The notes under the pieces were generated by a model. It was not told the DNA's origin. It ran no database searches and saw only the letters and a program-made list of their open reading frames with translations. Positions 1 to 64,000 of a stretch of 64,000 bases of DNA are shown piece by piece; the first letter of the stretch is position 1, and each line of letters opens with the position of its first letter. The DNA is from Planococcus rifietoensis (GTDB lineage Bacteria > Bacillota > Bacilli > Bacillales_A > Planococcaceae): NCBI RefSeq assembly GCF_001465795.2, contig NZ_CP013659.2, positions 558,001 through 622,000 of the forward strand, given 5' to 3'. Made by a program: the position numbers and the translations under genes.

Positions 1-43
1 GATTAGTTTAGTAGATTATAAAATTACTGAAAATACCGATTTT

Positions 44-69
44 TGAAACTTTATGCAGTTGTAAACGTA
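44..69 (+). promoter_or_regulatory. Sigma-W-like ECF promoter
   Basis: TGAAAC (44-49) and CGTA (66-69) are separated by 16 bases, the layout of B. subtilis sigma-W promoters. It lies just upstream of the small membrane protein gene starting at 122. Seen in sequence; sigma factor assignment is inference. Confidence 0.62.
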
Positions 70-121
70 TTATAAGGCAAAGGGAAAATGAGTAAGAGCT
101 GAAATGAAAGGGGAGGATTTT

Positions 122-310
122 ATGCATTGGATGATGTGGATCTTCTGGGGATTCTTCGGGGCTTTATTTATTGGGAGTTATGTAGTGGACAAATTGACCA
201 AAAAGAAATACAGCTTAGACAAAAAAGAAAAGACTTTAAACCAAAGTACGGCAGAAGCTGATGCGAGCCGCCATACAGTGCGAAGCAACCACGAAAGCGG
301 CATGTTTTAA
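122..310 (+). CDS. Small single-pass membrane protein
   Basis: A 62-residue protein of unknown function. Residues 1-20 are rich in Trp, Phe and Ile (MHWMMWIFWGFFGALF) and form one membrane segment. The rest is a charged tail beginning with a KKK cluster, so the tail is probably cytoplasmic. The ATG at 122 is chosen over the in-frame ATG at 104 because GGGGAGG (110-116) sits five bases upstream of 122 and would be inside the longer version. The sigma-W-like promoter at 44-69 suggests induction by envelope stress. No homologue is recognised; the length, start site and promoter support a real gene. Confidence 0.72.
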   Translation: MHWMMWIFWGFFGALFIGSYVVDKLTKKKYSLDKKEKTLNQSTAEADASRHTVRSNHESGMF

Positions 311-341
311 CAGAGTAATAACAAGGGTTCTATTCAAGCAG

Positions 342-366
342 GTGTAAGTTCCGGATGAGCGGGTAC
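342..366 (+). promoter_or_regulatory. Sigma-B-like promoter
   Basis: GTGTAA (342-347), 13 bases, GGGTAC (361-366). This differs by one base in each box from the general-stress consensus GTTTAA-N13-GGGTAT. It starts 60 bases before the small hydrophilic protein gene at 402. Sigma-B use is inferred. Confidence 0.45.
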
Positions 367-401
367 AGTATACAAAATGCACGACAAGGAGGAATTGCTG
401 T

Positions 402-629
402 ATGGCTAGAAAAGGAACAGCTGGACGCACACCTGAAAAGCAAGTCGGAGCTCGCGAATCTGCGATCGATAAAGCAGTCAATAAAACAAAAGAAGCCTTG
501 GATGGAGATAACGAAGCAACGAATTACAGCGAAGAAAAAGGCCGGGACGAGCAGGAAGATGCGAAAGAGTACTCGAAGCATGTATCTGAAGAAGACGAAC
601 GTGACGTGCCAGATAGCGAACACAAATAA
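402..629 (+). CDS. Small hydrophilic, highly charged protein (possible general-stress protein)
   Basis: This 75-residue protein has no hydrophobic segment and is dominated by Lys, Glu, Asp and Arg; the second half is acidic and rich in EE and DE pairs. It is probably cytosolic and partly disordered. The ATG at 402 follows AAGGAGG (386-392) at a good distance, and a strong hairpin terminator follows the stop. Small soluble charged proteins are common members of general-stress regulons in Bacillales, and the sigma-B-like promoter fits that. No named family is recognised, so the function is unknown. Confidence 0.7.
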   Translation: MARKGTAGRTPEKQVGARESAIDKAVNKTKEALDGDNEATNYSEEKGRDEQEDAKEYSKHVSEEDERDVPDSEHK

Positions 630-630
630 A

Positions 631-671
631 AAATGGAGCTTGAGGGGATTTCCCTCAAGCTCCATTTTATT
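631..671. terminator. Bidirectional intrinsic terminator
   Basis: A 13-bp GC-containing stem (TGGAGCTTGAGGG and its complement) with a five-base loop is flanked by A- and T-runs. It ends both the gene at 402 and the converging yoxD-like gene. Confidence 0.88.
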
Positions 672-1391
672 TTAGGACGGGTTGGTCGACCATAATCCAG
701 CGCTTTTGACGAAAACGCGCGGATGTAATTTCAAGCTGGCGACGATCAAATCGGCCAAATCTTCTGGATGCATGACGCGTTCAGCGTCACCCGTGATCAG
801 GTTAGACTCGTGGGCCAGGTCCGTGACGACTGTGCTCGGCGTCATCGCTGTGACACGGATATTGTGCTTGCGCACTTCAAGTGCAAGTGATTCGGTCAAG
901 CCCATGACAGCGAATTTAGAAGAGCTGTACGCGCTTGTAACCGGTGCGCCTTTTTGTCCGGCAGTGGACGAGATATTGATGATGTCTCCTGAACTTTGCT
1001 CAATCATGCCTGGAAGTACGGCACGTGTTGCGTTATAGACGCCCATCAAATTGACGTCGACAATGTTTTTCCATTCTTCCGGTGACAATTCCAAAAAGCC
1101 GCCGAATTTCCCCGTGCCTGCGTTGTTGATGAGGATATCGATATCGCCTAGTTCGGTTTTGAGTTTCTCGATCGCTTGTTCAATCGCAGCGAGATCCGTA
1201 ACGTCCGCAGAGGCAGTTGCCACTTTCACATTCGCATCTTGTAGTTCGACGGACACTTTGTCGAGGTTCTCCTGTTTCAAGCCGATCAAGCCAACATTGA
1301 CGCCTTCATTAGCAAGAGCGATGGCTGTCGCACGGCCGATGCCGCGTCCTCCACCTGTAATGATCGCAGTTTTCCCTTTAATTGATTGCAT
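672..1391 (-). CDS. yoxD: YoxD-like short-chain dehydrogenase (3-oxoacyl-ACP reductase-like)
   Basis: A 239-residue classical SDR very close to B. subtilis YoxD in length and sequence, including the C-terminal GLWSTNP. Visible motifs are the cofactor-binding TGGGRGIG (residues 12-19), NNAG (89-92) and catalytic Ser142, Tyr155 and Lys159. NADP(H)-dependent oxidoreduction of a carbonyl/alcohol is expected; the substrate of YoxD is not known to me. The ATG at 1391 has AAGGAGTG just upstream; a longer start at 1421 lacks a site. It is transcribed alone toward the terminator at 631-671. Confidence 0.93.
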
Positions 1392-1541
1392 CGTAACACT
1401 CCTTAAATTCAGGTACGCCAAAGCCGTCCCGTAATTAAATACTTTCCTATTATCTGTGATTTGATTCTGAAATGCATGTGAAGCGTCTTGAGTAGAAATG
1501 AAAATATTTTAATGTTTGTCTAGCTGACAAGGGACTCTGAA

Positions 1542-1677
1542 AATCGTGTTTTCCGAAGCTTACCGCTCGCTTTCCGTGGGCTCGCGCCCAAGCCTCCTCA
1601 TCCGCTTCGCTTCTTGCGGTGTCTCGGTCGTCTCGCTTTACCACAGGAGTCGAGCGGACGCTTCTCCAAACACTTAG
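1542..1677 (+). repeat. Dispersed 136-bp hairpin repeat, copy 1
   Basis: This intergenic sequence recurs at 44298-44434 (inverted) and 59161-59296. The ends are inversely repetitive: GAAGC...CCGCTC near 1555 against GAGCGG..GCTTC near 1653-1665. A long cruciform or RNA stem is therefore possible. It contains no supported gene and accounts for most of the 392-base gap 1392-1783. Confidence 0.85.
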
Positions 1678-1744
1678 ACAGCTCAAACACTTATAAAGCA
1701 ATAAAAGAGTTCATGTTTACGTAAATCAAGTTTTTGGAGATAAT

Positions 1745-1776
1745 CAAAAAAACAACCCGGGAAATCCCGGGCTGTT
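1745..1776 (-). terminator. Intrinsic terminator of the SDR gene at 1784-2566
   Basis: The stem is CCCGGG-AAAT-CCCGGG extended by CAAC/GTTG. Seven T residues follow on the minus strand, just after the stop codon. Confidence 0.85.
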
Positions 1777-1783
1777 GGTGTGA

Positions 1784-2566
1784 TCAATATTTATAGGATT
1801 GGCCGCCGTCGATCGGGATGACGGAAGCGTTGATGAATTTCGCTGCATCGGATAACAAGAAGGCGACGAGGTTGCCGACTTCTTCCGGTTTGCCAAAACG
1901 TTTCATCGGGTTGACGCTGACGAATTCTTTGCCGGCTGCTTCCCAATCATCACCAGCCATTTGCTTCAAGGAGCCTTCAACCATTGGGGTCATGATGGCG
2001 CCTGGTGCGATCGCGTTGATGCTGACGCCGTACTGGCCATATTCGATGGCTGAGTTGCGTGTCAAGCCAACGACGCCGTGCTTGCTCGCCGCGTAGCCGG
2101 ACTGGTTGCCGACGCCGCGGATGCCGCCGACCGATGCGGTATTGACGATCGAGCCGTAGCCTTGTTCTTTCATTACTTTCAAGACACGCTTCATGCCATA
2201 GAATACGCCGTTTAGGTTAACGCTGACGACTTTTTCGAATTCAGCGGAGCCGTATTCTTCCGTCAAGTTCTGTTTGCCTTCGATGCCGGCATTATTGAAG
2301 AAGCCATCTATTTTGCCGAATGTATCGAGCGTGAATTGGACGTAGTTTTTCACTTGTTCTTCATCGGTCACGTTCGCTTCGACAATTTCAACTGAAGCAT
2401 CTGTCGAATGTGCCAAGATTGCTTTTCGGCTTTCTTCGAGTGATTCTTTGTTCATGTCGACAAGGACGAGCTTGCCGCCTTGAGCTGCAATCGAGTCGGC
2501 AGCGGCGCGGCCAAGACCGGACCCTCCGCCGGTGATAATGATGACTTTGTCTTGGTAATTAATCAT
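1784..2566 (-). CDS. SDR-family oxidoreductase
   Basis: A 260-residue classical SDR with TGGGSGLG (residues 12-19), NNAG (91-94), Ser145, Tyr158 and Lys162, and the C-terminal IPIDGG signature. The Asp38 after the second strand suggests NAD(H) preference. The ATG at 2566 has AAGGAG eight bases upstream; the longer form from 2587 would overlap that site. The promoter region is shared with the divergent TetR gene at 2724 and carries a perfect palindrome, so the SDR is probably the regulated target. It resembles the SDR at 11546-12295 and may be a paralogue. Substrate unknown. Confidence 0.92.
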   Translation of the reverse strand: MINYQDKVIIITGGGSGLGRAAADSIAAQGGKLVLVDMNKESLEESRKAILAHSTDASVEIVEANVTDEEQVKNYVQFTLDTFGKIDGFFNNAGIEGKQNLTEEYGSAEFEKVVSVNLNGVFYGMKRVLKVMKEQGYGSIVNTASVGGIRGVGNQSGYAASKHGVVGLTRNSAIEYGQYGVSINAIAPGAIMTPMVEGSLKQMAGDDWEAAGKEFVSVNPMKRFGKPEEVGNLVAFLLSDAAKFINASVIPIDGGQSYKY

Positions 2567-2666
2567 GGAAATATCTCTCCTTTTCATGGGTATGCTAAAC
2601 TTGAAAATAGGCTACTCTTTTACTGTAAGCCTTTGCAAACTAGCTCTCAATCAGTAAAATTTTAGG

Positions 2667-2706
2667 ATCTGTCGAGTAACTCGACAGATTTTTGAGAAGT
2701 GTCGAG
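2667..2706. promoter_or_regulatory. Palindromic operator in the SDR/TetR divergent region
   Basis: A perfect inverted repeat ATCTGTCGAG-TAA-CTCGACAGAT occupies 2667-2689. A further half-site TGTCGAG lies at 2700-2706, close to the start of the TetR gene. The position between two divergent genes fits an autoregulated TetR operator (inference). Confidence 0.7.
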
Positions 2707-2723
2707 TTTTAGGGGGATGGGCG

Positions 2724-3320
2724 ATGAAAAGCAAGAAAGAGAAATTGTCTCCGCAGGCGGAACGGACCAAACACCACCTGCAAGAAGCATATATCGAATT
2801 GATCAATGAAAAAGGATACAGCCATGTGTCGGTGACGGATATCGTCCAACGAGCGCAATACAACCGGGCGACTTTCTATCTGTATTATCTCGACAAGCCC
2901 GACCTCACTGAGGAACTGCTTAGTGAGATGTTCCAGCAAATCAAACGGACGAGCACCGAACGCTACGAGAAGGGGGCGGATATTCTCACTTCGGCGATGG
3001 ATGCGGATTCGTTTGAGCTGATCAGTTTTGTGTATGATAATCGTTCATTTTTCAATTTATGTTTAGTGGAAGATACCATTCCAGGCCTTCACGGGCAATT
3101 GCCGCAAGCAATTTTCGAGATGCTTGATGAAGGATTTACATTCGAAGGAGTCGGCAAGGGCGACATCAACTCCAAACCGTTCAAACTGTATATGGCGCAT
3201 GGCACTGCAGGTCTCATTTTGGAATGGGCCAAGACAGGCTATGAGAAATCCCCGAAAGAAATGACCGATACCTTGATCAGCATCGTGCGGTCATTCGCGG
3301 CGGCATTTCGCGTGAATTAA
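2724..3320 (+). CDS. TetR/AcrR-family transcriptional regulator
   Basis: A 198-residue repressor-type protein. Residues 15-60 form the TetR DNA-binding domain, with the characteristic SVTDIVQRAQYNRATFYLYY recognition segment and the following DKPDL. The remainder is a helical ligand-binding domain of no recognised specificity. AGGGGG lies about seven bases before the ATG at 2724. It is divergent from the SDR gene at 1784-2566 with a palindromic operator between them, so it most likely represses that SDR and itself. Confidence 0.92.
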   Translation: MKSKKEKLSPQAERTKHHLQEAYIELINEKGYSHVSVTDIVQRAQYNRATFYLYYLDKPDLTEELLSEMFQQIKRTSTERYEKGADILTSAMDADSFELISFVYDNRSFFNLCLVEDTIPGLHGQLPQAIFEMLDEGFTFEGVGKGDINSKPFKLYMAHGTAGLILEWAKTGYEKSPKEMTDTLISIVRSFAAAFRVN

Positions 3321-3363
3321 AAAATCCAGCGTTCCCGGTTATGGGAACGCTGGATTTTGTTTT
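3320..3363. terminator. Bidirectional intrinsic terminator
   Basis: The stem AATCCAGCGTTCCC pairs with GGGAACGCTGGATT across a six-base loop, with A- and T-runs outside. It separates the convergent TetR and hydrolase genes. Confidence 0.9.
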
Positions 3364-3365
3364 AA

Positions 3366-4181
3366 TCAGACGCCTGAACTTTTCAGGAAGCTTAGGAGTT
3401 CATTATTGAAACGCTCCGGTTCATCGGCATTGATGCCGTGTCCGCTGTCTTTAAACGGTACGAGTACAGAATTCGGGATTTCCTTGTCCAGGATTTCGCC
3501 AAGTTCGTAAGGGCAAATCTGGTCTTTTTTGCCGTGGAAGATGGCGGTTGGTACTGTGATGGATGACAGCTCGCCGCGCAAGTCTTCATCGCGCAAAGCT
3601 ACGGCTGAGTTCAGCGTGGAATGTGCGCCGGCTTCAAGTGCCAGTGACTGGAACCAATCCAGGAATTGTGGTGAATGTTTTTGTTCGAAAAACAGGTCCG
3701 CAAATTCTGCAAGAAACGCTGGGCGGTCTTTTTCGATTTGGGCGATGATGTCGTCCACTTCCTCGGGCTTCATGCCGACATTAAAATCGTCACGCTGCGT
3801 GAAGATCGGAGCTGCAGCGCCCATCAATAGGAGTTTGGCGACATTGTCCTGGCCGAATTTCGTTAAATAGCGGATCGCGATCGGGCCGCCCATCGAAAAG
3901 CCGGCGAGCACGAATTGCTCCAGGCGAAGTTCATTGACGACCGCTTCAAGGTCTTTGGCCATTGTGTCGTAGTCGTATCCTGACCACGGCTTATCGGATT
4001 TTCCGTAGCCGCGCATATCGACGCCGATATAACGGAAGCCGTTCTTCGCAAGCAGGCTCGTCTGGTATTCGAACGCTTTGTTGTTCAACGGCCAGCCGTG
4101 AAGAAATACCACTGGCTGTCCTGAACCGATATCTTCTACATGAATTTTCACGTTTTCTTCAACTTGAATATAATGTCCCAC
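3366..4181 (-). CDS. Alpha/beta hydrolase
   Basis: A 271-residue alpha/beta-hydrolase-fold enzyme related to non-haem chloroperoxidases, esterases and epoxide hydrolases. Visible features are the oxyanion HGW motif (about residue 29), the nucleophile elbow GFSMGG near residue 95, the acid in HGKKDQICP near residue 217, and the catalytic His in DSGHG near residue 247. AGGAGG precedes the ATG at 4181. It is transcribed alone and cytosolic (no signal peptide). The substrate cannot be told from sequence. A related hydrolase lies at 62638-63414. Confidence 0.9.
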   Translation of the reverse strand: MGHYIQVEENVKIHVEDIGSGQPVVFLHGWPLNNKAFEYQTSLLAKNGFRYIGVDMRGYGKSDKPWSGYDYDTMAKDLEAVVNELRLEQFVLAGFSMGGPIAIRYLTKFGQDNVAKLLLMGAAAPIFTQRDDFNVGMKPEEVDDIIAQIEKDRPAFLAEFADLFFEQKHSPQFLDWFQSLALEAGAHSTLNSAVALRDEDLRGELSSITVPTAIFHGKKDQICPYELGEILDKEIPNSVLVPFKDSGHGINADEPERFNNELLSFLKSSGV

Positions 4182-4349
4182 TAAAGTTCCTCCTAGAGTT
4201 TTGATTAACTACTCCCTTCTATTTCCTTTTTCGAAGTTTCTGTAAACTTAAAAACGAAAATAATCTTTAATTGAAATATCTTTAGTTCAAAAGAGATGTG
4301 ATTTTCACTAGCGCCAGAGGATGGTTCTTTTCATTCCAGCCAAATCAAA

Positions 4350-4376
4350 TGAAACCATTCAAGTGGCTATTCCGTA
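4350..4376 (+). promoter_or_regulatory. Sigma-W-like promoter of the pspA operon
   Basis: TGAAAC (4350-4355) and CGTA (4373-4376) are 17 bases apart, 120 bases before pspA. The B. subtilis pspA-ydjGHI operon is known to be sigma-W dependent, so position and gene content agree. Nothing else is evident in the 313-base gap 4182-4495. Confidence 0.72.
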
Positions 4377-4495
4377 TTCATACTATTCTGCCAACAACTT
4401 GGGCGGAAGGGTTAAGTGTTTGGCGCAAAGGGTAATCTGACAGGTAACAAGGCTTGTGCCACAGCCAACTAAATCAATGGAAGAGGAGAATGAAA

Positions 4496-5212
4496 ATGGA
4501 AATCCTAAAACGTTTCAGAGACATTATGACAAGCAATATTCATGCGATGCTGGACAAAGCGGAAGACCCGGAAAAAATGATCGACCAGTATTTGCGCGAC
4601 TTGAATAGCGATCTCGGCAAAGTTAAATCCGAGACGGCCGCGATCATGGCTGCGGAGAAACGCGAGCGCCGCGAGCTTGATGAGTTGAAAAAAGAGATGG
4701 ACGATATGCAGCGCTACGCAGTCAAAGCGCTTGAAGCGAACAACGAAGACGACGCCCGGAAATTCCTCCAGCGCAAAGCTGAACTGTCGGAACGCGTGAC
4801 GGACAAAGAGACAGCAGTCGAACTTGCAGCAACGAATACGCAGCAGATGCGCCAAATGCACGATAAATTAGAGAGCGATATCGGCGAACTCGAATCGCGC
4901 CGCCAGGAACTAAAAGGCAAAGCGGCGGTCGCGAAGACACAGCAACGCATGAATGATTTTGCGTCCAGCGTCGGAGGGGCAGGCGAACGCATCTCGGCAT
5001 TCGATGCGATGGAGAAGAAAATCAACCAGCAATTAGACGAATCAGCAGCGATGGCTGAACTCAATAAAAGCTCTGAGACGAGCATCAAGGACTTGGCGAA
5101 GAAATACGATGACGGCCCGAACGTCGACGAGGAACTGGAGTCCTTGAAATCAGGAACGAATGTGGACGCTGAACTGGAAGCGCTGAAAAGCCAAATCGGA
5201 AAGAACGAGTAA
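4496..5212 (+). CDS. pspA: PspA/IM30-family membrane-stress protein
   Basis: A 238-residue PspA-family protein, almost entirely helical coiled coil (roughly residues 25-200) after an amphipathic N-terminal helix (MEILKRFRDIMTSNIHAML). This family, related to ESCRT-III, oligomerises on the inner face of the membrane and preserves its integrity under stress. The ATG at 4496 follows GAGGAG by seven bases; two upstream in-frame ATGs have no suitable site. It is first in a four-gene cluster matching B. subtilis pspA-ydjG-ydjH-ydjI in order and content, behind a sigma-W-like promoter. Confidence 0.95.
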   Translation: MEILKRFRDIMTSNIHAMLDKAEDPEKMIDQYLRDLNSDLGKVKSETAAIMAAEKRERRELDELKKEMDDMQRYAVKALEANNEDDARKFLQRKAELSERVTDKETAVELAATNTQQMRQMHDKLESDIGELESRRQELKGKAAVAKTQQRMNDFASSVGGAGERISAFDAMEKKINQQLDESAAMAELNKSSETSIKDLAKKYDDGPNVDEELESLKSGTNVDAELEALKSQIGKNE

Positions 5213-5260
5213 TGTCCGGCAACTGGACGCGATCCTGAAGCACGAAGGGAGGAAACTCGT

Positions 5261-6289
5261 TTGGTCATCCATTACAAATGCCCGAATTGCGGAGCCGATA
5301 TGGCGTTCGACAGCGACTCGGGCCATTTAAGCTGCCCGAGCTGCGGCCATGAAGAAAGCATCGAGACCTTTCCGGAACAGAACATCGAACGGAAATTCGA
5401 CGAAGGCGAAGCGAAAGAATACCATTGCGAAAACTGCGGGGCGATCATCCTGACTGAAGCGGAAACGACCGCGACCCACTGCAGCTTCTGTGGGGCGCCG
5501 GTCGTATTGGCAGACCGGTTGACGGGAGATCTCGCACCGGCCAAAGTCATTCCGTTTACCGTCAGCAAAGATGAAGCGGTCGCAGCGTTCAAGAAATGGA
5601 CGCGCGGCGGGCGATTGACCCCGCGCGGCTTTATGAGCGGCGACCGCATCAAGAAAATGACCGGCATGTATGTGCCGTTCTGGCTTTACGATATCGAAGG
5701 CGAGGCCCATATCCAGGCAATCGGCACGCAAGTCCGGACCTATCAAAGCGGCGATACGATTTATACGGAAACGAATTTTTATGACGTGTTCCGGGAAATC
5801 GATTTGAGCTATTTGAAAGTGCCGGCGGATGCTTCCGAAAAAATGGACGATGTGCTGATGGATAAGCTGGAGCCTTATGATTACAGCGAATTGAAAGATT
5901 TCCGCATGCCGTATTTGGCAGGCTACTTAGCCGAAAAATACGATTTTGACGACGAGCAATTGTTTTCCCGTGTCGAATCGAAAATCGTCCCGTACATCGA
6001 CGCTTATATCAGTACGACCATTTCGGGCTATTCATCGGTCAGCTACACGACCAAGCAGATCGATGCGCAAAAAAAGAAAGTCTATTACACCTTATTTCCA
6101 GTGTGGATGGTGTATTACGATTTCGACAATAAAGAGCATACCTTTGCGATGAATGGCCAAACCGGCAAAGTGGTCGGCAAGCCGCCGATCAGCGCCGGCA
6201 AAGTCGCGTTGTGGTTCACGGGCATCGCCGTATCGAGTTTTGCGGCCATGAAAGCCATCGCCTTTGCGGTAGGGGGTGTCTTGTGGTGA
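5261..6289 (+). CDS. ydjG: YdjG-like zinc-ribbon membrane-stress protein
   Basis: A 342-residue protein with two N-terminal zinc ribbons: CPNCG/CPSCG at about residues 8-30 and CENCG/CSFCG at about 55-78. A long central domain and a hydrophobic C-terminal segment (about 315-340) follow. It starts with TTG at 5261, six bases after AGGGAGGAA; no better start exists. In B. subtilis, YdjG and YdjH help bring PspA to the membrane. Its stop overlaps the GTG start of the next gene by four bases, indicating translational coupling. Confidence 0.92.
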   Translation: MVIHYKCPNCGADMAFDSDSGHLSCPSCGHEESIETFPEQNIERKFDEGEAKEYHCENCGAIILTEAETTATHCSFCGAPVVLADRLTGDLAPAKVIPFTVSKDEAVAAFKKWTRGGRLTPRGFMSGDRIKKMTGMYVPFWLYDIEGEAHIQAIGTQVRTYQSGDTIYTETNFYDVFREIDLSYLKVPADASEKMDDVLMDKLEPYDYSELKDFRMPYLAGYLAEKYDFDDEQLFSRVESKIVPYIDAYISTTISGYSSVSYTTKQIDAQKKKVYYTLFPVWMVYYDFDNKEHTFAMNGQTGKVVGKPPISAGKVALWFTGIAVSSFAAMKAIAFAVGGVLW

Positions 6290-7065
6290 AAAAGTTTAAA
6301 TGTAAACGGGCGTGGGTGCCGATTGTGGCTTTGCTGCTGTTTTTCATTGGCGGATTGTCCGTTTCAGCACAAACCGGTGATTTGATATACGACGAAGCCG
6401 GCTTGCTTAGCAGCGAAGAAACGCAGGAACTCGAAGCCTTGGCAGAGCAATACGGCGCAGAACAAAACGTGGACTTTTTGTTTTTGACGACCGATAGTAC
6501 CGAAGAGCAACCCATCGAAACTTACCTGGGTGATTTCTATGACGAGCGCGCCGAAAGTACCGGTCGGGAAGACGCAGTGCTCTTGACGATCGATATCGGC
6601 GGCCGTGAAGTATACCTTGCAGGTTTCGGTACGGCCGAGCGGACGCTGGATGCAGAGCGTGTCGATCTCGTGCTTGACCGGATCATTCCTGAGATGCAAT
6701 CGGGCGATTATGCGGATGCGTTCGAAGAAACAGTCGTCACTTCAAGCGAATACATGGAATACCGGCCGGGTGTCAATCCGGAGAGCATTTTTTTGAAAAC
6801 CTGGTTTCATTTAGCTATCGCGCTGCTGCTAGGAGGCATTATCGTCGGATCGATGCTTTATAACGCCGGTGGCAGGGTGACGACAACCCCAGGAACTTAT
6901 GTTGACCGCGACCATACACGCGTGCGCAGCCAGGATGATCGCTTCCGCAATAAAACCGTAACCCGCAGAAAAATTCCAAAGAATAAGGATGGCGGCGGGT
7001 TCGGTGGAGGCGGCGGCATGACTGGCGGCGGGCGTTCATTCAGCGGCGGTGGCCGTAGCTTCTAA
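6286..7065 (+). CDS. ydjH: YdjH-like TPM-domain protein
   Basis: A 259-residue secreted or membrane-anchored TPM (YgcG-family) protein. An N-terminal signal/anchor helix (about residues 10-28) precedes the TPM domain (about 30-165), then a second membrane helix (about 175-195) and a tail ending in Gly-rich FGGGGG and GGGRSF repeats, typical of this family. The start is GTG at 6286 (6283 is possible), eight bases after AGGGGGTG and overlapping the ydjG stop. It is part of the PspA-recruiting membrane complex. Confidence 0.92.
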   Translation: MKKFKCKRAWVPIVALLLFFIGGLSVSAQTGDLIYDEAGLLSSEETQELEALAEQYGAEQNVDFLFLTTDSTEEQPIETYLGDFYDERAESTGREDAVLLTIDIGGREVYLAGFGTAERTLDAERVDLVLDRIIPEMQSGDYADAFEETVVTSSEYMEYRPGVNPESIFLKTWFHLAIALLLGGIIVGSMLYNAGGRVTTTPGTYVDRDHTRVRSQDDRFRNKTVTRRKIPKNKDGGGFGGGGGMTGGGRSFSGGGRSF

Positions 7066-7094
7066 GCAATCGAAAGAAGGAAGGAATGAAGAAC

Positions 7095-8084
7095 ATGGCA
7101 TTTTTCGGCAATCAATTTTCAGATGTGGTGGAATGGGAAGAGTTCCGCGATGATATGATTTTTTGGAAATGGACGAATAAGGAAATCAAGAAAGGCAGCC
7201 GGTTGATCATTCGGCCAGGCCAGGACGCAATTTTCCTCAATAACGGCAAGGTGGAAGGGATTTTCGAAAAAGAAGGCGAGTACGATATCGTCTCTGAAAT
7301 CGTGCCGTTTTTGTCGACTTTGAAAGGTTTCCGTTTCGGCTTCAATAGCGGCATGCGGGTCGAAGTGCTGTTCGTCAATACGAAGGAATTCACCGTCAAA
7401 TGGGGCACGAAAAGTCCGATTAACATTCCTGCACCGCAGCTTCCAGGCGGCATGCCGATCCGCGCGAACGGCACCTTTCATTTTAAAGTGAATGATTATG
7501 TCAATTTGATCGACAAAGTCGCCGGTGTCAAAGACAGCTACCTCGTTGAAGACGTCCAGCTGCGCATTACGGCGTGGCTCGACCAATTATTGATGAAATG
7601 GATTACGCGTGAAGGCAAGGACATGTTCAATCTGCAGTCGAATTCCCATGAGATTGGCAAGGGCATTCAAGATGATTTGAATATGGAAATCATGGACGAT
7701 GGCATGAAAGTGACCGGCTTCCAAGTGATGAGTTTCAACTACCCGAAAGAAATCCAGGACATGATCAATAAAAACGCATCGCACGGCATGGTCGGTGATG
7801 TCTCCAAATACCAGCAGATGTCCGTTGCCGATGCGATGGGCAAATCATCAGGATCGAATACCGCGTCTGATATGGCCGGCATGATGATGGGGATGAACAT
7901 CGCCAAGGAAATGATGGACGATCAAAAAGAATCATCCAGTGCGAGCGGTCAAACGGGCGGCGGTTCTACCGCCTCTTCAGGCAGCGCTGGCGAACAGCAA
8001 GGGCCGAATTTCTGCCCGAATTGCGGCGAGAAAGTAAGCGGCGCCAAGTTTTGCCCAAATTGTGGGCAAAAGCTGGTCGGGTAA
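7095..8084 (+). CDS. ydjI: YdjI-like SPFH-domain protein with zinc ribbon
   Basis: A 329-residue protein with an SPFH/virion-core-like domain (about residues 30-220), a low-complexity Gly/Ser linker (about 270-300), and a C-terminal zinc ribbon with CPNCG twice (about residues 305-325). The ATG at 7095 gives the MAFFGNQF start shared with B. subtilis YdjI and has AAGGA nine bases upstream; the ATG at 7086 is an alternative. It is the last gene of the pspA operon and is followed by a terminator. Its role is in the PspA membrane-stress complex. Confidence 0.93.
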   Translation: MAFFGNQFSDVVEWEEFRDDMIFWKWTNKEIKKGSRLIIRPGQDAIFLNNGKVEGIFEKEGEYDIVSEIVPFLSTLKGFRFGFNSGMRVEVLFVNTKEFTVKWGTKSPINIPAPQLPGGMPIRANGTFHFKVNDYVNLIDKVAGVKDSYLVEDVQLRITAWLDQLLMKWITREGKDMFNLQSNSHEIGKGIQDDLNMEIMDDGMKVTGFQVMSFNYPKEIQDMINKNASHGMVGDVSKYQQMSVADAMGKSSGSNTASDMAGMMMGMNIAKEMMDDQKESSSASGQTGGGSTASSGSAGEQQGPNFCPNCGEKVSGAKFCPNCGQKLVG

Positions 8085-8090
8085 CAAATC

Positions 8091-8133
8091 AAAAAAACAG
8101 GGAGAGAGCATATCGCTCACTTCCTGTTTTTTT
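8091..8133. terminator. Bidirectional intrinsic terminator
   Basis: An imperfect stem built on AACAGG...CCTGTT and GAGAGC...GCTC is bounded by A7 and T7 runs. It ends the pspA operon and the convergent TetR gene. Confidence 0.82.
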
Positions 8134-8135
8134 AG

Positions 8136-8726
8136 TTAGTTGCGGATGCCGCGGAACAATAGTTCCAGCCAGCCGTCGATTTCACCGGCTAAATCGAAGT
8201 CGCCGTCAAAGATTGCCCAGTCATAGAGTGTTCCGCGCATGCTACGGGATAACAGCAGCGCAAGCCGGCCGGATGATACAGAGGATGTCAATTCACCTTT
8301 TTCTTGGCCCTCGGAAACCAATTGTTCGAGAATCGCATAAAGCGGGCGTTCTGTATCGGACAGGGAATTATCGACGGATGGGGTAAGTGCATAAGCATAG
8401 AGTGAACGGATGCCGTCCCGTCCGAGCTCATCCCGCAAATATTCCATTTGTGCAATCGCGAGTTTCCGGATCTTCTCCTCTGACGGCAAACTGTCGGACA
8501 GGCTTTTCTGGAAGTCTCGATAGAATTGGTCGATCTCCTTGAATTTTTCAAGGAAGATATCGTATTTGGACGTGAAATGCCCATAGAACGCCCCTTTGGA
8601 AGTTCCGCTTTCCCGGACGATTTCATCAACCGATACCCGGTCAAAACCCTTTTCACTGAACAGGTCAAGAGCCGTGCGGAGGATGCGTTTTTTCGTTTCA
8701 ATCGCTTTTTCCTGTCTGCTCGTCAT
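8136..8726 (-). CDS. TetR/AcrR-family regulator
   Basis: A 196-residue TetR protein. Residues 10-56 form the HTH domain (TALDLFSEKGFDRVSVDEIV, then SGTSKGAFYGHF); the rest is a helical effector domain resembling regulators that respond to acyl-CoA or aromatic ligands. The ATG at 8726 follows AAGGTGG; the GTG at 8735 lies inside that site. It is divergent from the acyl-CoA ligase/SDR operon at 9146-11504. The tandem TAGAC-N4-GTCTA sites before that operon are the likely targets. Confidence 0.9.
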   Translation of the reverse strand: MTSRQEKAIETKKRILRTALDLFSEKGFDRVSVDEIVRESGTSKGAFYGHFTSKYDIFLEKFKEIDQFYRDFQKSLSDSLPSEEKIRKLAIAQMEYLRDELGRDGIRSLYAYALTPSVDNSLSDTERPLYAILEQLVSEGQEKGELTSSVSSGRLALLLSRSMRGTLYDWAIFDGDFDLAGEIDGWLELLFRGIRN

Positions 8727-8829
8727 AATGGCCACCTTTCTTCTAGTTTAAGCATATAACACTAATGAGAGATATCGGTATAGTAAAAGAAAGTGATGAA
8801 GTCGTTTCATCTGAACTATTCAATAGATA

Positions 8830-8972
8830 TGGAGCAAAACAGCGCAGACTCCTTGGGGAGCAGAAACGGAGGTGGCTTTCCAACTTCGTTTCGACGAAGT
8901 GCTGAAATCCATTCGGGCAGTAAGCCCGAATTAGTTCAGCGCAAGCCCCCAGGAAAGCCAGCTGTTTTGCGG
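8830..8972 (+). repeat. Intergenic multi-hairpin element
   Basis: Terminal inverted repeats GCAAAACAGC (8834-8843) and GCTGTTTTGC (8961-8970) are perfect. Two inner hairpins are clear: ACTTCG-tttcga-CGAAGT and ATTCGGGC-agta-GCCCGAAT. Its opening TGGAGC resembles the element at 18067. No gene is supported here; the element fills the middle of the 419-base gap 8727-9145. Confidence 0.7.
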
Positions 8973-9057
8973 AATATCGTCTACAGTAGAATTTCAAATA
9001 ACAAAGGTATCTGTAATGGAGTGTATTCTATAATTCGACTGAATTGTTTGAAAATAA

Positions 9058-9116
9058 TTGACAAAGCTCTGTTGGATTGAATAGACTATAGTCTATAGAT
9101 TATAGACTGCGGTCTA
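9058..9116 (+). promoter_or_regulatory. Promoter with tandem TetR-type operators
   Basis: TTGACA (9058-9063) and TAGACT (9082-9087) are 18 bases apart. Overlapping the second box is TAGAC-TATA-GTCTA (9082-9095); a second site TAGAC-TGCG-GTCTA follows at 9103-9116, 21 bases away or two helical turns. Binding by the TetR protein at 8136-8726 would block transcription of the ligase operon (inference). Confidence 0.68.
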
Positions 9117-9145
9117 TGGAATTGACAAGATGAGAGAGGATGTTG

Positions 9146-10711
9146 ATGATTTTGACAGCGCAACAGACATTGATCGATCTCTTAAACGCCCAGTGCAAAA
9201 AACGCAGCGAGCAGCCCTTCCTGGTTTTTGAAGACAATCAGGAAAAAGTGACAGAATACAGTTACGGCGAATTTTTGGAGCGGGTGGAAAAGTTCAGCGG
9301 CGCGCTTTATGAACGCGGCATCCGCAAAGGTGATAAAGTGACGCTTCATTTGCCGAATTCAGCGGAATTTGTCGTCTGCTGGTTCGCCCTCGCAAAGCTC
9401 GGAGCCATTATGGTGCCGACGAATATCCTGTCGACTGCCGCGGAAATGGATTATTTGATCGGTCATTCGGAATCGGTCATGATCATCACGGAACCAGAGT
9501 ATATCGAAAAATTTACAGCCATCCAAGAGAATCTGCCGAAGCTGCGCCAGATTGTCCTGGCACGTACGGACGAGTCGGGTGAATTTGAAAGCGTTAACAA
9601 AATGATTGGGGAATTCTCGGGCGAAGTGCCGGAATCGGATATCCAGCCGGAAGACGTGGCAGCGATTTTGTATACCTCCGGAACGACATCGAAACCGAAA
9701 GGCTGCCTCATTACGCACGCCAATTACATCTACACTGGACATGCTGTGGCGGAGCATATTGGCTTTACTGAACAAGACCGTGCGCTTGTCGTCTTGCCGA
9801 TGTTCCACGGCAACGGCCAGTATTATATGATCATGCCGAGTTTGGTTGCGGGAGGCAGCGTCGCCATCACCGAACGCTTCAGTGCGAGCCGCTACGGGCG
9901 CCAAATTCAACGTTTAGGTGCAACGCTCGGTTCGCTCTTCGCGGCACCGATCCGCATGATCCTTGCGCAGCCATATGATGAAGATGAGCGGAGTAATAAA
10001 CTGCGGGCAGTCATTTTCGCCCAGTCGGTAACTTCCGAAGAACTAAAGGCGTTTGAACAACGTTATAACACTGCACTTTACCAGATTTACGGCATGACGG
10101 AAACGGTTGCGCCGCCTTTGATGAATCCATTGCAAGGCGCTAAGGACAATACAAGTGTCGGCAAACCGATCGCAGGCTCTCGCATCAAGCTGATTGATGA
10201 AGAAGGGAATGAAGTGCCGGACGGGAATCCGGGAGAGATTTTGCTTGAAGGCATTCCCGGCCAGACGATCATGAAAGCTTACTTCAATAACCCGGAAGCG
10301 ACCAATCAAACTTTGCAGAACGGCTGGCTCCATACAGGAGACAAGGCGCGCAAATCGGAAAATGGCTTTTATTATTTTGTCGACCGCCAAAAAGATATGA
10401 TCAAGCGTGCCGGTGAGAATGTCGCCGCAAGCGAAGTGGAAAATGTCATCATGGAGTATCCCGCCGTCTATGAAGCGATTGTCATCGGAATACCGGATGC
10501 GATGCATGACGAAGCATTAAAAGCATTCGTCATCCTGAAGCAAGGACAAACGGCGACGGAACAGGAAGTGATTGATTATTGCAAAGGCCAGCTCGCGAAG
10601 TTCAAAGTGCCGTCAGCAATCGAGTTTGTCGAAGACTTCCCACGCACGTCCGTCGGCAAAATCCAAAAACATAAATTGAAAGAAATCGAATTGAAGAAAC
10701 TGGCTGAATAG
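9146..10711 (+). CDS. AMP-forming acyl-CoA ligase
   Basis: A 521-residue member of the adenylate-forming superfamily that would activate a carboxylic acid with ATP and CoA. The phosphate-binding loop YTSGTTSKPKG is at residues 176-186, followed by the A5 motif YGMTET, the A7 motif GWLHTGD, and the C-terminal catalytic Lys region SVGKIQKHKL. It resembles crotonobetaine/carnitine-type and medium-chain acyl-CoA ligases; the true substrate is unknown. The ATG at 9146 is six bases after GAGAGGA; the ATG at 9140 lies too close. It heads a two-gene operon with the SDR at 10728. Confidence 0.92.
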   Translation: MILTAQQTLIDLLNAQCKKRSEQPFLVFEDNQEKVTEYSYGEFLERVEKFSGALYERGIRKGDKVTLHLPNSAEFVVCWFALAKLGAIMVPTNILSTAAEMDYLIGHSESVMIITEPEYIEKFTAIQENLPKLRQIVLARTDESGEFESVNKMIGEFSGEVPESDIQPEDVAAILYTSGTTSKPKGCLITHANYIYTGHAVAEHIGFTEQDRALVVLPMFHGNGQYYMIMPSLVAGGSVAITERFSASRYGRQIQRLGATLGSLFAAPIRMILAQPYDEDERSNKLRAVIFAQSVTSEELKAFEQRYNTALYQIYGMTETVAPPLMNPLQGAKDNTSVGKPIAGSRIKLIDEEGNEVPDGNPGEILLEGIPGQTIMKAYFNNPEATNQTLQNGWLHTGDKARKSENGFYYFVDRQKDMIKRAGENVAASEVENVIMEYPAVYEAIVIGIPDAMHDEALKAFVILKQGQTATEQEVIDYCKGQLAKFKVPSAIEFVEDFPRTSVGKIQKHKLKEIELKKLAE

Positions 10712-10727
10712 AAAGGAAGAAGTCTGC

Positions 10728-11504
10728 ATGGAAAACACATTAAACAATCAAGTGGCGCTCATCACCGGAAGCGCACGCGGCATCGGCTTTGCCTGCGCGA
10801 AAGCACTCGCAAAACGGGGAGCTTCAATCGTTTTGACGGATATCCTGGATTGCGATGATGCAAAACAGCAGCTGGAATCGGAGTTTCCAGGCATCCGCGT
10901 GTTGGCGCTGCAAGTGGACGTCCGCGACAGGGCGCAAGTCGAACGGGCGATTCACGAAACGGTAGAGGAATTTGGCGGAATCGACATTGTCGTCAATAAC
11001 GCCGGTACCGTTTCACGCCTTAGCTTGAAAGATATGACGGACGATGATTGGAGCCGCGATATCGAGACGAACTTGCGCGGCGCGTTCTTGTTCACACAAG
11101 CGGCCATCTATCCGCATATGGTCAACCAAGAGAGCGGGCGCATCATCAACATCAGCTCGATTTCCGGCATGATGGGCGGCGCCATTTCCTACGGCGAAGA
11201 CGGCGAACGGCAAGGGCGTTCAGGCCCTGCCTATGCCGCGTCAAAAGGGGGCATCATTGCCTTCACGAAATGGGTCGCAAAAGAAGTCGGCGAGTTCGGC
11301 ATCACGGTCAATAGCGTCGCGCCAGGACCGGTTGAGACCGCCATCACCAAAGGCGTCAATTATCCGCTCGAGCTGCAATCGATCAAGCGTCCCGGACAGC
11401 CGGAAGATATCGGCGAAGCGGTCGCCTATTTGGCATCACCGGCTGCGAGCTATGTCACGGGCGAAGTATTGAAAGTGTGCGGCGGTGCAGGCATCGGCGC
11501 ATAA
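10728..11504 (+). CDS. SDR-family oxidoreductase
   Basis: A 258-residue SDR with TGSARGIG (residues 13-20), NNAG and YAASK. Between the catalytic Ser segment (NISSISG) and the Tyr there are about 25 residues instead of the usual 12-13, because of an acidic insertion (SYGEDGERQG) that probably shapes the active-site lid. It is 16 bases after the acyl-CoA ligase stop with AAAGGAAG upstream, so the two are cotranscribed. A role in oxidising or reducing the acid or alcohol handled by the ligase is plausible but unproven. Confidence 0.9.
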   Translation: MENTLNNQVALITGSARGIGFACAKALAKRGASIVLTDILDCDDAKQQLESEFPGIRVLALQVDVRDRAQVERAIHETVEEFGGIDIVVNNAGTVSRLSLKDMTDDDWSRDIETNLRGAFLFTQAAIYPHMVNQESGRIINISSISGMMGGAISYGEDGERQGRSGPAYAASKGGIIAFTKWVAKEVGEFGITVNSVAPGPVETAITKGVNYPLELQSIKRPGQPEDIGEAVAYLASPAASYVTGEVLKVCGGAGIGA

Positions 11505-11505
11505 G

Positions 11506-11544
11506 AAAAGGTTCCAAGGGAATTGTCCCTTGGAACCTTTTTTG
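11506..11544. terminator. Bidirectional intrinsic terminator
   Basis: A 14-bp stem AAAGGTTCCAAGGG with its complement and a six-base loop lies between convergent genes, followed by T6. Confidence 0.9.
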
Positions 11545-11545
11545 T

Positions 11546-12295
11546 TTATTTCGTACTGGTAAATCCGCCGTCAATGCGGATGACGTCACCGTTGATATAT
11601 TGCGCTTTTGATGTCAGCAGGAATGCCACGAGTTCAGCGACTTCATCTGCAGTGCCGAGCCGTTTTTGCGGAATGCCTTCTTCTGCGCTTTGTTTCATTT
11701 TCGGGTTGGCGTCAAAATACGCTTTGACCATTGGCGTTTCGGTTGGGCCTGGCGCGACGGCATTGACGCGCAAGCCGTCTTTTGCGTATTCGGCGACCAG
11801 TGATTTGGTCATTCCGACAATGCCGTGCTTGGTCGCAGAGTAAGTGACAACGGTCTCCTGGCCGATGACGCCGGCGCTTGATGCGGTATTGACGATTGAC
11901 CCGCCGCCGTTTTTGACCATTACTTCTGCGACGTAGCGCAGGCCATAGAGCGCCCCAAGCATATTGATGCCGACGATTTGCTCAATTTCTTCTATATCGG
12001 TGTCGAGGAATTGTTTGCCGCTTCCGGAAATTCCGGCATTGTTGAAGAAATAATCGATCGAGCCGAAATGCTCGACCGTTTTGTCGACGTAGTTTTTCAC
12101 TTCTTGTGCTTTTGATACATCTGCACGGATAAAGATGGCATCCGGCCCGAGTGCTTTCACTTTCTCTACCGTTTCATTGCCGCCTTTTTCACTGATGTCG
12201 ACAACTGCGATATTGATGCCTTCTTGTGCTAAGCGCAGTGCGGTGGATTGCCCGAGCCCGCTTCCGCCGCCCGTGATGATTGCTGTTTTTGCCAC
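11546..12295 (-). CDS. SDR-family oxidoreductase
   Basis: A 249-residue SDR with TGGGSGLG near the N terminus, NNAG, an NTASSAG segment carrying the catalytic Ser, YSATK, and the C-terminal IRIDGG. GTG at 12295 is preferred because AAGGAGG lies eight bases upstream; the ATG at 12301 is only two bases from that site. It resembles the SDR at 1784-2566 in the GGGSGLG, FFNNAGI and SIVNTAS segments, which suggests duplication. It is monocistronic and the substrate is unknown. Confidence 0.9.
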   Translation of the reverse strand: MAKTAIITGGGSGLGQSTALRLAQEGINIAVVDISEKGGNETVEKVKALGPDAIFIRADVSKAQEVKNYVDKTVEHFGSIDYFFNNAGISGSGKQFLDTDIEEIEQIVGINMLGALYGLRYVAEVMVKNGGGSIVNTASSAGVIGQETVVTYSATKHGIVGMTKSLVAEYAKDGLRVNAVAPGPTETPMVKAYFDANPKMKQSAEEGIPQKRLGTADEVAELVAFLLTSKAQYINGDVIRIDGGFTSTK

Positions 12296-12382
12296 GTACA
12301 TCTCCTCCTTATGCTGATAGCTTCATTTATTTCTTTACCCGCAATAAAGGAAGGATAATCAGCAGCGTATAAGGGACCTGGC

Positions 12383-12883
12383 TTATTGCGCAATAGCAGC
12401 TTTGCGGTCTTGTGCGGCGTGCAGCTTGACCATCGCAAGGCGAGCCAGCGGTTGGATGAGCAAGCTTTCCGCCATTAGGACAATGAGGAAATTGCGCGGC
12501 CAATTGGCGAGCCAGTTGCTAAAGATCTCGCCGTGGAAACCGTTGGCGGCCATGTCACCGATAAAGGTCATCGCGACCGACATGCCGATGACCGTGAAGA
12601 CGATGCGCAATAAAATCTTTTGATGGAAAGAAGACGAAGTGTTCGTCAGTTTGGCTGTTAATGATTCCGCGATTCTTCCGAAGACAGCTGCTTCAAGAAC
12701 CATCGCGCTAATCCACATGACCGGCATGATTTTGAGGATGATCCATAGGGTGTCCATCGTCAAATGGTTTGTGTAAAGCAGGACGCTGTAGCTGGTCATC
12801 AACAGCACAGTCATCGTCACTATAAGCGAGCCGTAAAGCAGCCCTTCTTTGCCATTATGAGGCAGTCGTTTGTCTTGTTGCAT
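12383..12883 (-). CDS. DUF2798-type membrane protein
   Basis: A 166-residue protein with four predicted membrane helices (about residues 15-37, 45-67, 90-112 and 128-150), matching the tandem two-helix DUF2798 arrangement; Pro, Asn and Arg lie at helix ends (NWPRNFLIV). The start at 12883 has GGGGAA upstream. Function unknown. It follows the SDR at 11546 on the same strand with about 87 bases between them. Confidence 0.8.
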   Translation of the reverse strand: MQQDKRLPHNGKEGLLYGSLIVTMTVLLMTSYSVLLYTNHLTMDTLWIILKIMPVMWISAMVLEAAVFGRIAESLTAKLTNTSSSFHQKILLRIVFTVIGMSVAMTFIGDMAANGFHGEIFSNWLANWPRNFLIVLMAESLLIQPLARLAMVKLHAAQDRKAAIAQ

Positions 12884-13023
12884 GAATGTTCCCCGTTTCT
12901 ACTGTATTGGCGCCCATTGAAAAGACAGGGCGAAAGGCGTTGTTTCAATAACCATTCCAACACTATAGCAATCAGGAAGTGAATTTCGTAAGTGTCTGTT
13001 TTGTGAAGGATTAGTAGAAGTTA

Positions 13024-13542
13024 TTAATGACTGTTACCGATCAATTGCTGCAAGCCTTCGTAAATTTCCACAATTTCAGCTTGTTTCATGCGCACGAGTC
13101 CGCTTGAGGAAGGGGCGACGTATTCGATGACTCCCGGAATGACCGGATCCGGCTGTTTGCCCCAATGCGCTGATTTTTTGCCGCTAAACTGGAGGTAGAC
13201 GCCTTTGCCGACAAAACAGACGGCTTTTGGGTGGTAGCGTTCGATTTTTCGTTTCAATTGTTCGGCGCCTTCTTTGTATTCTTCTTTTGTAATGTCGGCT
13301 GCCGCTTTAGTCGGGCGGGCGACGATATTGGTCAAACCATAGCCGAGTTCCAGTAAATCATGGTTTTCCTCAGGGGCATATTTTCTGGGTGTCAGTCCCG
13401 ATTCAAAAAGGATTTTCCAAAAGCGGTTGTTTGGGTTGGCGTAATGATAGCCAGTTTCACTCGAGCGGATGCTTGGGTTGAATCCGACGAACAGGATGTC
13501 GAGATGGTCTTTCAAATGATCCGGTATAGGTGTGAGTTCCAT
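13024..13542 (-). CDS. mug: Mug-type mismatch-specific uracil/thymine-DNA glycosylase
   Basis: A 172-residue member of the uracil-DNA glycosylase superfamily, Mug/TDG branch, which removes U or T from mismatches with G. The active-site motif GFNPSIRS (residues 20-27) corresponds to GINPG of E. coli Mug, with Asn22 as the catalytic residue; HYANPNNRFW follows, and the second motif is SSSGLVRM near residue 150. The ATG at 13542 follows AAAGGAGC by six bases; the in-frame extension to 13644 is upstream of that site. Divergent from the gene at 13678. Confidence 0.9.
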   Translation of the reverse strand: MELTPIPDHLKDHLDILFVGFNPSIRSSETGYHYANPNNRFWKILFESGLTPRKYAPEENHDLLELGYGLTNIVARPTKAAADITKEEYKEGAEQLKRKIERYHPKAVCFVGKGVYLQFSGKKSAHWGKQPDPVIPGVIEYVAPSSSGLVRMKQAEIVEIYEGLQQLIGNSH

Positions 13543-13677
13543 AAAAAAGCTCCTTTCACATAAATGCAGTTGCAGAGTATTAGCGTAGCAAAAAAATATA
13601 ATATATTCTGCACTGAACCATCGTATAATAGAAGAAAATGGCAATGGTTAATTGATCTTGCTAAAAGGAGCGGCGCC

Positions 13678-14205
13678 ATGCAGGAATTTTCGTACGAGTT
13701 GACGGAACAGCAATTTGTTGATTTCAACCTTTATCATGCCAAACATTCCGAAGCGGTCAAGCGTTCATTGACGATCCAGCGCTTTGTCATTCCAATCATT
13801 TATTTGATGATGTCATTCGTGATGGGGCCAATTTTTAATTGGTCGGTATGGGGGCTGATGATCCCTTTCATCCTATTCGCGGCTTTGTGGATCATCTTCT
13901 TTCCGCCCTATTTCCACTGGAACATTAAACGCATGAGCCGGAAAATGGTCAATGAAGGGAAAAACAAAGGCTTGCTCGGCACCCATGAACTGTTCATTGA
14001 TTTACAAGGAATCCGGGAAGTGACGAAAAATGGGGAAACGCATGTGCGCTGGTCAGGCATCGAAAAGTGTGGGGAGGATGCAGTCAATGTGTATTTGTAT
14101 AATAGCGCCATGTCTGCATTGATCATACCGAAAAAGGCAGTGCCCGAGCTGGAGTCATTGCGCAAGCTATTGGCTGAAAAAGTTCCGGCAAGCGTTGGGA
14201 ATTGA
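13678..14205 (+). CDS. YcxB-like membrane protein
   Basis: A 175-residue protein with an N-terminal cytosolic stretch, two membrane helices (about residues 37-55 and 60-78), and a C-terminal YcxB-like domain: HELFIDLQGIREVTKNG followed by VRWSGIEKC and ALIIPKKAV. The ATG at 13678 is eight bases after AAAGGAGC; the longer frame from 13564 has no site. Function of the family unknown. A TATAAT at 13624-13629 may be part of its promoter. Confidence 0.82.
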   Translation: MQEFSYELTEQQFVDFNLYHAKHSEAVKRSLTIQRFVIPIIYLMMSFVMGPIFNWSVWGLMIPFILFAALWIIFFPPYFHWNIKRMSRKMVNEGKNKGLLGTHELFIDLQGIREVTKNGETHVRWSGIEKCGEDAVNVYLYNSAMSALIIPKKAVPELESLRKLLAEKVPASVGN

Positions 14206-14212
14206 ATAGACG

Positions 14213-14248
14213 AAAAAACCCGAACCGCGCTTGGCGGTTCGGGTTTTC
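14213..14248. terminator. Bidirectional intrinsic terminator
   Basis: AAAACCCGAACCGC pairs perfectly with GCGGTTCGGGTTTT. It sits between the convergent YcxB-like and BsuPI lipoprotein genes. Confidence 0.9.
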
Positions 14249-14709
14249 TATTCGATCGTATGCTCAATTTCCGCTGGATAATTCGTGCCTTCTGTTGGCG
14301 TCATCCACACTTCAAGCGTGTAGGTGCCAGGTTCGAGATTGGCTTCCGGAACTTGGATCTCGTATTGAAGCTCTTCGCCTTGTCGCAGGATTTCCTCGCC
14401 GAGTGCCTGGGTATACATGCTGACAGACGACATGCGGAACACTTCGTTGCCTTGTTCATCAGTCAATGTGAAATCATAACGCTGCCCGCTCGTGAAGTTG
14501 AAAGTCACAGCTTCTTGTGTATCGTTTTTGACGCTGTAGCGGTAAGTCCCATTGTCGGTTTCTTCTATGGTCGATGTCACTTCACCTTCGATGATTTCAT
14601 CCCCTGACTCCGGATCTTCCGGCAGATTGTCGCTTTCGGTGCCGCATGCTGCGAGCATCAAAGCGGCCATGATTGCCATTAGCCAGCCGATTGCGGCCTT
14701 TCGCTTCAT
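14248..14709 (-). CDS. BsuPI-domain lipoprotein
   Basis: A 153-residue surface lipoprotein: signal helix ending in the lipobox LAAC (Cys22), an acidic linker, then a beta-rich domain (about residues 45-150) like the B. subtilis intracellular proteinase inhibitor BsuPI, with the typical FTSGQRYDFTL and EPGTYTLEVW strands. This domain is often found on envelope proteins and need not be an inhibitor. GGGGGCGAAC lies before the ATG at 14709. Monocistronic. Confidence 0.85.
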   Translation of the reverse strand: MKRKAAIGWLMAIMAALMLAACGTESDNLPEDPESGDEIIEGEVTSTIEETDNGTYRYSVKNDTQEAVTFNFTSGQRYDFTLTDEQGNEVFRMSSVSMYTQALGEEILRQGEELQYEIQVPEANLEPGTYTLEVWMTPTEGTNYPAEIEHTIE

Positions 14710-14844
14710 CGGGTTCGCCCCCTTTTTTGTCTATAGAGTAGACCGCAAGAGGTCATAAAAAGTTACAGAAACGAATGCATTGTGCTGTTCTCAGGCCCTC
14801 TTGCTGCCCTATACTAGCACTATACCCTGAAGGAGGGCGTTGTA

Positions 14845-14982
14845 ATGCCCGGATTATTCAATGATTTCCGTGAAGCGCTGTTTGCAAAGATGAAATGCCT
14901 CGGCATGAGCACATTCACAGTCGCCAAGTACATGGCGATGGGATTGGTGCCGCTGTATATCATCTATTTGATGATGAATTAA
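14845..14982 (+). CDS. 45-residue membrane peptide
   Basis: The reading frame starts at ATG 14845, seven to eight bases after AAGGAGGGC, and encodes 45 residues. The N-terminal half is basic and amphipathic (MPGLFNDFREALFAKMK); the C-terminal half is hydrophobic with MAMGLVPLYIIYLMM, long enough to insert in a membrane. A TATACT at 14810-14815 may be its -10 box. No homologue is recognised. The strong ribosome binding site and isolation in its own intergenic space support it. Confidence 0.62.
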   Translation: MPGLFNDFREALFAKMKCLGMSTFTVAKYMAMGLVPLYIIYLMMN

Positions 14983-15036
14983 TTGACACACTGGGGGCTC
15001 TGAAAAGAGTCTTTTTCATTTCCAATTATTGGAATA

Positions 15037-15066
15037 TTGACTATATTTTCAGAATATTATAATATT
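15037..15066. promoter_or_regulatory. Promoter-like region with AT palindrome
   Basis: TTGACT (15037-15042) lies 15 bases before TATAAT (15058-15063). The second box is embedded in the perfect 14-bp palindrome AATATTATAATATT (15053-15066), a possible operator for the acyl-CoA ligase gene at 15125. The short spacer makes the promoter uncertain. Confidence 0.4.
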
Positions 15067-15124
15067 GAAGAACTACCGATCAGGCAGAAGGGGAGATTCA
15101 TGTACAAACAAAGGAGGAATGGGA

Positions 15125-16678
15125 ATGAACATCACAACATCATTGACGATGAATGCAACGCGGCAACCCAATTTACTGGCATTGAACTTTGAAGGGAAAT
15201 CCTATACGTATCAAGAATTGAACGCGGAAGTGAATCGTTTGGCGAACGGCTTGGTGCGGGAAGGGATCTCAAAAGGCGATAAAGTGGCACTGTTCATGAA
15301 GAATTCGGATGCATATGTGATTGCGTTTTTTGCTGCGTTGAAAGCAGGCGGCGTCGTGGTTCCGGTCAATTACAGGCTGAATGCAGAGGAAGCCGGCTAT
15401 CTATTTGGCCAGTCCGATGCAGTCTATGTGTTTTGCGATAATGAATTCGAAAGCTTAGTGGCCGAAGCGAAGGAATTGGACGACCTGCTGCATCAGGTGG
15501 TCGTCTATCCGAAAGCGCAAGTTGAAGCCCATCTCAGTTGGGACGAAGCACTGGACAATGACCGCTCGGAGCCGAAAGTCGAGATCTTGCCGGAAGACGA
15601 TGCAGAAATCCTCTATACGTCGGGCACGACCGGCCCGCCAAAGGGAGCGCTTTTCGACCATCAGCGAATCGTCAATGTCAGCACTTCGTTCATTCTCGGA
15701 ACGGGCGTCAACCACGATGACCGCTTGCTTCATGCGGCGCCGTTTTTCCATCCTTCCCAACTTAATCTATTTCTCGTGACCGGGGTTATGCTCGGCATCC
15801 CACAAACCATTCTCCGTGAATTCGCGACGAGAGATGTAGTGGACGCAATCCACCAGGACGGCTGTAGCGTATTTTTTGGGATGCCGGATATGTACCATGC
15901 GTTGATGGAAGCACCTGAGATCGCAAATTATAATCTGGGCACAATCCGCAAATGCATGTACGGGACCGACCCGATGCCCAATGGCCTTGTCGCGCGGGCT
16001 ATGAAATTCTTCGGCCACGAACAATTTTACAATTTGTGCTTCCTCACTGAAGGGGGTCCGGGAGGCGTCTATTTGCTGCCAAGCGAGCATGCCCATAAAG
16101 AAGGAGCGGGCGGCAAATCGATGTACATGACCCATGTGCGTGTGGTCGATGAGGAAATGAATGACGTCGCGCCTGGCCAAGTCGGGGAATTCATCATGCG
16201 CGGCGAGACGATCATGAAATCGTATTACAATATGCCGGAAGAAACCGAAGAAGCGTTCCGGGACGGCTGGCTGTTGACGGGGGATCTTGCGACGATCGAT
16301 GAAGACGGCTATATTACGCTTGTCGACCGTAAATCCGACCGCATCATTTCAGCAGGAAATAATATCTATTCCATCGAAATCGAACAAGTGTTGAATCGCC
16401 ATCCGCAAGTCCAGGAGGCGGCGACCGTCGGCATTCCGGAAGAAGAATGGGGCGAAATCGTCGGTGTCGTCATCGTCCCGAAAGACGGGGCGCCGATCGA
16501 TGAAGTCGCGCTCTCCGAATACTTGCTTGAGCATTTGCCGCAGCATAAAGCGCCGAAAAAATTCAGGTTCGCGGACGAATTGCCGCGCAATGCTTCAGGC
16601 AAGATTTTGAAATACCAATTGCGCGAACTGCATATCAGCGAATATACATGGTTCCGCCATACGTTTATCGAACGCTGA
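15125..16678 (+). CDS. AMP-forming acyl-CoA ligase (long-chain-fatty-acid-CoA ligase type)
   Basis: A 517-residue adenylate-forming enzyme. Visible motifs are YTSGTTGPPKG near residue 165, the LTEGG segment in place of the usual YGxTE (A5), GWLLTGD (A7), DRKSDRI, and NASGKILK with the catalytic Lys close to the end. The substitution at A5 suggests an unusual acyl pocket. ATG at 15125 is seven bases after AAGGAGG; the ATG at 15119 is too close to it. Monocistronic with its own terminator. Substrate unknown; a CoA ester of a fatty or aromatic acid is expected. Confidence 0.9.
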   Translation: MNITTSLTMNATRQPNLLALNFEGKSYTYQELNAEVNRLANGLVREGISKGDKVALFMKNSDAYVIAFFAALKAGGVVVPVNYRLNAEEAGYLFGQSDAVYVFCDNEFESLVAEAKELDDLLHQVVVYPKAQVEAHLSWDEALDNDRSEPKVEILPEDDAEILYTSGTTGPPKGALFDHQRIVNVSTSFILGTGVNHDDRLLHAAPFFHPSQLNLFLVTGVMLGIPQTILREFATRDVVDAIHQDGCSVFFGMPDMYHALMEAPEIANYNLGTIRKCMYGTDPMPNGLVARAMKFFGHEQFYNLCFLTEGGPGGVYLLPSEHAHKEGAGGKSMYMTHVRVVDEEMNDVAPGQVGEFIMRGETIMKSYYNMPEETEEAFRDGWLLTGDLATIDEDGYITLVDRKSDRIISAGNNIYSIEIEQVLNRHPQVQEAATVGIPEEEWGEIVGVVIVPKDGAPIDEVALSEYLLEHLPQHKAPKKFRFADELPRNASGKILKYQLRELHISEYTWFRHTFIER

Positions 16679-16714
16679 AAAATGGCGCCCTGATGCTCCG
16701 GGGCGCCATTTCTC
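16679..16714 (+). terminator. Intrinsic terminator
   Basis: AAATGGCGCCC and GGGCGCCATTT form an 11-bp stem around a loop, followed by a short T-run (TTTCTCT). Confidence 0.75.
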
Positions 16715-16766
16715 TGTGTTATGATGGAACAGGATTTGAATAGAACATGGCAGGAGGATTTTTCAT

Positions 16767-17249
16767 ATGGACAATAACGATATTTTGATCCGGCTGCGCT
16801 ATGCGCTGGACTTGAAAAATAGCGATGTAAAAGAAATTTTCGCACTCGGCGGCGAGAAAGTGGATGCTCTCGATGTGCCATTGATTTTAACGAAAACGCC
16901 GGAACCCGACGATGAAGGGGCAGAAGCCAATATCCCATTGGCAAACGACCAATTGGAGCGCTTCTTAAACGGGCTGATTACTTTCAACCGCGGACCGAAA
17001 CCCGGCGACTCCGGCCCGCCCGAAGTAAGCGGTGAGCACGTTAACAACCTGGTCTTGAAAAAGCTTCGCATCGCGCTGGAATTGACGAGCGAAGACTTGC
17101 TCGATTTATGGAAGCTGGCCGGGATCAACGTGTCCAAAGGCGAACTCGGCGCCTTTCTCCGGAAAGAAGGCCATAAAAACTACAAGGAACTGGGCGACCA
17201 GCTCATGCGCAATCTCCTCAAAGGCATCACGCTCAATTATCGTCCATAA
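16767..17249 (+). CDS. DUF1456/YehS-like protein
   Basis: A 160-residue soluble protein made of two copies of the DUF1456 (YehS) repeat: residues 1-60 (NNDILIRLRYALDLKNSDV) and about 93-155 (VNNLVLKKLRIALELTSED), joined by an acidic Pro-rich linker. The family is widespread, including E. coli YehS, and has no established function. AGGAGGA lies seven to ten bases before the ATG at 16767. Monocistronic. Confidence 0.88.
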   Translation: MDNNDILIRLRYALDLKNSDVKEIFALGGEKVDALDVPLILTKTPEPDDEGAEANIPLANDQLERFLNGLITFNRGPKPGDSGPPEVSGEHVNNLVLKKLRIALELTSEDLLDLWKLAGINVSKGELGAFLRKEGHKNYKELGDQLMRNLLKGITLNYRP

Positions 17250-17251
17250 CG

Positions 17252-17293
17252 AAAAGCCGCAGCACCCGATTTGGGATGCTGCGGCTTTTTTGC
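17252..17293. terminator. Bidirectional intrinsic terminator
   Basis: AAAAGCCGCAGCA pairs with TGCTGCGGCTTTT around a CCC/GGG-closed loop, with T6. It lies between convergent genes. Confidence 0.88.
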
Positions 17294-17300
17294 TTGGCGC

Positions 17301-17471
17301 TTATTCGCCGCCGCTCGTATAGCGATTGTCGCCCATCGTGTAGTTGGCACTATCGCCGGGCTTGGCGTCGGGATGGGTCAGCTTGTCATAATAGGCAGAA
17401 GCTCTGCGCCGGCGGTCGACGATAAAGCCAAGGCCCACCACAATAGCGATCGGAACCAGAAAATATAACAT
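17301..17471 (-). CDS. Small N-anchored membrane protein
   Basis: A 56-residue protein: one N-terminal membrane helix (MLYFLVPIAIVVGLGFIV), a basic DRRRRAS cluster marking the cytoplasmic side, and a polar tail ending YTSGGE. ATG at 17471 lies six bases after AAGGAGG; longer in-frame extensions upstream have no site. No family recognised. Monocistronic, with the terminator at 17252-17293 beyond its stop. Confidence 0.72.
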   Translation of the reverse strand: MLYFLVPIAIVVGLGFIVDRRRRASAYYDKLTHPDAKPGDSANYTMGDNRYTSGGE

Positions 17472-17540
17472 GCAATTCCTCCTTTTTAGTAGGTGTTCGC
17501 AAATGAAACAAGTAAAAATAATTAAATAAGTATGCGAGCA

Positions 17541-17740
17541 GATATCTTCATTGATGACTCCATCACCAAGCAGCCGCCTCCCGCTTAGGGCATGCCTCCC
17601 GCAATGAGTCAAGAAAAACACTTGTCTCATTGCTCCGGCTCGCCCTTGTGCGCGGTTCGGCTAATAGATCTCGTTTATGCTTTTGAGTGATGAAGCATCT
17701 TTTTCTCATGTAAATCCGCTGGTGGATGATGCTTATTTAG
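17541..17740 (+). repeat. 200-bp intergenic repeat, tandem copy 1
   Basis: Almost the same sequence follows at 17758-17957. Each copy has an inverted repeat CAATGAGnCAAG...CTTGnCTCATTG in its middle and a second pair GAAGCATC...GATGNTGCTT at its 3' side. No protein gene or ribosome binding site is seen. Confidence 0.8.
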
Positions 17741-17757
17741 GCATGAGAGTGAGATAG

Positions 17758-17957
17758 ATTGTTCATTGGTGATTTCATCATGAAGCAGGCGCCTCCCGCT
17801 TTGGGCTGGCCTCCCGCAATGAGCCAAGAAGAACACTTGTCTCATTGCTTCGGCTCGCCCGTGAGCGCGGTTCGGCTTTTACATTTTATTGGATTTTTTT
17901 AGTGATGAAGCATCTCTTTTTCTTATGTTCATCCGCTGGTGGATGTTGCTTATTTAG
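17758..17957 (+). repeat. 200-bp intergenic repeat, tandem copy 2
   Basis: Direct repeat of 17541-17740, keeping the same hairpins and the same end (CCGCTGGTGGAT..TGCTTATTTAG) despite scattered substitutions. Together with the element at 18067 it fills the 810-base gene-free gap 17472-18281. Confidence 0.8.
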
Positions 17958-18066
17958 ATATAGCAATTATAAAGATGTTATAACTTTCACCTTTCATCTT
18001 GGAAGGATATATAAAATTATTGACGCAAATTCCAATGGAAGAAAACATGTCTTCCTCACTAAAACT

Positions 18067-18202
18067 AGAGATGGAGCGGAAAGGGGCCGACGCCTGAGGG
18101 ACCGCGCGGGCTGGCGAGACAAATGTACCGCGCTCTTTGCGGTACATTGGCTCAACACCCGCCCCTCGGCAAGCGTGCCCCTTGGAGCGTAATCTCCACC
18201 AC
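18067..18202 (+). repeat. GC-rich multi-hairpin intergenic element
   Basis: It holds the near-perfect hairpin AATGTACCGC...GCGGTACATT in the centre, with GGGGC...GCCCC and GAGAT...ATCTC pairs further out. The opening TGGAGCGGAA resembles the element at 8830. No coding sequence is supported. Confidence 0.6.
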
Positions 18203-18243
18203 ACACATCTCCACAAAATTAAAAGTCTTGATTTAATCCATAA

Positions 18244-18278
18244 GAAAAAAAGCGCACCACAAAGGGAGCGCTTTTTTT
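18244..18278 (-). terminator. Intrinsic terminator of fda
   Basis: AAAAAAAGCGC...GCGCTTTTTTT lies immediately after the aldolase stop codon. The G+C part of the stem is short (four pairs) but the U-tract is strong. Confidence 0.7.
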
Positions 18279-18281
18279 ATA

Positions 18282-19169
18282 TCACGTAATGGATGCTTCA
18301 TAGATTTCTTTGATGGACTTCTCGAGCATCGTGTTGAACTCTTCATCCGACTGGTCAGCGCTCAAACCTTCTGACAGGGCGCGTGAGAAGCTGGCAATCA
18401 AGCCTTTGTTTTCAGCAAGCTTCTGGTTCGCCTGCTCGCGCGGATATCCGCCGGACAATGCCACAACCCGTACGACACGAGGGTGGTCGATCAATTCTTT
18501 ATAGAAATTCGCCAGCGTCGGGATCGTCAATTTCAACATGACGTACTCGTCGTCGCTAAGCTTATCAAGATGGCTGAGGATTTCATCATTCAGCATGGCC
18601 TCGATGCGTTCTTTGTCTGCGCTGTTGATGTCGACTTCTGGCTCGATGATCGGCACAAGTCCTGCGGCGATGACTTCTTTCGCCACTTCGAATTGCTGGT
18701 CGACGACTTGCTTGATGCCTTCCGCATTCGGTTCTTTGATGACGGAGCGCATCTTCGTGCCGAAGACATTGCGTTCAACCGCACGTTTCAACAGCTCGTT
18801 CAAATTCGGGTTCGGCTTCATCAATTGAACGCCGTTCTGTTCGTCTGCCAAGCCTTTATCGATTTTAAGGAAGGGAACGACACCTTTCGCGTCCCATAGA
18901 TAATTACTTGTGTATTTGCCGTATACTTCGCGGTCCATCGTCTGTTCAAATAGGATGGCGCCTAGCACATAATCCGATGAAAATGATGGGGCCGTCATGA
19001 CGCGCGTTCTCATTTCGTGGATCAGGTCGTACATTTCATCTTCGTTGGAGTAAGCATCTTCATTAACACCATAAAGTTTTAACGCTTTTGGCGTGCTGCC
19101 ACCGCTTTGGTCGAGTGCAGCGATAAAGCCCTTGCCGTTTTTCATTACTTCAAATTGTTTTGTGTTCAT
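18282..19169 (-). CDS. fda: Fructose-bisphosphate aldolase, class I
   Basis: A 295-residue class I (Schiff-base) aldolase that interconverts fructose 1,6-bisphosphate with dihydroxyacetone phosphate and glyceraldehyde 3-phosphate. It closely resembles staphylococcal Fda in length and sequence ([20 protein letters not shown] at about residues 13-32; [20 protein letters not shown]). The Schiff-base Lys is probably in VMLKLTIPT near residue 208. It is metal independent, unlike the class II FbaA used by most bacilli, and may favour gluconeogenesis. Monocistronic. Confidence 0.95.
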
Positions 19170-19280
19170 CGTCTCAGCTCCTTAGATTAAGAAATTTTGA
19201 CTGCATTAATCCTGTTCCCTGCTAAGTGTACCAATAATCGGGTTTTTCATCAAAAAAAGATTTCAGAATTGTCGTGCATG

Positions 19281-20204
19281 TTAATCTTCAATAGAAACGC
19301 CTGGATTTTTGGTTGTTTCAAAGTCGAAGCGGACGCCTGTCATCTGCTCGGCCACGTCCCATAGTTTTTTGGCAAGTGCTTCGTCAACGGCCGTCGGGTG
19401 AGGCGTATCCAGTGCGGGATAGCCTTTTCTTCGGCCTTTGCCGGCAGGGCCGATGTATTCACCGCCTGTGAGATCCGGTTCTGTTGCGGCGTGGACGGTA
19501 GCGAGCGCTCCCATGTCCGGCGGCTGGAGAAAGCGGTTGGCGAAATCCCTCAGCAACACCGGTGCATCGTATTTGCCGATCTTGAAGATATTAGTGGCAG
19601 AAACGCCGGGATGGCAGGCGACGCTGATCGTCTGGATGTGGTGCTTTTTCAGCCGCCGGTCGAGTTCCATCGCAAACAGCATATTGGCGAGCTTGCTTTG
19701 GTTGTAGAATTTTTTCGGACGATAGCCTTTCGAGCCGTCAAGATTATCGAAATCGATCGCGCCGCGGTTATGGGCGAGGCTGCCGATCGTGATGACGCGC
19801 GAGCCTGAAGTTTTCGCGAGCAGCGGCAGAAGGTGGGCGGTCAACGCAAAATGGCCGAGGTAATTGCTGCCGAACTGCAATTCAAAGCCGTCTTTCGTTT
19901 TTCCGTAAGGCGGCATCATGATCCCTGCATTATTGACCAGTAAATCGAGTGAACGGAAATGCTTTTTGTAGCTGTCCGCAAAATGGCGGACGCTGGCGAG
20001 ATCGGCCAAGTCGAGCTTCAAAACGGCAACCGTCGCTTCCGGATGGTAATCGAGGATCTCCCGTTTGGCGTTTTCGCCTTTGACCAAATCGCGGACTGCC
20101 AGCAGAATCGAGAAGCCCCGGCCGGCAAGCATATTGGCGGCTTCCCATCCGATGCCGCTATTGCCGCCAGTGATAATAGCGATTTTATGATGAACATCTT
20201 CCAA
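19281..20204 (-). CDS. SDR-family oxidoreductase (retinol dehydrogenase-like)
   Basis: A 307-residue SDR of the longer RDH/WWOX-like type. TGGNSGIG is at residues 12-19, NNAGIM near 93, the catalytic Ser in TIGSLAH, and YNQSK as the YxxxK pair. RDLVKG after the second strand suggests NADP(H) use. The tail is longer than in typical 250-residue SDRs. Substrate unknown. Divergent from ilvA. Confidence 0.9.
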   Translation of the reverse strand: MEDVHHKIAIITGGNSGIGWEAANMLAGRGFSILLAVRDLVKGENAKREILDYHPEATVAVLKLDLADLASVRHFADSYKKHFRSLDLLVNNAGIMMPPYGKTKDGFELQFGSNYLGHFALTAHLLPLLAKTSGSRVITIGSLAHNRGAIDFDNLDGSKGYRPKKFYNQSKLANMLFAMELDRRLKKHHIQTISVACHPGVSATNIFKIGKYDAPVLLRDFANRFLQPPDMGALATVHAATEPDLTGGEYIGPAGKGRRKGYPALDTPHPTAVDEALAKKLWDVAEQMTGVRFDFETTKNPGVSIED

Positions 20205-20409
20205 AAAATCATCTCCCCTTCATTAAAATAAATGCTGCGTCAAGCTTCTTTTTCTATCTAGTTTACCCCATTTGAAAATTGAAACCGCATTCATTTAAGA
20301 AAAACCGAAAATCTTGTGAAAAGATCATCAAATTGTCTAAATTTTTACACAACAAAGCCCGCTGATGTGTTAGAGTAATTCAATAATCAAAATGAAGAGG
20401 GTGAATCAG

Positions 20410-21696
20410 ATGGCAAAAAACATCACAGAGCTGGAAAGGGAAGTCGTTGCTAAAGAGGTGACCGTGGCCGATATTATGGTCGCCAATCAGGCGCTGAAGG
20501 ATGTCATCATCCGGACGCCCTTACAGCGCAACGAGATTCTTTCGGCACGCTATGGCTGCAATGTCTTTTTGAAGCGCGAAGACCAGCAAGTGGTCCGGTC
20601 GTTCAAATTGCGCGGCGCCTATAATTTCATCCGCAGCATGACCGAATCCGAACGATCCAAAGGCGTCGTCTGCGCGAGCGCCGGCAACCATGCGCAAGGC
20701 GTTGCATATTCCTGCAAGGCGCTCGGCATCGAAGGAAAGATCTTCATGCCGCTTACGACACCGAGCCAGAAAGTCTCTCAAGTGAAACGCTTTGGCGGCG
20801 AGTATGTAGAAGTCGTCTTAATCGGCGATAGCTTTGATGATGCCTTTGCGGCAGCGATGGAAGTCTGTTCGGAAGAAGGCAAGACCTTCGTCCATCCATT
20901 CAATACGGAAGCTGTGATCGCAGGGCAAGGAACAGTCGCAGTCGAAGTGCTCAATGATATGCAGGAACCGGTCGATTATATGTTCTGCGCAATCGGCGGC
21001 GGGGGATTGGCATCTGGTGTCGGAACATATTTGAAAGGTGTTTCTCCTGCAACGAAACTGATCGGCGTCGAACCGGAAGGCGCGGCGAGCATGAAAGCTT
21101 CCCTTAAGGAAGGACAAGTGACGCGTCTGGATACGATCGATACCTTTGTCGACGGGGCGGCGGTCAAGCAAGTCGGGGATTTATCGATGGCGATCTGCCA
21201 AAAAGTGCTGGATGACATCGTGCCGGTCCCAGAAGGCAAAGTATGTACGACCATCCTTGAGCTGTACAACGAAAATGCCATCGTCGCAGAGCCGGCCGGT
21301 GCCTTATCGGTAGCGGCACTCGACTTTTACCGGGAAGAGATCCGCGGGAAAAATGTCGTCTGCGTCGTCAGCGGCGGCAATAACGATATCGAACGCATGC
21401 AGGAAATCAAAGAAAAATCTTTAATCTATGAAGGCTTGAAGCATTATTTCATCGTGACCTTCCCGCAGCGTGCGGGTGCTCTCCGGAAGTTCATGGGAGA
21501 CGTGCTTGGTGAACAGGATGACATCACCCACTTCGAGTACACAAAACGAAATAACCGGGAACACGGACCCGTCTTGGTGGGGATCGAATTGAAAGACCCG
21601 GCAGATTACGGGCCGCTCGTTGAACGCATGGCGCAAAATGGGTTCCCGTATAAAGACATCAATAACGATTCATTGCTTTTCAATTTGCTGATCTAA
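20410..21696 (+). CDS. ilvA: Threonine dehydratase (threonine ammonia-lyase)
   Basis: A 428-residue PLP enzyme converting threonine to 2-oxobutanoate and ammonia, the first step of isoleucine synthesis. The PLP Lys is in RSFKLRGAYN (Lys66); the phosphate-binding Gly loop is GGGGLASGVG near residue 197. The last 85 residues form one ACT-like regulatory domain (HYFIVTFPQRAGALRKF), as in the shorter Gram-positive IlvA. ATG at 20410 has AGAGGGTGA upstream; the in-frame ATG at 20392 overlaps that site. No T-box leader is seen. Monocistronic. Confidence 0.95.
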   Translation: MAKNITELEREVVAKEVTVADIMVANQALKDVIIRTPLQRNEILSARYGCNVFLKREDQQVVRSFKLRGAYNFIRSMTESERSKGVVCASAGNHAQGVAYSCKALGIEGKIFMPLTTPSQKVSQVKRFGGEYVEVVLIGDSFDDAFAAAMEVCSEEGKTFVHPFNTEAVIAGQGTVAVEVLNDMQEPVDYMFCAIGGGGLASGVGTYLKGVSPATKLIGVEPEGAASMKASLKEGQVTRLDTIDTFVDGAAVKQVGDLSMAICQKVLDDIVPVPEGKVCTTILELYNENAIVAEPAGALSVAALDFYREEIRGKNVVCVVSGGNNDIERMQEIKEKSLIYEGLKHYFIVTFPQRAGALRKFMGDVLGEQDDITHFEYTKRNNREHGPVLVGIELKDPADYGPLVERMAQNGFPYKDINNDSLLFNLLI

Positions 21697-21703
21697 TTTG
21701 ATG

Positions 21704-21748
21704 GCTGTGCTGCCTGCTGCGTTTTTAAGCGGGCGGCGCAGTTTTTTC
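21704..21748 (+). terminator. Intrinsic terminator of ilvA
   Basis: CTGTGCTGCCTGC pairs with GCGGGCGGCGCAG using several G-U pairs, followed by T6. Confidence 0.75.
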
Positions 21749-21908
21749 ATTCCCCAGCAAGTAGCGGCTCATTTGATTTGCATAGACTAAAGGAAAGTAT
21801 ATTTTATCAATAATAAACAGAAAGATGATAATAAAATATTAATTTAAATATTCAGTAATTTAGGGTTTACAAGAAATGTGAAATATTGTAGGCTGATACT
21901 ATCACGTC

Positions 21909-22129
21909 ATCTTATACAAACTATGAATTCCCATTTCGGTTAGCGCTTTATAAGCAAGTGCATCGAGTGAAGTGGATGGCTGCTTTCGGATGCGGCAGAG
22001 AACGGGGATTGCCGGTTCTGTGCAACTGGAAACTTAAACTTTGGTTGAATGTGACAGACTATAGTGCTGTGCACAGCGCCGGAAGAATTCTCCTCTGGAT
22101 AGAGGAGTCTGTTCCGGTGCTTTTTTTAG
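21909..22129 (+). ncRNA. Candidate structured RNA leader ending in a terminator
   Basis: After a very AT-rich stretch (21780-21890) the sequence becomes GC-rich and foldable. GCTGC...GCGGC (about 21979-21997) is followed by AGAACGG...CCGGTTCT (about 22000-22022), the palindrome GCTGTGCACAGC (about 22066-22077), and a long terminator. That terminator combines GCNCCGGAA with TTCCGGTGC and CTCCTCT with AGAGGAG, then T7 (22076-22128). It ends 25 bases before the gene at 22154. An extended -10 TGATACTAT lies at 21894-21902. No known riboswitch or T-box signature is recognised; it could be a cis-attenuator or a free sRNA. The 5' end is an estimate. Confidence 0.5.
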
Positions 22130-22153
22130 TACGGAAAAAAGGGAGAGAACGTT

Positions 22154-22510
22154 ATGGAAGAAAGGGGAGAACTTGTTAAGCCGTTGGGGAACGCTTGGCA
22201 AGAATCACAATCATCAGTAAAAAGCAGCACCCGAATCGGCAATGGGACTGCAGGAGGGACGATCCGGTTTCTCGGCTACGATAACGACGGTACAGCCATC
22301 AATCAAGTGGATGTTTGGATGAGCCACGAAGAGCTGCCTGTTTTTATCCAGGCGCTTGTCACCCACCCAATGCCGCTGCCGATCGACTACCTGCAGACAG
22401 CTGAACCCCATGAAAACGGGTTTTGGGTACGGATCCGTTGCCATGAGTCACCGAAAGTATTCGTTTCAAGGCTGAGTTCAGCGATTGGCTGCCTGGAACA
22501 GCCAGCGTAA
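22154..22510 (+). CDS. Hypothetical 118-residue protein
   Basis: An unrecognised soluble protein. It begins with a polar, Ser-rich stretch, then has a compact mixed region (GTIRFLGYDNDGTAINQVDV near residues 35-54, and a PMPLPIDYLQ turn near 75). There is no signal peptide or membrane helix. GGGAGAG lies before the ATG at 22154, just downstream of the terminator-ended leader. It heads a tight run of four small genes (spacings 33, 29 and an overlap), so they are probably an operon. Function unknown. Confidence 0.68.
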   Translation: MEERGELVKPLGNAWQESQSSVKSSTRIGNGTAGGTIRFLGYDNDGTAINQVDVWMSHEELPVFIQALVTHPMPLPIDYLQTAEPHENGFWVRIRCHESPKVFVSRLSSAIGCLEQPA

Positions 22511-22543
22511 ACAATCCAAACCAAGTGGAAGGCGGTAGTTTCA

Positions 22544-22756
22544 ATGGATAGTCGGAGTGACCTGATTAAACTGGGCGATGAAGACATTTACCTGATCCTG
22601 TACTTGTGGAAAGTGAAAGGCTATGAAACTAAAGAGTTGGCCCAGCGCTTTCATATCAGCGCTGAGTCTTTGGAGGATTTGCTGTCGGGCCATGTGAGAA
22701 GAGATTGCTACAGGGGATTCAACCGGATTGAAAAATATTTGGTGGAAACTTACTGA
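22544..22756 (+). CDS. Small helix-turn-helix-like protein, paralogue A
   Basis: A 70-residue protein with AAGGCGG upstream of the ATG at 22544. The helical pattern DEDIYLILYLWKVKGYETKELAQRFHIS resembles a helix-turn-helix of the kind that decides DNA binding (KELAQRFHISAESLEDLLSG, residues 34-53). The same plan recurs in the protein at 22916-23149: D-E-x-x-Y-x-I-L-Y, then L-x-x-x-[FY]-x-[IV]-S, then G-x-x-R-x-x-C. It has no additional domain. It could be a small regulator; the target is unknown. Confidence 0.7.
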   Translation: MDSRSDLIKLGDEDIYLILYLWKVKGYETKELAQRFHISAESLEDLLSGHVRRDCYRGFNRIEKYLVETY

Positions 22757-22785
22757 GCGGTATACTTTTGATGGGAGTGTTCAAT

Positions 22786-22941
22786 ATGGGAAACCACAAC
22801 GAGATGAAAAAAATCAGCGCTGCTTTTGCAGCCAGCTATGAGCGCTTTATTAAAGGGTATCAACAATATAAAATCGAGCGCACCCGGCAGCATCCTGATG
22901 GGGAGGTCGAACGCTATGACAACAGCACACGAGTTAAATAG
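22786..22941 (+). CDS. Small basic 51-residue protein
   Basis: The ATG at 22786 is six bases after GGGAGTG. The frame encodes 51 residues with an aromatic/basic helix (FAASYERFIKGYQQYKIERT) and no membrane segment. Its 3' end overlaps the start of the next gene (22916) by 26 bases, suggesting coupled translation. No homologue recognised; the short length keeps confidence moderate. Confidence 0.5.
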   Translation: MGNHNEMKKISAAFAASYERFIKGYQQYKIERTRQHPDGEVERYDNSTRVK

Positions 22942-23149
22942 GCTCAGCGATGAGGCCGTCTACAGCATCTTGTATTTCTATCATATTGAAGAATTTCCCG
23001 CGGAACACTTAGGCATGAAATATGGCGTCAGCAGTTTGACGATCGAAGGCATTGCTAAAGGCCGGTACCGCCCGAAATGCCACGAGAATTTCATGATCGT
23101 CGAAGGCATTTTGGAACGCCGCTTAGTGAAGCGCGCCGAAAGCCAATAA
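22916..23149 (+). CDS. Small helix-turn-helix-like protein, paralogue B
   Basis: A 77-residue protein, start ATG 22916 with GGGGAGG nine bases upstream; the frame is open further 5' but without a site. It aligns along its length with the 70-residue protein at 22544: LSDEAVYSILYFYHIE against LGDEDIYLILYLWKVK, and YGVSSLTIEGIAKGRYRPKC against FHISAESLEDLLSGHVRRDC. Both keep a Gly-x-x-Arg-x-x-Cys end to the putative recognition helix. The pair suggests duplication and perhaps heterodimer or antagonistic regulation (speculative). Confidence 0.7.
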   Translation: MTTAHELNRLSDEAVYSILYFYHIEEFPAEHLGMKYGVSSLTIEGIAKGRYRPKCHENFMIVEGILERRLVKRAESQ

Positions 23150-23166
23150 ACCGAAATTGTGTATCG

Positions 23167-23206
23167 AAAAAGCCGGAAGCCCATTCAAATGGGTTTCCGG
23201 CTTTTA
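23167..23206. terminator. Bidirectional intrinsic terminator
   Basis: AAAAGCCGGAAnCCCATT pairs with AATGGGnTTCCGGCTTTT around a two-base loop. It separates the small-gene operon from msrAB. Confidence 0.9.
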
Positions 23207-23215
23207 TGATTGTGC

Positions 23216-24325
23216 TCATTCAGTTACTTTGTCCGTCAAGTATCCGTAGCCTTGCGTTTCCATCTCTTCGAGCGGCACAAAACGCAGTGCTGCACTGTTC
23301 ATGCAATAGCGTAAACCGCCTGCATCTTCAGGCCCGTCTTCAAAGACATGCCCCAAATGGCTATCGCCAGCACGGCTCCTGATTTCGGTCTGCATGCCGA
23401 ACAGGGAAAGATCGTCGTGCTCAGTGACGACTGCCGGGTCGATTGGCTTCGTAAAGCTCGGCCAGCCGGTCTTGGAATCGTATTTATCTTTGGAAGAAAA
23501 GAGCGGTTCGCCTGTGACAATGTCGACATAGATGCCAGGCTCGTAAAAGCCATCGTATTCATTATCGAACGCAGTCTCCGTTCCGTCTTCCTGTGTGACG
23601 CGGTATTGTTCATCCGTCAGCATCTCACGGATTTCTTCTTCATCCGGTTTCGGATAATCAGCCGGATCGATCAATTGCGGAACTTCCTGGTCTTCTAAGC
23701 TTGTGAAATCAACATGGCAATAGCCATCTGGATTTTTCTCCAAGTAGTCTTGATGGTAGTTTTCCGCGAGATAATAATTTGTCATCGGCTCGACTTCGGT
23801 AACAATCGGCTTATCGTATTTTTTCTGCTCATCGGCAATGGCTTCATCGATTGCCGCCACAGCGGATGGGTCGTCATAGAAAATTGCGGTCCGGTATTGG
23901 TTGCCGCGATCATTGCCTTGCTGGTCGACGAGTGTCGGGTCGATGATCAGGAAATAACGGTCGAGCAGCTCCTCGAGCGAAACGCGTTCCGGGTCATAGC
24001 GCAAATGGACAGTTTCGGCATAGCCAGTATCGCCTGTCAGCACTTCTTCGTAAGTCGGGTCTTCAATCGTTCCGCCTGCATAGCCGGACGTCACTTCATA
24101 GACGCCGTAGATGCGTGCCATATAGGCTTCAACGCCCCAGAAACAGCCACCGGCAAACCAAATGTCTTCCAGGTTTTCGGTATCGAATTCCAGCTCTTCG
24201 TTGGGATTATCGGGAAAGCGTGATTCCGAAGAAGAAGAGGAGGCGGTAGTAGAGTCGGTAACTGCTTCGCTTGAACAGCCCGCTAACAGCAATAATAAGA
24301 GCAGGGGTAGAAAATATTGTTTCAT
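23216..24325 (-). CDS. msrAB: MsrA-MsrB fusion lipoprotein (methionine sulfoxide reductase)
   Basis: A 369-residue protein: lipoprotein signal with lipobox LAGC (Cys17), a Ser-rich linker, the MsrA domain with GCFWG (catalytic Cys61) at about residues 54-210, and the MsrB domain with [11 protein letters not shown] (catalytic Cys341) at about 225-360. It repairs both S- and R-methionine sulfoxide in proteins on the outer face of the membrane. Recycling needs an extracellular thiol donor; the thioredoxin-like lipoprotein 16 bases upstream in the same operon is the obvious candidate. Confidence 0.94.
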
Positions 24326-24341
24326 CAGTGGTTCCGCCTTT

Positions 24342-24848
24342 CTAGCGAATCGAATTCATCAATTCGAGTATTTCATCATTGGTCACGTGTCCGGTGCGTT
24401 GTTCGGTAATTCTCCCAGCGGAGTTGATCCAGGCAGAGCTAGGATAGGCCTCCATTTCAAATTGCCCGAATACCTCTCCTCCATCATCGAGAAGGACGAT
24501 GAAATCGCCGTCATGGTCGATGGTCGAGAACCAGGCTTTGAACTCATTGGCATTTCGTTCCGCGTATGTTCCGGGGGAGATGATGGTGAGGATCGTGAAG
24601 TCTTTATCGCTTTCGGCCAATTCTTCCAGTTCGTTCAATCCGGAAAGGCAAATCGAGCACCAGGATGCCCAAAAGAATAGATAGACTTTTTCGCCTTCGT
24701 AGTCTGTGAGGTGGTGAACTGTGCCGTTGAGGTCAGGCAATGCAAAATCAGGTGCCGCGGGGCCGCGGTTTTCCGATAACGCTTCCGAGCAGGAAGTGAA
24801 AGTGAGCAGGAGGGCAGCTAACATAAGCAGCCGGAGTGGTAGTTTCAT
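24342..24848 (-). CDS. TlpA/ResA-like thioredoxin-fold lipoprotein
   Basis: A 168-residue extracytoplasmic redox protein: lipobox TSC (Cys20), then a TlpA/redoxin domain with the active-site WCSIC (Cys64-Cys67) and the cis-Pro region EAYPSSAWI near residue 139. ATG at 24848 is chosen because GGAAGG lies six to nine bases before it. Cotranscribed with msrAB (16-base gap). Comparable Etrx-MsrAB pairs in streptococci pass electrons from a CcdA membrane protein; none is seen in this window. Confidence 0.9.
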
Positions 24849-25028
24849 GGTGATCATCCTTCCAGGTGGGGGCAATGAGCAAGAATTTGGCGTTTTCTTG
24901 CTGGAATTGCTATCTATTTGAGTTATTCCCCAAATAGAGGCCTTTGAACCACGGAACTGAAAGGACACGGCATACTTATCGGCAAAGTCGGGTAAACTGA
25001 CGGTAAGTAAAAGTATAGGAGCGGTTAG

Positions 25029-25763
25029 ATGGATAGAGAAACGAAATTATCAGGCTTTGCTTTCATTGTGCTTCTTGTGGGTCTTGGGCTTTCGGCATTG
25101 TTCATCATGCTGTTTGCCGAACTGGCGGATGAAATGCTCGATCAGGAATTGGCTGTGTTCGATGCAGTCATCATTCAATTGCTGGGAACGATCAGCAGCA
25201 GCTGGATGGATACGGCGATGTTCGTCATTACTGAACTTGGGTCTGTCTGGTTTTTGGTATTGATGTCGCTTGGCGTCTTATGGGTCTTGGGTGTCAAAAT
25301 GCGCGACAAATGGGGCGTCTTGTTTTATTTAGTGGCTGTCGGCGGCGGTTCACTGTTAACGGTGCTGTTGAAGCACTTCTTTAGCCGGGAGCGGCCAAGC
25401 ATCAACGAAACGATCGATGCGGTCGGCTATAGTTTCCCGAGCGGCCATTCGATGGGTTCGCTGATTTTCTACGGATTTCTTATTTATTTGGTTATTCGGA
25501 CCAGACAGGCACCGTGGTTGCAATGGGCATCGGTTTTCGGGCTCAGTGTGCTGATCGTGCTGATCGGCATCAGCCGGATTTACCTTGGCGCGCATTTTCC
25601 AAGTGATGTTATCGCAGGCTATATCGCTGGTACCATCTGGCTTGTGTTGAGCCTGGTGGCGCTCGAGTGGATCCAATGGCAGCAGAGAAGCCCGGTGCCG
25701 CCGGTTGCTGCTTTGCGCAAAGTCTTGGCGCCGGTTTACCGGGCCGTTATCGATAAATTATAA
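25029..25763 (+). CDS. PAP2-family membrane phosphatase
   Basis: A 244-residue integral membrane phosphatase with about six helices and the full PAP2 signature: KHFFSRERP (residues 115-123), PSGH (137-140), and SRIYLGAHFPSD (182-193) with the catalytic His. Such enzymes dephosphorylate undecaprenyl pyrophosphate, phosphatidylglycerol phosphate or diacylglycerol pyrophosphate at the outer membrane face; which one is not clear. TAGGAGCGG precedes the ATG at 25029. Confidence 0.93.
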   Translation: MDRETKLSGFAFIVLLVGLGLSALFIMLFAELADEMLDQELAVFDAVIIQLLGTISSSWMDTAMFVITELGSVWFLVLMSLGVLWVLGVKMRDKWGVLFYLVAVGGGSLLTVLLKHFFSRERPSINETIDAVGYSFPSGHSMGSLIFYGFLIYLVIRTRQAPWLQWASVFGLSVLIVLIGISRIYLGAHFPSDVIAGYIAGTIWLVLSLVALEWIQWQQRSPVPPVAALRKVLAPVYRAVIDKL

Positions 25764-25765
25764 AC

Positions 25766-25799
25766 AGGTGGCTGCTGGTTTTGCCGGCGGCTTTTTTAC
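25766..25799 (+). terminator. Intrinsic terminator
   Basis: GGCTGCTGG-tttt-GCCGGCGGC, with G-U pairs, followed by T7, just after the PAP2 gene. Confidence 0.65.
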
Positions 25800-25880
25800 T
25801 AGCTGAGTATTATTGATGGAGCTGGTGATTCATTCATGCTAAATTCTCTTATCCCACACAGGAGGGCAGGTGAATAACAG

Positions 25881-25979
25881 ATGAATTTCGGGATCCCAAT
25901 CAGCTTAATGGCAGTGATTGCCATACTGGCAGCCCTTATTGTCATCTTAGTTTTATTCAGTAGACAGCGCAACCGATAG
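25881..25979 (+). CDS. 32-residue membrane peptide 1
   Basis: ATG 25881, preceded by GGAGGGCAGGTGA. The peptide is one hydrophobic helix (ISLMAVIAILAALIVILVLF) with a basic SRQRNR end, so an N-out, C-in topology is expected. No homologue is recognised. A similar-sized membrane peptide follows 78 bases later, which supports both. Confidence 0.58.
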   Translation: MNFGIPISLMAVIAILAALIVILVLFSRQRNR

Positions 25980-26056
25980 TGACTGAAAAATCAAACAATT
26001 TTGTGGCGTTTTTATGAATATGGGCGTATGATTAGAAAAAAGGAGGTGCCCTTGAG

Positions 26057-26155
26057 ATGACCGACATTGTCGGGCTGTTGCCCATGCTCATTTTCGGCGG
26101 GATAGCTGTTGTCATCATCGGGATGGTATTCTCATTCAAAAATTGGACACATTAA
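26057..26155 (+). CDS. 32-residue membrane peptide 2
   Basis: ATG 26057, eight bases after AGGAGGTG, an excellent site. The peptide is a single hydrophobic helix (LLPMLIFGGIAVVIIGMVF) ending SFKNWTH. A terminator-like hairpin at 26180-26217 follows. It could be a small membrane-complex subunit or a toxin-like peptide; neither can be decided from sequence. Confidence 0.58.
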   Translation: MTDIVGLLPMLIFGGIAVVIIGMVFSFKNWTH

Positions 26156-26179
26156 CGGAAAATGTGGAATCGGTTGACA

Positions 26180-26217
26180 GAAAATCCTGCACAGGGAAGA
26201 CGGGTGCGGGATTTTCT
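26180..26217 (+). terminator. Intrinsic terminator
   Basis: GAAAATCCTGCAC pairs with GTGCGGGATTTTC, then TCT; it follows the membrane peptide genes. Confidence 0.6.
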
Positions 26218-26296
26218 CATGCCTGAAAAGGAATTTCTGAGTCCTTGCCGAATGAAAAATAAGAAGAAGGAATTCAAGCGGCAAGGCGGGGATTGA

Positions 26297-26659
26297 ATGG
26301 ATGAAATGAAAACGGGAGCATTGGCCATCGGCGGTGTGGCGGTTATGATGATCCTCCTTGGGCTTTATATGCTGCAAGGCAAAGGAACCTTTTTAATCGC
26401 GGGCTATAACACGATGGCGAAAGAAGAAAAAGCGAAATACGATGGCCCGGCGATGGCTCGTTTTATCGGGAAATTGCTATTCGTGTTGGCATTCACCATG
26501 CTGTTTTGGCTTGTCGGGATGTTGCTTGAGAAAAGTTGGATGTTTTATATCGGTGTTGCCCTATTTCTTGGATTTACCGGAGCGGCTTTGATTTATATGA
26601 ATACAGGCGGGCGATTTTTGAAACCGTTGCCTGCCAGAAGGCATGAAAAAAACAAGTGA
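26297..26659 (+). CDS. DUF3784-type membrane protein
   Basis: A 120-residue membrane protein with three helices (about residues 10-28, 55-75 and 80-100). GKGTFLIAGYNTM (about residues 28-40) is the hallmark of DUF3784 proteins, which have no assigned function. The tail is basic (RRHEKNK). The ATG at 26297 follows AAGGCGGGG; a start at 26306 is possible. The terminator stem overlaps its last codons. Confidence 0.83.
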   Translation: MDEMKTGALAIGGVAVMMILLGLYMLQGKGTFLIAGYNTMAKEEKAKYDGPAMARFIGKLLFVLAFTMLFWLVGMLLEKSWMFYIGVALFLGFTGAALIYMNTGGRFLKPLPARRHEKNK

Positions 26660-26692
26660 AACGAGACAACTTCTCGTTTCACTTGTTTTTTT
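26649..26692. terminator. Bidirectional intrinsic terminator overlapping two gene ends
   Basis: A perfect 16-bp stem (ACAAGTGAAACGAG core) includes the last codons of both the DUF3784 gene (stop 26659) and the STAS gene (stop 26679), with T7 or A7 outside. Confidence 0.88.
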
Positions 26693-27701
26693 GGCTGATG
26701 GAACGTCCGCTCCGGCCGAGCGCATAATAAATGCCGTGCTGCAGGCTCTGCAAAGTTTCGAATTTTGACAGGTCCTGCATGGTCCGTGTAATGATCATGG
26801 CAAGTTCTGGTGAGACGCCGACCAGAATTGTCTCAGTGCCGAGCAGGCGTGCGGCTGCTGCCAATTTGTCGATTAATTGCGCTGTGTGCTCCGAAATGTG
26901 GCGGTTCAATCCAGTCAGGTCGAGCAGCAAAAATTCTGCCTTATGTCTTGGCAGTTCATTTAATGTGTTGTTGATCAGGTCTTCTGTCCGGTCTTCGTCG
27001 TAGCTTCCGATCATCGGCACGACGATGATTCCTTCAAGAACCGGAATGACAGGGGAAGAAAGTTCACGCACCAGTTTACGGAGCATCTCGGTCTTTTCAT
27101 CGACCATCTCTTCAAGCTGGCGAATTTGTTGGCCTTCTTGACGCCTTGCCAGTTCTCGAATATTTTGTTGAACATTGACGTCCGATGGATAATATTCCAC
27201 GATGCTATAAGGCTGTTCATCGTTTTGGTAGCGAATGGTGCGGTACCAGAAATTCTGTCCGAATAATCCCGTCAAGACACCAGCATAATGAGAAGGAACA
27301 AAAATTCCTTTGGTGCCTTTGCGGTTCAATTGGTTCATTTTAAATTCCCAATCATCCTGTATATGCATCGTGAACGTGTATTGCTCGATGTCCATCTCGA
27401 CAATTTCCACCTTGCCCCAGCCGGCCGGGGCATACGTATTGGAAATCCATTCAACAACATTGCTGGCATCGATATTCTTCAGTTCCCGGAAGCCTTCTCC
27501 AACAACGATTCCTTGCCTGAACCCTGTGGTCTCAAGTACCAGGTCGGTCGCTTCGGTGCCGCTGATTTCCCGGATGGTATCGAAAAAGGTTTCCATAGCA
27601 GAAGTCCAGAAAAAGACGACATCGCCGCCGTCAAATAGCACTTCCCCGGTTTCCAAATCCCATTTCAACTCGGCTGCGCCGACTGTGATTTCTTTTTTCA
27701 T
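26679..27701 (-). CDS. V4R-like and STAS domain signalling protein
   Basis: A 340-residue protein. Residues about 45-185 resemble the 4-vinyl-reductase (V4R) small-molecule sensor fold (GFRQGIVVGEGFRELK; SHYAGVLTGLFGQNFW). A short coiled coil (about 190-215) leads to a C-terminal STAS domain (about 220-330: PVIPVLEGIIVVPMIG, LLDLTGLNRH), as in RsbR-type stressosome proteins. ATG at 27701 has GGAGG eight bases upstream. It sits beside a MEDS-domain protein, another sensor module. Stress-signalling function is inferred. Confidence 0.8.
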   Translation of the reverse strand: MKKEITVGAAELKWDLETGEVLFDGGDVVFFWTSAMETFFDTIREISGTEATDLVLETTGFRQGIVVGEGFRELKNIDASNVVEWISNTYAPAGWGKVEIVEMDIEQYTFTMHIQDDWEFKMNQLNRKGTKGIFVPSHYAGVLTGLFGQNFWYRTIRYQNDEQPYSIVEYYPSDVNVQQNIRELARRQEGQQIRQLEEMVDEKTEMLRKLVRELSSPVIPVLEGIIVVPMIGSYDEDRTEDLINNTLNELPRHKAEFLLLDLTGLNRHISEHTAQLIDKLAAAARLLGTETILVGVSPELAMIITRTMQDLSKFETLQSLQHGIYYALGRSGRSISQKNK

Positions 27702-27815
27702 GGCTGTGTCCTCCACTTCATTCTATACGAGCATTGCCATATGATGGCAGTTGTTTCAGTATTCCCTCAGTACGCAGGAAATATGCATCGAACCAAAAGA
27801 GCTTTGCGGTAAAAA

Positions 27816-27852
27816 TAAAAAAAACCTGGAATAGTTAATTCCGGGCTTTTTT
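27816..27852 (-). terminator. Intrinsic terminator of the MEDS gene
   Basis: CCTGGAAT-agtta-ATTCCGGG includes the stop codon in its loop; on the minus strand the stem is followed by T8. Confidence 0.78.
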
Positions 27853-28416
27853 ATCGTCGTAAAAGGATAATGCAGAGATGCTTTGGTCTTTCATCAAATA
27901 GCCATGGCAATGCATGAGCCGTTCGCGCAAACTGTCCGAGACACGGCGTGCATCGTAGGCACATACGGAAACGACTTTACGCCGTGGGACGGAGCGGTCA
28001 ATCTCTGTTTCATAGTCGATAATTTTCTGGTCGATATCTTCCTGGCTGCCCCATTCGATATGGCCCCATGTCCGGCACTGACGTCCATCCGAAGTAAAGG
28101 ATCCGACGACACTCTCGAAATATTCCAAAATGGCTTCGGGGTGGAAGTTCCCTTTGCGCCAGTAGAAATCGAAGTTGTTGACATAGTGGATTAAATCCAG
28201 CTCTTCGGCAGTCAATAGCTGCTGGAGCTTTTTTTGAATCTGGGGATAAATCCGCGGGTTTTCGACGAACAGGACACGGTCGCCATTACGGACGCCGTCC
28301 AGGACATAAGAGACAGCATTTTCTATATAAACATCTGTTTGTTCAGTCAAGTATAAAATATGCGCGTAATCGGTCTGGCGCAAAGTTTCGGTGAAATCGC
28401 TCATTTTTTGGTTCAT
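27835..28416 (-). CDS. MEDS-domain protein
   Basis: A 193-residue soluble protein consisting of one MEDS (DcmR-type sensory) domain: YAHILYLTEQTDVYIENAV at about residues 17-35, GDRVLFVENP near 45, and a Walker-like end. MEDS modules are found with histidine kinases and anti-sigma regulators. ATG at 28416 is six bases after GGAGGG; the longer frame to 28521 has no site. It is upstream of, and on the same strand as, the STAS protein, with a terminator between. Confidence 0.82.
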   Translation of the reverse strand: MNQKMSDFTETLRQTDYAHILYLTEQTDVYIENAVSYVLDGVRNGDRVLFVENPRIYPQIQKKLQQLLTAEELDLIHYVNNFDFYWRKGNFHPEAILEYFESVVGSFTSDGRQCRTWGHIEWGSQEDIDQKIIDYETEIDRSVPRRKVVSVCAYDARRVSDSLRERLMHCHGYLMKDQSISALSFYDDKKARN

Positions 28417-28631
28417 TTTTTTCCCTCCATATAACGGATAATCCAAATAGTGATGAAATTCGTCTTCAGCCATAAAAATAGCTGGAAGTGAAAAAAATGA
28501 CAGCACTTGTGCACTTCCCATTAGTATATACTATAAGGCGCCTTTACGTCGCTTCTAAGCTGTCAGCCGCTTTGCATGTTTAAACACACTGTGATCACGG
28601 GAATGACTGCACACAAGGGAGGCGTATATCC

Positions 28632-29432
28632 ATGGGTATTTTTAATGAACAAGCATTAGCAGAAAAGCATATTTTGGTCACCGGTGCGACTGGCGGCATT
28701 GGCTGGGAAACGGCCAAGACAGTGGCGCAGATGGGTGCGAAACTGACGGTCACCGGACGAGATGCAGAGAAATTGAAGCAATTGGAAACAGAATTGAAGG
28801 CCATGATGGATGACAGCCGGCTTTATGTCCACGCGGCAGATTTGACGGACTCTCATGACCGAAAACAGCTCGTCGAAACGGCTGAAGCGCGGCTCGGGTT
28901 TATTGGCGGCTTAGTCAATTCAGCCGGAGCAGCGGGTGGAAAACAAGTAGAGGAATTGGACCAGGAATTTTTGGAACATCTGATGAACATCAATTACACC
29001 TCCACTTTTTTGCTGACGCAATTGGTATACGGCCGCATGATGAAAGATGGCGGAGGCGATATCGTCAATCTCGCTTCACTTTCGGGGCTGCGCGGTACGG
29101 CTGGCAATACGGCGTATGCAGCGAGCAAGTTCGCAGTGGTCGGTTGGACGCAATCGATGGCCTTGGAAGCGATTGAGTACGGCATCCGCGTCAATGCGGT
29201 ATGCCCCGGATATGTCGATACGGAAATGGCAAGGGCCAGCATCCAAAGAAAAGCGGAACACAAAGGGATTTCTATTGAACAGGCGATGGACGAAGCGCGG
29301 TCAGGGATTCCTTCAAACCGGCTGTCGACTCCTCAAGAAGTCGCCCAAACGATTGCGTTCCTATTAACGGATGCCGCACCGAACATCGTCGGTGAATCGG
29401 TGAAGATTTCCGGCGGCAGCGTCATGAGATGA
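28632..29432 (+). CDS. SDR-family oxidoreductase
   Basis: A 266-residue classical SDR. TGATGGIG is at residues 17-24, NSAG replaces the usual NNAG near residue 97, ASLSG carries the catalytic Ser, and YAASK follows. The first-strand entry (KHILVTGAT) and GRDAEKL suggest NADP(H). AGGGAGGCG precedes the ATG. It is alone between divergent MEDS and convergent LTA-synthase-family genes. Substrate unknown. Confidence 0.9.
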   Translation: MGIFNEQALAEKHILVTGATGGIGWETAKTVAQMGAKLTVTGRDAEKLKQLETELKAMMDDSRLYVHAADLTDSHDRKQLVETAEARLGFIGGLVNSAGAAGGKQVEELDQEFLEHLMNINYTSTFLLTQLVYGRMMKDGGGDIVNLASLSGLRGTAGNTAYAASKFAVVGWTQSMALEAIEYGIRVNAVCPGYVDTEMARASIQRKAEHKGISIEQAMDEARSGIPSNRLSTPQEVAQTIAFLLTDAAPNIVGESVKISGGSVMR

Positions 29433-29471
29433 AAAAGCGTTGGACTCAAGCCTAGAGTCCAACGCTTTTTC
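29431..29471. terminator. Bidirectional intrinsic terminator
   Basis: A perfect 17-bp stem GAAAAAGCGTTGGACTC with its complement lies between convergent genes. Confidence 0.92.
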
Positions 29472-31284
29472 ATTGTTCGATATAGTCCAGCCCATTGTCT
29501 TCGATCACGGTATCCGAAATGCGCAATTGATCGAGCGCCTCACCGATATACGGCTCGCAATCCGCATCGTCAATTTTTTCACCGCTGTCGATTGAGTAGC
29601 ATTCACCTGATCCAGGGGTAGACGTCAGGTCAGGCGCGAAATACACATCGCCTTTTCGGAACGAGCCGTCGCGGAAAACGACGAGTCTTTCAGTGTCCGA
29701 CAGCAATGAAGTGCCGAGCATAAATCCTTGGTCGATGCCTGCAAGTTCCAGGATGGTCGGCGCCAAATCGATTTGGCCGCCGACCGTCTCGACCGTTTCA
29801 CCTTCCGGAAGATTGGGCGGCTTGATCCACAATGGGACTTCCCGGAACAATTCGAATTGTTCTGTTGTTCCATTGGCGTCAAGTTTAGTCGCCATTTCGC
29901 GCCCTTCTTCGGTCAATCCACTATCGTGGTCGCCGTAGAAAATGACCAGCGAATCGTCCCACATATCTTGCTGTTTCAATTCATCGACGAGCACTTCGAC
30001 CGCACCGTCGACATAATGGACAGTATGGTAATAATTCTGTACCAGCTCATCTTCATAACCCGGCAGCGACAACTCTTTTTTATCTTCAGGGATCGTGAAA
30101 GGGATGTGGCTGCTCAAGGCGATCATGAACGCGTAATACGGTTCTTCTAATTTTTGGATGTGCTCGACTGAAGTCCGGAAGAAATCTTCATCGTTGATCG
30201 CCATGCCGATTTTTTCCGTATCAGGGTAATCCTTTTCGCTGAAGAAGCGGGAAAAGCCGATATGTTCATACACGGTATTGCGGTTCCAAAAGCTCGCTTC
30301 ATAAGCATGCATAGCCGCTGTATCATAGCCGCCTTTTCGCAAAGCTTCCGGAAGCGGGGCGAACGTGCTGTCAGGGAAGCGTGTATAGACAGAGCCTGTG
30401 CGCAGCGGATGGAGCGACGTGTTGATGACGAATTCTGCATCCGATGTGCGCCCTTCGTGGGTCTGATGATGGAAAGAAGGGAAGTACAGCATTTCATCCT
30501 CAAGTTGGTTCAAGTAAGGTGTCACTTCTTCGCCGCCAATTTCCTGGCCAATGACAGAGCGCTGAAGCGATTCCAGCTGAACGAGGATAATGTTTGGCTG
30601 CTCGCCGCTGTTTTTCGTGCCGATCTCTGCGGCAGCTTCCTGGAGCAGGGCTTTGTCTTGTTGCGATGGTTCGGGCTCACGGAAAACCGAAATGACGCCT
30701 TTTCCGAAATCGTAGCCGTGGTAGCCCCAAAATCCAAGCTCATAGTATTCGCGCATATTGCTGGTGGCATCTCCCGTCAGCCAGCGTTCGCCTTTTGCAA
30801 TGCTCGTGAGAAGCGGGGCGGCAAATATTAGCAGCCCGATTGCAGCAATCACGGCAGCCAGTTTGCCGTTCTTCGTCTGTCTTGGCGCTAGGCTGCGTTT
30901 TTTCAAGGCGAAAATGAAGACAAGAAACAATAGGAAGTCAGCAAAAAAGAAAAAGTCCGTCCAGCGGATCAAGCTCAAAAAACCGCCGCCTACGTCATTC
31001 ATTTGCGTCATCGAGGGAATCAATTGAACGGATAACAGATCCCCGAAATAGCGGTAATACCAGACGTCCGAAATTAGCAGGGTGCTGTGGAGCGCCAAAA
31101 GCGACAGTAAAATCCAGCGCCGCTTGCGGGCATCGATCAATAAAGTCCAGCTCGAAAGAATCAATGCGCTCGAGAAGCTGATCAAAAAGAAGCCGAAGCT
31201 GAACGGCGTATCGGTGTATAAGCTGAAGAGAAATAATTTAAATGCGGAAAAGGCCAAATAGACCCAGTAATCGATTGTTTTCAT
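29470..31284 (-). CDS. Lipoteichoic-acid-synthase-family sulfatase-fold membrane protein
   Basis: A 604-residue enzyme of the LtaS family: about five N-terminal helices (to about residue 165), then an extracellular sulfatase-like domain. The metal-binding Glu is in LVQLESLQ (about 240) and the catalytic Thr in GRTSDAEF (about 280); further metal ligands lie in YGDHDSG (about 455). LtaS enzymes transfer glycerol phosphate from phosphatidylglycerol to lipoteichoic acid; this could be the synthase, a primase (YvgJ-like) or a paralogue. ATG at 31284 follows AAAAGGAG; the extension to 31386 lacks a site. Monocistronic. Confidence 0.9.
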   Translation of the reverse strand: MKTIDYWVYLAFSAFKLFLFSLYTDTPFSFGFFLISFSSALILSSWTLLIDARKRRWILLSLLALHSTLLISDVWYYRYFGDLLSVQLIPSMTQMNDVGGGFLSLIRWTDFFFFADFLLFLVFIFALKKRSLAPRQTKNGKLAAVIAAIGLLIFAAPLLTSIAKGERWLTGDATSNMREYYELGFWGYHGYDFGKGVISVFREPEPSQQDKALLQEAAAEIGTKNSGEQPNIILVQLESLQRSVIGQEIGGEEVTPYLNQLEDEMLYFPSFHHQTHEGRTSDAEFVINTSLHPLRTGSVYTRFPDSTFAPLPEALRKGGYDTAAMHAYEASFWNRNTVYEHIGFSRFFSEKDYPDTEKIGMAINDEDFFRTSVEHIQKLEEPYYAFMIALSSHIPFTIPEDKKELSLPGYEDELVQNYYHTVHYVDGAVEVLVDELKQQDMWDDSLVIFYGDHDSGLTEEGREMATKLDANGTTEQFELFREVPLWIKPPNLPEGETVETVGGQIDLAPTILELAGIDQGFMLGTSLLSDTERLVVFRDGSFRKGDVYFAPDLTSTPGSGECYSIDSGEKIDDADCEPYIGEALDQLRISDTVIEDNGLDYIEQ

Positions 31285-31361
31285 CGTCGTGCTCCTTTTC
31301 TGGCGGTGAGGGCCTTTCCTATTCACTACCTGTAAACAGGTGTTCGGAAACATCGGCGGGC

Positions 31362-31417
31362 AAAAAGAAAAAAGGGGCTGCCCCAAGAGCCCTGTTTCAT
31401 GAGCTCTTGGAACAGCC
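31362..31417 (-). terminator. Intrinsic terminator of the glutamate dehydrogenase gene
   Basis: GGCTGnCCAAGAGC pairs with GCTCTTGGnnCAGCC around a ten-base loop; the minus-strand U-tract comes from the A-rich run at 31362-31374. It also overlaps the region upstream of the LTA-synthase-family gene. Confidence 0.78.
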
Positions 31418-31424
31418 TCTTCTC

Positions 31425-32750
31425 CTAAATCCAGCCGCGTGCTTCCATCGCTTGTGCGATGCGTTCAACAGCGACCAAATACGCTGCTTCACGCATCGTG
31501 CAGCCTTTTTGTTCTTTCATTTCGTAAACATCATCAAAAGCCTCAGCCATTTCGGTGTGGAGCCGTTCATTCACTTCCTGTTCGGTCCAGCGCAGATGTG
31601 TCGTATTTTGCACCCATTCGAAATAGGAAACCGTGACGCCTCCCGCATTGCACAGAATATCCGGAATGACGGTGACGCCGTTCTTTTCCATCGCGGCGTT
31701 GCCGTCCGGTGTCGTGGGCCCATTCGCTGCTTCTGCCACGATTTTTGCACGGATGGTCGGGCCGGTGACTGAAGTGATCTGGTTTTCGAGCGCTGCGGGC
31801 ACCAATATGTCCACATCGGCTGCGAATAAATCGTCGTTGCTGAGCGATTCGTAGCCATTGTATCCCGCAACCGTACCGGTCGTTTGGGCGTAGCCGATCA
31901 GCTCTTCGATCGGGAGCCCATCTTTATGATAAATGCCGCCGCCAGCGTCGACGATGCCGAGTACCTTCACGCCGCGCTCGTGCAAGAGTTTGGCGGTGAT
32001 TGATCCGACATTTCCGAAGCCTTGAACGACTGCGGTCATGCCTTCGAGTTCAAGTCCCAGTTTCTTGGCGGCATCTTCGATGGTGAAGACAACGCCGCGT
32101 CCGGTCGCTTCGACGCGTCCTTCTGATCCTCCAAGAATCAAAGGCTTGCCGGTGATCGTGCCGGGCACGTTTTTCCCTTTCAGCCGGGAAAATTCATCAA
32201 TCATCCATCCCATGATCTGAGGCGTCGTGTTGACATCCGGCGCCGGAATATCTTTTTCAGGCCCCATGATCGGTTCGAGTTCGCGGATAAAGCCGCGGGA
32301 CAATTCCTCGAGTTCCCGTTCGGACAGCTCTTTTGGATTGACGACGATTCCGCCTTTGCCGCCGCCGTATGGGATTCCGAGAATGGCCGCTTTCATCGAC
32401 ATCCAAATCGATAAGGCTGCGACTTCGTCCTCTGTCACGCCCGGGTGGAACCGGACACCGCCTTTTGTCGGGCCGAGCACGTCCAAATGCTGCGAGCGAT
32501 AGCCCTCAAATTCGCGGTACGTGCCGTCATCCATGCGTACCGGGATCGACACTTTCAAGATACGCTTCGGTTTTTTGAGGATTTCGTACACCCCTTGCGG
32601 CAAGTCGAGTTCCTGCGTCGCCACTTCAAGCATGCGCTGGACGATTTCGAGCGGGTTCGAAAGCTCGACGCCATTTTTCACTTCCTTTACCGGCATTTCC
32701 TGCTTCAAATCTTCTGCTACTTGTTCTTGGCGATGTTCCTGCTGTGTCAT
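31425..32750 (-). CDS. NAD(P)-dependent glutamate dehydrogenase
   Basis: A 441-residue Glu/Leu/Phe/Val dehydrogenase interconverting glutamate with 2-oxoglutarate and ammonia. Visible are GGGKGGI with the catalytic Lys (near residue 126), APDVNT with the catalytic Asp, and the Rossmann GFGNVGS (near 240). It is longer at the N terminus than RocG and GudB by about 20 charged residues and diverges from them, so it may be a third paralogue. AAGGAGGAG precedes the ATG. Monocistronic. Likely catabolic, feeding glutamate to the TCA cycle. Confidence 0.93.
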   Translation of the reverse strand: MTQQEHRQEQVAEDLKQEMPVKEVKNGVELSNPLEIVQRMLEVATQELDLPQGVYEILKKPKRILKVSIPVRMDDGTYREFEGYRSQHLDVLGPTKGGVRFHPGVTEDEVAALSIWMSMKAAILGIPYGGGKGGIVVNPKELSERELEELSRGFIRELEPIMGPEKDIPAPDVNTTPQIMGWMIDEFSRLKGKNVPGTITGKPLILGGSEGRVEATGRGVVFTIEDAAKKLGLELEGMTAVVQGFGNVGSITAKLLHERGVKVLGIVDAGGGIYHKDGLPIEELIGYAQTTGTVAGYNGYESLSNDDLFAADVDILVPAALENQITSVTGPTIRAKIVAEAANGPTTPDGNAAMEKNGVTVIPDILCNAGGVTVSYFEWVQNTTHLRWTEQEVNERLHTEMAEAFDDVYEMKEQKGCTMREAAYLVAVERIAQAMEARGWI

Positions 32751-32839
32751 AATGTTCTCCTCCTTGGCTGATTTCCTTCTATACTCTATGTCTTCCTATT
32801 AAGAATGGCGCTTAAACATTAGAAGGGGAGGAGAATCAC

Positions 32840-33697
32840 TTACTGGATATCAGTGCCGTATAAAAACCAAGGCGATGGCAATTCAAATGGATGGCCTTTC
32901 GGGAGTTTGGCCGTTTGCTTGCGGGTCAGGTCCATCCAGACAAAAGCGCCTTCCTCAGAACCACGTCGAATGTTTTCGAGCGGTGCATGTAAGGTTTCCC
33001 ATAATCCTGGCTGCTCAAATAAATCGTCCCAAGGGTAAAGTGTATGCAAGTAATCGAATTTCTTCACATCGTGTTTGGTGATGACGATCCGGTCGCCGTC
33101 GGGATTTTCATAGAAGTCCCATTGTGCAAGCGCTTGGCCGGAAAACAAGTCAGGGCTTGCGGGAAATGGGTAATAGCATTCGTAAGGAAAAACCCGCCCC
33201 GAACGGATATAAACTGCTTCGAGCCAGCGCATTTTTTCCTTGTCACTGGCGATTTTTTGCCAAGGTGCCGAGCCGTTTTCGAAAGTTTCCACATTTGTTG
33301 CGATGGCGGAAAACAATTCAGCTTGTCGGGACAGCCCGATTTTTTCCAGGACGCGCTGTGCCGGGAGATTGAACTCTTGTGTATTGGCGCCGACAAAACG
33401 GATGCCCGGATGATCGAGTGCCGCATCCCGGACATGGGCCATCAGCTTGGATGATAGGCTTTGGCCGCGGAAGCGCACATCGCTCCGCATGCGCCCAAGC
33501 ATGGCATAGCTCCCTGCAAAAATGGTGTAGCCGCCGATACTCGCCAGGCGGCCGTCATGGAACAAACCGAATAAACGGTTCGGCCCTGTGGAAATCCGGT
33601 CGAATACCCGGATGACATAATCATCATCGATGCCCGTATCCATGGCCTGCAAAGCCTGTAAGTCATCCTCGGTCAACTGGCGGATCGTTTCGTTCAT
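32840..33697 (-). CDS. GNAT-family N-acetyltransferase
   Basis: A 285-residue protein whose N-terminal half (about 5-140) is a GNAT acetyltransferase fold. MRSDVRFRGQSLSSKLM (about residues 70-86) is the acetyl-CoA-binding RGxGxx loop in modified form (R-G-Q-S-L). The C-terminal half is a second alpha/beta domain without recognised family. The acceptor is unknown. It is on the same strand as, and upstream of, the glutamate dehydrogenase gene (89-base gap), but separate transcription is likely. Confidence 0.82.
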   Translation of the reverse strand: MNETIRQLTEDDLQALQAMDTGIDDDYVIRVFDRISTGPNRLFGLFHDGRLASIGGYTIFAGSYAMLGRMRSDVRFRGQSLSSKLMAHVRDAALDHPGIRFVGANTQEFNLPAQRVLEKIGLSRQAELFSAIATNVETFENGSAPWQKIASDKEKMRWLEAVYIRSGRVFPYECYYPFPASPDLFSGQALAQWDFYENPDGDRIVITKHDVKKFDYLHTLYPWDDLFEQPGLWETLHAPLENIRRGSEEGAFVWMDLTRKQTAKLPKGHPFELPSPWFLYGTDIQ

Positions 33698-33951
33698 GTA
33701 TCGTCACTCCTTAAGTAGTCAATAGTTGCATAATAATTTTAGTGTATTCCGGCCATGACTACAAAGCGGAAACAGTTATCAAACTATAAATATTTTAAGG
33801 GGCATGCTCACCGGAACCGGCAAAGCCCATGTGGTGATTTGAAAGTCTGGCAGGGGAAACGAGGGATGGCGGCGAACTAATCGGAATAGTGATTTGTTTT
33901 CCGGGATGCTGGATAGCTGGGAAATTCCGGGAGCAACGAGGAGGGAAGGCA

Positions 33952-34374
33952 TTGGAAAACTGGAAAGCTGTGGAATTGGTCAAGGATCTATTGTTTGGCT
34001 TGGGGCTTTATGCATTGATTACTGTTGTCGGGCTATTGGTGACGATGGTGACTTCTGGCAGTTCGGACACGCTGTTATTGAACGATGACGTACGAGGCGA
34101 TATGGCGACAAGCACATTAATGTGGATGGTGGTCCCGGCTTTTCTGTTGTCATTGGGATTGGCAGCGCTGCGGCGCATCCGGATGAAAAATGCGGCGCTT
34201 CGCATCAGCATCGTCTGGGCATTGCTGCTATTGTTTTTGTATTTAGTAGCGGCTTTATGGAGCGGAATTTTCACGGTACTCATCGCTTCGGTATCGTTTT
34301 ATCTATTCTTGGCGGCCGTCTTTTTAGGGCCGATCGTCTATTCGTTTTTGAAAAAATTGCCCGCTTGGAAATAA
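33952..34374 (+). CDS. Membrane protein of unknown function, TTG start
   Basis: A 140-residue protein with four predicted helices (about residues 13-33, 50-72, 83-105 and 110-132). It starts with TTG at 33952, eight bases after GAGGAGGGA; no ATG fits. The sequence after the first helix has an acidic loop (LNDDVRGD). No family recognised. Confidence 0.7.
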   Translation: MENWKAVELVKDLLFGLGLYALITVVGLLVTMVTSGSSDTLLLNDDVRGDMATSTLMWMVVPAFLLSLGLAALRRIRMKNAALRISIVWALLLLFLYLVAALWSGIFTVLIASVSFYLFLAAVFLGPIVYSFLKKLPAWK

Positions 34375-34445
34375 AAGCACGAGTTTAGTGCTGGAAATGG
34401 AAGGGAAAAGAGGACGATACGAAAAGTTCAAGAGGGGGCGAAGAA

Positions 34446-34886
34446 GTGGCGATCCATCCACAAATCATTTTTAACGGAAACTGCAAAGAAGTGTTGTCAT
34501 ATTATGAAGGCGTCTTTGGGGTATCCGATGTTTCCGTCATCCATTACGGCGACAACCCGGGATCGAAACTCGACGAGGATTTAAAGGAATTGATCTTGGA
34601 AGCAGCGATTCCGCTCTATGACAATTACTTGCTGCTGTCGGACGCGATGCCCGGCAAACCGGCGACATTCGGCAGTAATTTCCATGTGTCCATTCGTTCG
34701 GAGCAGTTGGGTGAAATGAAAGCCGATTTCAAGAAGCTAGCAGAAAGCGGTAAAGTGATCTTCGAATTCGAGGAAAGCTATTGGAGTGAAGCGTACGGCG
34801 TCGTAGAGGACAAATTTGGCGTGCAATGGCAATTCGATTACCGCAAATCTGAAGCGGGAAACACGCAACAAAATCCCGGTGAATAA
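34446..34886 (+). CDS. PhnB-like VOC-superfamily protein
   Basis: A 146-residue vicinal-oxygen-chelate protein of the PhnB/YjdN type (MAIHPQIIFNGNCKEVLSYYEGVFG, residues 1-25 in part; C-terminal EDKFGVQWQFDY). Members are glyoxalase-like folds, often with unknown substrates. It starts with GTG at 34446 after GAGGGGGCG. Monocistronic, ending at a terminator. Confidence 0.85.
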   Translation: MAIHPQIIFNGNCKEVLSYYEGVFGVSDVSVIHYGDNPGSKLDEDLKELILEAAIPLYDNYLLLSDAMPGKPATFGSNFHVSIRSEQLGEMKADFKKLAESGKVIFEFEESYWSEAYGVVEDKFGVQWQFDYRKSEAGNTQQNPGE

Positions 34887-34888
34887 AC

Positions 34889-34919
34889 GAAACCCCATCG
34901 CTTAGGCGATGGGGTTTCT
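34889..34919. terminator. Bidirectional intrinsic terminator
   Basis: GAAACCCCATCGC-ttag-GCGATGGGGTTTC, a perfect 13-bp stem between convergent genes. Confidence 0.88.
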
Positions 34920-34933
34920 CTAGCTGAAGAGGT

Positions 34934-35104
34934 CTACCTTTGGAAATGGGATGACAGCATTTCGTATATGATGGCTGCTGTTCGGAACTCCACCCCCGTT
35001 GAAACAAGCCCGCCGACAAAACGGTTATAGAGCGTAATGGCAAAATAGAATCCGATGAACAACAGCGCCGACACGATCAACAAAATCACGAATGTTCTTG
35101 TCAT
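34934..35104 (-). CDS. 56-residue membrane protein
   Basis: A small protein with one membrane helix (FVILLIVSALLFIGFYFAITLY) and a polar C-terminal segment (EFRTAAIIYEMLSSHFQR). ATG at 35104 follows GGAGG by eight bases. It is 67 bases downstream of the 28-residue membrane peptide gene on the same strand, so the two may be cotranscribed. No family recognised. Confidence 0.62.
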   Translation of the reverse strand: MTRTFVILLIVSALLFIGFYFAITLYNRFVGGLVSTGVEFRTAAIIYEMLSSHFQR

Positions 35105-35171
35105 CTGGAGTTCCTCCATTTCTAATATATGCAACGCTTTCGCGGCAATGGACCGGCAAGTACAGCGGCAG

Positions 35172-35258
35172 CTAGAAAAATAGCAAGTTCAGCAAAATGG
35201 TCAATGCAATCGAGAGGATAATTGAAATCAATAAACTTCCCATACAGGAAATGCGCAT
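35172..35258 (-). CDS. 28-residue membrane peptide
   Basis: Minus strand ATG at 35258, eight bases after AAGGCGG, encoding 28 residues: MRISCMGS followed by a continuous hydrophobic helix (LLISIILSIALTILLNLLFF) to the stop. It is too short for standard gene calling but has a clear ribosome binding site. It could be a membrane-complex subunit, a regulatory peptide or a type-I-toxin-like peptide; nothing in the sequence decides this. Confidence 0.52.
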   Translation of the reverse strand: MRISCMGSLLISIILSIALTILLNLLFF

Positions 35259-35310
35259 AAAAAAGACCGCCTTTCTTTCAGATCGCCATCAGGAAGAGGG
35301 TGGTGGATCA

Positions 35311-35478
35311 ATGACAAGCAAATTGGATGAGCTGGTGATGCTTTTAGGTAGTTTACCCGAAAAAAGTGCGGGGCTAACCTTTCAAACCGGGGGAGGAAGA
35401 GGTATGCTATTGGCCAAGCAAAACGCGAAAAATGCCATAGCTTTGTCGAATTTTGTCTTAATTTCTTGGTTTCTTTAA
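35311..35478 (+). CDS. Doubtful 55-residue ORF
   Basis: ATG 35311 follows a GAGGGTGGTGG stretch. The product begins MTSKLDELVMLLGS and has no recognised domain. It lies in the gap divergent from the 28-residue peptide gene. Coding is uncertain because the ribosome binding site is poor and no homologue is known. Confidence 0.25.
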   Translation: MTSKLDELVMLLGSLPEKSAGLTFQTGGGRGMLLAKQNAKNAIALSNFVLISWFL

Positions 35479-35545
35479 AAAAACGGATGCTATTTTTAAT
35501 GTTTTTTGTTACAATCGTGTTACGAATAGATGTCCGGAGGGTAAC

Positions 35546-36196
35546 ATGGCTAATTACAATCAATTTTCAGACAGTAATCCGCATAATGAATCCAATCGAA
35601 TCGAAGCGGAAAAAAGCAACGAAACCGGTGCTGAACCGCCAAATTTTCGACCTAATAAAAAAGATCCAGAACGCCGCAAACTTTGGCTGAAGGCCGGTGG
35701 CGGTATTTTACTGTTGTTCATCCTATGGAATGTGTATTCCTTCGCGAGTTATGTTGCTCCGTGGAGTGATGAACGCTCTACGGAAGATGCCAAACAAGAT
35801 GAAATCCAGCAATACATTTTCCAGAGCGAGAAGAGCGAAGAAATGCTCAAAGAAGTGAGCAATTCACTTATCCGCTTGTATGACCACAACTCGCTCACGG
35901 AATTGCACATCAATGAGATGGAAGAAAAGTTGGAGCAATTGTCCAAAGAACTCGATACGGACGACCCGCGTCTTGAACAATTGGAATCCTACCATTTTGC
36001 CCAAATCGAGTTGACGCGTGAAATGACGAAAACTTTGCAGAAAAACCATGTCGAAGAAGTCCATGAGAGACTGGATGAGATCCTGGACCGCCAAAAAGAG
36101 AAAGCGGACGACAAAGCCGAAATCTTGATTTCTCTTATGGAACAGGAAGACATTAGATATGAACAGAAGGCAGACGGTTCAATTGCCTACGAATAA
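35546..36196 (+). CDS. Membrane-anchored coiled-coil protein
   Basis: A 216-residue protein: polar N terminus (residues 1-48), one membrane helix (about 50-68), then a long charged coiled coil on the far side (about 85-205: EEMLKEVSNSLIRLYDHN, EMEEKLEQLSKELDTDD). GGAGGGTAAC precedes the ATG. The topology suggests an extracytoplasmic spacer or sensor. Function unknown. Confidence 0.75.
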   Translation: MANYNQFSDSNPHNESNRIEAEKSNETGAEPPNFRPNKKDPERRKLWLKAGGGILLLFILWNVYSFASYVAPWSDERSTEDAKQDEIQQYIFQSEKSEEMLKEVSNSLIRLYDHNSLTELHINEMEEKLEQLSKELDTDDPRLEQLESYHFAQIELTREMTKTLQKNHVEEVHERLDEILDRQKEKADDKAEILISLMEQEDIRYEQKADGSIAYE

Positions 36197-36205
36197 TCCA
36201 TACTG

Positions 36206-36252
36206 GAAAAGCTCCTTCGAAACCCTGCATGGGTCAAGAAGGAGCTTTTTTC
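36206..36252 (+). terminator. Intrinsic terminator
   Basis: AAAAGCTCCTT pairs with AAGGAGCTTTTTT around an inner ACCC/GGGT hairpin. Confidence 0.85.
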
Positions 36253-36387
36253 GTGCAGGACGCGTGTAGCTCTTTGTCAAATTACTGTGTGAAAGCTTGA
36301 AATAATAGATTGAGAAAAAAGCCCTGTAATTCCAAATGCTGAAAACGGGTATAGGGGGGAAACACCTATTTCTCAAGGAGGGATTTC

Positions 36388-37251
36388 ATGGATACCCAAC
36401 AATACAAAGTGAAGGCTGGTCGTAAAGTGGATTTAGCAGACTGGCCGACACATGAAGATAAAGGAAGCGAATCCGAACAAATCGAACAGCAATTGAAGGA
36501 AACGATCGAAGAACTGAAAAAATGGCATGTGCGGCTTCATGCAGAAGAAGAAAAAGGCATCGTGGTGGCTCTTCAGGCTATGGACGCGGCTGGAAAAGAT
36601 GAAGCCATCACTTACCTGTTCTCGAACTTGACCGCCCAAGGGCTGAAAGTGACGACGATCGGAAAACCGACCGAAGAGGAATTGAAGCACGATTATTTAT
36701 GGCGCTTGCACAAAGCTTTGCCGGAACGCGGGCAAATCGGTATTTTGAACCGTTCCCATTACGAAGAAGTGATTGCGACGCGTGTCCATAATCTGCTTGA
36801 AGAAGAGCCGCTGCCCAATCACTTGATCGACGGTGAAGTTTGGAACCGTCGCTATCGCCAGATCAATGATTTTGAACGTTATATGTTTGAAAACGGTTTT
36901 CCGTTTGTGAAGTTCTTCTTTAATATTTCCAAAGAAGAACAAACCACGCGCCTGCTTGAACGCATGAAGAACCCAGAGAAAAATTGGGAGTTTTCCTTCA
37001 GTGATGTCGAAGAACGCGAACATTGGGAAGATTACCAGGACATCTTCGGGGACATGCTGACACACACTTCAACAGACCATGCCCCGTGGTATATATTGCC
37101 GGCAGACGATGAGATGTATTCCCGGTTGATCATCGCTCGGGTAATGGTGGAAATATTGGAAGGCATCAAACCGGAATTGCCAGAAATCAGCGGCGAGCAA
37201 AAACATAAGCTCGAGCATTATATCGATAAGCTTGAACAGGAAGCGAAATGA
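36388..37251 (+). CDS. Polyphosphate kinase 2 family protein
   Basis: A 287-residue single-domain PPK2 enzyme that uses polyphosphate to phosphorylate nucleotides (or the reverse). The Walker A is ALQAMDAAGKDEA (about residues 61-73) and the Walker B region is LNRSHYEEV (about 120-128), with an Arg-rich lid. The nucleotide specificity cannot be set from sequence; DAAGKD is typical of the small PPK2 enzymes. AAGGAGGGA precedes the ATG. GGGTAT at 36348 region could be a sigma-B -10 but no good -35 is present. Confidence 0.93.
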   Translation: MDTQQYKVKAGRKVDLADWPTHEDKGSESEQIEQQLKETIEELKKWHVRLHAEEEKGIVVALQAMDAAGKDEAITYLFSNLTAQGLKVTTIGKPTEEELKHDYLWRLHKALPERGQIGILNRSHYEEVIATRVHNLLEEEPLPNHLIDGEVWNRRYRQINDFERYMFENGFPFVKFFFNISKEEQTTRLLERMKNPEKNWEFSFSDVEEREHWEDYQDIFGDMLTHTSTDHAPWYILPADDEMYSRLIIARVMVEILEGIKPELPEISGEQKHKLEHYIDKLEQEAK

Positions 37252-37252
37252 C

Positions 37253-37289
37253 AAAACCCGAAGCAGCCTTGGCTGCTTCGGGTTTCTTT
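37253..37289. terminator. Bidirectional intrinsic terminator
   Basis: AAACCCGAAGCAGC-cttg-GCTGCTTCGGGTTT, a perfect 14-bp stem between convergent PPK2 and ykuI-like genes. Confidence 0.9.
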
Positions 37290-37301
37290 ATTGGCCATGA
37301 T

Positions 37302-38519
37302 TTATTGAAACAATAGGTAATCATTTTCGGAAATGAATTCGTAGCTTAAATCGATGAACAAGAAGCATTCGTCCGATAGCGGATAGCTGAATGTGCGGAT
37401 CATTTCCCCTGTTTCGATATCGGCATAGATGTCCGACAGCCGTCCCTTGTGGCTAGCTTTCATGAGCATCATGTTCTCCAGGAAATATGGGCGGAAAGCC
37501 CAATGGGAACCGATTTGCTGCGGTTCGCTTTGCCAGATGCCGGCCGTTTTCCGAAAGTTGGAGGAAACTTGCTCCCCGTCGCCGTTGCAGATATAGATGC
37601 GGAAACTTTCCGCTTTGAAATGCGGCAGTACTTCCTGGATGAACAGGTCGGCAAAGTCTGGGCTTTGCCATTTGCCCATCAAGCGCTTGAGTTTTTCTTC
37701 GGAACGGGCAGTATAGGCCAAGCGTTCGCCAACCATCGCTTTTTCGCGGTGGACGAATTCCTTTACTTTATCGCCCACGTGGATGGACAAGGAATCCGTC
37801 GTCAGCAGGGTCGGGTCCGGATGGGCCAGATAATAGCCCTGGTAATAATGGCCGCCATGTTTCCAAGCGAAATACAATTGATGGTTATCTTCTATATATT
37901 CGTATAACAGGCGTGCGCCGATGCGATGGGCGAGCATCGATAACGAATGGATGATGTCCTGGAATGCATCGGGCTGATGGTGGCGGCTGATGCTCATATC
38001 GATTTTCAGGATATGCGGCCGCAACTGCCGGATGCGGTCAATATTCGAACTTTTTGCGCCCACATGGTCGACTGCAATCTGGATGCCGTAGGTTTTGAAA
38101 TACAACAGCAAGTGATTGAGTGTATCAAAGTCATCATTGAAATCGTGTTCGGTAATTTCAAGGACAATGCGTTCGAGCGGAAAGCCGCGTTTGCGGTACT
38201 CAAGCAAGGTCTTCAGGAAATCTTCGCCGTCTCCTGCCATCAGCTGGCGGGCGTTGCGGTTGATGAACAACAGGCAGTCGCTGTTCTGAGCCAGCAATTG
38301 ATCGAGTGCCATTTCGAGCAGCCTTTGGTCCACTTCAGTTTTATACTCGTCCGGAACTTCCGGGTCGTTGAAGAATTCGCCGAGTGATTTGGTTCCGCCC
38401 GGTTCTATGTAGCGGCCGAGCAGTTCGTAACCGATGACGTCGTGTTTGACGGCGCTGATGATCGGCTGGAACACCGGCATGATTTTGTCCATATTGTCGA
38501 TGATGTCTAACGGATCCAT
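37302..38519 (-). CDS. ykuI: YkuI-like EAL-domain c-di-GMP-binding protein
   Basis: A 405-residue homologue of B. subtilis YkuI. The EAL domain covers about residues 1-250 (ELLGR at about 33; EITEH at about 120; KIDMS at about 174), and a PAS-like C-terminal domain covers about 270-400. The DDFG loop that supports phosphodiesterase activity is replaced by DHVGAKSSN, as YkuI has DNIGKESSN, so the protein is predicted to bind rather than break down c-di-GMP. YkuI has been reported to bind c-di-GMP without clear hydrolysis. Monocistronic. Confidence 0.93.
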   Translation of the reverse strand: MDPLDIIDNMDKIMPVFQPIISAVKHDVIGYELLGRYIEPGGTKSLGEFFNDPEVPDEYKTEVDQRLLEMALDQLLAQNSDCLLFINRNARQLMAGDGEDFLKTLLEYRKRGFPLERIVLEITEHDFNDDFDTLNHLLLYFKTYGIQIAVDHVGAKSSNIDRIRQLRPHILKIDMSISRHHQPDAFQDIIHSLSMLAHRIGARLLYEYIEDNHQLYFAWKHGGHYYQGYYLAHPDPTLLTTDSLSIHVGDKVKEFVHREKAMVGERLAYTARSEEKLKRLMGKWQSPDFADLFIQEVLPHFKAESFRIYICNGDGEQVSSNFRKTAGIWQSEPQQIGSHWAFRPYFLENMMLMKASHKGRLSDIYADIETGEMIRTFSYPLSDECFLFIDLSYEFISENDYLLFQ

Positions 38520-38766
38520 AATATCTCTCCTTGCCGTGCACTGTCTTGTTCTATTTTAATCTTAATTTTTCCAGCATTCAATTGCAGCTTTTGAAACACC
38601 ATTCAAATGACGAATATTCCGTGAATGAAAAGAAACTGTAAATCCAACCAGAAGTACTTGCTTTTCTATAATGGCACCCCCTATAATGTGAGTCGCTGCC
38701 TTGCCCCATCGCCTTCAACGGAATGCGGGCATCGCTCATTACCACTAGATGAACGGAGAATACAAA

Positions 38767-39609
38767 ATGGACAAACTTTACCGCCTCGGGGCAATTTTTA
38801 TTGCTTCCATTGTTATGGCGATCGCTTTCAATATGTTTTTGCTGCCACATGAAATTTTATCAGGAGGCGTTACCGGCATCGCCATGATCTTTGGTTTGCT
38901 GACACCGATTAACTCGGGAATTTGGCTGATTTTGCTCAACTTGCCGATTTTGGTCATCGGTTGGATGAAGCTCGGCAAGACTTTTATCGGCAACAGCATT
39001 TTTTCGGTAGCTGTGACGTCGATTGCCATGCTCTACATCCCAATTGTCCAAGTGACAGAAGACGCATTGTTGTCATCGGTCTTCGGCGGCGTCATTTCAG
39101 GCGCTGCAGTCGGGATCATCATCCGCTTTTACGGTTCGACCGGCGGTTTTGATGTCATCGGCCTGTTGCTGACAATGAAACGCGACATCCCGCTTGGTTT
39201 CATGGTATTCACTTTGAACAGCGGCGTCGTGTTCATCTCGGGCTTTATCTTCAACTGGGAGCTTGCGATGTACACGATGGCATCTATTTATATCACGGGC
39301 ATCGTCGTTGACCGTATCCATACGCGCCATATCAAGCTTAGCTTGATGGTCGTGACGGCAAAAGGCGATGAAGTGAAGAAGAAACTATTGACGAACCTGT
39401 ACCGCGGCATTACGGTTACGGACGGGGAAGGCGCTTATACCGGCGCCAAGGTGAAAGTGCTGCATAGCGTCATCACCCGTTACGAGCTGGCATTTGTCCG
39501 TCCCTTGATCCGGGAAATCGATCCGAATGCCTTCGTCAGCATCACCGAGACGATGGAAGTGGTCGGGAACTTCCGGCGAGATGAAAACTATAAGAAAAAT
39601 CCGATGTAA
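38767..39609 (+). CDS. YitT-family membrane protein
   Basis: A 280-residue member of the YitT family: DUF161 membrane domain with five to six helices (about residues 1-165, including LSGGVTGIAMI and YGSTGGFDVIG) and a cytoplasmic DUF2179 domain (about 190-275: GITVTDGEGAYTG). Homologues in bacilli number four to six per genome and have no firmly known function; transport is suspected. ATG at 38767 follows ACGGAGAA; the upstream ATG at 38749 contains it. Confidence 0.9.
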   Translation: MDKLYRLGAIFIASIVMAIAFNMFLLPHEILSGGVTGIAMIFGLLTPINSGIWLILLNLPILVIGWMKLGKTFIGNSIFSVAVTSIAMLYIPIVQVTEDALLSSVFGGVISGAAVGIIIRFYGSTGGFDVIGLLLTMKRDIPLGFMVFTLNSGVVFISGFIFNWELAMYTMASIYITGIVVDRIHTRHIKLSLMVVTAKGDEVKKKLLTNLYRGITVTDGEGAYTGAKVKVLHSVITRYELAFVRPLIREIDPNAFVSITETMEVVGNFRRDENYKKNPM

Positions 39610-39611
39610 TG

Positions 39612-39665
39612 GGAAAAAGCCGTCCAGAAAAAGTGCGAAGACACTTTTCGGGACGGCTTTTCCTT
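39612..39665. terminator. Intrinsic terminator, probably bidirectional
   Basis: GGAAAAGCCGTCC...GGACGGCTTTTCC with an inner AAAAGTG/CACTTTT stem, between the YitT-family gene and the GyrI-like gene. Confidence 0.8.
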
Positions 39666-39695
39666 TGCTTGCTGAATTCCTGACATCACTGGCGA

Positions 39696-40292
39696 CTACT
39701 GCGCTTCCTTAACAAACACGCGATACACCACTTCATCAAATAAAGCGCGGCCATGTCCTGGATAAATCTCGCGGTAGTGAAAGTTTCGGCGCGTTAAGGC
39801 ATTCGCCAACAGGAAATGATCGATTTTCCTGAAAGCTTCCCCGGCCGGTTCAAGCTTTTTGGAGCTGCGCAATTGAACCGATAGCCCATCTTCGAACTCC
39901 TCAAATGCCACTTCGGGAAGCAGCGGGAACTTTCGCTCTTTGTGGATCAGATTGAACGCACGGTCGATCGTATCGTTATCGATGAAATCCGGCTGGCGGA
40001 CCATCAACGAGAAAGTTGCCGGCAGCCCGTCCTGGTTTTCTGCATGGTGGAGCGTTTCCGGCGGATAAATGGAGTAATCCGCAAACCCAGGCGGACAATA
40101 GCCGTGCCCTGGCATCGCCCGAACCGCTTCCGACAGGGCAGTCAACACGCGAAGGCGTTCGTGAAAATCTTCGGACCCGATGCTTCCACGGCCGTCGATG
40201 ACGAAATAGAATTGTTTCGGAATGTGTACGGCATGGGCTTCGGGGGCAGGGGCATATAATTTTCGTTCCTCCGTTTTCCAGTCCTGCATCAT
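39696..40292 (-). CDS. GyrI-like small-molecule-binding domain protein
   Basis: A 198-residue protein of the GyrI-like/AraC effector-binding type without a DNA-binding domain (HIPKQFYFVIDGRGSI at about residues 23-38; PPETLHHA near 77). Stand-alone members bind hydrophobic cations or have hydrolase activity. GAGGAG lies seven bases before the ATG at 40292. It starts 13 bases downstream of the CapA-like gene on the same strand, so the two may be one operon. Confidence 0.86.
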   Translation of the reverse strand: MMQDWKTEERKLYAPAPEAHAVHIPKQFYFVIDGRGSIGSEDFHERLRVLTALSEAVRAMPGHGYCPPGFADYSIYPPETLHHAENQDGLPATFSLMVRQPDFIDNDTIDRAFNLIHKERKFPLLPEVAFEEFEDGLSVQLRSSKKLEPAGEAFRKIDHFLLANALTRRNFHYREIYPGHGRALFDEVVYRVFVKEAQ

Positions 40293-40304
40293 CAATTCAC
40301 TCCT

Positions 40305-41441
40305 CTATTCGCGGAATTCCAGTTCTGTCATCCAAGTGGCAAGATGGGCTTTCGTATTGGCGTTCCATTCGTCGTTGATGTCTTTCAACAATAAAACTTC
40401 AAAATCCGTAAATCCATCGTGCTGGACGAAGGTCGGGGTGAAGGCTGGATTCGTGATAGCAATGCTTGAGCCTTCTGCAGTTTCCAGTTTTTCGATATTC
40501 ACATGGGCAATTCCGCCAATCCGCCGTTCGACGCCTTTTTGCCCAGATAGGAAATTGCCGAGTGAGTAAAAGGCGAAGCTGCGGCGGCCATCTGCAGTGT
40601 CAATCCACGCAGGCGGCTGCAGGACGTGAGGGTGATGGCCAAGAATGATGTCTGCGCCATTTTCCGCGGCAAAGCGGGCGAGTTCCGTTTGTTCTTGTGT
40701 TGGCATCGGTTCGTATTCATTGCCGAAATGGAGGCTTAATACCGTCACATCGGAATGCTCTCGTGCATACGCCAAATCCTGTTGGATCAACTCCCGGTCG
40801 ATGCGATTGACTAAATACGGCCGACCGTCGGGTGTTGGAACTCCGTTGGTGCCGTATGTATAGGATAAAAATGATAAAGTGATGCCGTTGCGCTCGATCA
40901 CCGGGATGTCGGCACGCTGTTGTGCGGACAGATGAGAACCGGTTGACACCATGCCAATATTCCGCCAATGGGTGATGGCGTTCTCGATTGCCTGGACGCC
41001 GCGGTCCAAGGTATGATTATTTGCCATGGAGACAACATCGACTCCGGCATTTTTCATGGCATCCCCCAGTTCGAACGGGCTATTGAATGATGGATAGGTA
41101 GAGACACCGATTTCGCTGCCGCCGATAATGCTTTCGGAATTGGCGACGGTGATATCGGAGGATTCGAGAAAGGGCTGGATTGGCGCAAACATGGAATCAA
41201 AGTCATACGCGCTGCCTGTTCTAGCATCTTCATAAAGAGGCTCGTGGATGAGTACATCACCGATTGCCGACAAGCTCACGCGGTGGTTCCTCGCCAATCG
41301 CTCAGGCATCACCGCAAGCGGAGCAGCGCGCGCGGTGAATTCGTGCGCGGCGGAGTCAGCGGCAGATGGCTGTTCACCGCTGATAGCCAAAGTTCCAAGA
41401 GTGGCCAGGCATACGATAAACCATTTTGGTAAAGTCGCCAT
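40305..41441 (-). CDS. CapA-family metallophosphatase-like protein
   Basis: A 378-residue secreted protein (signal helix about residues 5-25, possible AxA site near 28) of the CapA/PgsA family. The domain has the metallophosphoesterase-like motifs SAIGDVLIHEPL (about 59), ANSESIIGG (about 98), SMANNHTLDRG (about 138), LHFGNEYE and GHHPHVLQP (about 268). CapA-type proteins take part in poly-gamma-glutamate handling; no pgsBC partners are nearby, so it is a stand-alone member. AAAGGAATT precedes the ATG. The GyrI-like gene follows. Confidence 0.9.
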   Translation of the reverse strand: MATLPKWFIVCLATLGTLAISGEQPSAADSAAHEFTARAAPLAVMPERLARNHRVSLSAIGDVLIHEPLYEDARTGSAYDFDSMFAPIQPFLESSDITVANSESIIGGSEIGVSTYPSFNSPFELGDAMKNAGVDVVSMANNHTLDRGVQAIENAITHWRNIGMVSTGSHLSAQQRADIPVIERNGITLSFLSYTYGTNGVPTPDGRPYLVNRIDRELIQQDLAYAREHSDVTVLSLHFGNEYEPMPTQEQTELARFAAENGADIILGHHPHVLQPPAWIDTADGRRSFAFYSLGNFLSGQKGVERRIGGIAHVNIEKLETAEGSSIAITNPAFTPTFVQHDGFTDFEVLLLKDINDEWNANTKAHLATWMTELEFRE

Positions 41442-41626
41442 GAGTCAATTCCTTTCGGGCGTCCTGCCTTAACTAGCAGGCGGGGACAGCTGGTATTCGT
41501 CAGATTGATTGATTTCAGAATACTATAACCGTGAGGAAATCACTAGGCTTTTTCTGGTTGCGCTATGATAAATAGCCTGTTTTTATCTAAGGGCACACAC
41601 GAAAACGAGCTGAAGGCGCAAATGAT

Positions 41627-42004
41627 TCACATAATGATAAAGAAATAGATGATGACCATGATGATCATGATCGACAGCATCGTGGAAATCATGCTGATGC
41701 GCAGGTTCGAGGAATAGAAGGTTTCTTGGATGATCTGCTGGCGTTTTTCCCGGTAAGTGCGCGTAGCCGTGAAAATGATGACCAGGCCAAAAACACAAGC
41801 GAAGATGCCGAGAATGATCGTAAACAAATCGACAAAGGGATTGCGTACGACGCCCATCGTGAAATGCAGGCTCGTCGCAAGGAAGCCGACACCGACGATG
41901 GAGATCGCCGTGCGGATCCAAGCGAGATAAGTGCGCTCGTTGGCAAGATGCTGCTGGGTATAAGTTAGTTGGTTTGCTTCTTTCCGATAGGATTGCCGTG
42001 ACAA
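41627..42004 (-). CDS. DUF202/YidH-family membrane protein, TTG start
   Basis: A 125-residue protein with three helices (about residues 28-48, 58-80 and 102-124). The family signature ANERTYLAWIRTAISIVGVG (about 21-40) is clear. It starts with TTG at 42004, eight bases after AAGGAGG. YidH family function is unknown. It is divergent from the Na+/H+ antiporter gene. Confidence 0.88.
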   Translation of the reverse strand: MSRQSYRKEANQLTYTQQHLANERTYLAWIRTAISIVGVGFLATSLHFTMGVVRNPFVDLFTIILGIFACVFGLVIIFTATRTYREKRQQIIQETFYSSNLRISMISTMLSIMIIMVIIYFFIIM

Positions 42005-42152
42005 GTTGTGGACCTCCTTCCACCGGCTGGCCGGTGCTTTCTTCTAGTTTACCCGAAACGGATGTGTTCTAATTAGAAACTGAGCAAGAAATGGATAACC
42101 GAAAACATAATCGGGGTATACATATATCATCACAAGTAAATGGGGAATATCG

Positions 42153-44186
42153 ATGGAATTATTGCTGACTATCCTGATCCTGCTGATCGCGCTCCTCGTC
42201 TCCAATGTAGTGAGCCACTATGTGCCGCAAGTGCCGGCAGCGCTTATCCAAGTGGCGCTTGGGACGATCATCGTGCTGGTCTTCGAGGATTTTACATTTG
42301 AATTGGAAGCCGAATGGTTTCTGCTGTTGTTTATCGCACCGCTCCTGTTCAACGATGGGCGGCATTTTCCGCGTGAGGAATTATGGCGCATGCGGGGGCC
42401 GATTTTCGGCAATGCCGTCATCCTGGTGCTGCTGACGACTTTGATCGGCGGTTATTTTATCCACTGGCTCATTGAAGACATCCCGCTCGCCGCTGCGTTT
42501 GCACTCGCAGCCATCCTGTCGCCGACGGACCCTGTCGCCGTAAACGGTATCTCTCAGCGCGTCCGCATCCCGAGCAATGTCCTGAGCCTCGTGCGCGGCG
42601 AATCGCTGATCAATGATGCCTCGGGGCTCGTTGCATTCAATTACGCAGTCGCCGCAGTCGTCACCGGAACCTTCTCGCTATACTCCGCTATTTTTAATTT
42701 CTCCTATAAATTTTTGGCCGGGGCACTTCTTGGAGCCGTAATCGCTTTGCTGTTTGTCGGCATTCGCTTATTGTTCCGCAAACAAGGAATCAATGACGTC
42801 ACGTTCCATTCACTTTTGCAAATCATGACGCCGTTCATCATCTTTGTCGTGGCGGAGGAATTATTAGGGGCATCCGGCGTTATCGCCGTGGTCGTTGGGG
42901 GAATTGTCCATTCGCTTGTGCAGGAAGATACCGAAGCGCTGGTCGCAGAAGAGCAGATGCTGACGGAAAATATTTGGACGATCATCACCTTCGTGCTGAA
43001 CGGCATCATCTTCTTGCTGCTCGGGCTCAACATCCCGGGCGCGATGAGCGGCGCGTTGGAAAATCCGAGTATGGATGAAAGTGTCTTGCTGTCGTATGTA
43101 TTGGCGATTACCGCTATGCTGCTCGGCATCCGTTTTATTTGGGCCTATTTATTCTCCCATTATGAATACCGCTTCGGCAAAATGGAAGACGCTGCAAAGC
43201 CGAGCCTCAAGCTGACTTTATTCGTCAGCCTGACGGGCGTCCGCGGAACAGTGACCATGGTCGGGATTTTGTCCTTGCCGATGATCATTGAAGGCGGCTA
43301 TATTTTCCCGCAGCGTTCATTGCTGCTGTTCCTGGCAGTCGGGACGATCCTCCTGACACTGCTGCTCGCGACCGCTTGCTTGCCATTGCTCAGCAAAGGC
43401 AAATTGGCGGGAAGCGATGACGGTGATACAATCGATTTGGAAGAAGCGCGGCGGCGCATTTTGCTGGCATCGATCGCCCGCATCAAATCGGAAATGACCG
43501 AAGCGAATGAAACAGCAGCTTATGAATTGATGGATGAATACCGTTTGCGTTTCCAGCAAGTCCAGCCTGAAGGCGAAGAAGCGAAAGAGGCGAACAAGAA
43601 ATACCAGCGCCGCATGAAGGAAGTGCGGCTGCGGGCTTTGAAAGCCGAGCGCCGTTTTATCGAGAGGCTGAAGAAGACAGAAGGGATGGAACGGGAGGTC
43701 TATGCGGCTTTCGAGCATTCGCTGAACCGACGTGAGGAAGCGATCGCCCATAACGCCCGTTCAACTCTATTGTATTTACAAGGCAAGCTGATCCGCGCAT
43801 GGCGCAGGTTCCGCGGGGAAAACTGGCAGGATGAGGAAATTCGCCTGGTTGAATACCAGGTCGGCCGCGAGGTGCAATTGAAGGCACTTGAAGCCGCCCT
43901 GGAGAACTTGGAAGCCTATCATCAAAAAGCTTCCCGCAAAGATATCGTCGAAGCGGTTTTGACCGAGTACCGGAAAATGATCAGCCGTTTGAGAAAGCCC
44001 GAAACTTTGTACGATGAACGTTACGAGATGCAAAAAGAAGAATTGCGCATCAACGTCATGGATATGGGGCGTGCCAAAATCTACGAAATGTACGATGCCG
44101 CAGAAATCACACGGCAACAGGCGAAAGAATTAAGGAAATACATCAATTACATCGAAAGCGTCACCTTGTACGATCCGACGGAATAA
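42153..44186 (+). CDS. nhaK: CPA1-family Na+(K+)/H+ antiporter
   Basis: A 677-residue antiporter, close in length and plan to B. subtilis NhaK. About twelve helices (to about residue 410) hold the conserved SPTDPVAV (about 126-133) and GESLINDASGLV (about 149-160), with the transport Asp residues. A 260-residue charged cytoplasmic domain follows. It exports Na+ or K+ in exchange for protons. GGGGAATATCG precedes the ATG. GGGTAT at 42114 could be part of a stress promoter but the upstream box (GGATAA) is poor. Confidence 0.92.
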   Translation: MELLLTILILLIALLVSNVVSHYVPQVPAALIQVALGTIIVLVFEDFTFELEAEWFLLLFIAPLLFNDGRHFPREELWRMRGPIFGNAVILVLLTTLIGGYFIHWLIEDIPLAAAFALAAILSPTDPVAVNGISQRVRIPSNVLSLVRGESLINDASGLVAFNYAVAAVVTGTFSLYSAIFNFSYKFLAGALLGAVIALLFVGIRLLFRKQGINDVTFHSLLQIMTPFIIFVVAEELLGASGVIAVVVGGIVHSLVQEDTEALVAEEQMLTENIWTIITFVLNGIIFLLLGLNIPGAMSGALENPSMDESVLLSYVLAITAMLLGIRFIWAYLFSHYEYRFGKMEDAAKPSLKLTLFVSLTGVRGTVTMVGILSLPMIIEGGYIFPQRSLLLFLAVGTILLTLLLATACLPLLSKGKLAGSDDGDTIDLEEARRRILLASIARIKSEMTEANETAAYELMDEYRLRFQQVQPEGEEAKEANKKYQRRMKEVRLRALKAERRFIERLKKTEGMEREVYAAFEHSLNRREEAIAHNARSTLLYLQGKLIRAWRRFRGENWQDEEIRLVEYQVGREVQLKALEAALENLEAYHQKASRKDIVEAVLTEYRKMISRLRKPETLYDERYEMQKEELRINVMDMGRAKIYEMYDAAEITRQQAKELRKYINYIESVTLYDPTE

Positions 44187-44213
44187 AAGCAGAAGCTCAG
44201 GCTTCTGCTTTTT
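44185..44213 (+). terminator. Intrinsic terminator of the antiporter gene
   Basis: AAAAGCAGAAGC-tcag-GCTTCTGCTTTTT immediately follows the stop. A near-copy recurs at 44460-44486. Confidence 0.9.
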
Positions 44214-44297
44214 AGTATATTGAATAAGTTCGCAATCCACTATAAGCCAACGAAGAAACTGGCTTTTCGACATTATATAATCAGTGGTTTGCCTGAG

Positions 44298-44434
44298 TGT
44301 TTGGAGAAGCGTTTGCTCGACTCCTGTGGGAGCAGCGAAGCGACGGGTTTGAGAGACCCCGCAGGAACGAAGTGACGAGGAGGCTCGATTCCCGCCCCAC
44401 GGAAAGCGAGTAATAAGCTTCGGAAAATGCGATT
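44298..44434 (-). repeat. Dispersed 136-bp hairpin repeat, copy 2 (inverted)
   Basis: This is the reverse-strand equivalent of the elements at 1542-1677 and 59161-59296, keeping CCGAAGCTTA..CTCGCTTTCCGTG and the GTCGAGC..CGCTTCTCCAAACAC end. It is the least conserved in its middle. It lies between two copies of a terminator, in the 473-base gap 44187-44659, where no gene is seen. Confidence 0.82.
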
Positions 44435-44459
44435 ATCAAGTGTTTCTCTACAGCTTAGA

Positions 44460-44486
44460 AAGCAGAGGCTCAGGCTTCTGCTTTTT
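44460..44486 (+). terminator. Duplicated terminator copy
   Basis: AAGCAGAGGC-tca-GGCTTCTGCTTTTT differs from the antiporter terminator at 44185-44213 by one base in the shared 26 bases. No gene ends nearby, so it is likely a duplicate rather than a working terminator. Confidence 0.7.
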
Positions 44487-44659
44487 CATATGGATTGAAA
44501 AATCTGTCACTTCTGTAAATGACATGCTTTCTTCAAAATAAAAAGCGAACAAATTTTTAAAAATCTATTGAATCGTCCGTTATATAGCGTAGACTAGGTT
44601 TATAGATTGCGGTTTAATTGAAAAATCGTTGTCAGTTCCGAAGAAAGCGAGGAGAAGAG

Positions 44660-45481
44660 ATGGAGAAAGTAGAATTGAAAACTGTTATTAAGGATTGGCG
44701 TTTGCATGCCATTGCATTCATTTTGGTAGCCATCACCGAAGCGATCGGCCAATTCAGCATTGCTGTGGGGCCAGGAGTTATTCTATTATTACCGATGCTA
44801 TATGCATTCTTTTTGGGTCTTGGCTTATATTTCACGCCGCTCATTTCCGAGAAAAACGCCAAAAATGCAGAACCGCTCATTATTTTAGGGGTGACATTGC
44901 TCATTGCCAAAATCGGGGTCACAATCGGGCCGCAAATTGAAGCGATTATCGCAGCGGGTCCGGCACTTTTACTGCAGGAACTTGGCAATTTGGGAACGAT
45001 TTTCCTGGCACTGCCGCTTGCGGTGCTGCTCGGGTTCCGTCGTGAAAGCATCGGCATGACCCACTCGATTGCACGTGAGCCGAATGTCGGGCTGATCGTT
45101 AACAAGTTCGGATTCTCTTCGCCAGAGGGCCGCGGCGTCATGGCGGTCTATATTTTCGGAACAGTGTTTGGAGCCGTTTTTCTCGGCTTAATATCTGGAT
45201 TGCTTGCGACGGCGACGCCGCTGCATCCTCTGTCGTTCGCCATGGCATCGGGCGTCGGGAGCGGGTCGATGATGGCTGCGGCCAGTGGTTCGCTGATTGG
45301 TGCATATCCGGAATTGGAAGAACAGATTGTTGCCTTTGCGGGAGCGAGCAATTTGCTGTCGCTTTCTACTGGCTTGTATTTCAGTATCTTCATCGGCTTG
45401 CCGCTGACGGAGAAATTGTACAGCATCATGATGAGACGATCGGAACGAAAAGCTGCAAAAGGAGGCGGGCCGAATGCTTAA
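44660..45481 (+). CDS. DUF3100 membrane protein
   Basis: A 273-residue membrane protein with about eight helices (GPGVILLLPMLYAFFLGLGL; LIILGVTLLIAKIGV; GSGSMMAAASG near 200) typical of DUF3100. Its mirrored Gly-rich helices suggest an uncharacterised transporter. ATG at 44660 follows GAGGAG; the frame continues upstream without a better site. Its end overlaps the start of the next membrane gene by eight bases, so the pair is translationally coupled. Confidence 0.85.
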   Translation: MEKVELKTVIKDWRLHAIAFILVAITEAIGQFSIAVGPGVILLLPMLYAFFLGLGLYFTPLISEKNAKNAEPLIILGVTLLIAKIGVTIGPQIEAIIAAGPALLLQELGNLGTIFLALPLAVLLGFRRESIGMTHSIAREPNVGLIVNKFGFSSPEGRGVMAVYIFGTVFGAVFLGLISGLLATATPLHPLSFAMASGVGSGSMMAAASGSLIGAYPELEEQIVAFAGASNLLSLSTGLYFSIFIGLPLTEKLYSIMMRRSERKAAKGGGPNA

Positions 45482-45926
45482 GAGTGTCATCGAATGGACG
45501 TGGGTATTGGCTATTTTCGGCGTCGCCGCCTTGATCGGCAATTGGTTCGGCATGGACGTCTTGCCATGGGAAGCGATTCCGGGAATGCTAATCTTGATCG
45601 CGGTAAGCCTCGTCGGTTTAATGCTGGAGAAAGCATTGCCCTTCAGCATGCCGGCAGTCGGCTATATCGGCATACTTGCCATCATCATTTCCTTGCCGTG
45701 GTTTCCGGGTTCGGATTATGTCGTTGCCTGGACCAGCCAAATCGGCATTCTGGCTCTTGCCACCCCGATTCTCGCTTATGCCGGCATCTCGGTCGGATCG
45801 AACTGGGCAGATTTTCGCAAACTGGGCTTCCGGAGCTTTTTGGTCGCCATCGCAGTATTCCTCGGAACTTTCATTGGTTCAGCGCTGATCGCTGAAGTGA
45901 TCTTGCGCTGGCAAGGCATTATCTAA
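45474..45926 (+). CDS. Membrane partner of the DUF3100 protein
   Basis: A 150-residue protein with four or five helices (VLAIFGVAALIGNWFG near 11; LILIAVSLVGLML near 38; SFLVAIAVFLGTFIGSALI near 120). AAAGGAGGCGGG precedes the ATG at 45474, inside the upstream gene. Paired overlapping genes of this kind usually make a two-subunit membrane complex. The family is uncertain (DUF340/LysO-like fold possible). Confidence 0.78.
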   Translation: MLKSVIEWTWVLAIFGVAALIGNWFGMDVLPWEAIPGMLILIAVSLVGLMLEKALPFSMPAVGYIGILAIIISLPWFPGSDYVVAWTSQIGILALATPILAYAGISVGSNWADFRKLGFRSFLVAIAVFLGTFIGSALIAEVILRWQGII

Positions 45927-45928
45927 AG

Positions 45929-45966
45929 AAAAAATCCCCGCAGCGGTATTTGCTGCGGGGATTTTT
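45929..45966 (+). terminator. Intrinsic terminator
   Basis: AAAAATCCCCGCAGC pairs with GCTGCGGGGATTTTT; it ends the DUF3100 pair. Confidence 0.9.
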
Positions 45967-45986
45967 GATCGAGCGCCAAAAGAAAT

Positions 45987-46014
45987 GGCCCGATGCAGTC
46001 AACTGCATCGGGCC
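45987..46014. repeat. Perfect 28-base inverted repeat
   Basis: GGCCCGATGCAGT-CA-ACTGCATCGGGCC, a 13-bp perfect stem with a two-base loop, follows 20 bases after the terminator at 45929-45966. No T-run follows on the plus strand, so it is not a canonical terminator there. Confidence 0.72.
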
Positions 46015-46181
46015 TTCAAAAAATTTGGGGGTGAAGGGGAAGCTCACTAAACGCTTCTGTTTATTAGTTACCACATGTCGATCAAGGCTAAACATCTTGC
46101 CGCAACTTTTTGAAACTTGTACATTCTATATAGATAGACTTTTTTGAACGATCGCATTTATTCAGATGGAGGGGGAGTAAG

Positions 46182-47327
46182 ATGAAAATTATTGTGGCAC
46201 CGGATTCTTTTAAAGGCAGCATCTCTGCTGAGCAAGCAGCGCGCGCAATGGCTGAAGGAATACTGGATGCAGCTCCAGGGAGCGAAGTCATCGAATTGCC
46301 GTCCGCGGATGGTGGCGAAGGCACCATGGCGAATCTCGTCGCAGCAACAAATGGCCGCATCGTTACACAACAAGTTTCAGGGCCGCTTGGCGAGTTGGTC
46401 TCTGCCAGTTATGGTGTGCTCGGAAACGGCAAGACTTGTGTCATTGAACTTGCAGAGGCATCGGGCCTGACCTTGCTTTCAGAAACAGAACGCGACCCGG
46501 AGCGTGCGTCGACGGAAGGCACCGGCGAATTGATCCGTTATGCGCTTGACGCGGGGTTCCGGGATTTTATTATTGGGCTTGGTGGCAGCGCGACGAATGA
46601 CGGCGGCACAGGAATTCTCCGCGCGCTCGGCATGCGATTTCTCGATGCCGCAGGTGAGGCGCTGGCGCCAGGAGCTGGTACCTTGGGTGAACTACATGCG
46701 ATAGATGAGGGTTCTTTTGACACGCGCATCCGGGATTGCCGATTCGTCATCGCGAGCGATGTCGACAATCCACTGATTGGCCCAAATGGCGCTTCGTATG
46801 TATTCGGTCCTCAAAAAGGTGCAACGGGTGAAATGGCAGGGGCGCTGGACGTGAAGTTACGCCATTACGCAGATTTTGTGGAAAAACAGACCGGACTTGC
46901 TTTGCATGATTATCCGGGAGCGGGGGCTGCAGGCGGCGCAGGCGGCGCGTTTTTGGCATTCTTTCCAGCTATTATGCAGCGCGGTATCGATGTCGTTCTT
47001 GAGGCTTCAGGTTTTTCAGAAAGCGTGGCGTCGAGTGATTTGATTTTCACAGGCGAAGGAAAATCGGACCGCCAGACTTTATCCGGAAAAACAGCTTTTG
47101 GCATTGCCCAAATGGCCGCTGCCCACGATAAGCCGGTCATCTTATTGTCAGGCGCGATTGACCCCGAAAGCCGCAAGGACTTGATGCACTTTTTCGAAGA
47201 AGTGCATTCAGTATCAGGTGGAGCTGTGACCGAAAAACAATCGATGGACAACGCCTATGTGCATGTGCGCAAACGGGCAGCGGAAATCCTCAACACTTAT
47301 TTGGACAATCATCCACAATCCGATTAA
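46182..47327 (+). CDS. glxK: Glycerate kinase (GarK/GlxK type)
   Basis: A 381-residue type I glycerate kinase that phosphorylates D-glycerate, probably to 2-phosphoglycerate. Conserved motifs are APDSFKGS (residues 6-13), ADGGEGT (about 42-48), GLGGSATNDGG (about 130-140), GAAGGAGGAFLAF (about 249-261) and GEGKSDRQT (about 290). GGAGGGGGAG precedes the ATG. It lies just after the DUF3100 membrane pair, separated by one terminator. It would feed glycerate from photorespiratory-like or sugar-acid pathways into glycolysis. Confidence 0.93.
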   Translation: MKIIVAPDSFKGSISAEQAARAMAEGILDAAPGSEVIELPSADGGEGTMANLVAATNGRIVTQQVSGPLGELVSASYGVLGNGKTCVIELAEASGLTLLSETERDPERASTEGTGELIRYALDAGFRDFIIGLGGSATNDGGTGILRALGMRFLDAAGEALAPGAGTLGELHAIDEGSFDTRIRDCRFVIASDVDNPLIGPNGASYVFGPQKGATGEMAGALDVKLRHYADFVEKQTGLALHDYPGAGAAGGAGGAFLAFFPAIMQRGIDVVLEASGFSESVASSDLIFTGEGKSDRQTLSGKTAFGIAQMAAAHDKPVILLSGAIDPESRKDLMHFFEEVHSVSGGAVTEKQSMDNAYVHVRKRAAEILNTYLDNHPQSD

Positions 47328-47445
47328 GCATCCAGACAATTTTTATTTCGCACCAGGTGTAGCCAAAGGCGAAACGGGGTAAAAATCATTAACTGCCCCA
47401 AGCATGGATACATGCAGGCGAAATGAAAATAAGGAGGGATTTCCC

Positions 47446-47805
47446 GTGATGACGCCAATGACCAGAAGCAGGCTTCGGAAAGAAACCAACAGTTTGTATG
47501 CAGACATGATGGCTTTTTATAAACGTTTTTCCAAGGTCCACGAACCAGGGCCAACCGATTTACAGCGGATGAAATTGAATCTGGATAGGCTCCATCCAAC
47601 TTCAACTGGAGAACAGATTGAAGCGATCCGTTTTTTGGAATTCTTTTTGGCGATCCATCTCGGGCAAATCGATTCCGTCCATGAAGCAGAGCGCATCCAA
47701 TTGCTCGTACGTGCGAAAGAATACACAACCCGGGACACAAGGCAACGGCATGCGCTGAGAAAATGGCGGCGCGAAGTGGAAGAAAGCAGCGAACAAGCTG
47801 TTTGA
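47446..47805 (+). CDS. Hypothetical 119-residue protein
   Basis: A soluble, charged, helical protein with an Arg-rich C terminus (KWRREVEESSEQAV); no domain recognised. AAGGAGGG (47431-47438) lies eight bases before GTG 47446 and eleven before ATG 47449, so either start is possible. Monocistronic, ending at a terminator. Confidence 0.65.
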   Translation: MMTPMTRSRLRKETNSLYADMMAFYKRFSKVHEPGPTDLQRMKLNLDRLHPTSTGEQIEAIRFLEFFLAIHLGQIDSVHEAERIQLLVRAKEYTTRDTRQRHALRKWRREVEESSEQAV

Positions 47806-47808
47806 GAC

Positions 47809-47836
47809 AAAAGAGCCGCGAGCGGCTCTTTTTTTA
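47809..47836 (+). terminator. Intrinsic terminator
   Basis: AAAGAGCCGC-ga-GCGGCTCTTTTTTT; very short loop, strong U-tract. Confidence 0.87.
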
Positions 47837-47917
47837 TTGCCTGGAATTCCATGCTCCATAGCAAAAGGAAACGCGCTATAATGAATCTGTTATTTAACCT
47901 TGAATGGAGGCCGAACG

Positions 47918-49216
47918 ATGGCTAATGGAAGAACAAAAGCAGGCAGTCAAACGCTTGAAAGCTATGTCGAGTCGCCGGAAAAACTGCAGGGCTTGTATAA
48001 GCGCACCTTATGGATTGTCATGCTCTCGCAAATTTTCGGTGGAGCTGGCTTGGCTGCGGGGATTACAGTAGGCGCGTTGCTCGCGCGAGATATGCTTGGT
48101 ACGGAAAGCTATGCGGGGCTTCCGGTCTTTCTCTTTACGCTCGGATCAGCAGGAGCGGCGCTCGTTGTCGGGCGCTTGTCCCAGCGTTTCGGCCGCAGGA
48201 CAGGCTTGGCTGCCGGGTTTGTTACAGGCGGCATCGGTTCGATCGGTGTCGTATTTGCCGCGATATGGGGCAATGTCTTTCTACTATTCCTGTCGCTTGT
48301 CATCTACGGGGCAGGAACGGCGACGAATCTTCAAGCGCGTTATGCAGGAACAGACTTGGCAAGCACGAAGCAGCGTGGAACGGCCATTAGCATCGCTATG
48401 GTGGCGACAACGTTCGGTGCATTTGCCGGACCGAATCTTGTTGGCGTCATGGGAAGTTTCGCTGAATCCATCGGGGTTCCGTCACTTGCCGGCCCGTTCA
48501 TTTTAGCGGGAGCTGCATACATACTGGCAGGCATCGTGTTATTTGCGCTATTGCGGCCAGATCCGCTCATGGTGTCGCGTTTTATCAGCGATCAGCAAAA
48601 GCGGGATCAAGCCGCGTCAGGAGAAGAACAAGTAGCGGGCCCAGCGGTCAATAGCCGCGGTGTTTTCCTCGGCGCAACAGTTATGGTCATCACACAAATT
48701 GTCATGGTTGCGATCATGACCATGACGCCGGTACATATGGGCCACCACGGCCATAGCCTCAATGCAATCGGCATGGTCATCGGCATCCATGTAGCGGCAA
48801 TGTATTTGCCCTCGCTTGTGACTGGGGTGCTGGTCGATAAGGCCGGGCGCGTCGCAATGGTCGTCGCAGCGGGAGTGACCTTGCTCGCAGCTGGGCTTGT
48901 TGCGGCCTTCGCTCCTGGCGATTCGCTGTTTGTACTGATTCTGGCATTAGCGCTGCTTGGGCTTGGCTGGAACTTCGGGTTGATCAGCGGCACGGCATTG
49001 ATTGTCGATTCGACGAAACCGAAAGCGCGGGCGAAAACACAAGGGTCGGTCGATGTCCTGATCGCCCTGGCCGGCGCGACTGGAGGCGGCATGTCGGGGA
49101 TGGTCGTAGCCGGCACGAGCTTTGCGGTGCTGTCGCTTGCTGGCGGAATCCTGTCATTGTTATTGGTGCCTGTCGTCATTTGGTTTTGGCGCAGTCAAGA
49201 AACCAGTGTTTCATAA
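47918..49216 (+). CDS. MFS-family exporter
   Basis: A 432-residue major-facilitator protein with 12 helices. The loop 2-3 signature is GRLSQRFGRRTG (about residues 91-102), and a related motif lies after helix 8 (GVLVDKAGRV near 308). VHMGHHGHSLNAIG around helix 7 suggests a drug/H+ antiporter-like subgroup. ATG at 47918 follows GGAGG; the frame's ATG at 47900 is upstream of it. Substrate unknown. A TATAAT at 47877-47882 may be part of its promoter. Confidence 0.9.
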   Translation: MANGRTKAGSQTLESYVESPEKLQGLYKRTLWIVMLSQIFGGAGLAAGITVGALLARDMLGTESYAGLPVFLFTLGSAGAALVVGRLSQRFGRRTGLAAGFVTGGIGSIGVVFAAIWGNVFLLFLSLVIYGAGTATNLQARYAGTDLASTKQRGTAISIAMVATTFGAFAGPNLVGVMGSFAESIGVPSLAGPFILAGAAYILAGIVLFALLRPDPLMVSRFISDQQKRDQAASGEEQVAGPAVNSRGVFLGATVMVITQIVMVAIMTMTPVHMGHHGHSLNAIGMVIGIHVAAMYLPSLVTGVLVDKAGRVAMVVAAGVTLLAAGLVAAFAPGDSLFVLILALALLGLGWNFGLISGTALIVDSTKPKARAKTQGSVDVLIALAGATGGGMSGMVVAGTSFAVLSLAGGILSLLLVPVVIWFWRSQETSVS

Positions 49217-49219
49217 GGA

Positions 49220-49249
49220 ACGGAGGCTTGGATGCCTCCGCTTTTTTTA
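49220..49249 (+). terminator. Intrinsic terminator
   Basis: CGGAGGC-ttggat-GCCTCCG followed by C and T7. Confidence 0.85.
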
Positions 49250-49339
49250 TTCTCATGGAATTTTAATGTTCTCCTCAGCAGTCACTCAGCCTGCGCGGAT
49301 ATGCTAGAACTATCATAAAGCGAGAAAGGGTGTTTGAAG

Positions 49340-50194
49340 ATGAAGAAAATGACAGCAGGAATGGCCGCAGTGATTTTATTGGCAGGATGCGGCACAGCAC
49401 AAGATACGAGCCAAACGACAACAGCGGATACTGAAAATGCAACGCAGCAACAGACAGATGCAACAAATGGCGATAGCGGAAAAGCGCAAGGTGCGTCCAC
49501 TGAACAAGCGGACAGCGCGGAGAAGGAAGCAAAAGCTAACCAATCAGCATCTCCAGCAGCAAACGGCGAGATCCGCGAATTCGACTTGGATTTGAAGTTC
49601 ACGGATGACCGTGAATGGGAATTTGATTACGACCGAAACGAAGCGTCGATCGAGCGCGATTCCGGAGACCGGTTATCTGGCCAGCAAGCCCAAGATGAAT
49701 TTGCGCAGCTTTTCCAAGCCATCCAGTTTTCAACGGAACGCCCACTGGAGGACATCAAGCGCGAGGTGTTGGAAGCAGTCAATGCCGAGCAAGAGGGCGT
49801 GCGGGATTTTGAGATGGATGTAAAATTTGATTCAGGAGAAGAAATGGAAATCAATCACGATGTGAGAAACGGTGAAACTTCTGAAGAACTTAACGAATTT
49901 TCGCTTGAACTTAAGTTTGTGGATGGCGGTGAATCGAGTTATGACTTCGAAAGCGATGAGCGGGAAGCGGAGATCGAGCGCCGTGATGGATCGGAAAACG
50001 AAGGGGCAGCAGCACTTGAAGAGATGGAACAGTTGCTCAATCAAGTCAACATCGCGACGGACCGTTCCATTGATGACATGAAAGCCGAAGTGCTGCAGGC
50101 ATTGTCGATCGATGCGGGTGAAGTAGAGGATTTTGAACTTGAAGTGGATTATCGTGGCGGTGAAGAGCTTAAGTTTTCACATGATATGAAATAA
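49340..50194 (+). CDS. Lipoprotein with two YusW-like domains
   Basis: A 284-residue lipoprotein: signal with lipobox LAGC (Cys19), a 55-residue Gln/Thr/Ser linker, then two tandem YusW-like domains. The first (about residues 75-175) begins IREFDLDLKF and holds RPLEDIKREVLEAV; the second (about 180-284) begins LNEFSLELKF and holds RSIDDMKAEVLQAL. B. subtilis YusW has one such domain. AAAGGGTG precedes the ATG at 49340. Function unknown; a surface binding or envelope role is likely. Confidence 0.85.
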   Translation: MKKMTAGMAAVILLAGCGTAQDTSQTTTADTENATQQQTDATNGDSGKAQGASTEQADSAEKEAKANQSASPAANGEIREFDLDLKFTDDREWEFDYDRNEASIERDSGDRLSGQQAQDEFAQLFQAIQFSTERPLEDIKREVLEAVNAEQEGVRDFEMDVKFDSGEEMEINHDVRNGETSEELNEFSLELKFVDGGESSYDFESDEREAEIERRDGSENEGAAALEEMEQLLNQVNIATDRSIDDMKAEVLQALSIDAGEVEDFELEVDYRGGEELKFSHDMK

Positions 50195-50278
50195 CCCGTT
50201 GTATCCGATTTTGGGAAAAGCCATGTCCTAAGGATGGGTTGAACACTGATTCTATCAAGCCTCAGTTACGGACATAAC

Positions 50279-50311
50279 GAAACCCCTCACCTGCATTGGT
50301 GAGGGGTTTCG
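50279..50311. terminator. Bidirectional intrinsic terminator
   Basis: CGAAACCCCTCACC-tgcatt-GGTGAGGGGTTTCG; ends the ABC operon on the minus strand and follows the YusW-like gene. Confidence 0.85.
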
Positions 50312-50322
50312 CTTGATTCCAT

Positions 50323-51315
50323 TTAGTTCAAAAACTGCGTATCGGTCAATTCGCTGAAGTCGGGTTTTTCTTTCAGGAATTTCAAGTCGAATGATGAATC
50401 GCCAAAGGCTTGGATTTCTTCGCCATCGATGTCCGTGCTGAAGAACATATTGTCCCAAGCGCCATCGATAACGGATTTTTCAAGTTCCTGGCCAGTGATG
50501 TCATCAATGGTGGAGATGACAATTTCCTTGGATTCCTCAGGATTTTCTTCAATATAAGCGGTAGCTTCTTCGTGCGCATCGACAATGGCCTGGACGGTTT
50601 CAGGATCAGACTCGATCAATTCGCTGGAAGTGACGAGGACAGATGCTGGAAGTGAAGTGCCGAAGGAAATCTCATCCGGTTCGATGATCACTTTGGCGCC
50701 GGTGTTTTGAGCGAGAACAGATGCCCAAGGTTCCGGGGCGACGGCGACATCGATTTTGCCCGTTTCGAACATGGCTTCATATTGTGCCGGCTTGCCGGTT
50801 TGGTGGATCATTTCGCCGCCGATGCGGTTGGATGTGATGTCGTTTTCTTTCATATACGTTTCGAACTGGACATCATGTGTGCAGCCGACGCGGGGAGTGA
50901 TGAATGTGCTGCCGGGGATGTCTTCGATAGATTCGATGCCGCTGCCATCACGTGCCATGACGACGGTTCCGCCGCTCGCGCCGCCAGCGATCATGCGTAC
51001 ATCCGCGCCGTTCGTGTAGTTGTTCATTGCAGGCCCGGGACCAACTAGCCCGCCGTCGATGTCGCCAGTTTTCAGCGCCGTCATGAAGTCAGAGCCATCA
51101 GCGAATGTCACGTATTCGACATTCGTGCCTTCTGGCAAATTGTTTTCATAAAACTGCTGGTCTTTGGCGACCATTGCTGTTGCGTGGTCGAGGTTCGGGA
51201 AATAGCCGAGTACGATGGTGTCTTCGGAATCGCCTGTGGCAGCGCCAGATGCTCCGCAAGCTGACAGGATCCCCGCAGCCGCGAGTGAAGTTAAAATAAG
51301 TCCGGATCTTTTCAT
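50323..51315 (-). CDS. SsuA/TauA-like ABC transporter substrate-binding lipoprotein
   Basis: A 330-residue periplasmic-type binding protein anchored by lipobox LSAC (Cys20). It has the NMT1/SsuA-type fold, with VLGYFPNLDHATAMVAKDQQF and the GLVGPGPAMN and VAPEPWAS segments seen in sulfonate, taurine and nitrate binding proteins. It is third in an ATPase-permease-binding protein operon. Neighbouring cysteine synthase supports a sulfonate or taurine ligand; no monooxygenase is present to confirm it. Confidence 0.9.
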   Translation of the reverse strand: MKRSGLILTSLAAAGILSACGASGAATGDSEDTIVLGYFPNLDHATAMVAKDQQFYENNLPEGTNVEYVTFADGSDFMTALKTGDIDGGLVGPGPAMNNYTNGADVRMIAGGASGGTVVMARDGSGIESIEDIPGSTFITPRVGCTHDVQFETYMKENDITSNRIGGEMIHQTGKPAQYEAMFETGKIDVAVAPEPWASVLAQNTGAKVIIEPDEISFGTSLPASVLVTSSELIESDPETVQAIVDAHEEATAYIEENPEESKEIVISTIDDITGQELEKSVIDGAWDNMFFSTDIDGEEIQAFGDSSFDLKFLKEKPDFSELTDTQFLN

Positions 51316-51346
51316 AAAATGATTCCTCCTCTAATGGTTTCAGGTT

Positions 51347-52102
51347 TTAGGATTCAAGTCCCCAGCGTTTCAGGACATTCTTTTCGATGCGTTGGAAAAT
51401 CAATTGGTCGACGACTGCACCGACGACACCGATGATGATCATGACGCCGATGACCAGCGCCATATTGCCGAAGTCGGAAGCGTAGCGCAATGTATAGCCA
51501 AGCCCTGGCCCGGCACTAAGCAGTTCGCCGGCCATCAACGCACGCCAGGCAAATGCCCAGGCGAGGCGGGCGCCGGTTACGAGATAAGGGATGGAAGCCG
51601 GGATGATGACTTTCCAGAACAAGTCGATGCCGTTCGACCCCATTGTGCGTGCTGCTTTTATGTAGAGTGGATTGACGTTTTTAATGCCCGTCCGTACGTT
51701 GAGTGTCATGACGAATGTGCCGCCTAAAATGACAACGAAGATGATGGCACCTTCGCCGAGGCCGAACCACATCATTGCAAGCGGCAGCCAGATGATGCTC
51801 GGTACGCTTTGTAAGGCGAGCACCATCGAGCCGATTGTGTCATCGGCCGTTTTCGAGCGTGCCAGCAAAATGCCGAGCGCTGTGCCGATCAACAAGGAAA
51901 CAGCGAGCCCGATCAACAGCCGGCGGAAACTCGCGACCAAATCATAGACCAAGGTCAGGTCAGCAAATCCTGCGACCAATGCATCCCATACGCTAAACGG
52001 GGAAGGGAGGATTGTTTCATGCCATAATTCGAAATGGGAACCGAGGCCCCAGAATAGGATAAGTCCAGTGAAAAACAAGAGGCGCTTAACTGCGGGCTTC
52101 AT
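51347..52102 (-). CDS. SsuC/TauC-like ABC transporter permease
   Basis: A 251-residue permease with six helices and the cytoplasmic EAA-type loop (MGSNGIDLFWKVIIPASIPY near residues 150-175), typical of sulfonate/nitrate/taurine importers. ATG at 52102 has GAGGAG seven bases upstream, inside the ATPase gene, giving a 17-base overlap and coupled translation. Confidence 0.92.
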   Translation of the reverse strand: MKPAVKRLLFFTGLILFWGLGSHFELWHETILPSPFSVWDALVAGFADLTLVYDLVASFRRLLIGLAVSLLIGTALGILLARSKTADDTIGSMVLALQSVPSIIWLPLAMMWFGLGEGAIIFVVILGGTFVMTLNVRTGIKNVNPLYIKAARTMGSNGIDLFWKVIIPASIPYLVTGARLAWAFAWRALMAGELLSAGPGLGYTLRYASDFGNMALVIGVMIIIGVVGAVVDQLIFQRIEKNVLKRWGLES

Positions 52103-52874
52103 AGGCAAGCTCCTCGTTTATGACTTTGTCGATTTCGCCTTTTAACAGCCCCATGATGCGTTCTTCGAGTGCGGCGACTTGTTGTTTGTGTTCGTCCCGG
52201 GGGCGCGGGATATCGACTTCGATGTCGGCGATAACGGTGCCGGGCCGTGTGCCCATGACCACGATGCGATCCGATAGTTTGATCGATTCCTGTATGCTGT
52301 GCGTGACGAAGACGATGGTTTTCTGCGTATCGATCCAGATCTTCTCCAACTGTCCGTGAAGCCGGCTGCGCGTCTGTTCGTCAAGTGCGCCGAACGGTTC
52401 ATCCATTAAGAGAACAGCCGGGTCCATCGCGAGTGAACGTGCGATTGAAACGCGCTGTTGCATGCCGCCCGACAGCTCGTGCGGGTAATGGCCTGCGTAA
52501 TTGCTGAGCTGCACCATCTGCAGGAAATGGCGGGCGCGTTCAATCGCCTGCTTTTTATTCATTTCTTTGCGAAGTGGAAAGACGACATTTTCCGTAACGG
52601 TCATCCATGGAAACAAAGCGGCTTCCTGAAACACCATGCCGCGGTCTTTCCCGGGCTTTTGTACATTTTTTCCGTCGACGACGATGCCGCCCGACGAAGC
52701 GGAAGTCAGGCCGGCGATCATCGATAGTAAAGTCGACTTGCCGCAGCCGGAAGGGCCGAGAATCGAGACGAATTGGCCTTTCGGGATTTCCAGGTTGATA
52801 TCTTCTAATACCGTATTGGCATTATTGTCTTTATCGGTATAGATCTTGTTGATGTGCTGGATTTCAATAAACAA
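52086..52874 (-). CDS. SsuB/TauB-like ABC transporter ATPase
   Basis: A 262-residue ATP-binding subunit with Walker A GPSGCGKST (about residues 40-48), Q-loop in VFQEAAL, signature LSGGMQQR (about 134-141), Walker B VLLMDEPFG and the H-loop THS. It starts with TTG at 52874, with GGTGA upstream. First gene of the importer operon. Confidence 0.93.
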   Translation of the reverse strand: MFIEIQHINKIYTDKDNNANTVLEDINLEIPKGQFVSILGPSGCGKSTLLSMIAGLTSASSGGIVVDGKNVQKPGKDRGMVFQEAALFPWMTVTENVVFPLRKEMNKKQAIERARHFLQMVQLSNYAGHYPHELSGGMQQRVSIARSLAMDPAVLLMDEPFGALDEQTRSRLHGQLEKIWIDTQKTIVFVTHSIQESIKLSDRIVVMGTRPGTVIADIEVDIPRPRDEHKQQVAALEERIMGLLKGEIDKVINEELAYEARS

Positions 52875-52926
52875 AATAGTTCACCGGTTATAAAACCTAC
52901 CTTTCTAATCGGGTATTGTTTAATAA

Positions 52927-52954
52927 AGTATAGTAGTTTTATAGGGATTGTCAA
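52927..52954 (-). promoter_or_regulatory. Sigma-A promoter of the ABC importer operon
   Basis: On the minus strand TTGACA (52954-52949) and TATACT (52932-52927) are 16 bases apart, 53 bases before the ATPase start codon. The rest of the 273-base gap 52875-53147 has no gene. Confidence 0.72.
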
Positions 52955-53109
52955 TAATTCTCGGGAAAAAGTTTTTCTCGTAAACTAGGGCATCTTCATT
53001 CTCCTTTTGAGCTGTATTTATCCACATAGCTTCCGGATCAATAATAGCTGCGGTGCGGCCCCGATTTTTTAATTGTCGACACTGGACAACTCTTAGTGAA
53101 ATCGAACAG

Positions 53110-53142
53110 AAAAAACCCTGCTTTTATTCAAAGCAGGGTTCT
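53110..53142 (-). terminator. Intrinsic terminator of the peroxiredoxin gene
   Basis: AACCCTGCTTT-tattc-AAAGCAGGGTT; the minus-strand U-tract is T6 beyond the stem. Confidence 0.83.
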
Positions 53143-53147
53143 TACGA

Positions 53148-53798
53148 CTATTGTATTTTTTTCAATTCTTCCAAGACTTTGGAAGGTTCAACGCGGTCTT
53201 TATAATCCGCTTTTGTATATTCGTAGGCAACCGTTCCATCGCCAGTAATAATGTAAGTAGCGGAAACTGGAAGCGTCCAATCAGCATCTCCGTTGTACTG
53301 GTCGACATCAAGTTTATTGTCTTTATAAATTTCGATTAGGTATTCCGGCAGCTGGTAGACCAAATTGAATTTGCTGGCGACTTTATTGCCGACATCGCTT
53401 AATACTTTATATTCCAAATCATGCTTTTCCAGTACAGACATGGAATGGTCAGGCGTCTGCGGGCTGATAGCCAATAGTTCGGCTCCAGCGCCATGTATTT
53501 CCCCGATAATCTGTTGGTAAGCCCGGAGCTCCATATTGCAGTAAGGGCACCAATTGCCGCGGTAAAAAGTCAGGATGACAGGTCCTTGCTTCAATTGATC
53601 ATAAAGCTCCACGGATTTTCCTGCAGCGTCGGGCAAGGTGAAGTTCGGGGCTTTGGCACCTTTTTTTAAGCCGTTTCCTTCATCGGACGCTTCGAGTTCG
53701 GTGATGGCGTCCTGCATTTTTTGCTGGATTTCCTCTGGTTTTGATGCTTTGAATTTTTTGATGTATTCATCGAATTCACGTCTCATTTCGGTTGTCAT
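53148..53798 (-). CDS. AhpC/TSA-type peroxiredoxin-like protein
   Basis: A 216-residue thioredoxin-fold peroxidase-like enzyme. After an N-terminal helical extension (about residues 1-45) the redoxin domain has YRGNWCPYCNMEL, with the peroxidatic Cys84 and a CxxC partner Cys87. This CPYC form is unusual for Prx (usually PxxxT/SxxC) and typical of the AhpC/TSA-like DUF953-type group. Probably reduces peroxides in the cytosol. ATG at 53798 has GGAG eight to nine bases upstream. A 12-base palindrome lies right before that site. Confidence 0.88.
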   Translation of the reverse strand: MTTEMRREFDEYIKKFKASKPEEIQQKMQDAITELEASDEGNGLKKGAKAPNFTLPDAAGKSVELYDQLKQGPVILTFYRGNWCPYCNMELRAYQQIIGEIHGAGAELLAISPQTPDHSMSVLEKHDLEYKVLSDVGNKVASKFNLVYQLPEYLIEIYKDNKLDVDQYNGDADWTLPVSATYIITGDGTVAYEYTKADYKDRVEPSKVLEELKKIQ

Positions 53799-53811
53799 GC
53801 CCATCATCTCC

Positions 53812-53823
53812 AGTCTATAGACT
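53812..53823. promoter_or_regulatory. Palindromic operator-like site
   Basis: AGTCTATAGACT, a perfect 12-base palindrome, lies just upstream of the peroxiredoxin ribosome binding site. A regulator binding here would be placed to control that gene. Half-sites AGTCTATA/TATAGACT also occur at 9090-9108. Confidence 0.45.
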
Positions 53824-53880
53824 AATAAAGGTAATTGACTGCCTCACTTTGGAAAGCAGGGAATGGTCTCTTTGATGCGG

Positions 53881-54798
53881 TTATTCAAATAGGTTCATGC
53901 TCAAATAGCGTTCGCCGGTATCCGGGGCGATGCACAATACTTTTTTACCGGATCCGAGCCGTTTGGCGATTTCGATGGCTGCATAAATAGTGGCACCCGC
54001 AGAAGGGCCGACAAAGACGCCTTCTTCCCGGGCAGATCGGCGGAACATCTCGATGGCGTCTTCGTCTTCGATCGCCATGATTTCATCGTAGATCGCCGTA
54101 TTCAATGTATCCGGCACGAATCCTGGGCTGGTGCCGACCAGTTTATGTTTGCCGGGTTTGCCGCCTGACAGCACAGGTGAGCCTTTCGGTTCGACAACTG
54201 TTATATGGAGGTTTGGCAAATGTTCTTTCAAGGTTTCACCGGTTCCGGTGATGGTGCCGCCTGTTCCGGCCGAAGCAACGAAGGCGTCGAGCTGCCCGTC
54301 CATTTGCTCGAGGATTTCAAGCGCCGTCGTGCCGCGGTGGGCATCGGGGTTGGCCGGATTTTCAAATTGCTGCGGGATGAAGCTGCCGGGAATCGTTTCA
54401 CGCAATTCAAGCGCTTTGTGGATTGCACCCGGCATTTTGTCATCACTTGGCGTCAACACGACTTCCGAACCGAAAGCTTTCAGCAAATTGATGCGCTCTT
54501 GAGTGGCATTATCCGGCAGCACGAGGATGGAGCGGTAGCCTTTTGCTGCAGCGACCATCGCGAGGCCGATGCCGGTATTGCCGCTCGTCGGTTCGATGAT
54601 TGTCGAGCCCGCCTTCAAGGCGCCAGACTCTTCAGCTTGCTTGATCATATTATAGGCCGCCCGGTCCTTGACGCTTTTGGTCGGGTTGAACATTTCCAGT
54701 TTTACATAGACGTCCGCTGCGCCTTCAGGGACAATGCGGTTCAATTTAACGACAGGCGTATCGCCGATCAGTTCCGTAATGGATTCAAATGGTTTCAT
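53881..54798 (-). CDS. cysK: Cysteine synthase (O-acetylserine sulfhydrylase)
   Basis: A 305-residue PLP enzyme making cysteine from O-acetylserine and sulfide. The PLP Lys is in FNPTKSVKDRAAYN (Lys44); PTSGNTGIGLA (about 69-79) and GTGGTITGTG (about 173-182) bind the cofactor phosphate and substrate. ATG at 54798 has AAAGGT upstream. Its neighbour on the same strand is the peroxiredoxin; with the SsuABC-like importer it suggests a sulfur-assimilation stretch. Strong match to CysK. Confidence 0.95.
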   Translation of the reverse strand: MKPFESITELIGDTPVVKLNRIVPEGAADVYVKLEMFNPTKSVKDRAAYNMIKQAEESGALKAGSTIIEPTSGNTGIGLAMVAAAKGYRSILVLPDNATQERINLLKAFGSEVVLTPSDDKMPGAIHKALELRETIPGSFIPQQFENPANPDAHRGTTALEILEQMDGQLDAFVASAGTGGTITGTGETLKEHLPNLHITVVEPKGSPVLSGGKPGKHKLVGTSPGFVPDTLNTAIYDEIMAIEDEDAIEMFRRSAREEGVFVGPSAGATIYAAIEIAKRLGSGKKVLCIAPDTGERYLSMNLFE

Positions 54799-55051
54799 CA
54801 ACTAAACAACCTTTCTCTATCGGATATGAAGGATATTATCTACCATTGTAGTACAAAGCGAAAGGCTGTGCCATTCGCTTGTTTCAGGAGCTTATAAACG
54901 CCCTTATACATTATATAGAAGAAAGTTTGCCATCCCTTGCTTGGCTAAATAAGTCGAACGGGGTGAAATCTTCGACAAAATGCCAAAGAGTAGCGTACTA
55001 TTTTGATAACGGGAAATCGTTCGAATCATGCAATGGAAAGTAGGGACAGAC

Positions 55052-55708
55052 GTGAAAAAACAAATAGTGGTAATTGGGCTTGGGCGCTTCGGAAGCAGTG
55101 TCTGCAAAGAACTTTACGGGATGGGGCACGACATCATGGCAATCGATTCCAACCCGGAAACGGTCAGCACAATGTCCGATTATGCGAGCCATACGGCAAC
55201 AGCCGATGCGACGGATGAAGGCAGCCTGAAATCGCTCGGTGTCCGGAACTTCGAATTTGCCATCGTCGCGATCGGCGATGACTTGCAGGCGAGCGTTTTG
55301 TGCACGCTCATGCTGAAAGAACTCGGCGTCCCAAAAGTTTGGGTCAAAGCACGCGACCAACAGCACCAAAAGATCCTCGAGCGCATCGGGGCAGACCGTG
55401 TCATCCAGCCGGAATACGAAATGGGCGTCCGCACGGCGCATCATATCGATTCTGAAAAAGTGGTCGATTACATCAACCTATCGGAGAACTACAGCATCAT
55501 CGAGCTTGCGGCCTCAAAAAAAGTAATCGGCAAAACCCTTGGAGAACTGAATATCCGCAAAGATTACGGTTGCATGATTTTGGCAATCAAGCACGGCGAA
55601 GATGTCAATATCGCGCCGCTGCTCGAAGACCGAGTGGAAGCAGGCGATATTTTAATTGCGATGGGGCATAAAGACGACCTCAAACGCTTTGAAGACAAAG
55701 GGCTGTAA
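55052..55708 (+). CDS. ktrC: KtrC-type K+ channel regulatory subunit
   Basis: A 218-residue Ktr/Trk regulatory protein: RCK_N domain (residues 1-125, NAD(P)/nucleotide-binding GLGRFG at 9-14) and RCK_C domain (about 135-215), the binding site of c-di-AMP in homologues. GTG at 55052 gives the KKxxxVIGLGRFG start shared with KtrC; the ribosome site (GTAGGGACA) is weak. It gates the membrane channel KtrD or KtrB, which is not in the window. Followed 39 bases later by the RNase H-like gene on the same strand. Confidence 0.92.
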   Translation: MKKQIVVIGLGRFGSSVCKELYGMGHDIMAIDSNPETVSTMSDYASHTATADATDEGSLKSLGVRNFEFAIVAIGDDLQASVLCTLMLKELGVPKVWVKARDQQHQKILERIGADRVIQPEYEMGVRTAHHIDSEKVVDYINLSENYSIIELAASKKVIGKTLGELNIRKDYGCMILAIKHGEDVNIAPLLEDRVEAGDILIAMGHKDDLKRFEDKGL

Positions 55709-55747
55709 AGAACGACAGCCTAATCGATGGATAAAGGCGGTGGCTCG

Positions 55748-56413
55748 ATGAAAGTACGGATCGATTGGACGTATAAATCACCGAAAAACAAAGTCGTGCA
55801 ATTTCTCTCAGAAGAGCTTGACGCGAACGAAGCGCTGATGGTGGCGCAGGACTTGGAACGTACAGGTCGCACCAAGCGACTTCAGTTTGCCGACCGGCAT
55901 AACAGCAATTGGAGCGTCAAGGAACTGAAAAATTACGTCAAGGAAGTGGAAACCGAGCCGCATGACGTCATCGCCTATTACGATGGCGGTTTTGACCGCC
56001 ATTCAAAACGGGCGGGTCTTGGCTGTGCGGTTTACTTCAAACAAAACGGCAAGGACTATCGTTTGCGAAAAAATGCGCTCATCAACGAAATCGACTCGAA
56101 TAATGAAGCGGAGTATGCGGCCCTATCGATGGCGGTACAAGAAATCGAATTTCTCGGCGTCCACCATCTTCCTGTCCGCTTGATTGGCGATTCGAGAACA
56201 TTGGTCAATCAAATGAGCGGCGAATGGGCGGTGCCGGAAGAAACGTTGGCGAGGTGGGCTGACCGCATTGACCAGCGATTGGAGAAAATCGGCATCCATC
56301 CCGAATACGAATTCGTCCCGAGAAAAGAAAACGCCGAGGCGGATCGTTTGGCCACACAAGCTTTAGGAGAAATCATGATTGAAAGCCTTATTGATTTAAA
56401 TGCTGATAATTGA
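55748..56413 (+). CDS. RNase H-like domain protein
   Basis: A 221-residue protein: a 75-residue N-terminal region, then an RNase HI-like domain (about 80-215). Acidic residues characteristic of the fold are visible: YYDGG (about residue 82), NEAEYAAL (about 119), IGDSRTLVNQ (about 145) and ENAEADRLATQA (about 197). Such proteins are often annotated as reverse-transcriptase-like or ribonuclease HI, and may act on RNA:DNA hybrids. GGCGGTGG precedes the ATG at 55748. Cotranscribed with ktrC. Confidence 0.88.
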   Translation: MKVRIDWTYKSPKNKVVQFLSEELDANEALMVAQDLERTGRTKRLQFADRHNSNWSVKELKNYVKEVETEPHDVIAYYDGGFDRHSKRAGLGCAVYFKQNGKDYRLRKNALINEIDSNNEAEYAALSMAVQEIEFLGVHHLPVRLIGDSRTLVNQMSGEWAVPEETLARWADRIDQRLEKIGIHPEYEFVPRKENAEADRLATQALGEIMIESLIDLNADN

Positions 56414-56425
56414 ACACATGAACAC

Positions 56426-56461
56426 AAGTTGCCAGGAAGAAGCATTTCTGGCAACTTTTTC
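56426..56461 (+). terminator. Intrinsic terminator
   Basis: AAGTTGCCAG-gaagaagcattt-CTGGCAACTTTTT, ending the ktrC/RNase H-like operon. Confidence 0.87.
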
Positions 56462-56530
56462 AATTCTATGTAAGTTTGTATCACTTTCCATGCCAAATCA
56501 CTCAAATTTATCAGAATAGTGTGATATTTG

Positions 56531-56559
56531 TTGAAATTAAAGTTTCTAGGGTGTATAAA
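56531..56559 (+). promoter_or_regulatory. Sigma-A promoter of the surface-protein/sortase operon
   Basis: TTGAAA (56531-56536), a 17-base spacer, TATAAA (56554-56559), 50 bases before the start codon at 56609. Confidence 0.75.
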
Positions 56560-56608
56560 TGAGGTGTACAAAAGTTATACAAATACTATATGGAAAGAGG
56601 TTGGACAC

Positions 56609-57409
56609 ATGAAGAAGTTATCTGTCTCTCTTGTCGCAATGCTGGTGCTGTTTTCCCTTCTCGCATCCTTAGTCATGGCGGATGAACACGGTGACATGGC
56701 AAAAGTACGGGTGTTGCACGCTTCGCCTGATGCCCCTGCAGTAGATGTATACGTCAATGGTGATTTAACGCTCGAAGAAGTACCATTCAAGACGGATTCA
56801 GGTTATTTGGAAGTCCCGGCTGGTACGCATGATGTAGAAGTCTTCGCTGCAGGTACTGAGTATGCAGCAGGTGAAGGCGTCTTGCAGGCTGACTTGGAAG
56901 TAGAAGCTGGAAAAGCTTATACAGTAGCTGCTGCCAACCTATTGGAATCCATCGAATTTGTAGTAGCTGAAGATTCCATGGAAGTTACTGAAGGCCAAGC
57001 GAAAATCCGCGTCGGCCATTTGTCCCCGGATGCTCCAGCAGTTGATGTTGGGATCATCGGTGGAGATGCATTGTTCAGCGGAGCAGAGTTCCCAGGAATC
57101 ACGGATTACTCAGAAGTAGCTCCTGACACATATGACTTGGAAATCCGTTTGCCGGATGGCACACAAGTATTGCCGCTCGAAGGAACTGAACTAGCTGCAG
57201 ATACTGTCTACTCTGTCTTTGCAGTCAATACAGTCGATTCCCTTGAAGTGATCGCCCTTGTCGATTACGAAGCAGCTGCTTCACCGGATGAAATGCCGAC
57301 AACTGGACTTGGCACACCAGAACAGTCCCAGTCCATGTGGTTGTTGATCGGTGGCGCATTGTTCTTAGTAGCAGCTAGTGGGCTTGTGTGGAGAAAACGA
57401 TTTCAATAA
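56609..57409 (+). CDS. DUF4397 surface protein with MPTTG sorting signal
   Basis: A 266-residue exported protein. A signal peptide (about residues 1-24, ending LVMADE) precedes two DUF4397 repeats (about 31-128 and 131-222), each beginning with a near-identical [IV]RV[LG]H[AL]SPDAPAVDV motif. The C terminus has MPTTG (229-233), a polar gap, a hydrophobic helix (243-261) and a basic tail (WRKRF): a cell-wall sorting signal with M in place of L of LPXTG. AAAGAGG precedes the ATG. It overlaps the start of the sortase gene downstream. Confidence 0.88.
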   Translation: MKKLSVSLVAMLVLFSLLASLVMADEHGDMAKVRVLHASPDAPAVDVYVNGDLTLEEVPFKTDSGYLEVPAGTHDVEVFAAGTEYAAGEGVLQADLEVEAGKAYTVAAANLLESIEFVVAEDSMEVTEGQAKIRVGHLSPDAPAVDVGIIGGDALFSGAEFPGITDYSEVAPDTYDLEIRLPDGTQVLPLEGTELAADTVYSVFAVNTVDSLEVIALVDYEAAASPDEMPTTGLGTPEQSQSMWLLIGGALFLVAASGLVWRKRFQ

Positions 57410-58079
57410 ATTCGCATTGCTCCTCGCTGTCGTATTTCTTGCAGGATGTACGTCTGCCCCGCAAGATGAAGTGAGTATCCGCAGTGCGGAAGTCGGCTTT
57501 TCCGTCAAGGCGGAACCGGCGAGATCAGAACAACCGAAAGAAGTAGAGAAGGCGAAAGCCGCTGAGAAAGAAAAACCGGCGGCCAAGCCGAAGTCGAAGC
57601 AGGCAGCAAACCCGATTAATGAAGTGAACCAGCCAGGCATCGCGCCAGAGACGTTGTCAATCCCGTCCATTGGGCTGAAAGCGGATGTCACGCATCTCGG
57701 CGTGACCGACTCGGGGGAAATGGCGGTGCCGGATAACGGCGAAGAACTAAGCTGGTTTTCGCCGGGCTACCAACCCGGCCAAAGAGGGCGCGCGGTCATC
57801 GCTGGACATGTCGATGATTTGGACGGCCCGGCCGTGTTTTGGGACTTGACGGAACTCGAGCCGGGAGATGAAATTGTTGTAGCCGGCGACGATCGCGAGC
57901 TGCGGTTCAAGGTCCATACGATGGAGTCGGTGCCGCTCGATCTGGCGGATGTCGATTCGGTGTTCGGTTATCATTCATCCCCGGAGCTGGTGTTGATTAC
58001 TTGCTCTGGAACTTATGATTATGACCGGGGCACGAGGGAAGAGCGCTTGATTGTCTACGCTTCGCTTGTACAAGAATAG
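57378..58079 (+). CDS. Class F-like sortase with lipoprotein-type anchor
   Basis: A 233-residue sortase. The N terminus has a hydrophobic stretch ending in LAGC (Cys24), looking like a lipobox, then a Lys/Glu/Ala/Pro linker (about 45-80), then the sortase domain (about 90-230) with His144 (AGHVDD), Cys209 (TCSGTYDY) and Arg217/Arg220. GTG 57378 is the only start keeping the whole anchor; no clear ribosome site is seen, and it overlaps the surface protein gene by 32 bases. The real start may be internal. Probably attaches the neighbouring MPTTG protein to the wall. Confidence 0.85.
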   Translation: MGLCGENDFNKFALLLAVVFLAGCTSAPQDEVSIRSAEVGFSVKAEPARSEQPKEVEKAKAAEKEKPAAKPKSKQAANPINEVNQPGIAPETLSIPSIGLKADVTHLGVTDSGEMAVPDNGEELSWFSPGYQPGQRGRAVIAGHVDDLDGPAVFWDLTELEPGDEIVVAGDDRELRFKVHTMESVPLDLADVDSVFGYHSSPELVLITCSGTYDYDRGTREERLIVYASLVQE

Positions 58080-58080
58080 A

Positions 58081-58109
58081 AAGCGTCTCCTTGGAGGCGC
58101 TTTTTTTTA
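58081..58109 (+). terminator. Intrinsic terminator of the sortase operon
   Basis: AAGCGNCTCC-tt-GGAGGCGCTTTTTTTT. Confidence 0.82.
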
Positions 58110-58129
58110 TGGCTTGGTTTTAGATTTGT

Positions 58130-58175
58130 TCCCGTGGCTTATGCCCACGGAGCTGTGAGGCCGTCACATTTTCGC
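58130..58175 (+). other. Possible IS200/IS605-type end remnant
   Basis: A short palindrome CCGTGG-cttatgc-CCACGG (58132-58150) is followed by GAGCTGTGAGGCCGTCACA. Palindromes with this kind of sequence mark the ends of IS200/IS605 elements. No transposase or TnpB gene is present, so any element would be degraded. The assignment is from resemblance only. Confidence 0.3.
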
Positions 58176-58226
58176 AACAATACTCGAAGCAGCATCCCAC
58201 TTGGAGACTACTTCCGGATAGCTGCA

Positions 58227-58235
58227 TGATATAAT
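58227..58235 (+). promoter_or_regulatory. Extended -10 promoter of the sodium-channel gene
   Basis: TGATATAAT, i.e. TG-N-TATAAT, 57 bases before the channel start. No good -35 is present, consistent with an extended -10 promoter. Confidence 0.55.
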
Positions 58236-58292
58236 TGGATGGAACTTTTTTTGTGGTTACATCAGATTATATAAGGAGTCGTCTATCGCCCT

Positions 58293-59096
58293 ATGAAGGA
58301 ATCATTAAAGCAAATCGTGGAAAGTGCGCGGTTCAATACATTCATCACTGTTTTAATTTTAATCAATGCCTTGCTGGTCGGTTTGGAGACCTATCCGTCG
58401 ATTGCGGAAAACTACGGTTCATGGCTGTTGATACTGGATATCATCATTTTGGCATTTTTCACGTTGGAAATCCTCGCGAAACTCTTTGTTTACCGGGCGA
58501 AATTCTTTGGCAATGCATGGAATAATTTTGATTTCATCATCGTTGTGGGTAGCCTCATCCTCTACAACTCGCCATTTATCAGCGTATTGCGGATTTTCCG
58601 CGTGCTGCGGGTATTGCGGACGGTGTCGACCATTCCATCGCTGCGCCGCGTCGTGACGGCTTTGTTCATGGCCATTCCGACCATCACGAGCGTCATCTTG
58701 CTGATGTCGATCATTTTTTACGTTTATGCGGTCATCGGGACGTTCTTTTATGCGGACATTGAACCGGAATATTTCGGCGATCTTGGCCTTTCGCTCATTT
58801 CGCTGTTCCAGATTTTCACCTTGGAATCCTGGGCGAGCGGGATTTTCCGCCCGGTCTTTGCTGCGGAGCCCTGGTCTTGGCTGTATTTCATTTCCTTCAT
58901 CATCGTCTCGACGTTCCTGATGATCAACTTGATCGTTGGGGAAATTGTCAATAACGCACAGAAGATCTCGGATGAAATCGACAAAGAGACGGCTGAACTC
59001 GAGGGCATCAAAGAAGACACTTCAGAAATTGAAGATTTGAGAAAAGAAGTCGGCGAACTGAAAAGCATGATCCAAACACTCGTCGACCGGAAATAA
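58293..59096 (+). CDS. NaChBac-type voltage-gated sodium channel
   Basis: A 267-residue, six-helix ion transport protein. The S4 voltage sensor has four regularly spaced Arg residues (R100, R103, R106 and R109) and the pore has TLESWAS (176-182), the exact selectivity filter of the bacterial Na+ channel NaChBac, which passes Na+ over Ca2+. A charged C-terminal coiled coil (about residues 225-265) would hold the tetramer. AAGGAG lies 14 bases before the ATG at 58293, a long spacing, and no other start fits. Known relatives drive motility or pH responses in alkaliphilic bacilli. Confidence 0.95.
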   Translation: MKESLKQIVESARFNTFITVLILINALLVGLETYPSIAENYGSWLLILDIIILAFFTLEILAKLFVYRAKFFGNAWNNFDFIIVVGSLILYNSPFISVLRIFRVLRVLRTVSTIPSLRRVVTALFMAIPTITSVILLMSIIFYVYAVIGTFFYADIEPEYFGDLGLSLISLFQIFTLESWASGIFRPVFAAEPWSWLYFISFIIVSTFLMINLIVGEIVNNAQKISDEIDKETAELEGIKEDTSEIEDLRKEVGELKSMIQTLVDRK

Positions 59097-59106
59097 CAGT
59101 AAGCAT

Positions 59107-59139
59107 AAGAAGCTGCCCAAAATTGGGCAGCTTCTTTTT
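59107..59139 (+). terminator. Intrinsic terminator
   Basis: AAGAAGCTGCCC-aaaatt-GGGCAGCTTCTTTTT, ending the sodium-channel gene. Confidence 0.9.
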
Positions 59140-59160
59140 AGCTTGTTGAGGGAGCTAAGA

Positions 59161-59296
59161 AATCGTATTTTCCGAAGCTTATCGCTCGCTTTCCGTGGGC
59201 TCGCGCTCAAGCCTCCTCAGTCGCTGCGCTCCCTGCGGGGTCTCGATCGTCTCGCTTTACCACCGGAGTCGAGCGAACGCTTCTCCAAACACTTAG
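59161..59296 (+). repeat. Dispersed 136-bp hairpin repeat, copy 3
   Basis: Same length and orientation as copy 1 at 1542-1677 and well conserved with it (CCGAAGCTTA, CGCTCGCTTTCCGTGGGCTC and ACGCTTCTCCAAACACTTAG shared). It sits between the channel gene's terminator and the convergent LysR gene. Confidence 0.85.
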
Positions 59297-59377
59297 ATAA
59301 ATCATTGAATTTTAAATATTGAAAAGTAGTTCGCCGTTTTAATTCATAATGGATTAATAGACTTCTTTTTGTACGGA

Positions 59378-60259
59378 TCATACTTTCGGCAATTGGTTGA
59401 CGAGTGTGATGAATTCGCGGGAGACATAGGGCACGTAGCGGTTTTTGGCCATGATGATGCCGAGTCGCCACGGGAAAGTCTGGGTCAGCGAGACGGTTTT
59501 GAACGGTCCGTCCTGGACGCGGTCGCAGATCAATTTCGGCATCAAGGTGACGCCGAGATTTTTCTCGACCATGCCGACGATGAAATCCCATTGCGAGCTT
59601 TCGTAGGCAATTTTCGGTTCGAATCCTTCGCTGCGGCAGAATTCAACGGTCCGCCCGTTAAGTGTGAATTCCTTGCTGAGAAGCAGGAACGGATCGTTTC
59701 TGAAATCGATCAAATTACGCGTGTGCTGGTTTGCGAGTGGATGGTCTTCGTGGACGAGCAGTTTGATTTCCTGGTCGACAAAGGGAACGACATCAAAACG
59801 CTCGGCATCGACAGGGAGCATGACGAACCCAAGATCCACTTCACCATCGGCCACTTTCTCTTCTACTTTTTTGGCACCATCTTCAACCAGGATGACGGTT
59901 ACATCTGGATAACGGGATTGGAACGCTGCAATGATGGTCGGAAAGAACAAAGTGCTGATGACCGGCGGCAAGCCAATCTTGATCTTGCCTTTGTTCAAGT
60001 TCATGACGTCATACAGCGAAGAGGACAAGTCATCGAGGCTGTTAACGATTTTCTGCGCCTGCACGAAGACCACTTCGCCGGCATCGGTCAAACGCACTTT
60101 CCTGGACGAGCGGTCGAATAACGATACGTCCATTTCCTGTTCCAGGTTTTTGACCATTTTGCTAAGCGTTGGCTGTGTTACGTGGAGGGCTTGCGCCGCT
60201 TTTGTGAAACTTTGATGCTTGGCCACTTCGATGAAATAGCTGAGCTGTCGGATATCCAT
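59378..60259 (-). CDS. LysR-family transcriptional regulator
   Basis: A 293-residue LysR protein: winged-helix DNA-binding domain in residues 1-60 (SFTKAAQALHVTQPTLSKMV at 17-36) and a periplasmic-binding-like effector domain (about 90-290). It is divergent from the GntP permease/hydroxybutyrate dehydrogenase operon and most likely controls it; LysR proteins usually regulate the divergent neighbour. The ligand is unknown. Confidence 0.93.
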   Translation of the reverse strand: MDIRQLSYFIEVAKHQSFTKAAQALHVTQPTLSKMVKNLEQEMDVSLFDRSSRKVRLTDAGEVVFVQAQKIVNSLDDLSSSLYDVMNLNKGKIKIGLPPVISTLFFPTIIAAFQSRYPDVTVILVEDGAKKVEEKVADGEVDLGFVMLPVDAERFDVVPFVDQEIKLLVHEDHPLANQHTRNLIDFRNDPFLLLSKEFTLNGRTVEFCRSEGFEPKIAYESSQWDFIVGMVEKNLGVTLMPKLICDRVQDGPFKTVSLTQTFPWRLGIIMAKNRYVPYVSREFITLVNQLPKV

Positions 60260-60318
60260 GTGAATGCTCCTTATCTATAACTAATGTCTATGGAAGCTAT
60301 TATTATTATTCATTTTAC

Positions 60319-60341
60319 CTATCGATTTCTTCGTTGTATAG
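60319..60341. promoter_or_regulatory. Possible LysR binding site
   Basis: CTAT-N15-ATAG inverted repeat in the divergent region between the LysR gene and the GntP permease operon. The arms are short, so this is a weak candidate. Confidence 0.3.
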
Positions 60342-60400
60342 TATTAAAAGGTTTCAGGACTAAATATTTAGACAATTCATCTATGCTTTTCGGGGAGAAA

Positions 60401-60414
60401 AGTAAGCGTTTCCA
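60401..60414 (+). promoter_or_regulatory. cre-like catabolite repression site
   Basis: AGTAAGCGTTTCCA matches the CcpA cre consensus TGWAANCGNTNWCA at 12 of 14 positions. It lies in the leader of the GntP/hydroxybutyrate dehydrogenase operon, as expected for a carbon-source operon. Confidence 0.42.
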
Positions 60415-60457
60415 ATTTGTTCGAAAAACCGTAACACATTCAAAAGGGGGATTTATC

Positions 60458-61777
60458 ATGTTAAGTATGATTGGAATGGTTGGAGGACTTATTCTATTGA
60501 TCGTGTTGACGATGAGGGGCGTCAACTTGTTGATCGCTGGCCCATTGTCGGCATTATTCGTCGCAGTGCTCAGCGGCTTGCCGCTGTTTCCGCAATTGGT
60601 AGGGGAAGGGGAAGCTAATTTATTGTCGAACTATATGGGCGGCTTCTCCGGATTCATCACCTCATGGTTCCCGATGTTCTTGCTCGGAGCCATCTTTGGT
60701 AAGGTCATGGAAGATACAGGCGCGGCAGACAGCGTCTCCAAATGGCTGGTCGGAAAGTTCGGCTTGTCAAAAGCGGTGTTGGCGATTGTTATCGCCTGTG
60801 CCGTCTTGACTTACGGCGGCGTCAGCTTGTTCGTTGTGGCGTTCTCGGTTTACCCGATGGCACTCAGCTTGTTCAAGCAAGCGGACTTGCCTCGCCGCTT
60901 TATCCCGGCAGCGCTTGCGCTTGGGTCTGTCACATTCACGATGACTTCTGCGGGATCACCGGAAATCCAAAACTGGATCCCGATTGAGTACTTGAACACC
61001 AGCCCATATGCCGGTTGGGAAGTCAGCATCATCGTTGCGGTCTTCATGGCGGTATTCGGCTATTGGTGGTTGAAACGCATGATCAATAAAGCGGTGAACA
61101 AAGGCGAACGTTTCGAAGCAAGGGAATCGGATCCGCAATTGGCGGACAGAGCGTTGCCTCACCCGGTTACAGGCTTGATTCCGTTGCTGGTCGTATTGGC
61201 CGGGTCATTCATTTTCCACGATTCACTTGGAACTTCTGCCTTGATTTTGGCATTGCTTGGCGGTGTCATCACGACATACTTATTGAATATGAAATACTTC
61301 ACGAACCTTGGCAAAGCATTGACAGACGGGACGATCGGCGCATTGATCGCCATCGGCAACACGGCAGCAGTCGTGGGATTCGGCGGCGTTGCAAAAGCAG
61401 TGCCTGCTTTCCAGGTGGCAGTAGATGCCATGACAAGCATTCCGGGAAGCCCGTTAATCGGCGGTGCTGTAGCGGTCAGTGTCATCGCCGGACTTACAGG
61501 GTCCGCTTCCGGTGGGCAAGTCATCGCATTGCCATTGATTGCGCCACATTATATCGATATGGGCGTCAACACGGAAGCGCTTCACCGGACCATTGCAATT
61601 TCTTCCGGTGCGCTCGATTCATTGCCGCATAACGGTTACGTCGTTACAACGATTCAAGGGATTTGCGGAGAGACTCATAAAGCCGCTTACGGTGCAGTAG
61701 GGGCTGTAACGGTAATCGTGCCGTTGATTGGGTTGACGATTGCGATTATCCTGTTCAGCCTCGGATTAGGAATTTAA
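60458..61777 (+). CDS. GntP-family permease (probable 3-hydroxybutyrate importer)
   Basis: A 439-residue permease of the GntP family (gluconate/organic acid:H+ symporters) with about 12 helices, including GGFSGFITSWFPMFLLGAIFG and ASGGQVIALPL. Adjacent to bdhA by 24 bases, it probably imports 3-hydroxybutyrate, as with B. subtilis yxjC next to yxjF. ATG at 60458 has AAAGGGGG upstream; the frame's earlier ATG lies well upstream of that site. A cre-like site is in the leader. Confidence 0.9.
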   Translation: MLSMIGMVGGLILLIVLTMRGVNLLIAGPLSALFVAVLSGLPLFPQLVGEGEANLLSNYMGGFSGFITSWFPMFLLGAIFGKVMEDTGAADSVSKWLVGKFGLSKAVLAIVIACAVLTYGGVSLFVVAFSVYPMALSLFKQADLPRRFIPAALALGSVTFTMTSAGSPEIQNWIPIEYLNTSPYAGWEVSIIVAVFMAVFGYWWLKRMINKAVNKGERFEARESDPQLADRALPHPVTGLIPLLVVLAGSFIFHDSLGTSALILALLGGVITTYLLNMKYFTNLGKALTDGTIGALIAIGNTAAVVGFGGVAKAVPAFQVAVDAMTSIPGSPLIGGAVAVSVIAGLTGSASGGQVIALPLIAPHYIDMGVNTEALHRTIAISSGALDSLPHNGYVVTTIQGICGETHKAAYGAVGAVTVIVPLIGLTIAIILFSLGLGI

Positions 61778-61801
61778 TTTTTCATTTGGAGGGACTCCAT
61801 C

Positions 61802-62578
61802 ATGGTAGATAAGAAAGTGGTATTGATCACCGGCGCCGCGAGCGGCATCGGCTATGAGATCAGCGTGGATTTTGCCAAAGAAGGCGCAAAGATCGTGCTG
61901 ACCGATATCAATGAAGAAGCGGTGCAACAAGCTGCCGATGAATTGACAGGGCAAGGCTTTGATTGCATCGGCATCAAATGTGATGTCACCAGCGAAGCTG
62001 AAATCAAGGCAGCGATCGACAAAACGGTGGAAACATTCGGTTCCTTGGATGTGCTGATCAATAATGCGGGGATGCAGCATGTCTCGCCGATCGAAGAATT
62101 CCCGACCGAGAAATACGAATTGTTGATTAAGATCATGTTGGTTGCACCATTCGTCGCGACCAAGCATGCTTTCCCGATCATGAAGAAACAAGGCTTCGGG
62201 CGCATCATCAATATGGCGTCGATCAATGGCCTCGTCGGCTTCGCCGGAAAAGCGGCTTATAATAGCGCCAAGCACGGCGTCATCGGCTTGACGAAAGTCG
62301 CAGCGTTAGAAGGCGCAGAGCATGGCATCACGGTCAATGCGATGTGCCCGGGTTACGTCGACACGCCGCTCGTGCGCAATCAGCTGGCCGATTTGGCGAA
62401 GACGCGCAATGTCTCGCTGGAAAAAGTGTTAGAAGAAGTCATTTACCCATTGGTTCCGCAGAAACGCTTGTTGTCGGTGCAGGAAATCTCCGATTACACG
62501 ATGTTCCTCGCGAGCGATAAAGCCCGCGGCATCACCGGACAGGCAGCGGTCCTTGACGGCGGCTATACAGCACAATAA
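61802..62578 (+). CDS. bdhA: 3-hydroxybutyrate dehydrogenase
   Basis: A 258-residue SDR oxidising 3-hydroxybutyrate to acetoacetate with NAD+. TGAASGIG (residues 10-17), NNAGMQHVSPIEEFP (about 87-101) and YNSAKHG are present; the last two are characteristic of this enzyme (MQHVSPIE, VNAMCPGYVDTPLV). GGAGGGAC precedes the ATG. Second gene of an operon with the GntP permease, under the divergent LysR regulator. Acetoacetate would need CoA-transfer enzymes, not seen here. Confidence 0.94.
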   Translation: MVDKKVVLITGAASGIGYEISVDFAKEGAKIVLTDINEEAVQQAADELTGQGFDCIGIKCDVTSEAEIKAAIDKTVETFGSLDVLINNAGMQHVSPIEEFPTEKYELLIKIMLVAPFVATKHAFPIMKKQGFGRIINMASINGLVGFAGKAAYNSAKHGVIGLTKVAALEGAEHGITVNAMCPGYVDTPLVRNQLADLAKTRNVSLEKVLEEVIYPLVPQKRLLSVQEISDYTMFLASDKARGITGQAAVLDGGYTAQ

Positions 62579-62611
62579 AAGCACGGCGCATTTTTGCGCC
62601 GTGCTTTCTTG
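62578..62611. terminator. Intrinsic terminator
   Basis: AAAGCACGGCGCA-tttt-TGCGCCGTGCTTTCTT; lies between bdhA and the convergent hydrolase gene. Confidence 0.87.
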
Positions 62612-62637
62612 ATTTTAATATGGTCTATCAATGAAGC

Positions 62638-63414
62638 TCAATCGTCGAGAAAGTTTTCAGCGATGCCGAGAAACAGGCGGGGCTGTTCGACGTTCGGCGC
62701 ATGGCCCGAACGCTTGAATTCCATAAAGCTGGCATGCGGGATGAGCCGAGCTGTCTCGTGCCCTTTGTCAGGCGGATTCAATTCATCGTAGCGGCCGCTG
62801 ATGACCAAGGTTTCTGCTGAAATCTTCGCAAGTTCCGGCCGCAAATCAAAGCGCTCCAAGGCGTTTGAGGCGATGCCTTGCTGCTCCAAGGTCAACTGGG
62901 GGCTATTTTGGGCTGTTTTCTCCTGCCATTTCTTCACGGCCGATAAACGGTAGAACATATAGGCTTGTGCTTTATCGAGCTTGTCGTGGATGGATAAGCC
63001 ATTGAACTCGTCAGCATGGCGATCGAATAATTCAGCCATGGATGATTGCTCGCCGTGGGATTTGGTGGCGACCAACAATAATTTGCGCACGCGTTCCGGA
63101 CGTCGCGCCGCTAATCCTTGTGCGATATAACTGCCCATGGATACACCGATGACATCAACTGACTCCAACCCCAGATGGTCCAATAATGCGGCAGCGTCTT
63201 CGATATGGTCATCGAGTGTATAGGCGCCCGGTTTCGCCGAGTGGCCGTGCCCTCTCGAATCCAGCGCGATAATGCGGCGCTTCGTGCGGAAAAAGCCGAT
63301 CTCGCGGTAAAACATGGCGGAGCTGCTGGTCAATCCATGAAACAGGAGAAGCGGCTGGCCGCTTCCAATATCTTCGTAATATAGGCTAATATCGTTTTGG
63401 GTGAATATAGGCAT
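62638..63414 (-). CDS. Alpha/beta hydrolase
   Basis: A 258-residue alpha/beta hydrolase with HGL (about residue 26), nucleophile elbow GVSMGS (about 94-99), an Asp in SGRYDEL (about 205) and the catalytic His in RSGHAPN (about 234). It is related to esterases and 3-oxoadipate enol-lactonase-type hydrolases. ATG at 63414 follows GAGAGGAAG; the longer frame to 63465 lacks a site. Substrate unknown; a second hydrolase of the same fold is at 3366. Confidence 0.89.
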   Translation of the reverse strand: MPIFTQNDISLYYEDIGSGQPLLLFHGLTSSSAMFYREIGFFRTKRRIIALDSRGHGHSAKPGAYTLDDHIEDAAALLDHLGLESVDVIGVSMGSYIAQGLAARRPERVRKLLLVATKSHGEQSSMAELFDRHADEFNGLSIHDKLDKAQAYMFYRLSAVKKWQEKTAQNSPQLTLEQQGIASNALERFDLRPELAKISAETLVISGRYDELNPPDKGHETARLIPHASFMEFKRSGHAPNVEQPRLFLGIAENFLDD

Positions 63415-63462
63415 TAGTTTCTTCCTCTCATCTCTATCTACTATTTTACTATACCTCAATAA

Positions 63463-63495
63463 CACAAGCGCAAACGGAAAGCCGTCTGCGCTTGT
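63463..63495 (-). terminator. Hairpin terminator-like element
   Basis: ACAAGCGCAnACGG pairs with CCGTnTGCGCTTGT just after the stop of the gene ending at 63495. The U-tract on the minus strand is weak. Confidence 0.6.
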
Positions 63496-64000
63496 TAGGT
63501 TTTATCCAATTTATGCTTGCGGCTTTGCCATTTATCGATAAAGCTGAAAATGGCAGCGAGCAACAAGAACATGCTGAGTGTCGTGTACCAGGGAAATTCC
63601 GAAATGGCTCTGCCGAAAGCGGTATACAGGATGGCCGGTGCGATCAAACCGAGTGCGGAGTAATACATATATTCCCTGCGGGTGTTGGTCATTTCCATTA
63701 AATAAAACGACAGCAGGTGAAAATGCACAAAGGGCATGACGCGCAGAATCATCACTTGGGAAACGGTCAAGTTGCGGTCAGGAAACCATTTGTCTTTCAA
63801 GGCGGCGAGTTTGGAGCGGAAGCGAGGAAATTTATTGATCATCATATATGAAATATAGCTCATCAGTGTCAATCCGATAAAAGATAGGATAGCCCCTTGG
63901 AAAAAACCGAAGAGAAATCCGCCTGCGATGCACACGGCGATCACCGGCAAAAACAACAGCGGCCGGACCAAATGAAGTAAAATGAACAAAAGCGGCGCCC
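63495..64000 (-). CDS. TVP38/TMEM64 (VTT-domain) family membrane protein, 5' end cut by window
   Basis: The C-terminal part of a membrane protein of the TVP38/SNARE-associated (VTT) family. Visible are a helix with RPLLFLPVIAVCIAGGFLFG and the FG..GAxLSxIG region, YMMINKFPRF, the loop ILRVMPFVHFHLLSFYLME, and a final helix. The frame is open to the window edge (64000), so the start lies outside. Family members are associated with membrane lipid handling; their exact reaction is unknown. Confidence 0.85.
   Translation of the reverse strand, partial: APLLFILLHLVRPLLFLPVIAVCIAGGFLFGFFQGAILSFIGLTLMSYISYMMINKFPRFRSKLAALKDKWFPDRNLTVSQVMILRVMPFVHFHLLSFYLMEMTNTRREYMYYSALGLIAPAILYTAFGRAISEFPWYTTLSMFLLLAAIFSFIDKWQSRKHKLDKT

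Follow-up and report, generated by a model that had tools for sequence, protein, structure and literature searches.

A likely transcription attenuator that recurs upstream of a set of undescribed genes in Planococcus

Layout of the locus and its four small genes

The stretch of DNA analyzed here, which we call the window, comprises 64,000 nucleotides of the genome of Planococcus rifietoensis (NZ_CP013659.2; G000:C1:558001-622000). The locus of interest lies downstream of a gene that we take to be ilvA and comprises an AT-rich block, a variable leader, an element of approximately 90 nt that includes a terminator, and four small genes, all on the plus strand. The switch from AT-rich to GC-rich sequence in the leader is visible by eye. 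The AT-rich block (21845..21917) is conserved, with 88-98% identity to the window at 13 other loci, and is presumed to be a promoter/operator region. Its portion from 21845 to 21904 is 97-98% identical among loci, which is on par with the RNA element, and may hold an operator. A promoter scan found no sigma-A-like match inside 21845..21917, and the lone sigma-A-like match of that scan, at 21804-21832, is no better than those found in shuffled sequences.

The remainder of the leader is conserved unevenly. A variable 5' part (21918..22033; 62-90% identity) sits between the conserved stretches 21845-21904 and 22040-22129, the latter of which is 95-97% identical among loci, with 81% identity in the terminator loop. 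The initial annotation had described the leader as a multi-hairpin sequence that ends in a strong terminator. The terminator bears this out: the intrinsic terminator at 22076..22128 has a predicted folding energy of -27.8 kcal/mol (z -5.59), and 0/200 shuffled sequences are equally stable. As for the hairpins, the last one, adjoining the terminator, is conserved and shows covariation, as described below, whereas the stability of 21905-22036, a segment that overlaps the variable part, is at chance level (z -1.54; 15/200 shuffles). The z-score of the whole leader, -3.79, presumably comes from the terminator.

A BLASTN search with the leader, run against 100 genomes, returned matches in 21, none of them outside the genus. 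At fourteen places, including the window's own, the match spans almost the entire query and the gene order is identical. Nine other places match only approximately 45-55 nt of the leader and are located elsewhere, and a relative of the 118-residue protein, P1, is encoded downstream at 9/9 of them. A leader peptide was considered and appears unlikely, since reading the sequences revealed no start codon that is both conserved and preceded by a ribosome site.

Four closely spaced open reading frames follow the terminator, as the initial annotation had stated, and encode proteins of 118, 70, 51 and 77 residues: P1 (22154..22510), P2 (22544..22756), P3 (22786..22941) and P4 (22916..23149), the last two of which overlap at 22916-22941. 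All four are present at 14/14 loci, the window included, these loci having been chosen for the leader match there; P3, a conserved small protein, is partial (residues 9-50) in locus L013. For 13 pairs compared with the window, dN/dS is in most cases well below 1, at 0.07-0.42 for P1, 0.05-0.77 for P2, 0.19-1.21 for P3 and 0-0.11 for P4 (two undefined). Judged by their sequences, the small genes appear to be mostly under purifying selection.

None of the encoded proteins had initially been assigned to a recognized family, and the 118-residue protein had been taken for an unknown partner of the others. That assessment of P1 can be revised. The window's P1 has 0 matches to the Pfam family DUF1259 (PF07485) at E<=1; in a set of P1-family sequences (A2), the paralogues of which are 25-30% identical to P1, 9/11 members match PF07485 at E<=1, the best at 3.9e-11. 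By this family comparison, P1 is probably a divergent DUF1259-like protein, and its family, of which five members were found in the same genome, is itself a recurrent target of the RNA element. The predicted fold of P1 is bb-alpha-bb-alpha, with residues 1-33 below pLDDT 50; it has no significant structural match in the PDB (best E 0.039), and no PDB sequence match below E 0.6 was found.

For the 70-residue protein, P2, comparison with Pfam HTH families yields sub-threshold matches only. The proposed paralogy of P2 and the 77-residue P4 is well founded, with 18/66 residues identical in a gapless alignment (E 5e-12), and the G-x-x-R-x-x-C motif that had been pointed out is conserved as G49, R52 and C55, each invariant in 24 sequences. 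The helix-turn-helix-like segment is likewise recovered in the AlphaFold model of P2 (pLDDT 89.1), which places helices 29-36 and 40-47 in an HTH arrangement. The best Foldseek matches of the model are mostly HTH domains, none of them significant (best E 0.32), and the model assigns P2 an HTH fold. A protein search produced 23 clusters, the named ones of which are all Planococcus apart from one metagenome-assembled genome (MAG) labelled Bacillota, and the pair was seen only at the window's type of locus. The HTH genes are real but peripheral, and the leader is of more interest than the tiny genes behind it. Elsewhere in the window, at 17301-17845, there are two similar minus-strand open reading frame stretches that both start with MRQVFFL.HCGR...SGRRLL and are perhaps a duplicated non-coding repeat.

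Anatomy and recurrence of the RNA element

A covariance model (R2) was built from the 3' module shared by 28 leaders. It places the RNA element, consisting of a hairpin and the terminator, at 22034..22126 with 87.3 bits and an E-value of 2.8e-21, the window's copy being among the 28 sequences used to build the model. The hairpin (22050..22075) is composed of a lower UGU/ACA stem, an upper NCAG/CUGN stem, a bulged A at 22058, a C-G closing pair and a hexaloop, NAUAGN, at 22060-22065. The consensus reads GGY-4 nt-UGU-1 nt-NCAG-A-C-NAUAGN-G-CUGN-2 nt-ACA-A[A/C]-GCCG..., and its 3' end (GCCG...) is the 5' arm of the terminator. The proposed antiterminator (22042..22081) would extend the hairpin by pairing GGU at 22043-22045 with GCC at 22078-22080 and has a folding energy of -8.5 kcal/mol as drawn. 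This anatomy was derived from 105 copies, 62 of which are non-redundant at 85%. Among those 62, loop columns 31-33 are T in 60, A in 60 and G in 62, and the GG is kept in 61, although the terminator has no need of it. Conservation falls mainly on the apical loop, the bulge and the GG/CC base; columns 22, 40 and 41, which form the second internal loop, vary.

Covariation was judged against shuffled and slid controls. In the alignment of 105 copies, the positions of the hairpin and the proposed GGY/GCC helix are paired in 95.6% of cells, compared with 88.0% in column shuffles, the covariation score is 0.277 compared with 0.140, and 101 cells are changed on both sides compared with 31. Individual pairs illustrate this: 18:43 is GC in 71 and AU in 24 copies, 19:42 is UA in 67 and CG in 17, and 23:39 is AU in 17, UA in 17, CG in 14 and GC in 14, being unpaired in 28 of 103 copies. 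Because alignment columns 1-50 are almost free of gaps, the hairpin counts are not an artefact of gaps fitted to the structure. In a structure-blind MAFFT alignment of the 28 leaders the signal is weaker and still present, with 93.2% of cells paired versus 89.2% and a covariation score of 0.215 versus 0.137; double-changed pairs number 7 versus 3.8 in shuffles, and further pair types (14 versus 14.1) show no excess. GGY:GCC pairs occur in 99.4% of cells among 103 distinct copies and vary on one side only. This near-invariance means that the case for the helix is one of invariance and logic rather than covariation, and the GG could be read directly rather than paired.

A covariance search across the family, which the initial annotation had put forward as a check on the leader, finds the element with its covarying hairpin well beyond this locus. 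Among 150 relatives, 77 have a match at E<=0.1, including 46/46 genomes of the genus; a match that is strong (defined by E-value, as a best match with E<1e-10) occurs in 42 of those 46, and all 42 lie below 1e-14. When 261 family genomes are considered, 79 have a match at E<=1e-3 and 46 have one below 1e-10, these 46 being the 42 genomes of the genus Planococcus and 4 others. The remaining 33 of the 79 have only weaker matches (E 5e-8 to 1e-3), and 29 of the 33 are outside the genus. With the cut-off at E<=1e-3, each genome of the genus yields 1-10 matches, which may include bare terminators; copy numbers outside the P. rifietoensis genome are judged by E-value.

Four genomes of the genus (G014, G015, G029 and G030) have as their best match (E 5e-8 to 2e-7) a P1 leader in which the terminator has been kept and the hairpin lost. 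These are P1 leaders at nrd loci (L043, L042, L044 and L048, respectively) that lack approximately 24 nt comprising the hairpin, and inspection by eye suggests a deletion between two CTG repeats. The P. rifietoensis genome has a second P1-family member (L029; C1:3031696-3032214) that follows nrd genes and precedes a pabA-like gene, and in its own element the lower stem is changed on both sides, to UGG/CCA in place of UGU/ACA.

A pattern scan that is blind to genes, applied to 84,980 genomes (one per species), returned 73 matches in 69 stretches, all of them in Planococcus, Planomicrobium or other Bacillales. Planococcus or Planomicrobium account for 62 of the 69 stretches; the 7 from elsewhere in Bacillales belong to Sporosarcina koreensis, Alkalicoccus (4, one of them a MAG), Evansella clarkii and a Bacillus-labelled MAG. 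A T-run follows within 75 nt in 71 of the 73 matches. A phage origin was considered and rejected, the exact pattern being absent from viral contigs. Could the copies simply be ordinary constitutive terminators that resemble one another by chance? Matches in the P. rifietoensis genome that score 29.6 bits or less do align without the hairpin where shown. The same genome has six intact copies with the hairpin, at 44-87 bits, and the gap between 44.4 and 29.6 bits (the 29.6-bit match has no hairpin), the covariation of the hairpin and the gene-blind scan contradict this explanation for the strong copies and leave it scarcely credible. That the element exists and recurs is well established.

The initial annotation had noted that the leader contains no known riboswitch motif, and this is upheld by Rfam 15, in which no family matches the window at its gathering threshold. 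At E<=5, the window has only sub-threshold, implausible matches, one of which is mir-263 over the terminator at 17.9 bits against a cut-off of 51.3, and at E<=2 none of 20 loci has a match at the element. In the vicinity of another copy, at L114:424-513 on the minus strand and some hundreds of bases away from the element, the Rfam pan motif (RF01749) matches with 56.6 bits. We found no description of the element in the open-licence PMC literature. The element is new in that it is in no RNA family library searched.

Target genes and the proposed mechanism

The copies of the element precede a consistent set of genes. In the pattern scan, one of four gene families lies within 1.3 kb downstream in 72 of 73 matches; for the 73rd, the available sequence stops after 24 nt. 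The nearest family is ZnRib64 in 31, DUF1259-like in 22, MpsC in 11 and GNAT in 8, and all 7 stretches outside Planococcus and Planomicrobium precede a ZnRib64 gene. This sample shares most of its genomes with a set of 86 loci (80 hand-picked among the matches listed plus 6 from the P. rifietoensis genome), and the collection scanned may omit the window's nearest kin. In those 86 loci, again with 80 taken from the matches listed, the nearest family is ZnRib64 in 40, a RibT-like GNAT in 13, MpsC (PF10057) in 11, DUF1259-like in 9, R110 in 6, DUF7662-GNAT in 4, and DUF421-like, S85 and M188 in 1 each. The median distance from the element to the start of the nearest family gene is 38 nt (range -82 to 287), and at least two target families occur together within 2.4 kb in 30 of these 86 loci, 80 of which come from the matches listed. 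Since these 86 loci also served to define the families, the 86/86 association is circular.

ZnRib64, R110, S85 and M188 are names coined in this analysis. Pfam names of the target families were taken from one representative each, the DUF1259 representative being below the cut-off, and the representatives of R110, S85 and M188 have no convincing Pfam match. The RibT and DUF421 assignments are our assumption, and we take MpsC (PF10057) to be the family formerly named DUF2294. At five loci (L134, L159, L165, L182 and L188), two tandem copies of the element are present approximately 460 nt apart; in the first three of these, the first copy precedes ZnRib64 and the second precedes MpsC.

These associations bear on the notion that the element is a small RNA family, in which it would yield a stable terminated RNA and any read-through would be incidental. 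The nearly universal terminator, with a T-run within 75 nt in 71 of 73 pattern matches, and the conserved loop would be in keeping with such a family. Against it, 72 of the 73 matches are upstream of one of four families, and the sequence 5' of the element at the window's locus is variable, unlike the body of a small RNA; we regard a small RNA family as very unlikely.

The element is instead likely an attenuator. On balance, with confidence and doubt about equal, we propose that the leader ends in a transcription attenuator that belongs to a family of such elements and that a factor acting in trans, most likely a protein that binds RNA, frees the operon. Our starting points are observations: the recurrence of the element, its conservation, the covariation of its hairpin, its terminator and its consistent gene associations. 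By default, the terminator would form and transcription would stop before the first gene. The factor would read the bulged A and the NAUAGN loop and hold the extended hairpin with GGY...GCC closed, whereby the 5' arm of the terminator would be taken up; with that arm occupied, no terminator would form and the operon would be read. The several copies per genome, upstream of DUF1259-like, CxxC/His, MpsC (PF10057) and RibT-like GNAT genes and a few others, would then constitute one regulon.

We infer the switching, its direction and the factor, including its protein nature. If GGY pairs with the GCC of the terminator 5' arm, the terminator and antiterminator folds are mutually exclusive. The mean folding energy is -22.3 kcal/mol for the terminator versus -6.3 kcal/mol for the antiterminator as drawn, and the terminator is the more stable in 62/62 copies, so that termination is expected by default from the folding energies. 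The system is thus probably OFF by default and switched on by a factor. A more general upstream antiterminator that copies the 3' arm of the terminator within 150 nt was rejected, with a mean z of 0.06 and 2 of 52 copies below -2, the score having taken in 52 of the 62 non-redundant copies. An upstream copy of the terminator 3' arm was seen by eye in some nrd-locus leaders.

Several candidates for the factor were considered. P1 as the sole regulator is rejected because genome G018 has the element and no P1 match. A BglG-type CAT domain (PF03123) is rejected because it is absent from 17 of the 46 genomes with a strong element, namely 13 of the 42 genus genomes and G056, G114, G292 and G293; it is present in the other 29, P. 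rifietoensis included. An ANTAR domain (PF03861) is found in 0 of these 46 genomes, 14 control genomes also being without a match, and within the genus it occurs only in G029, which itself has no strong element.

ZnRib64 is a small CxxC/His protein with no variation at H7, H13, C22, C52 and C55 across 12 aligned sequences, and no PDB sequence match below E 0.6 was found for it. It could be conceived of as an RNA-binding antiterminator of a new, very small class, an autoregulated hub acting on its own and all other leaders. Of 261 genomes, 46 carry ZnRib64 and 46 carry the strong element, with 45 carrying both, and ZnRib64 is absent from three of the four genus genomes that have no strong copy; this overlap is partly trivial because the two are neighbors. 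As an obligatory partner ZnRib64 is rejected, since G008 has the element without ZnRib64, G015 has ZnRib64 without a strong element, and the only match in G018 has an in-frame stop. This stop weakens the case for ZnRib64 as the antiterminator, which we consider improbable.

If the factor is not a protein, the approximately 45-nt element could be a riboswitch, that is, a small aptamer for a metabolite or ion that blocks the terminator on binding. The architecture resembles that of terminator-coupled ON switches, several copies per genome precede one gene set, two acetyltransferase families are among the targets, and the two protein families tested, CAT and ANTAR, gave no partner. Nevertheless, conservation is mainly confined to a single apical loop, a single bulge and the GG/CC base while the second internal loop varies, and the element has no Rfam family match. 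The compact conserved loop fits a protein site, although it might also fit a small ligand, and we consider a riboswitch possible yet clearly less probable than protein-mediated attenuation.

Sigma-B was examined as a common denominator of the copies and rejected: with a relaxed pattern, sigma-B-like sites lie within 400 nt in only 13 of 55 copies, compared with a mean of 3.85 and a maximum of 7 in shuffles and 0 on the reverse strand, which is an enrichment that is far from general. For five copies (L111, L114, L117, L147 and L093), a script located such a site 14-85 nt upstream; if the sites are promoters, little sequence ahead of the element is needed. At L037, L042, L044, L048 and L093, good sites of this type (GTTTAA or similar, 12-15 nt, GGGTAT) were noted, by eye except for L093, which was found by script.

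The initial annotation had suggested that an attenuated operon encoding a duplicated small regulator would be new. Attenuation is well supported as a reading; the novelty lies in the recurring attenuator rather than in the HTH pair. The element looks like an RNA switch shared by an undescribed set of genes. One RNA element that unites several uncharacterised families would imply common control and hence a testable common role, the search for the trans-acting factor would lead to a new RNA-binding antiterminator or to a new class of riboswitch, and the compact element is fit for a simple reporter assay.

Comparison with known systems

Leader hairpins followed by terminators are known from other systems. 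The yjbJ motif is an orphan riboswitch candidate that is made up of a pair of hairpins, of which the second resembles a terminator, in front of a gene whose role is unclear; it occurs in Streptococcus only (PMC11109978). The element shares the two hairpins, the terminator-like second one and the position before a gene of unclear role, and differs in being found in Planococcus and its relatives. The string 'planococc' is absent from the main text of PMC11109978 and PMC8632094.

In the LoaP-dfn system, a small leader hairpin is likewise combined with a terminator. LoaP binds this hairpin, which is of the UNCG type and is found in two large antibiotic operons, and promotes read-through of the terminator (PMC12691694). 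By analogy, the element could be a recruitment hairpin through which a LoaP-like NusG paralogue or other factor rides RNA polymerase through the terminator with no competing antiterminator fold, and the hairpin and terminator do coexist in many predicted folds. The loop of the element, however, is NAUAGN, with T-A-G at columns 31-33, rather than UNCG-type, its hairpin abuts the terminator, and the invariant GG would be left without explanation. A recruitment hairpin is unlikely in our view.

With the ANTAR systems (EutV/NasR/AmiR), the element shares a conserved hairpin loop just before a terminator and a motif that is regulon-wide. ANTAR RNA consists of two hairpins whose hexaloops have A at position 1 and G at position 4 (PMC3369931), whereas the element has one covarying hairpin with the hexaloop N-A-U-A-G-N.

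The antiterminator proposed here resembles the RAT of the BglG-SacY-LicT systems in being a hairpin that has a GG/CC base and is interrupted by two asymmetric internal loops. Its 3' side would overlap the 5' arm of a terminator that wins unless the other fold is stabilized. The element differs from RAT in its sequence, its bulged A and its conserved NAUAGN loop. The targets found here, unlike those of BglG-SacY-LicT, are not PTS or sugar genes. The overlap of RAT with a terminator is described in PMC9981650, and it is this kind of overlap that we propose for the element.
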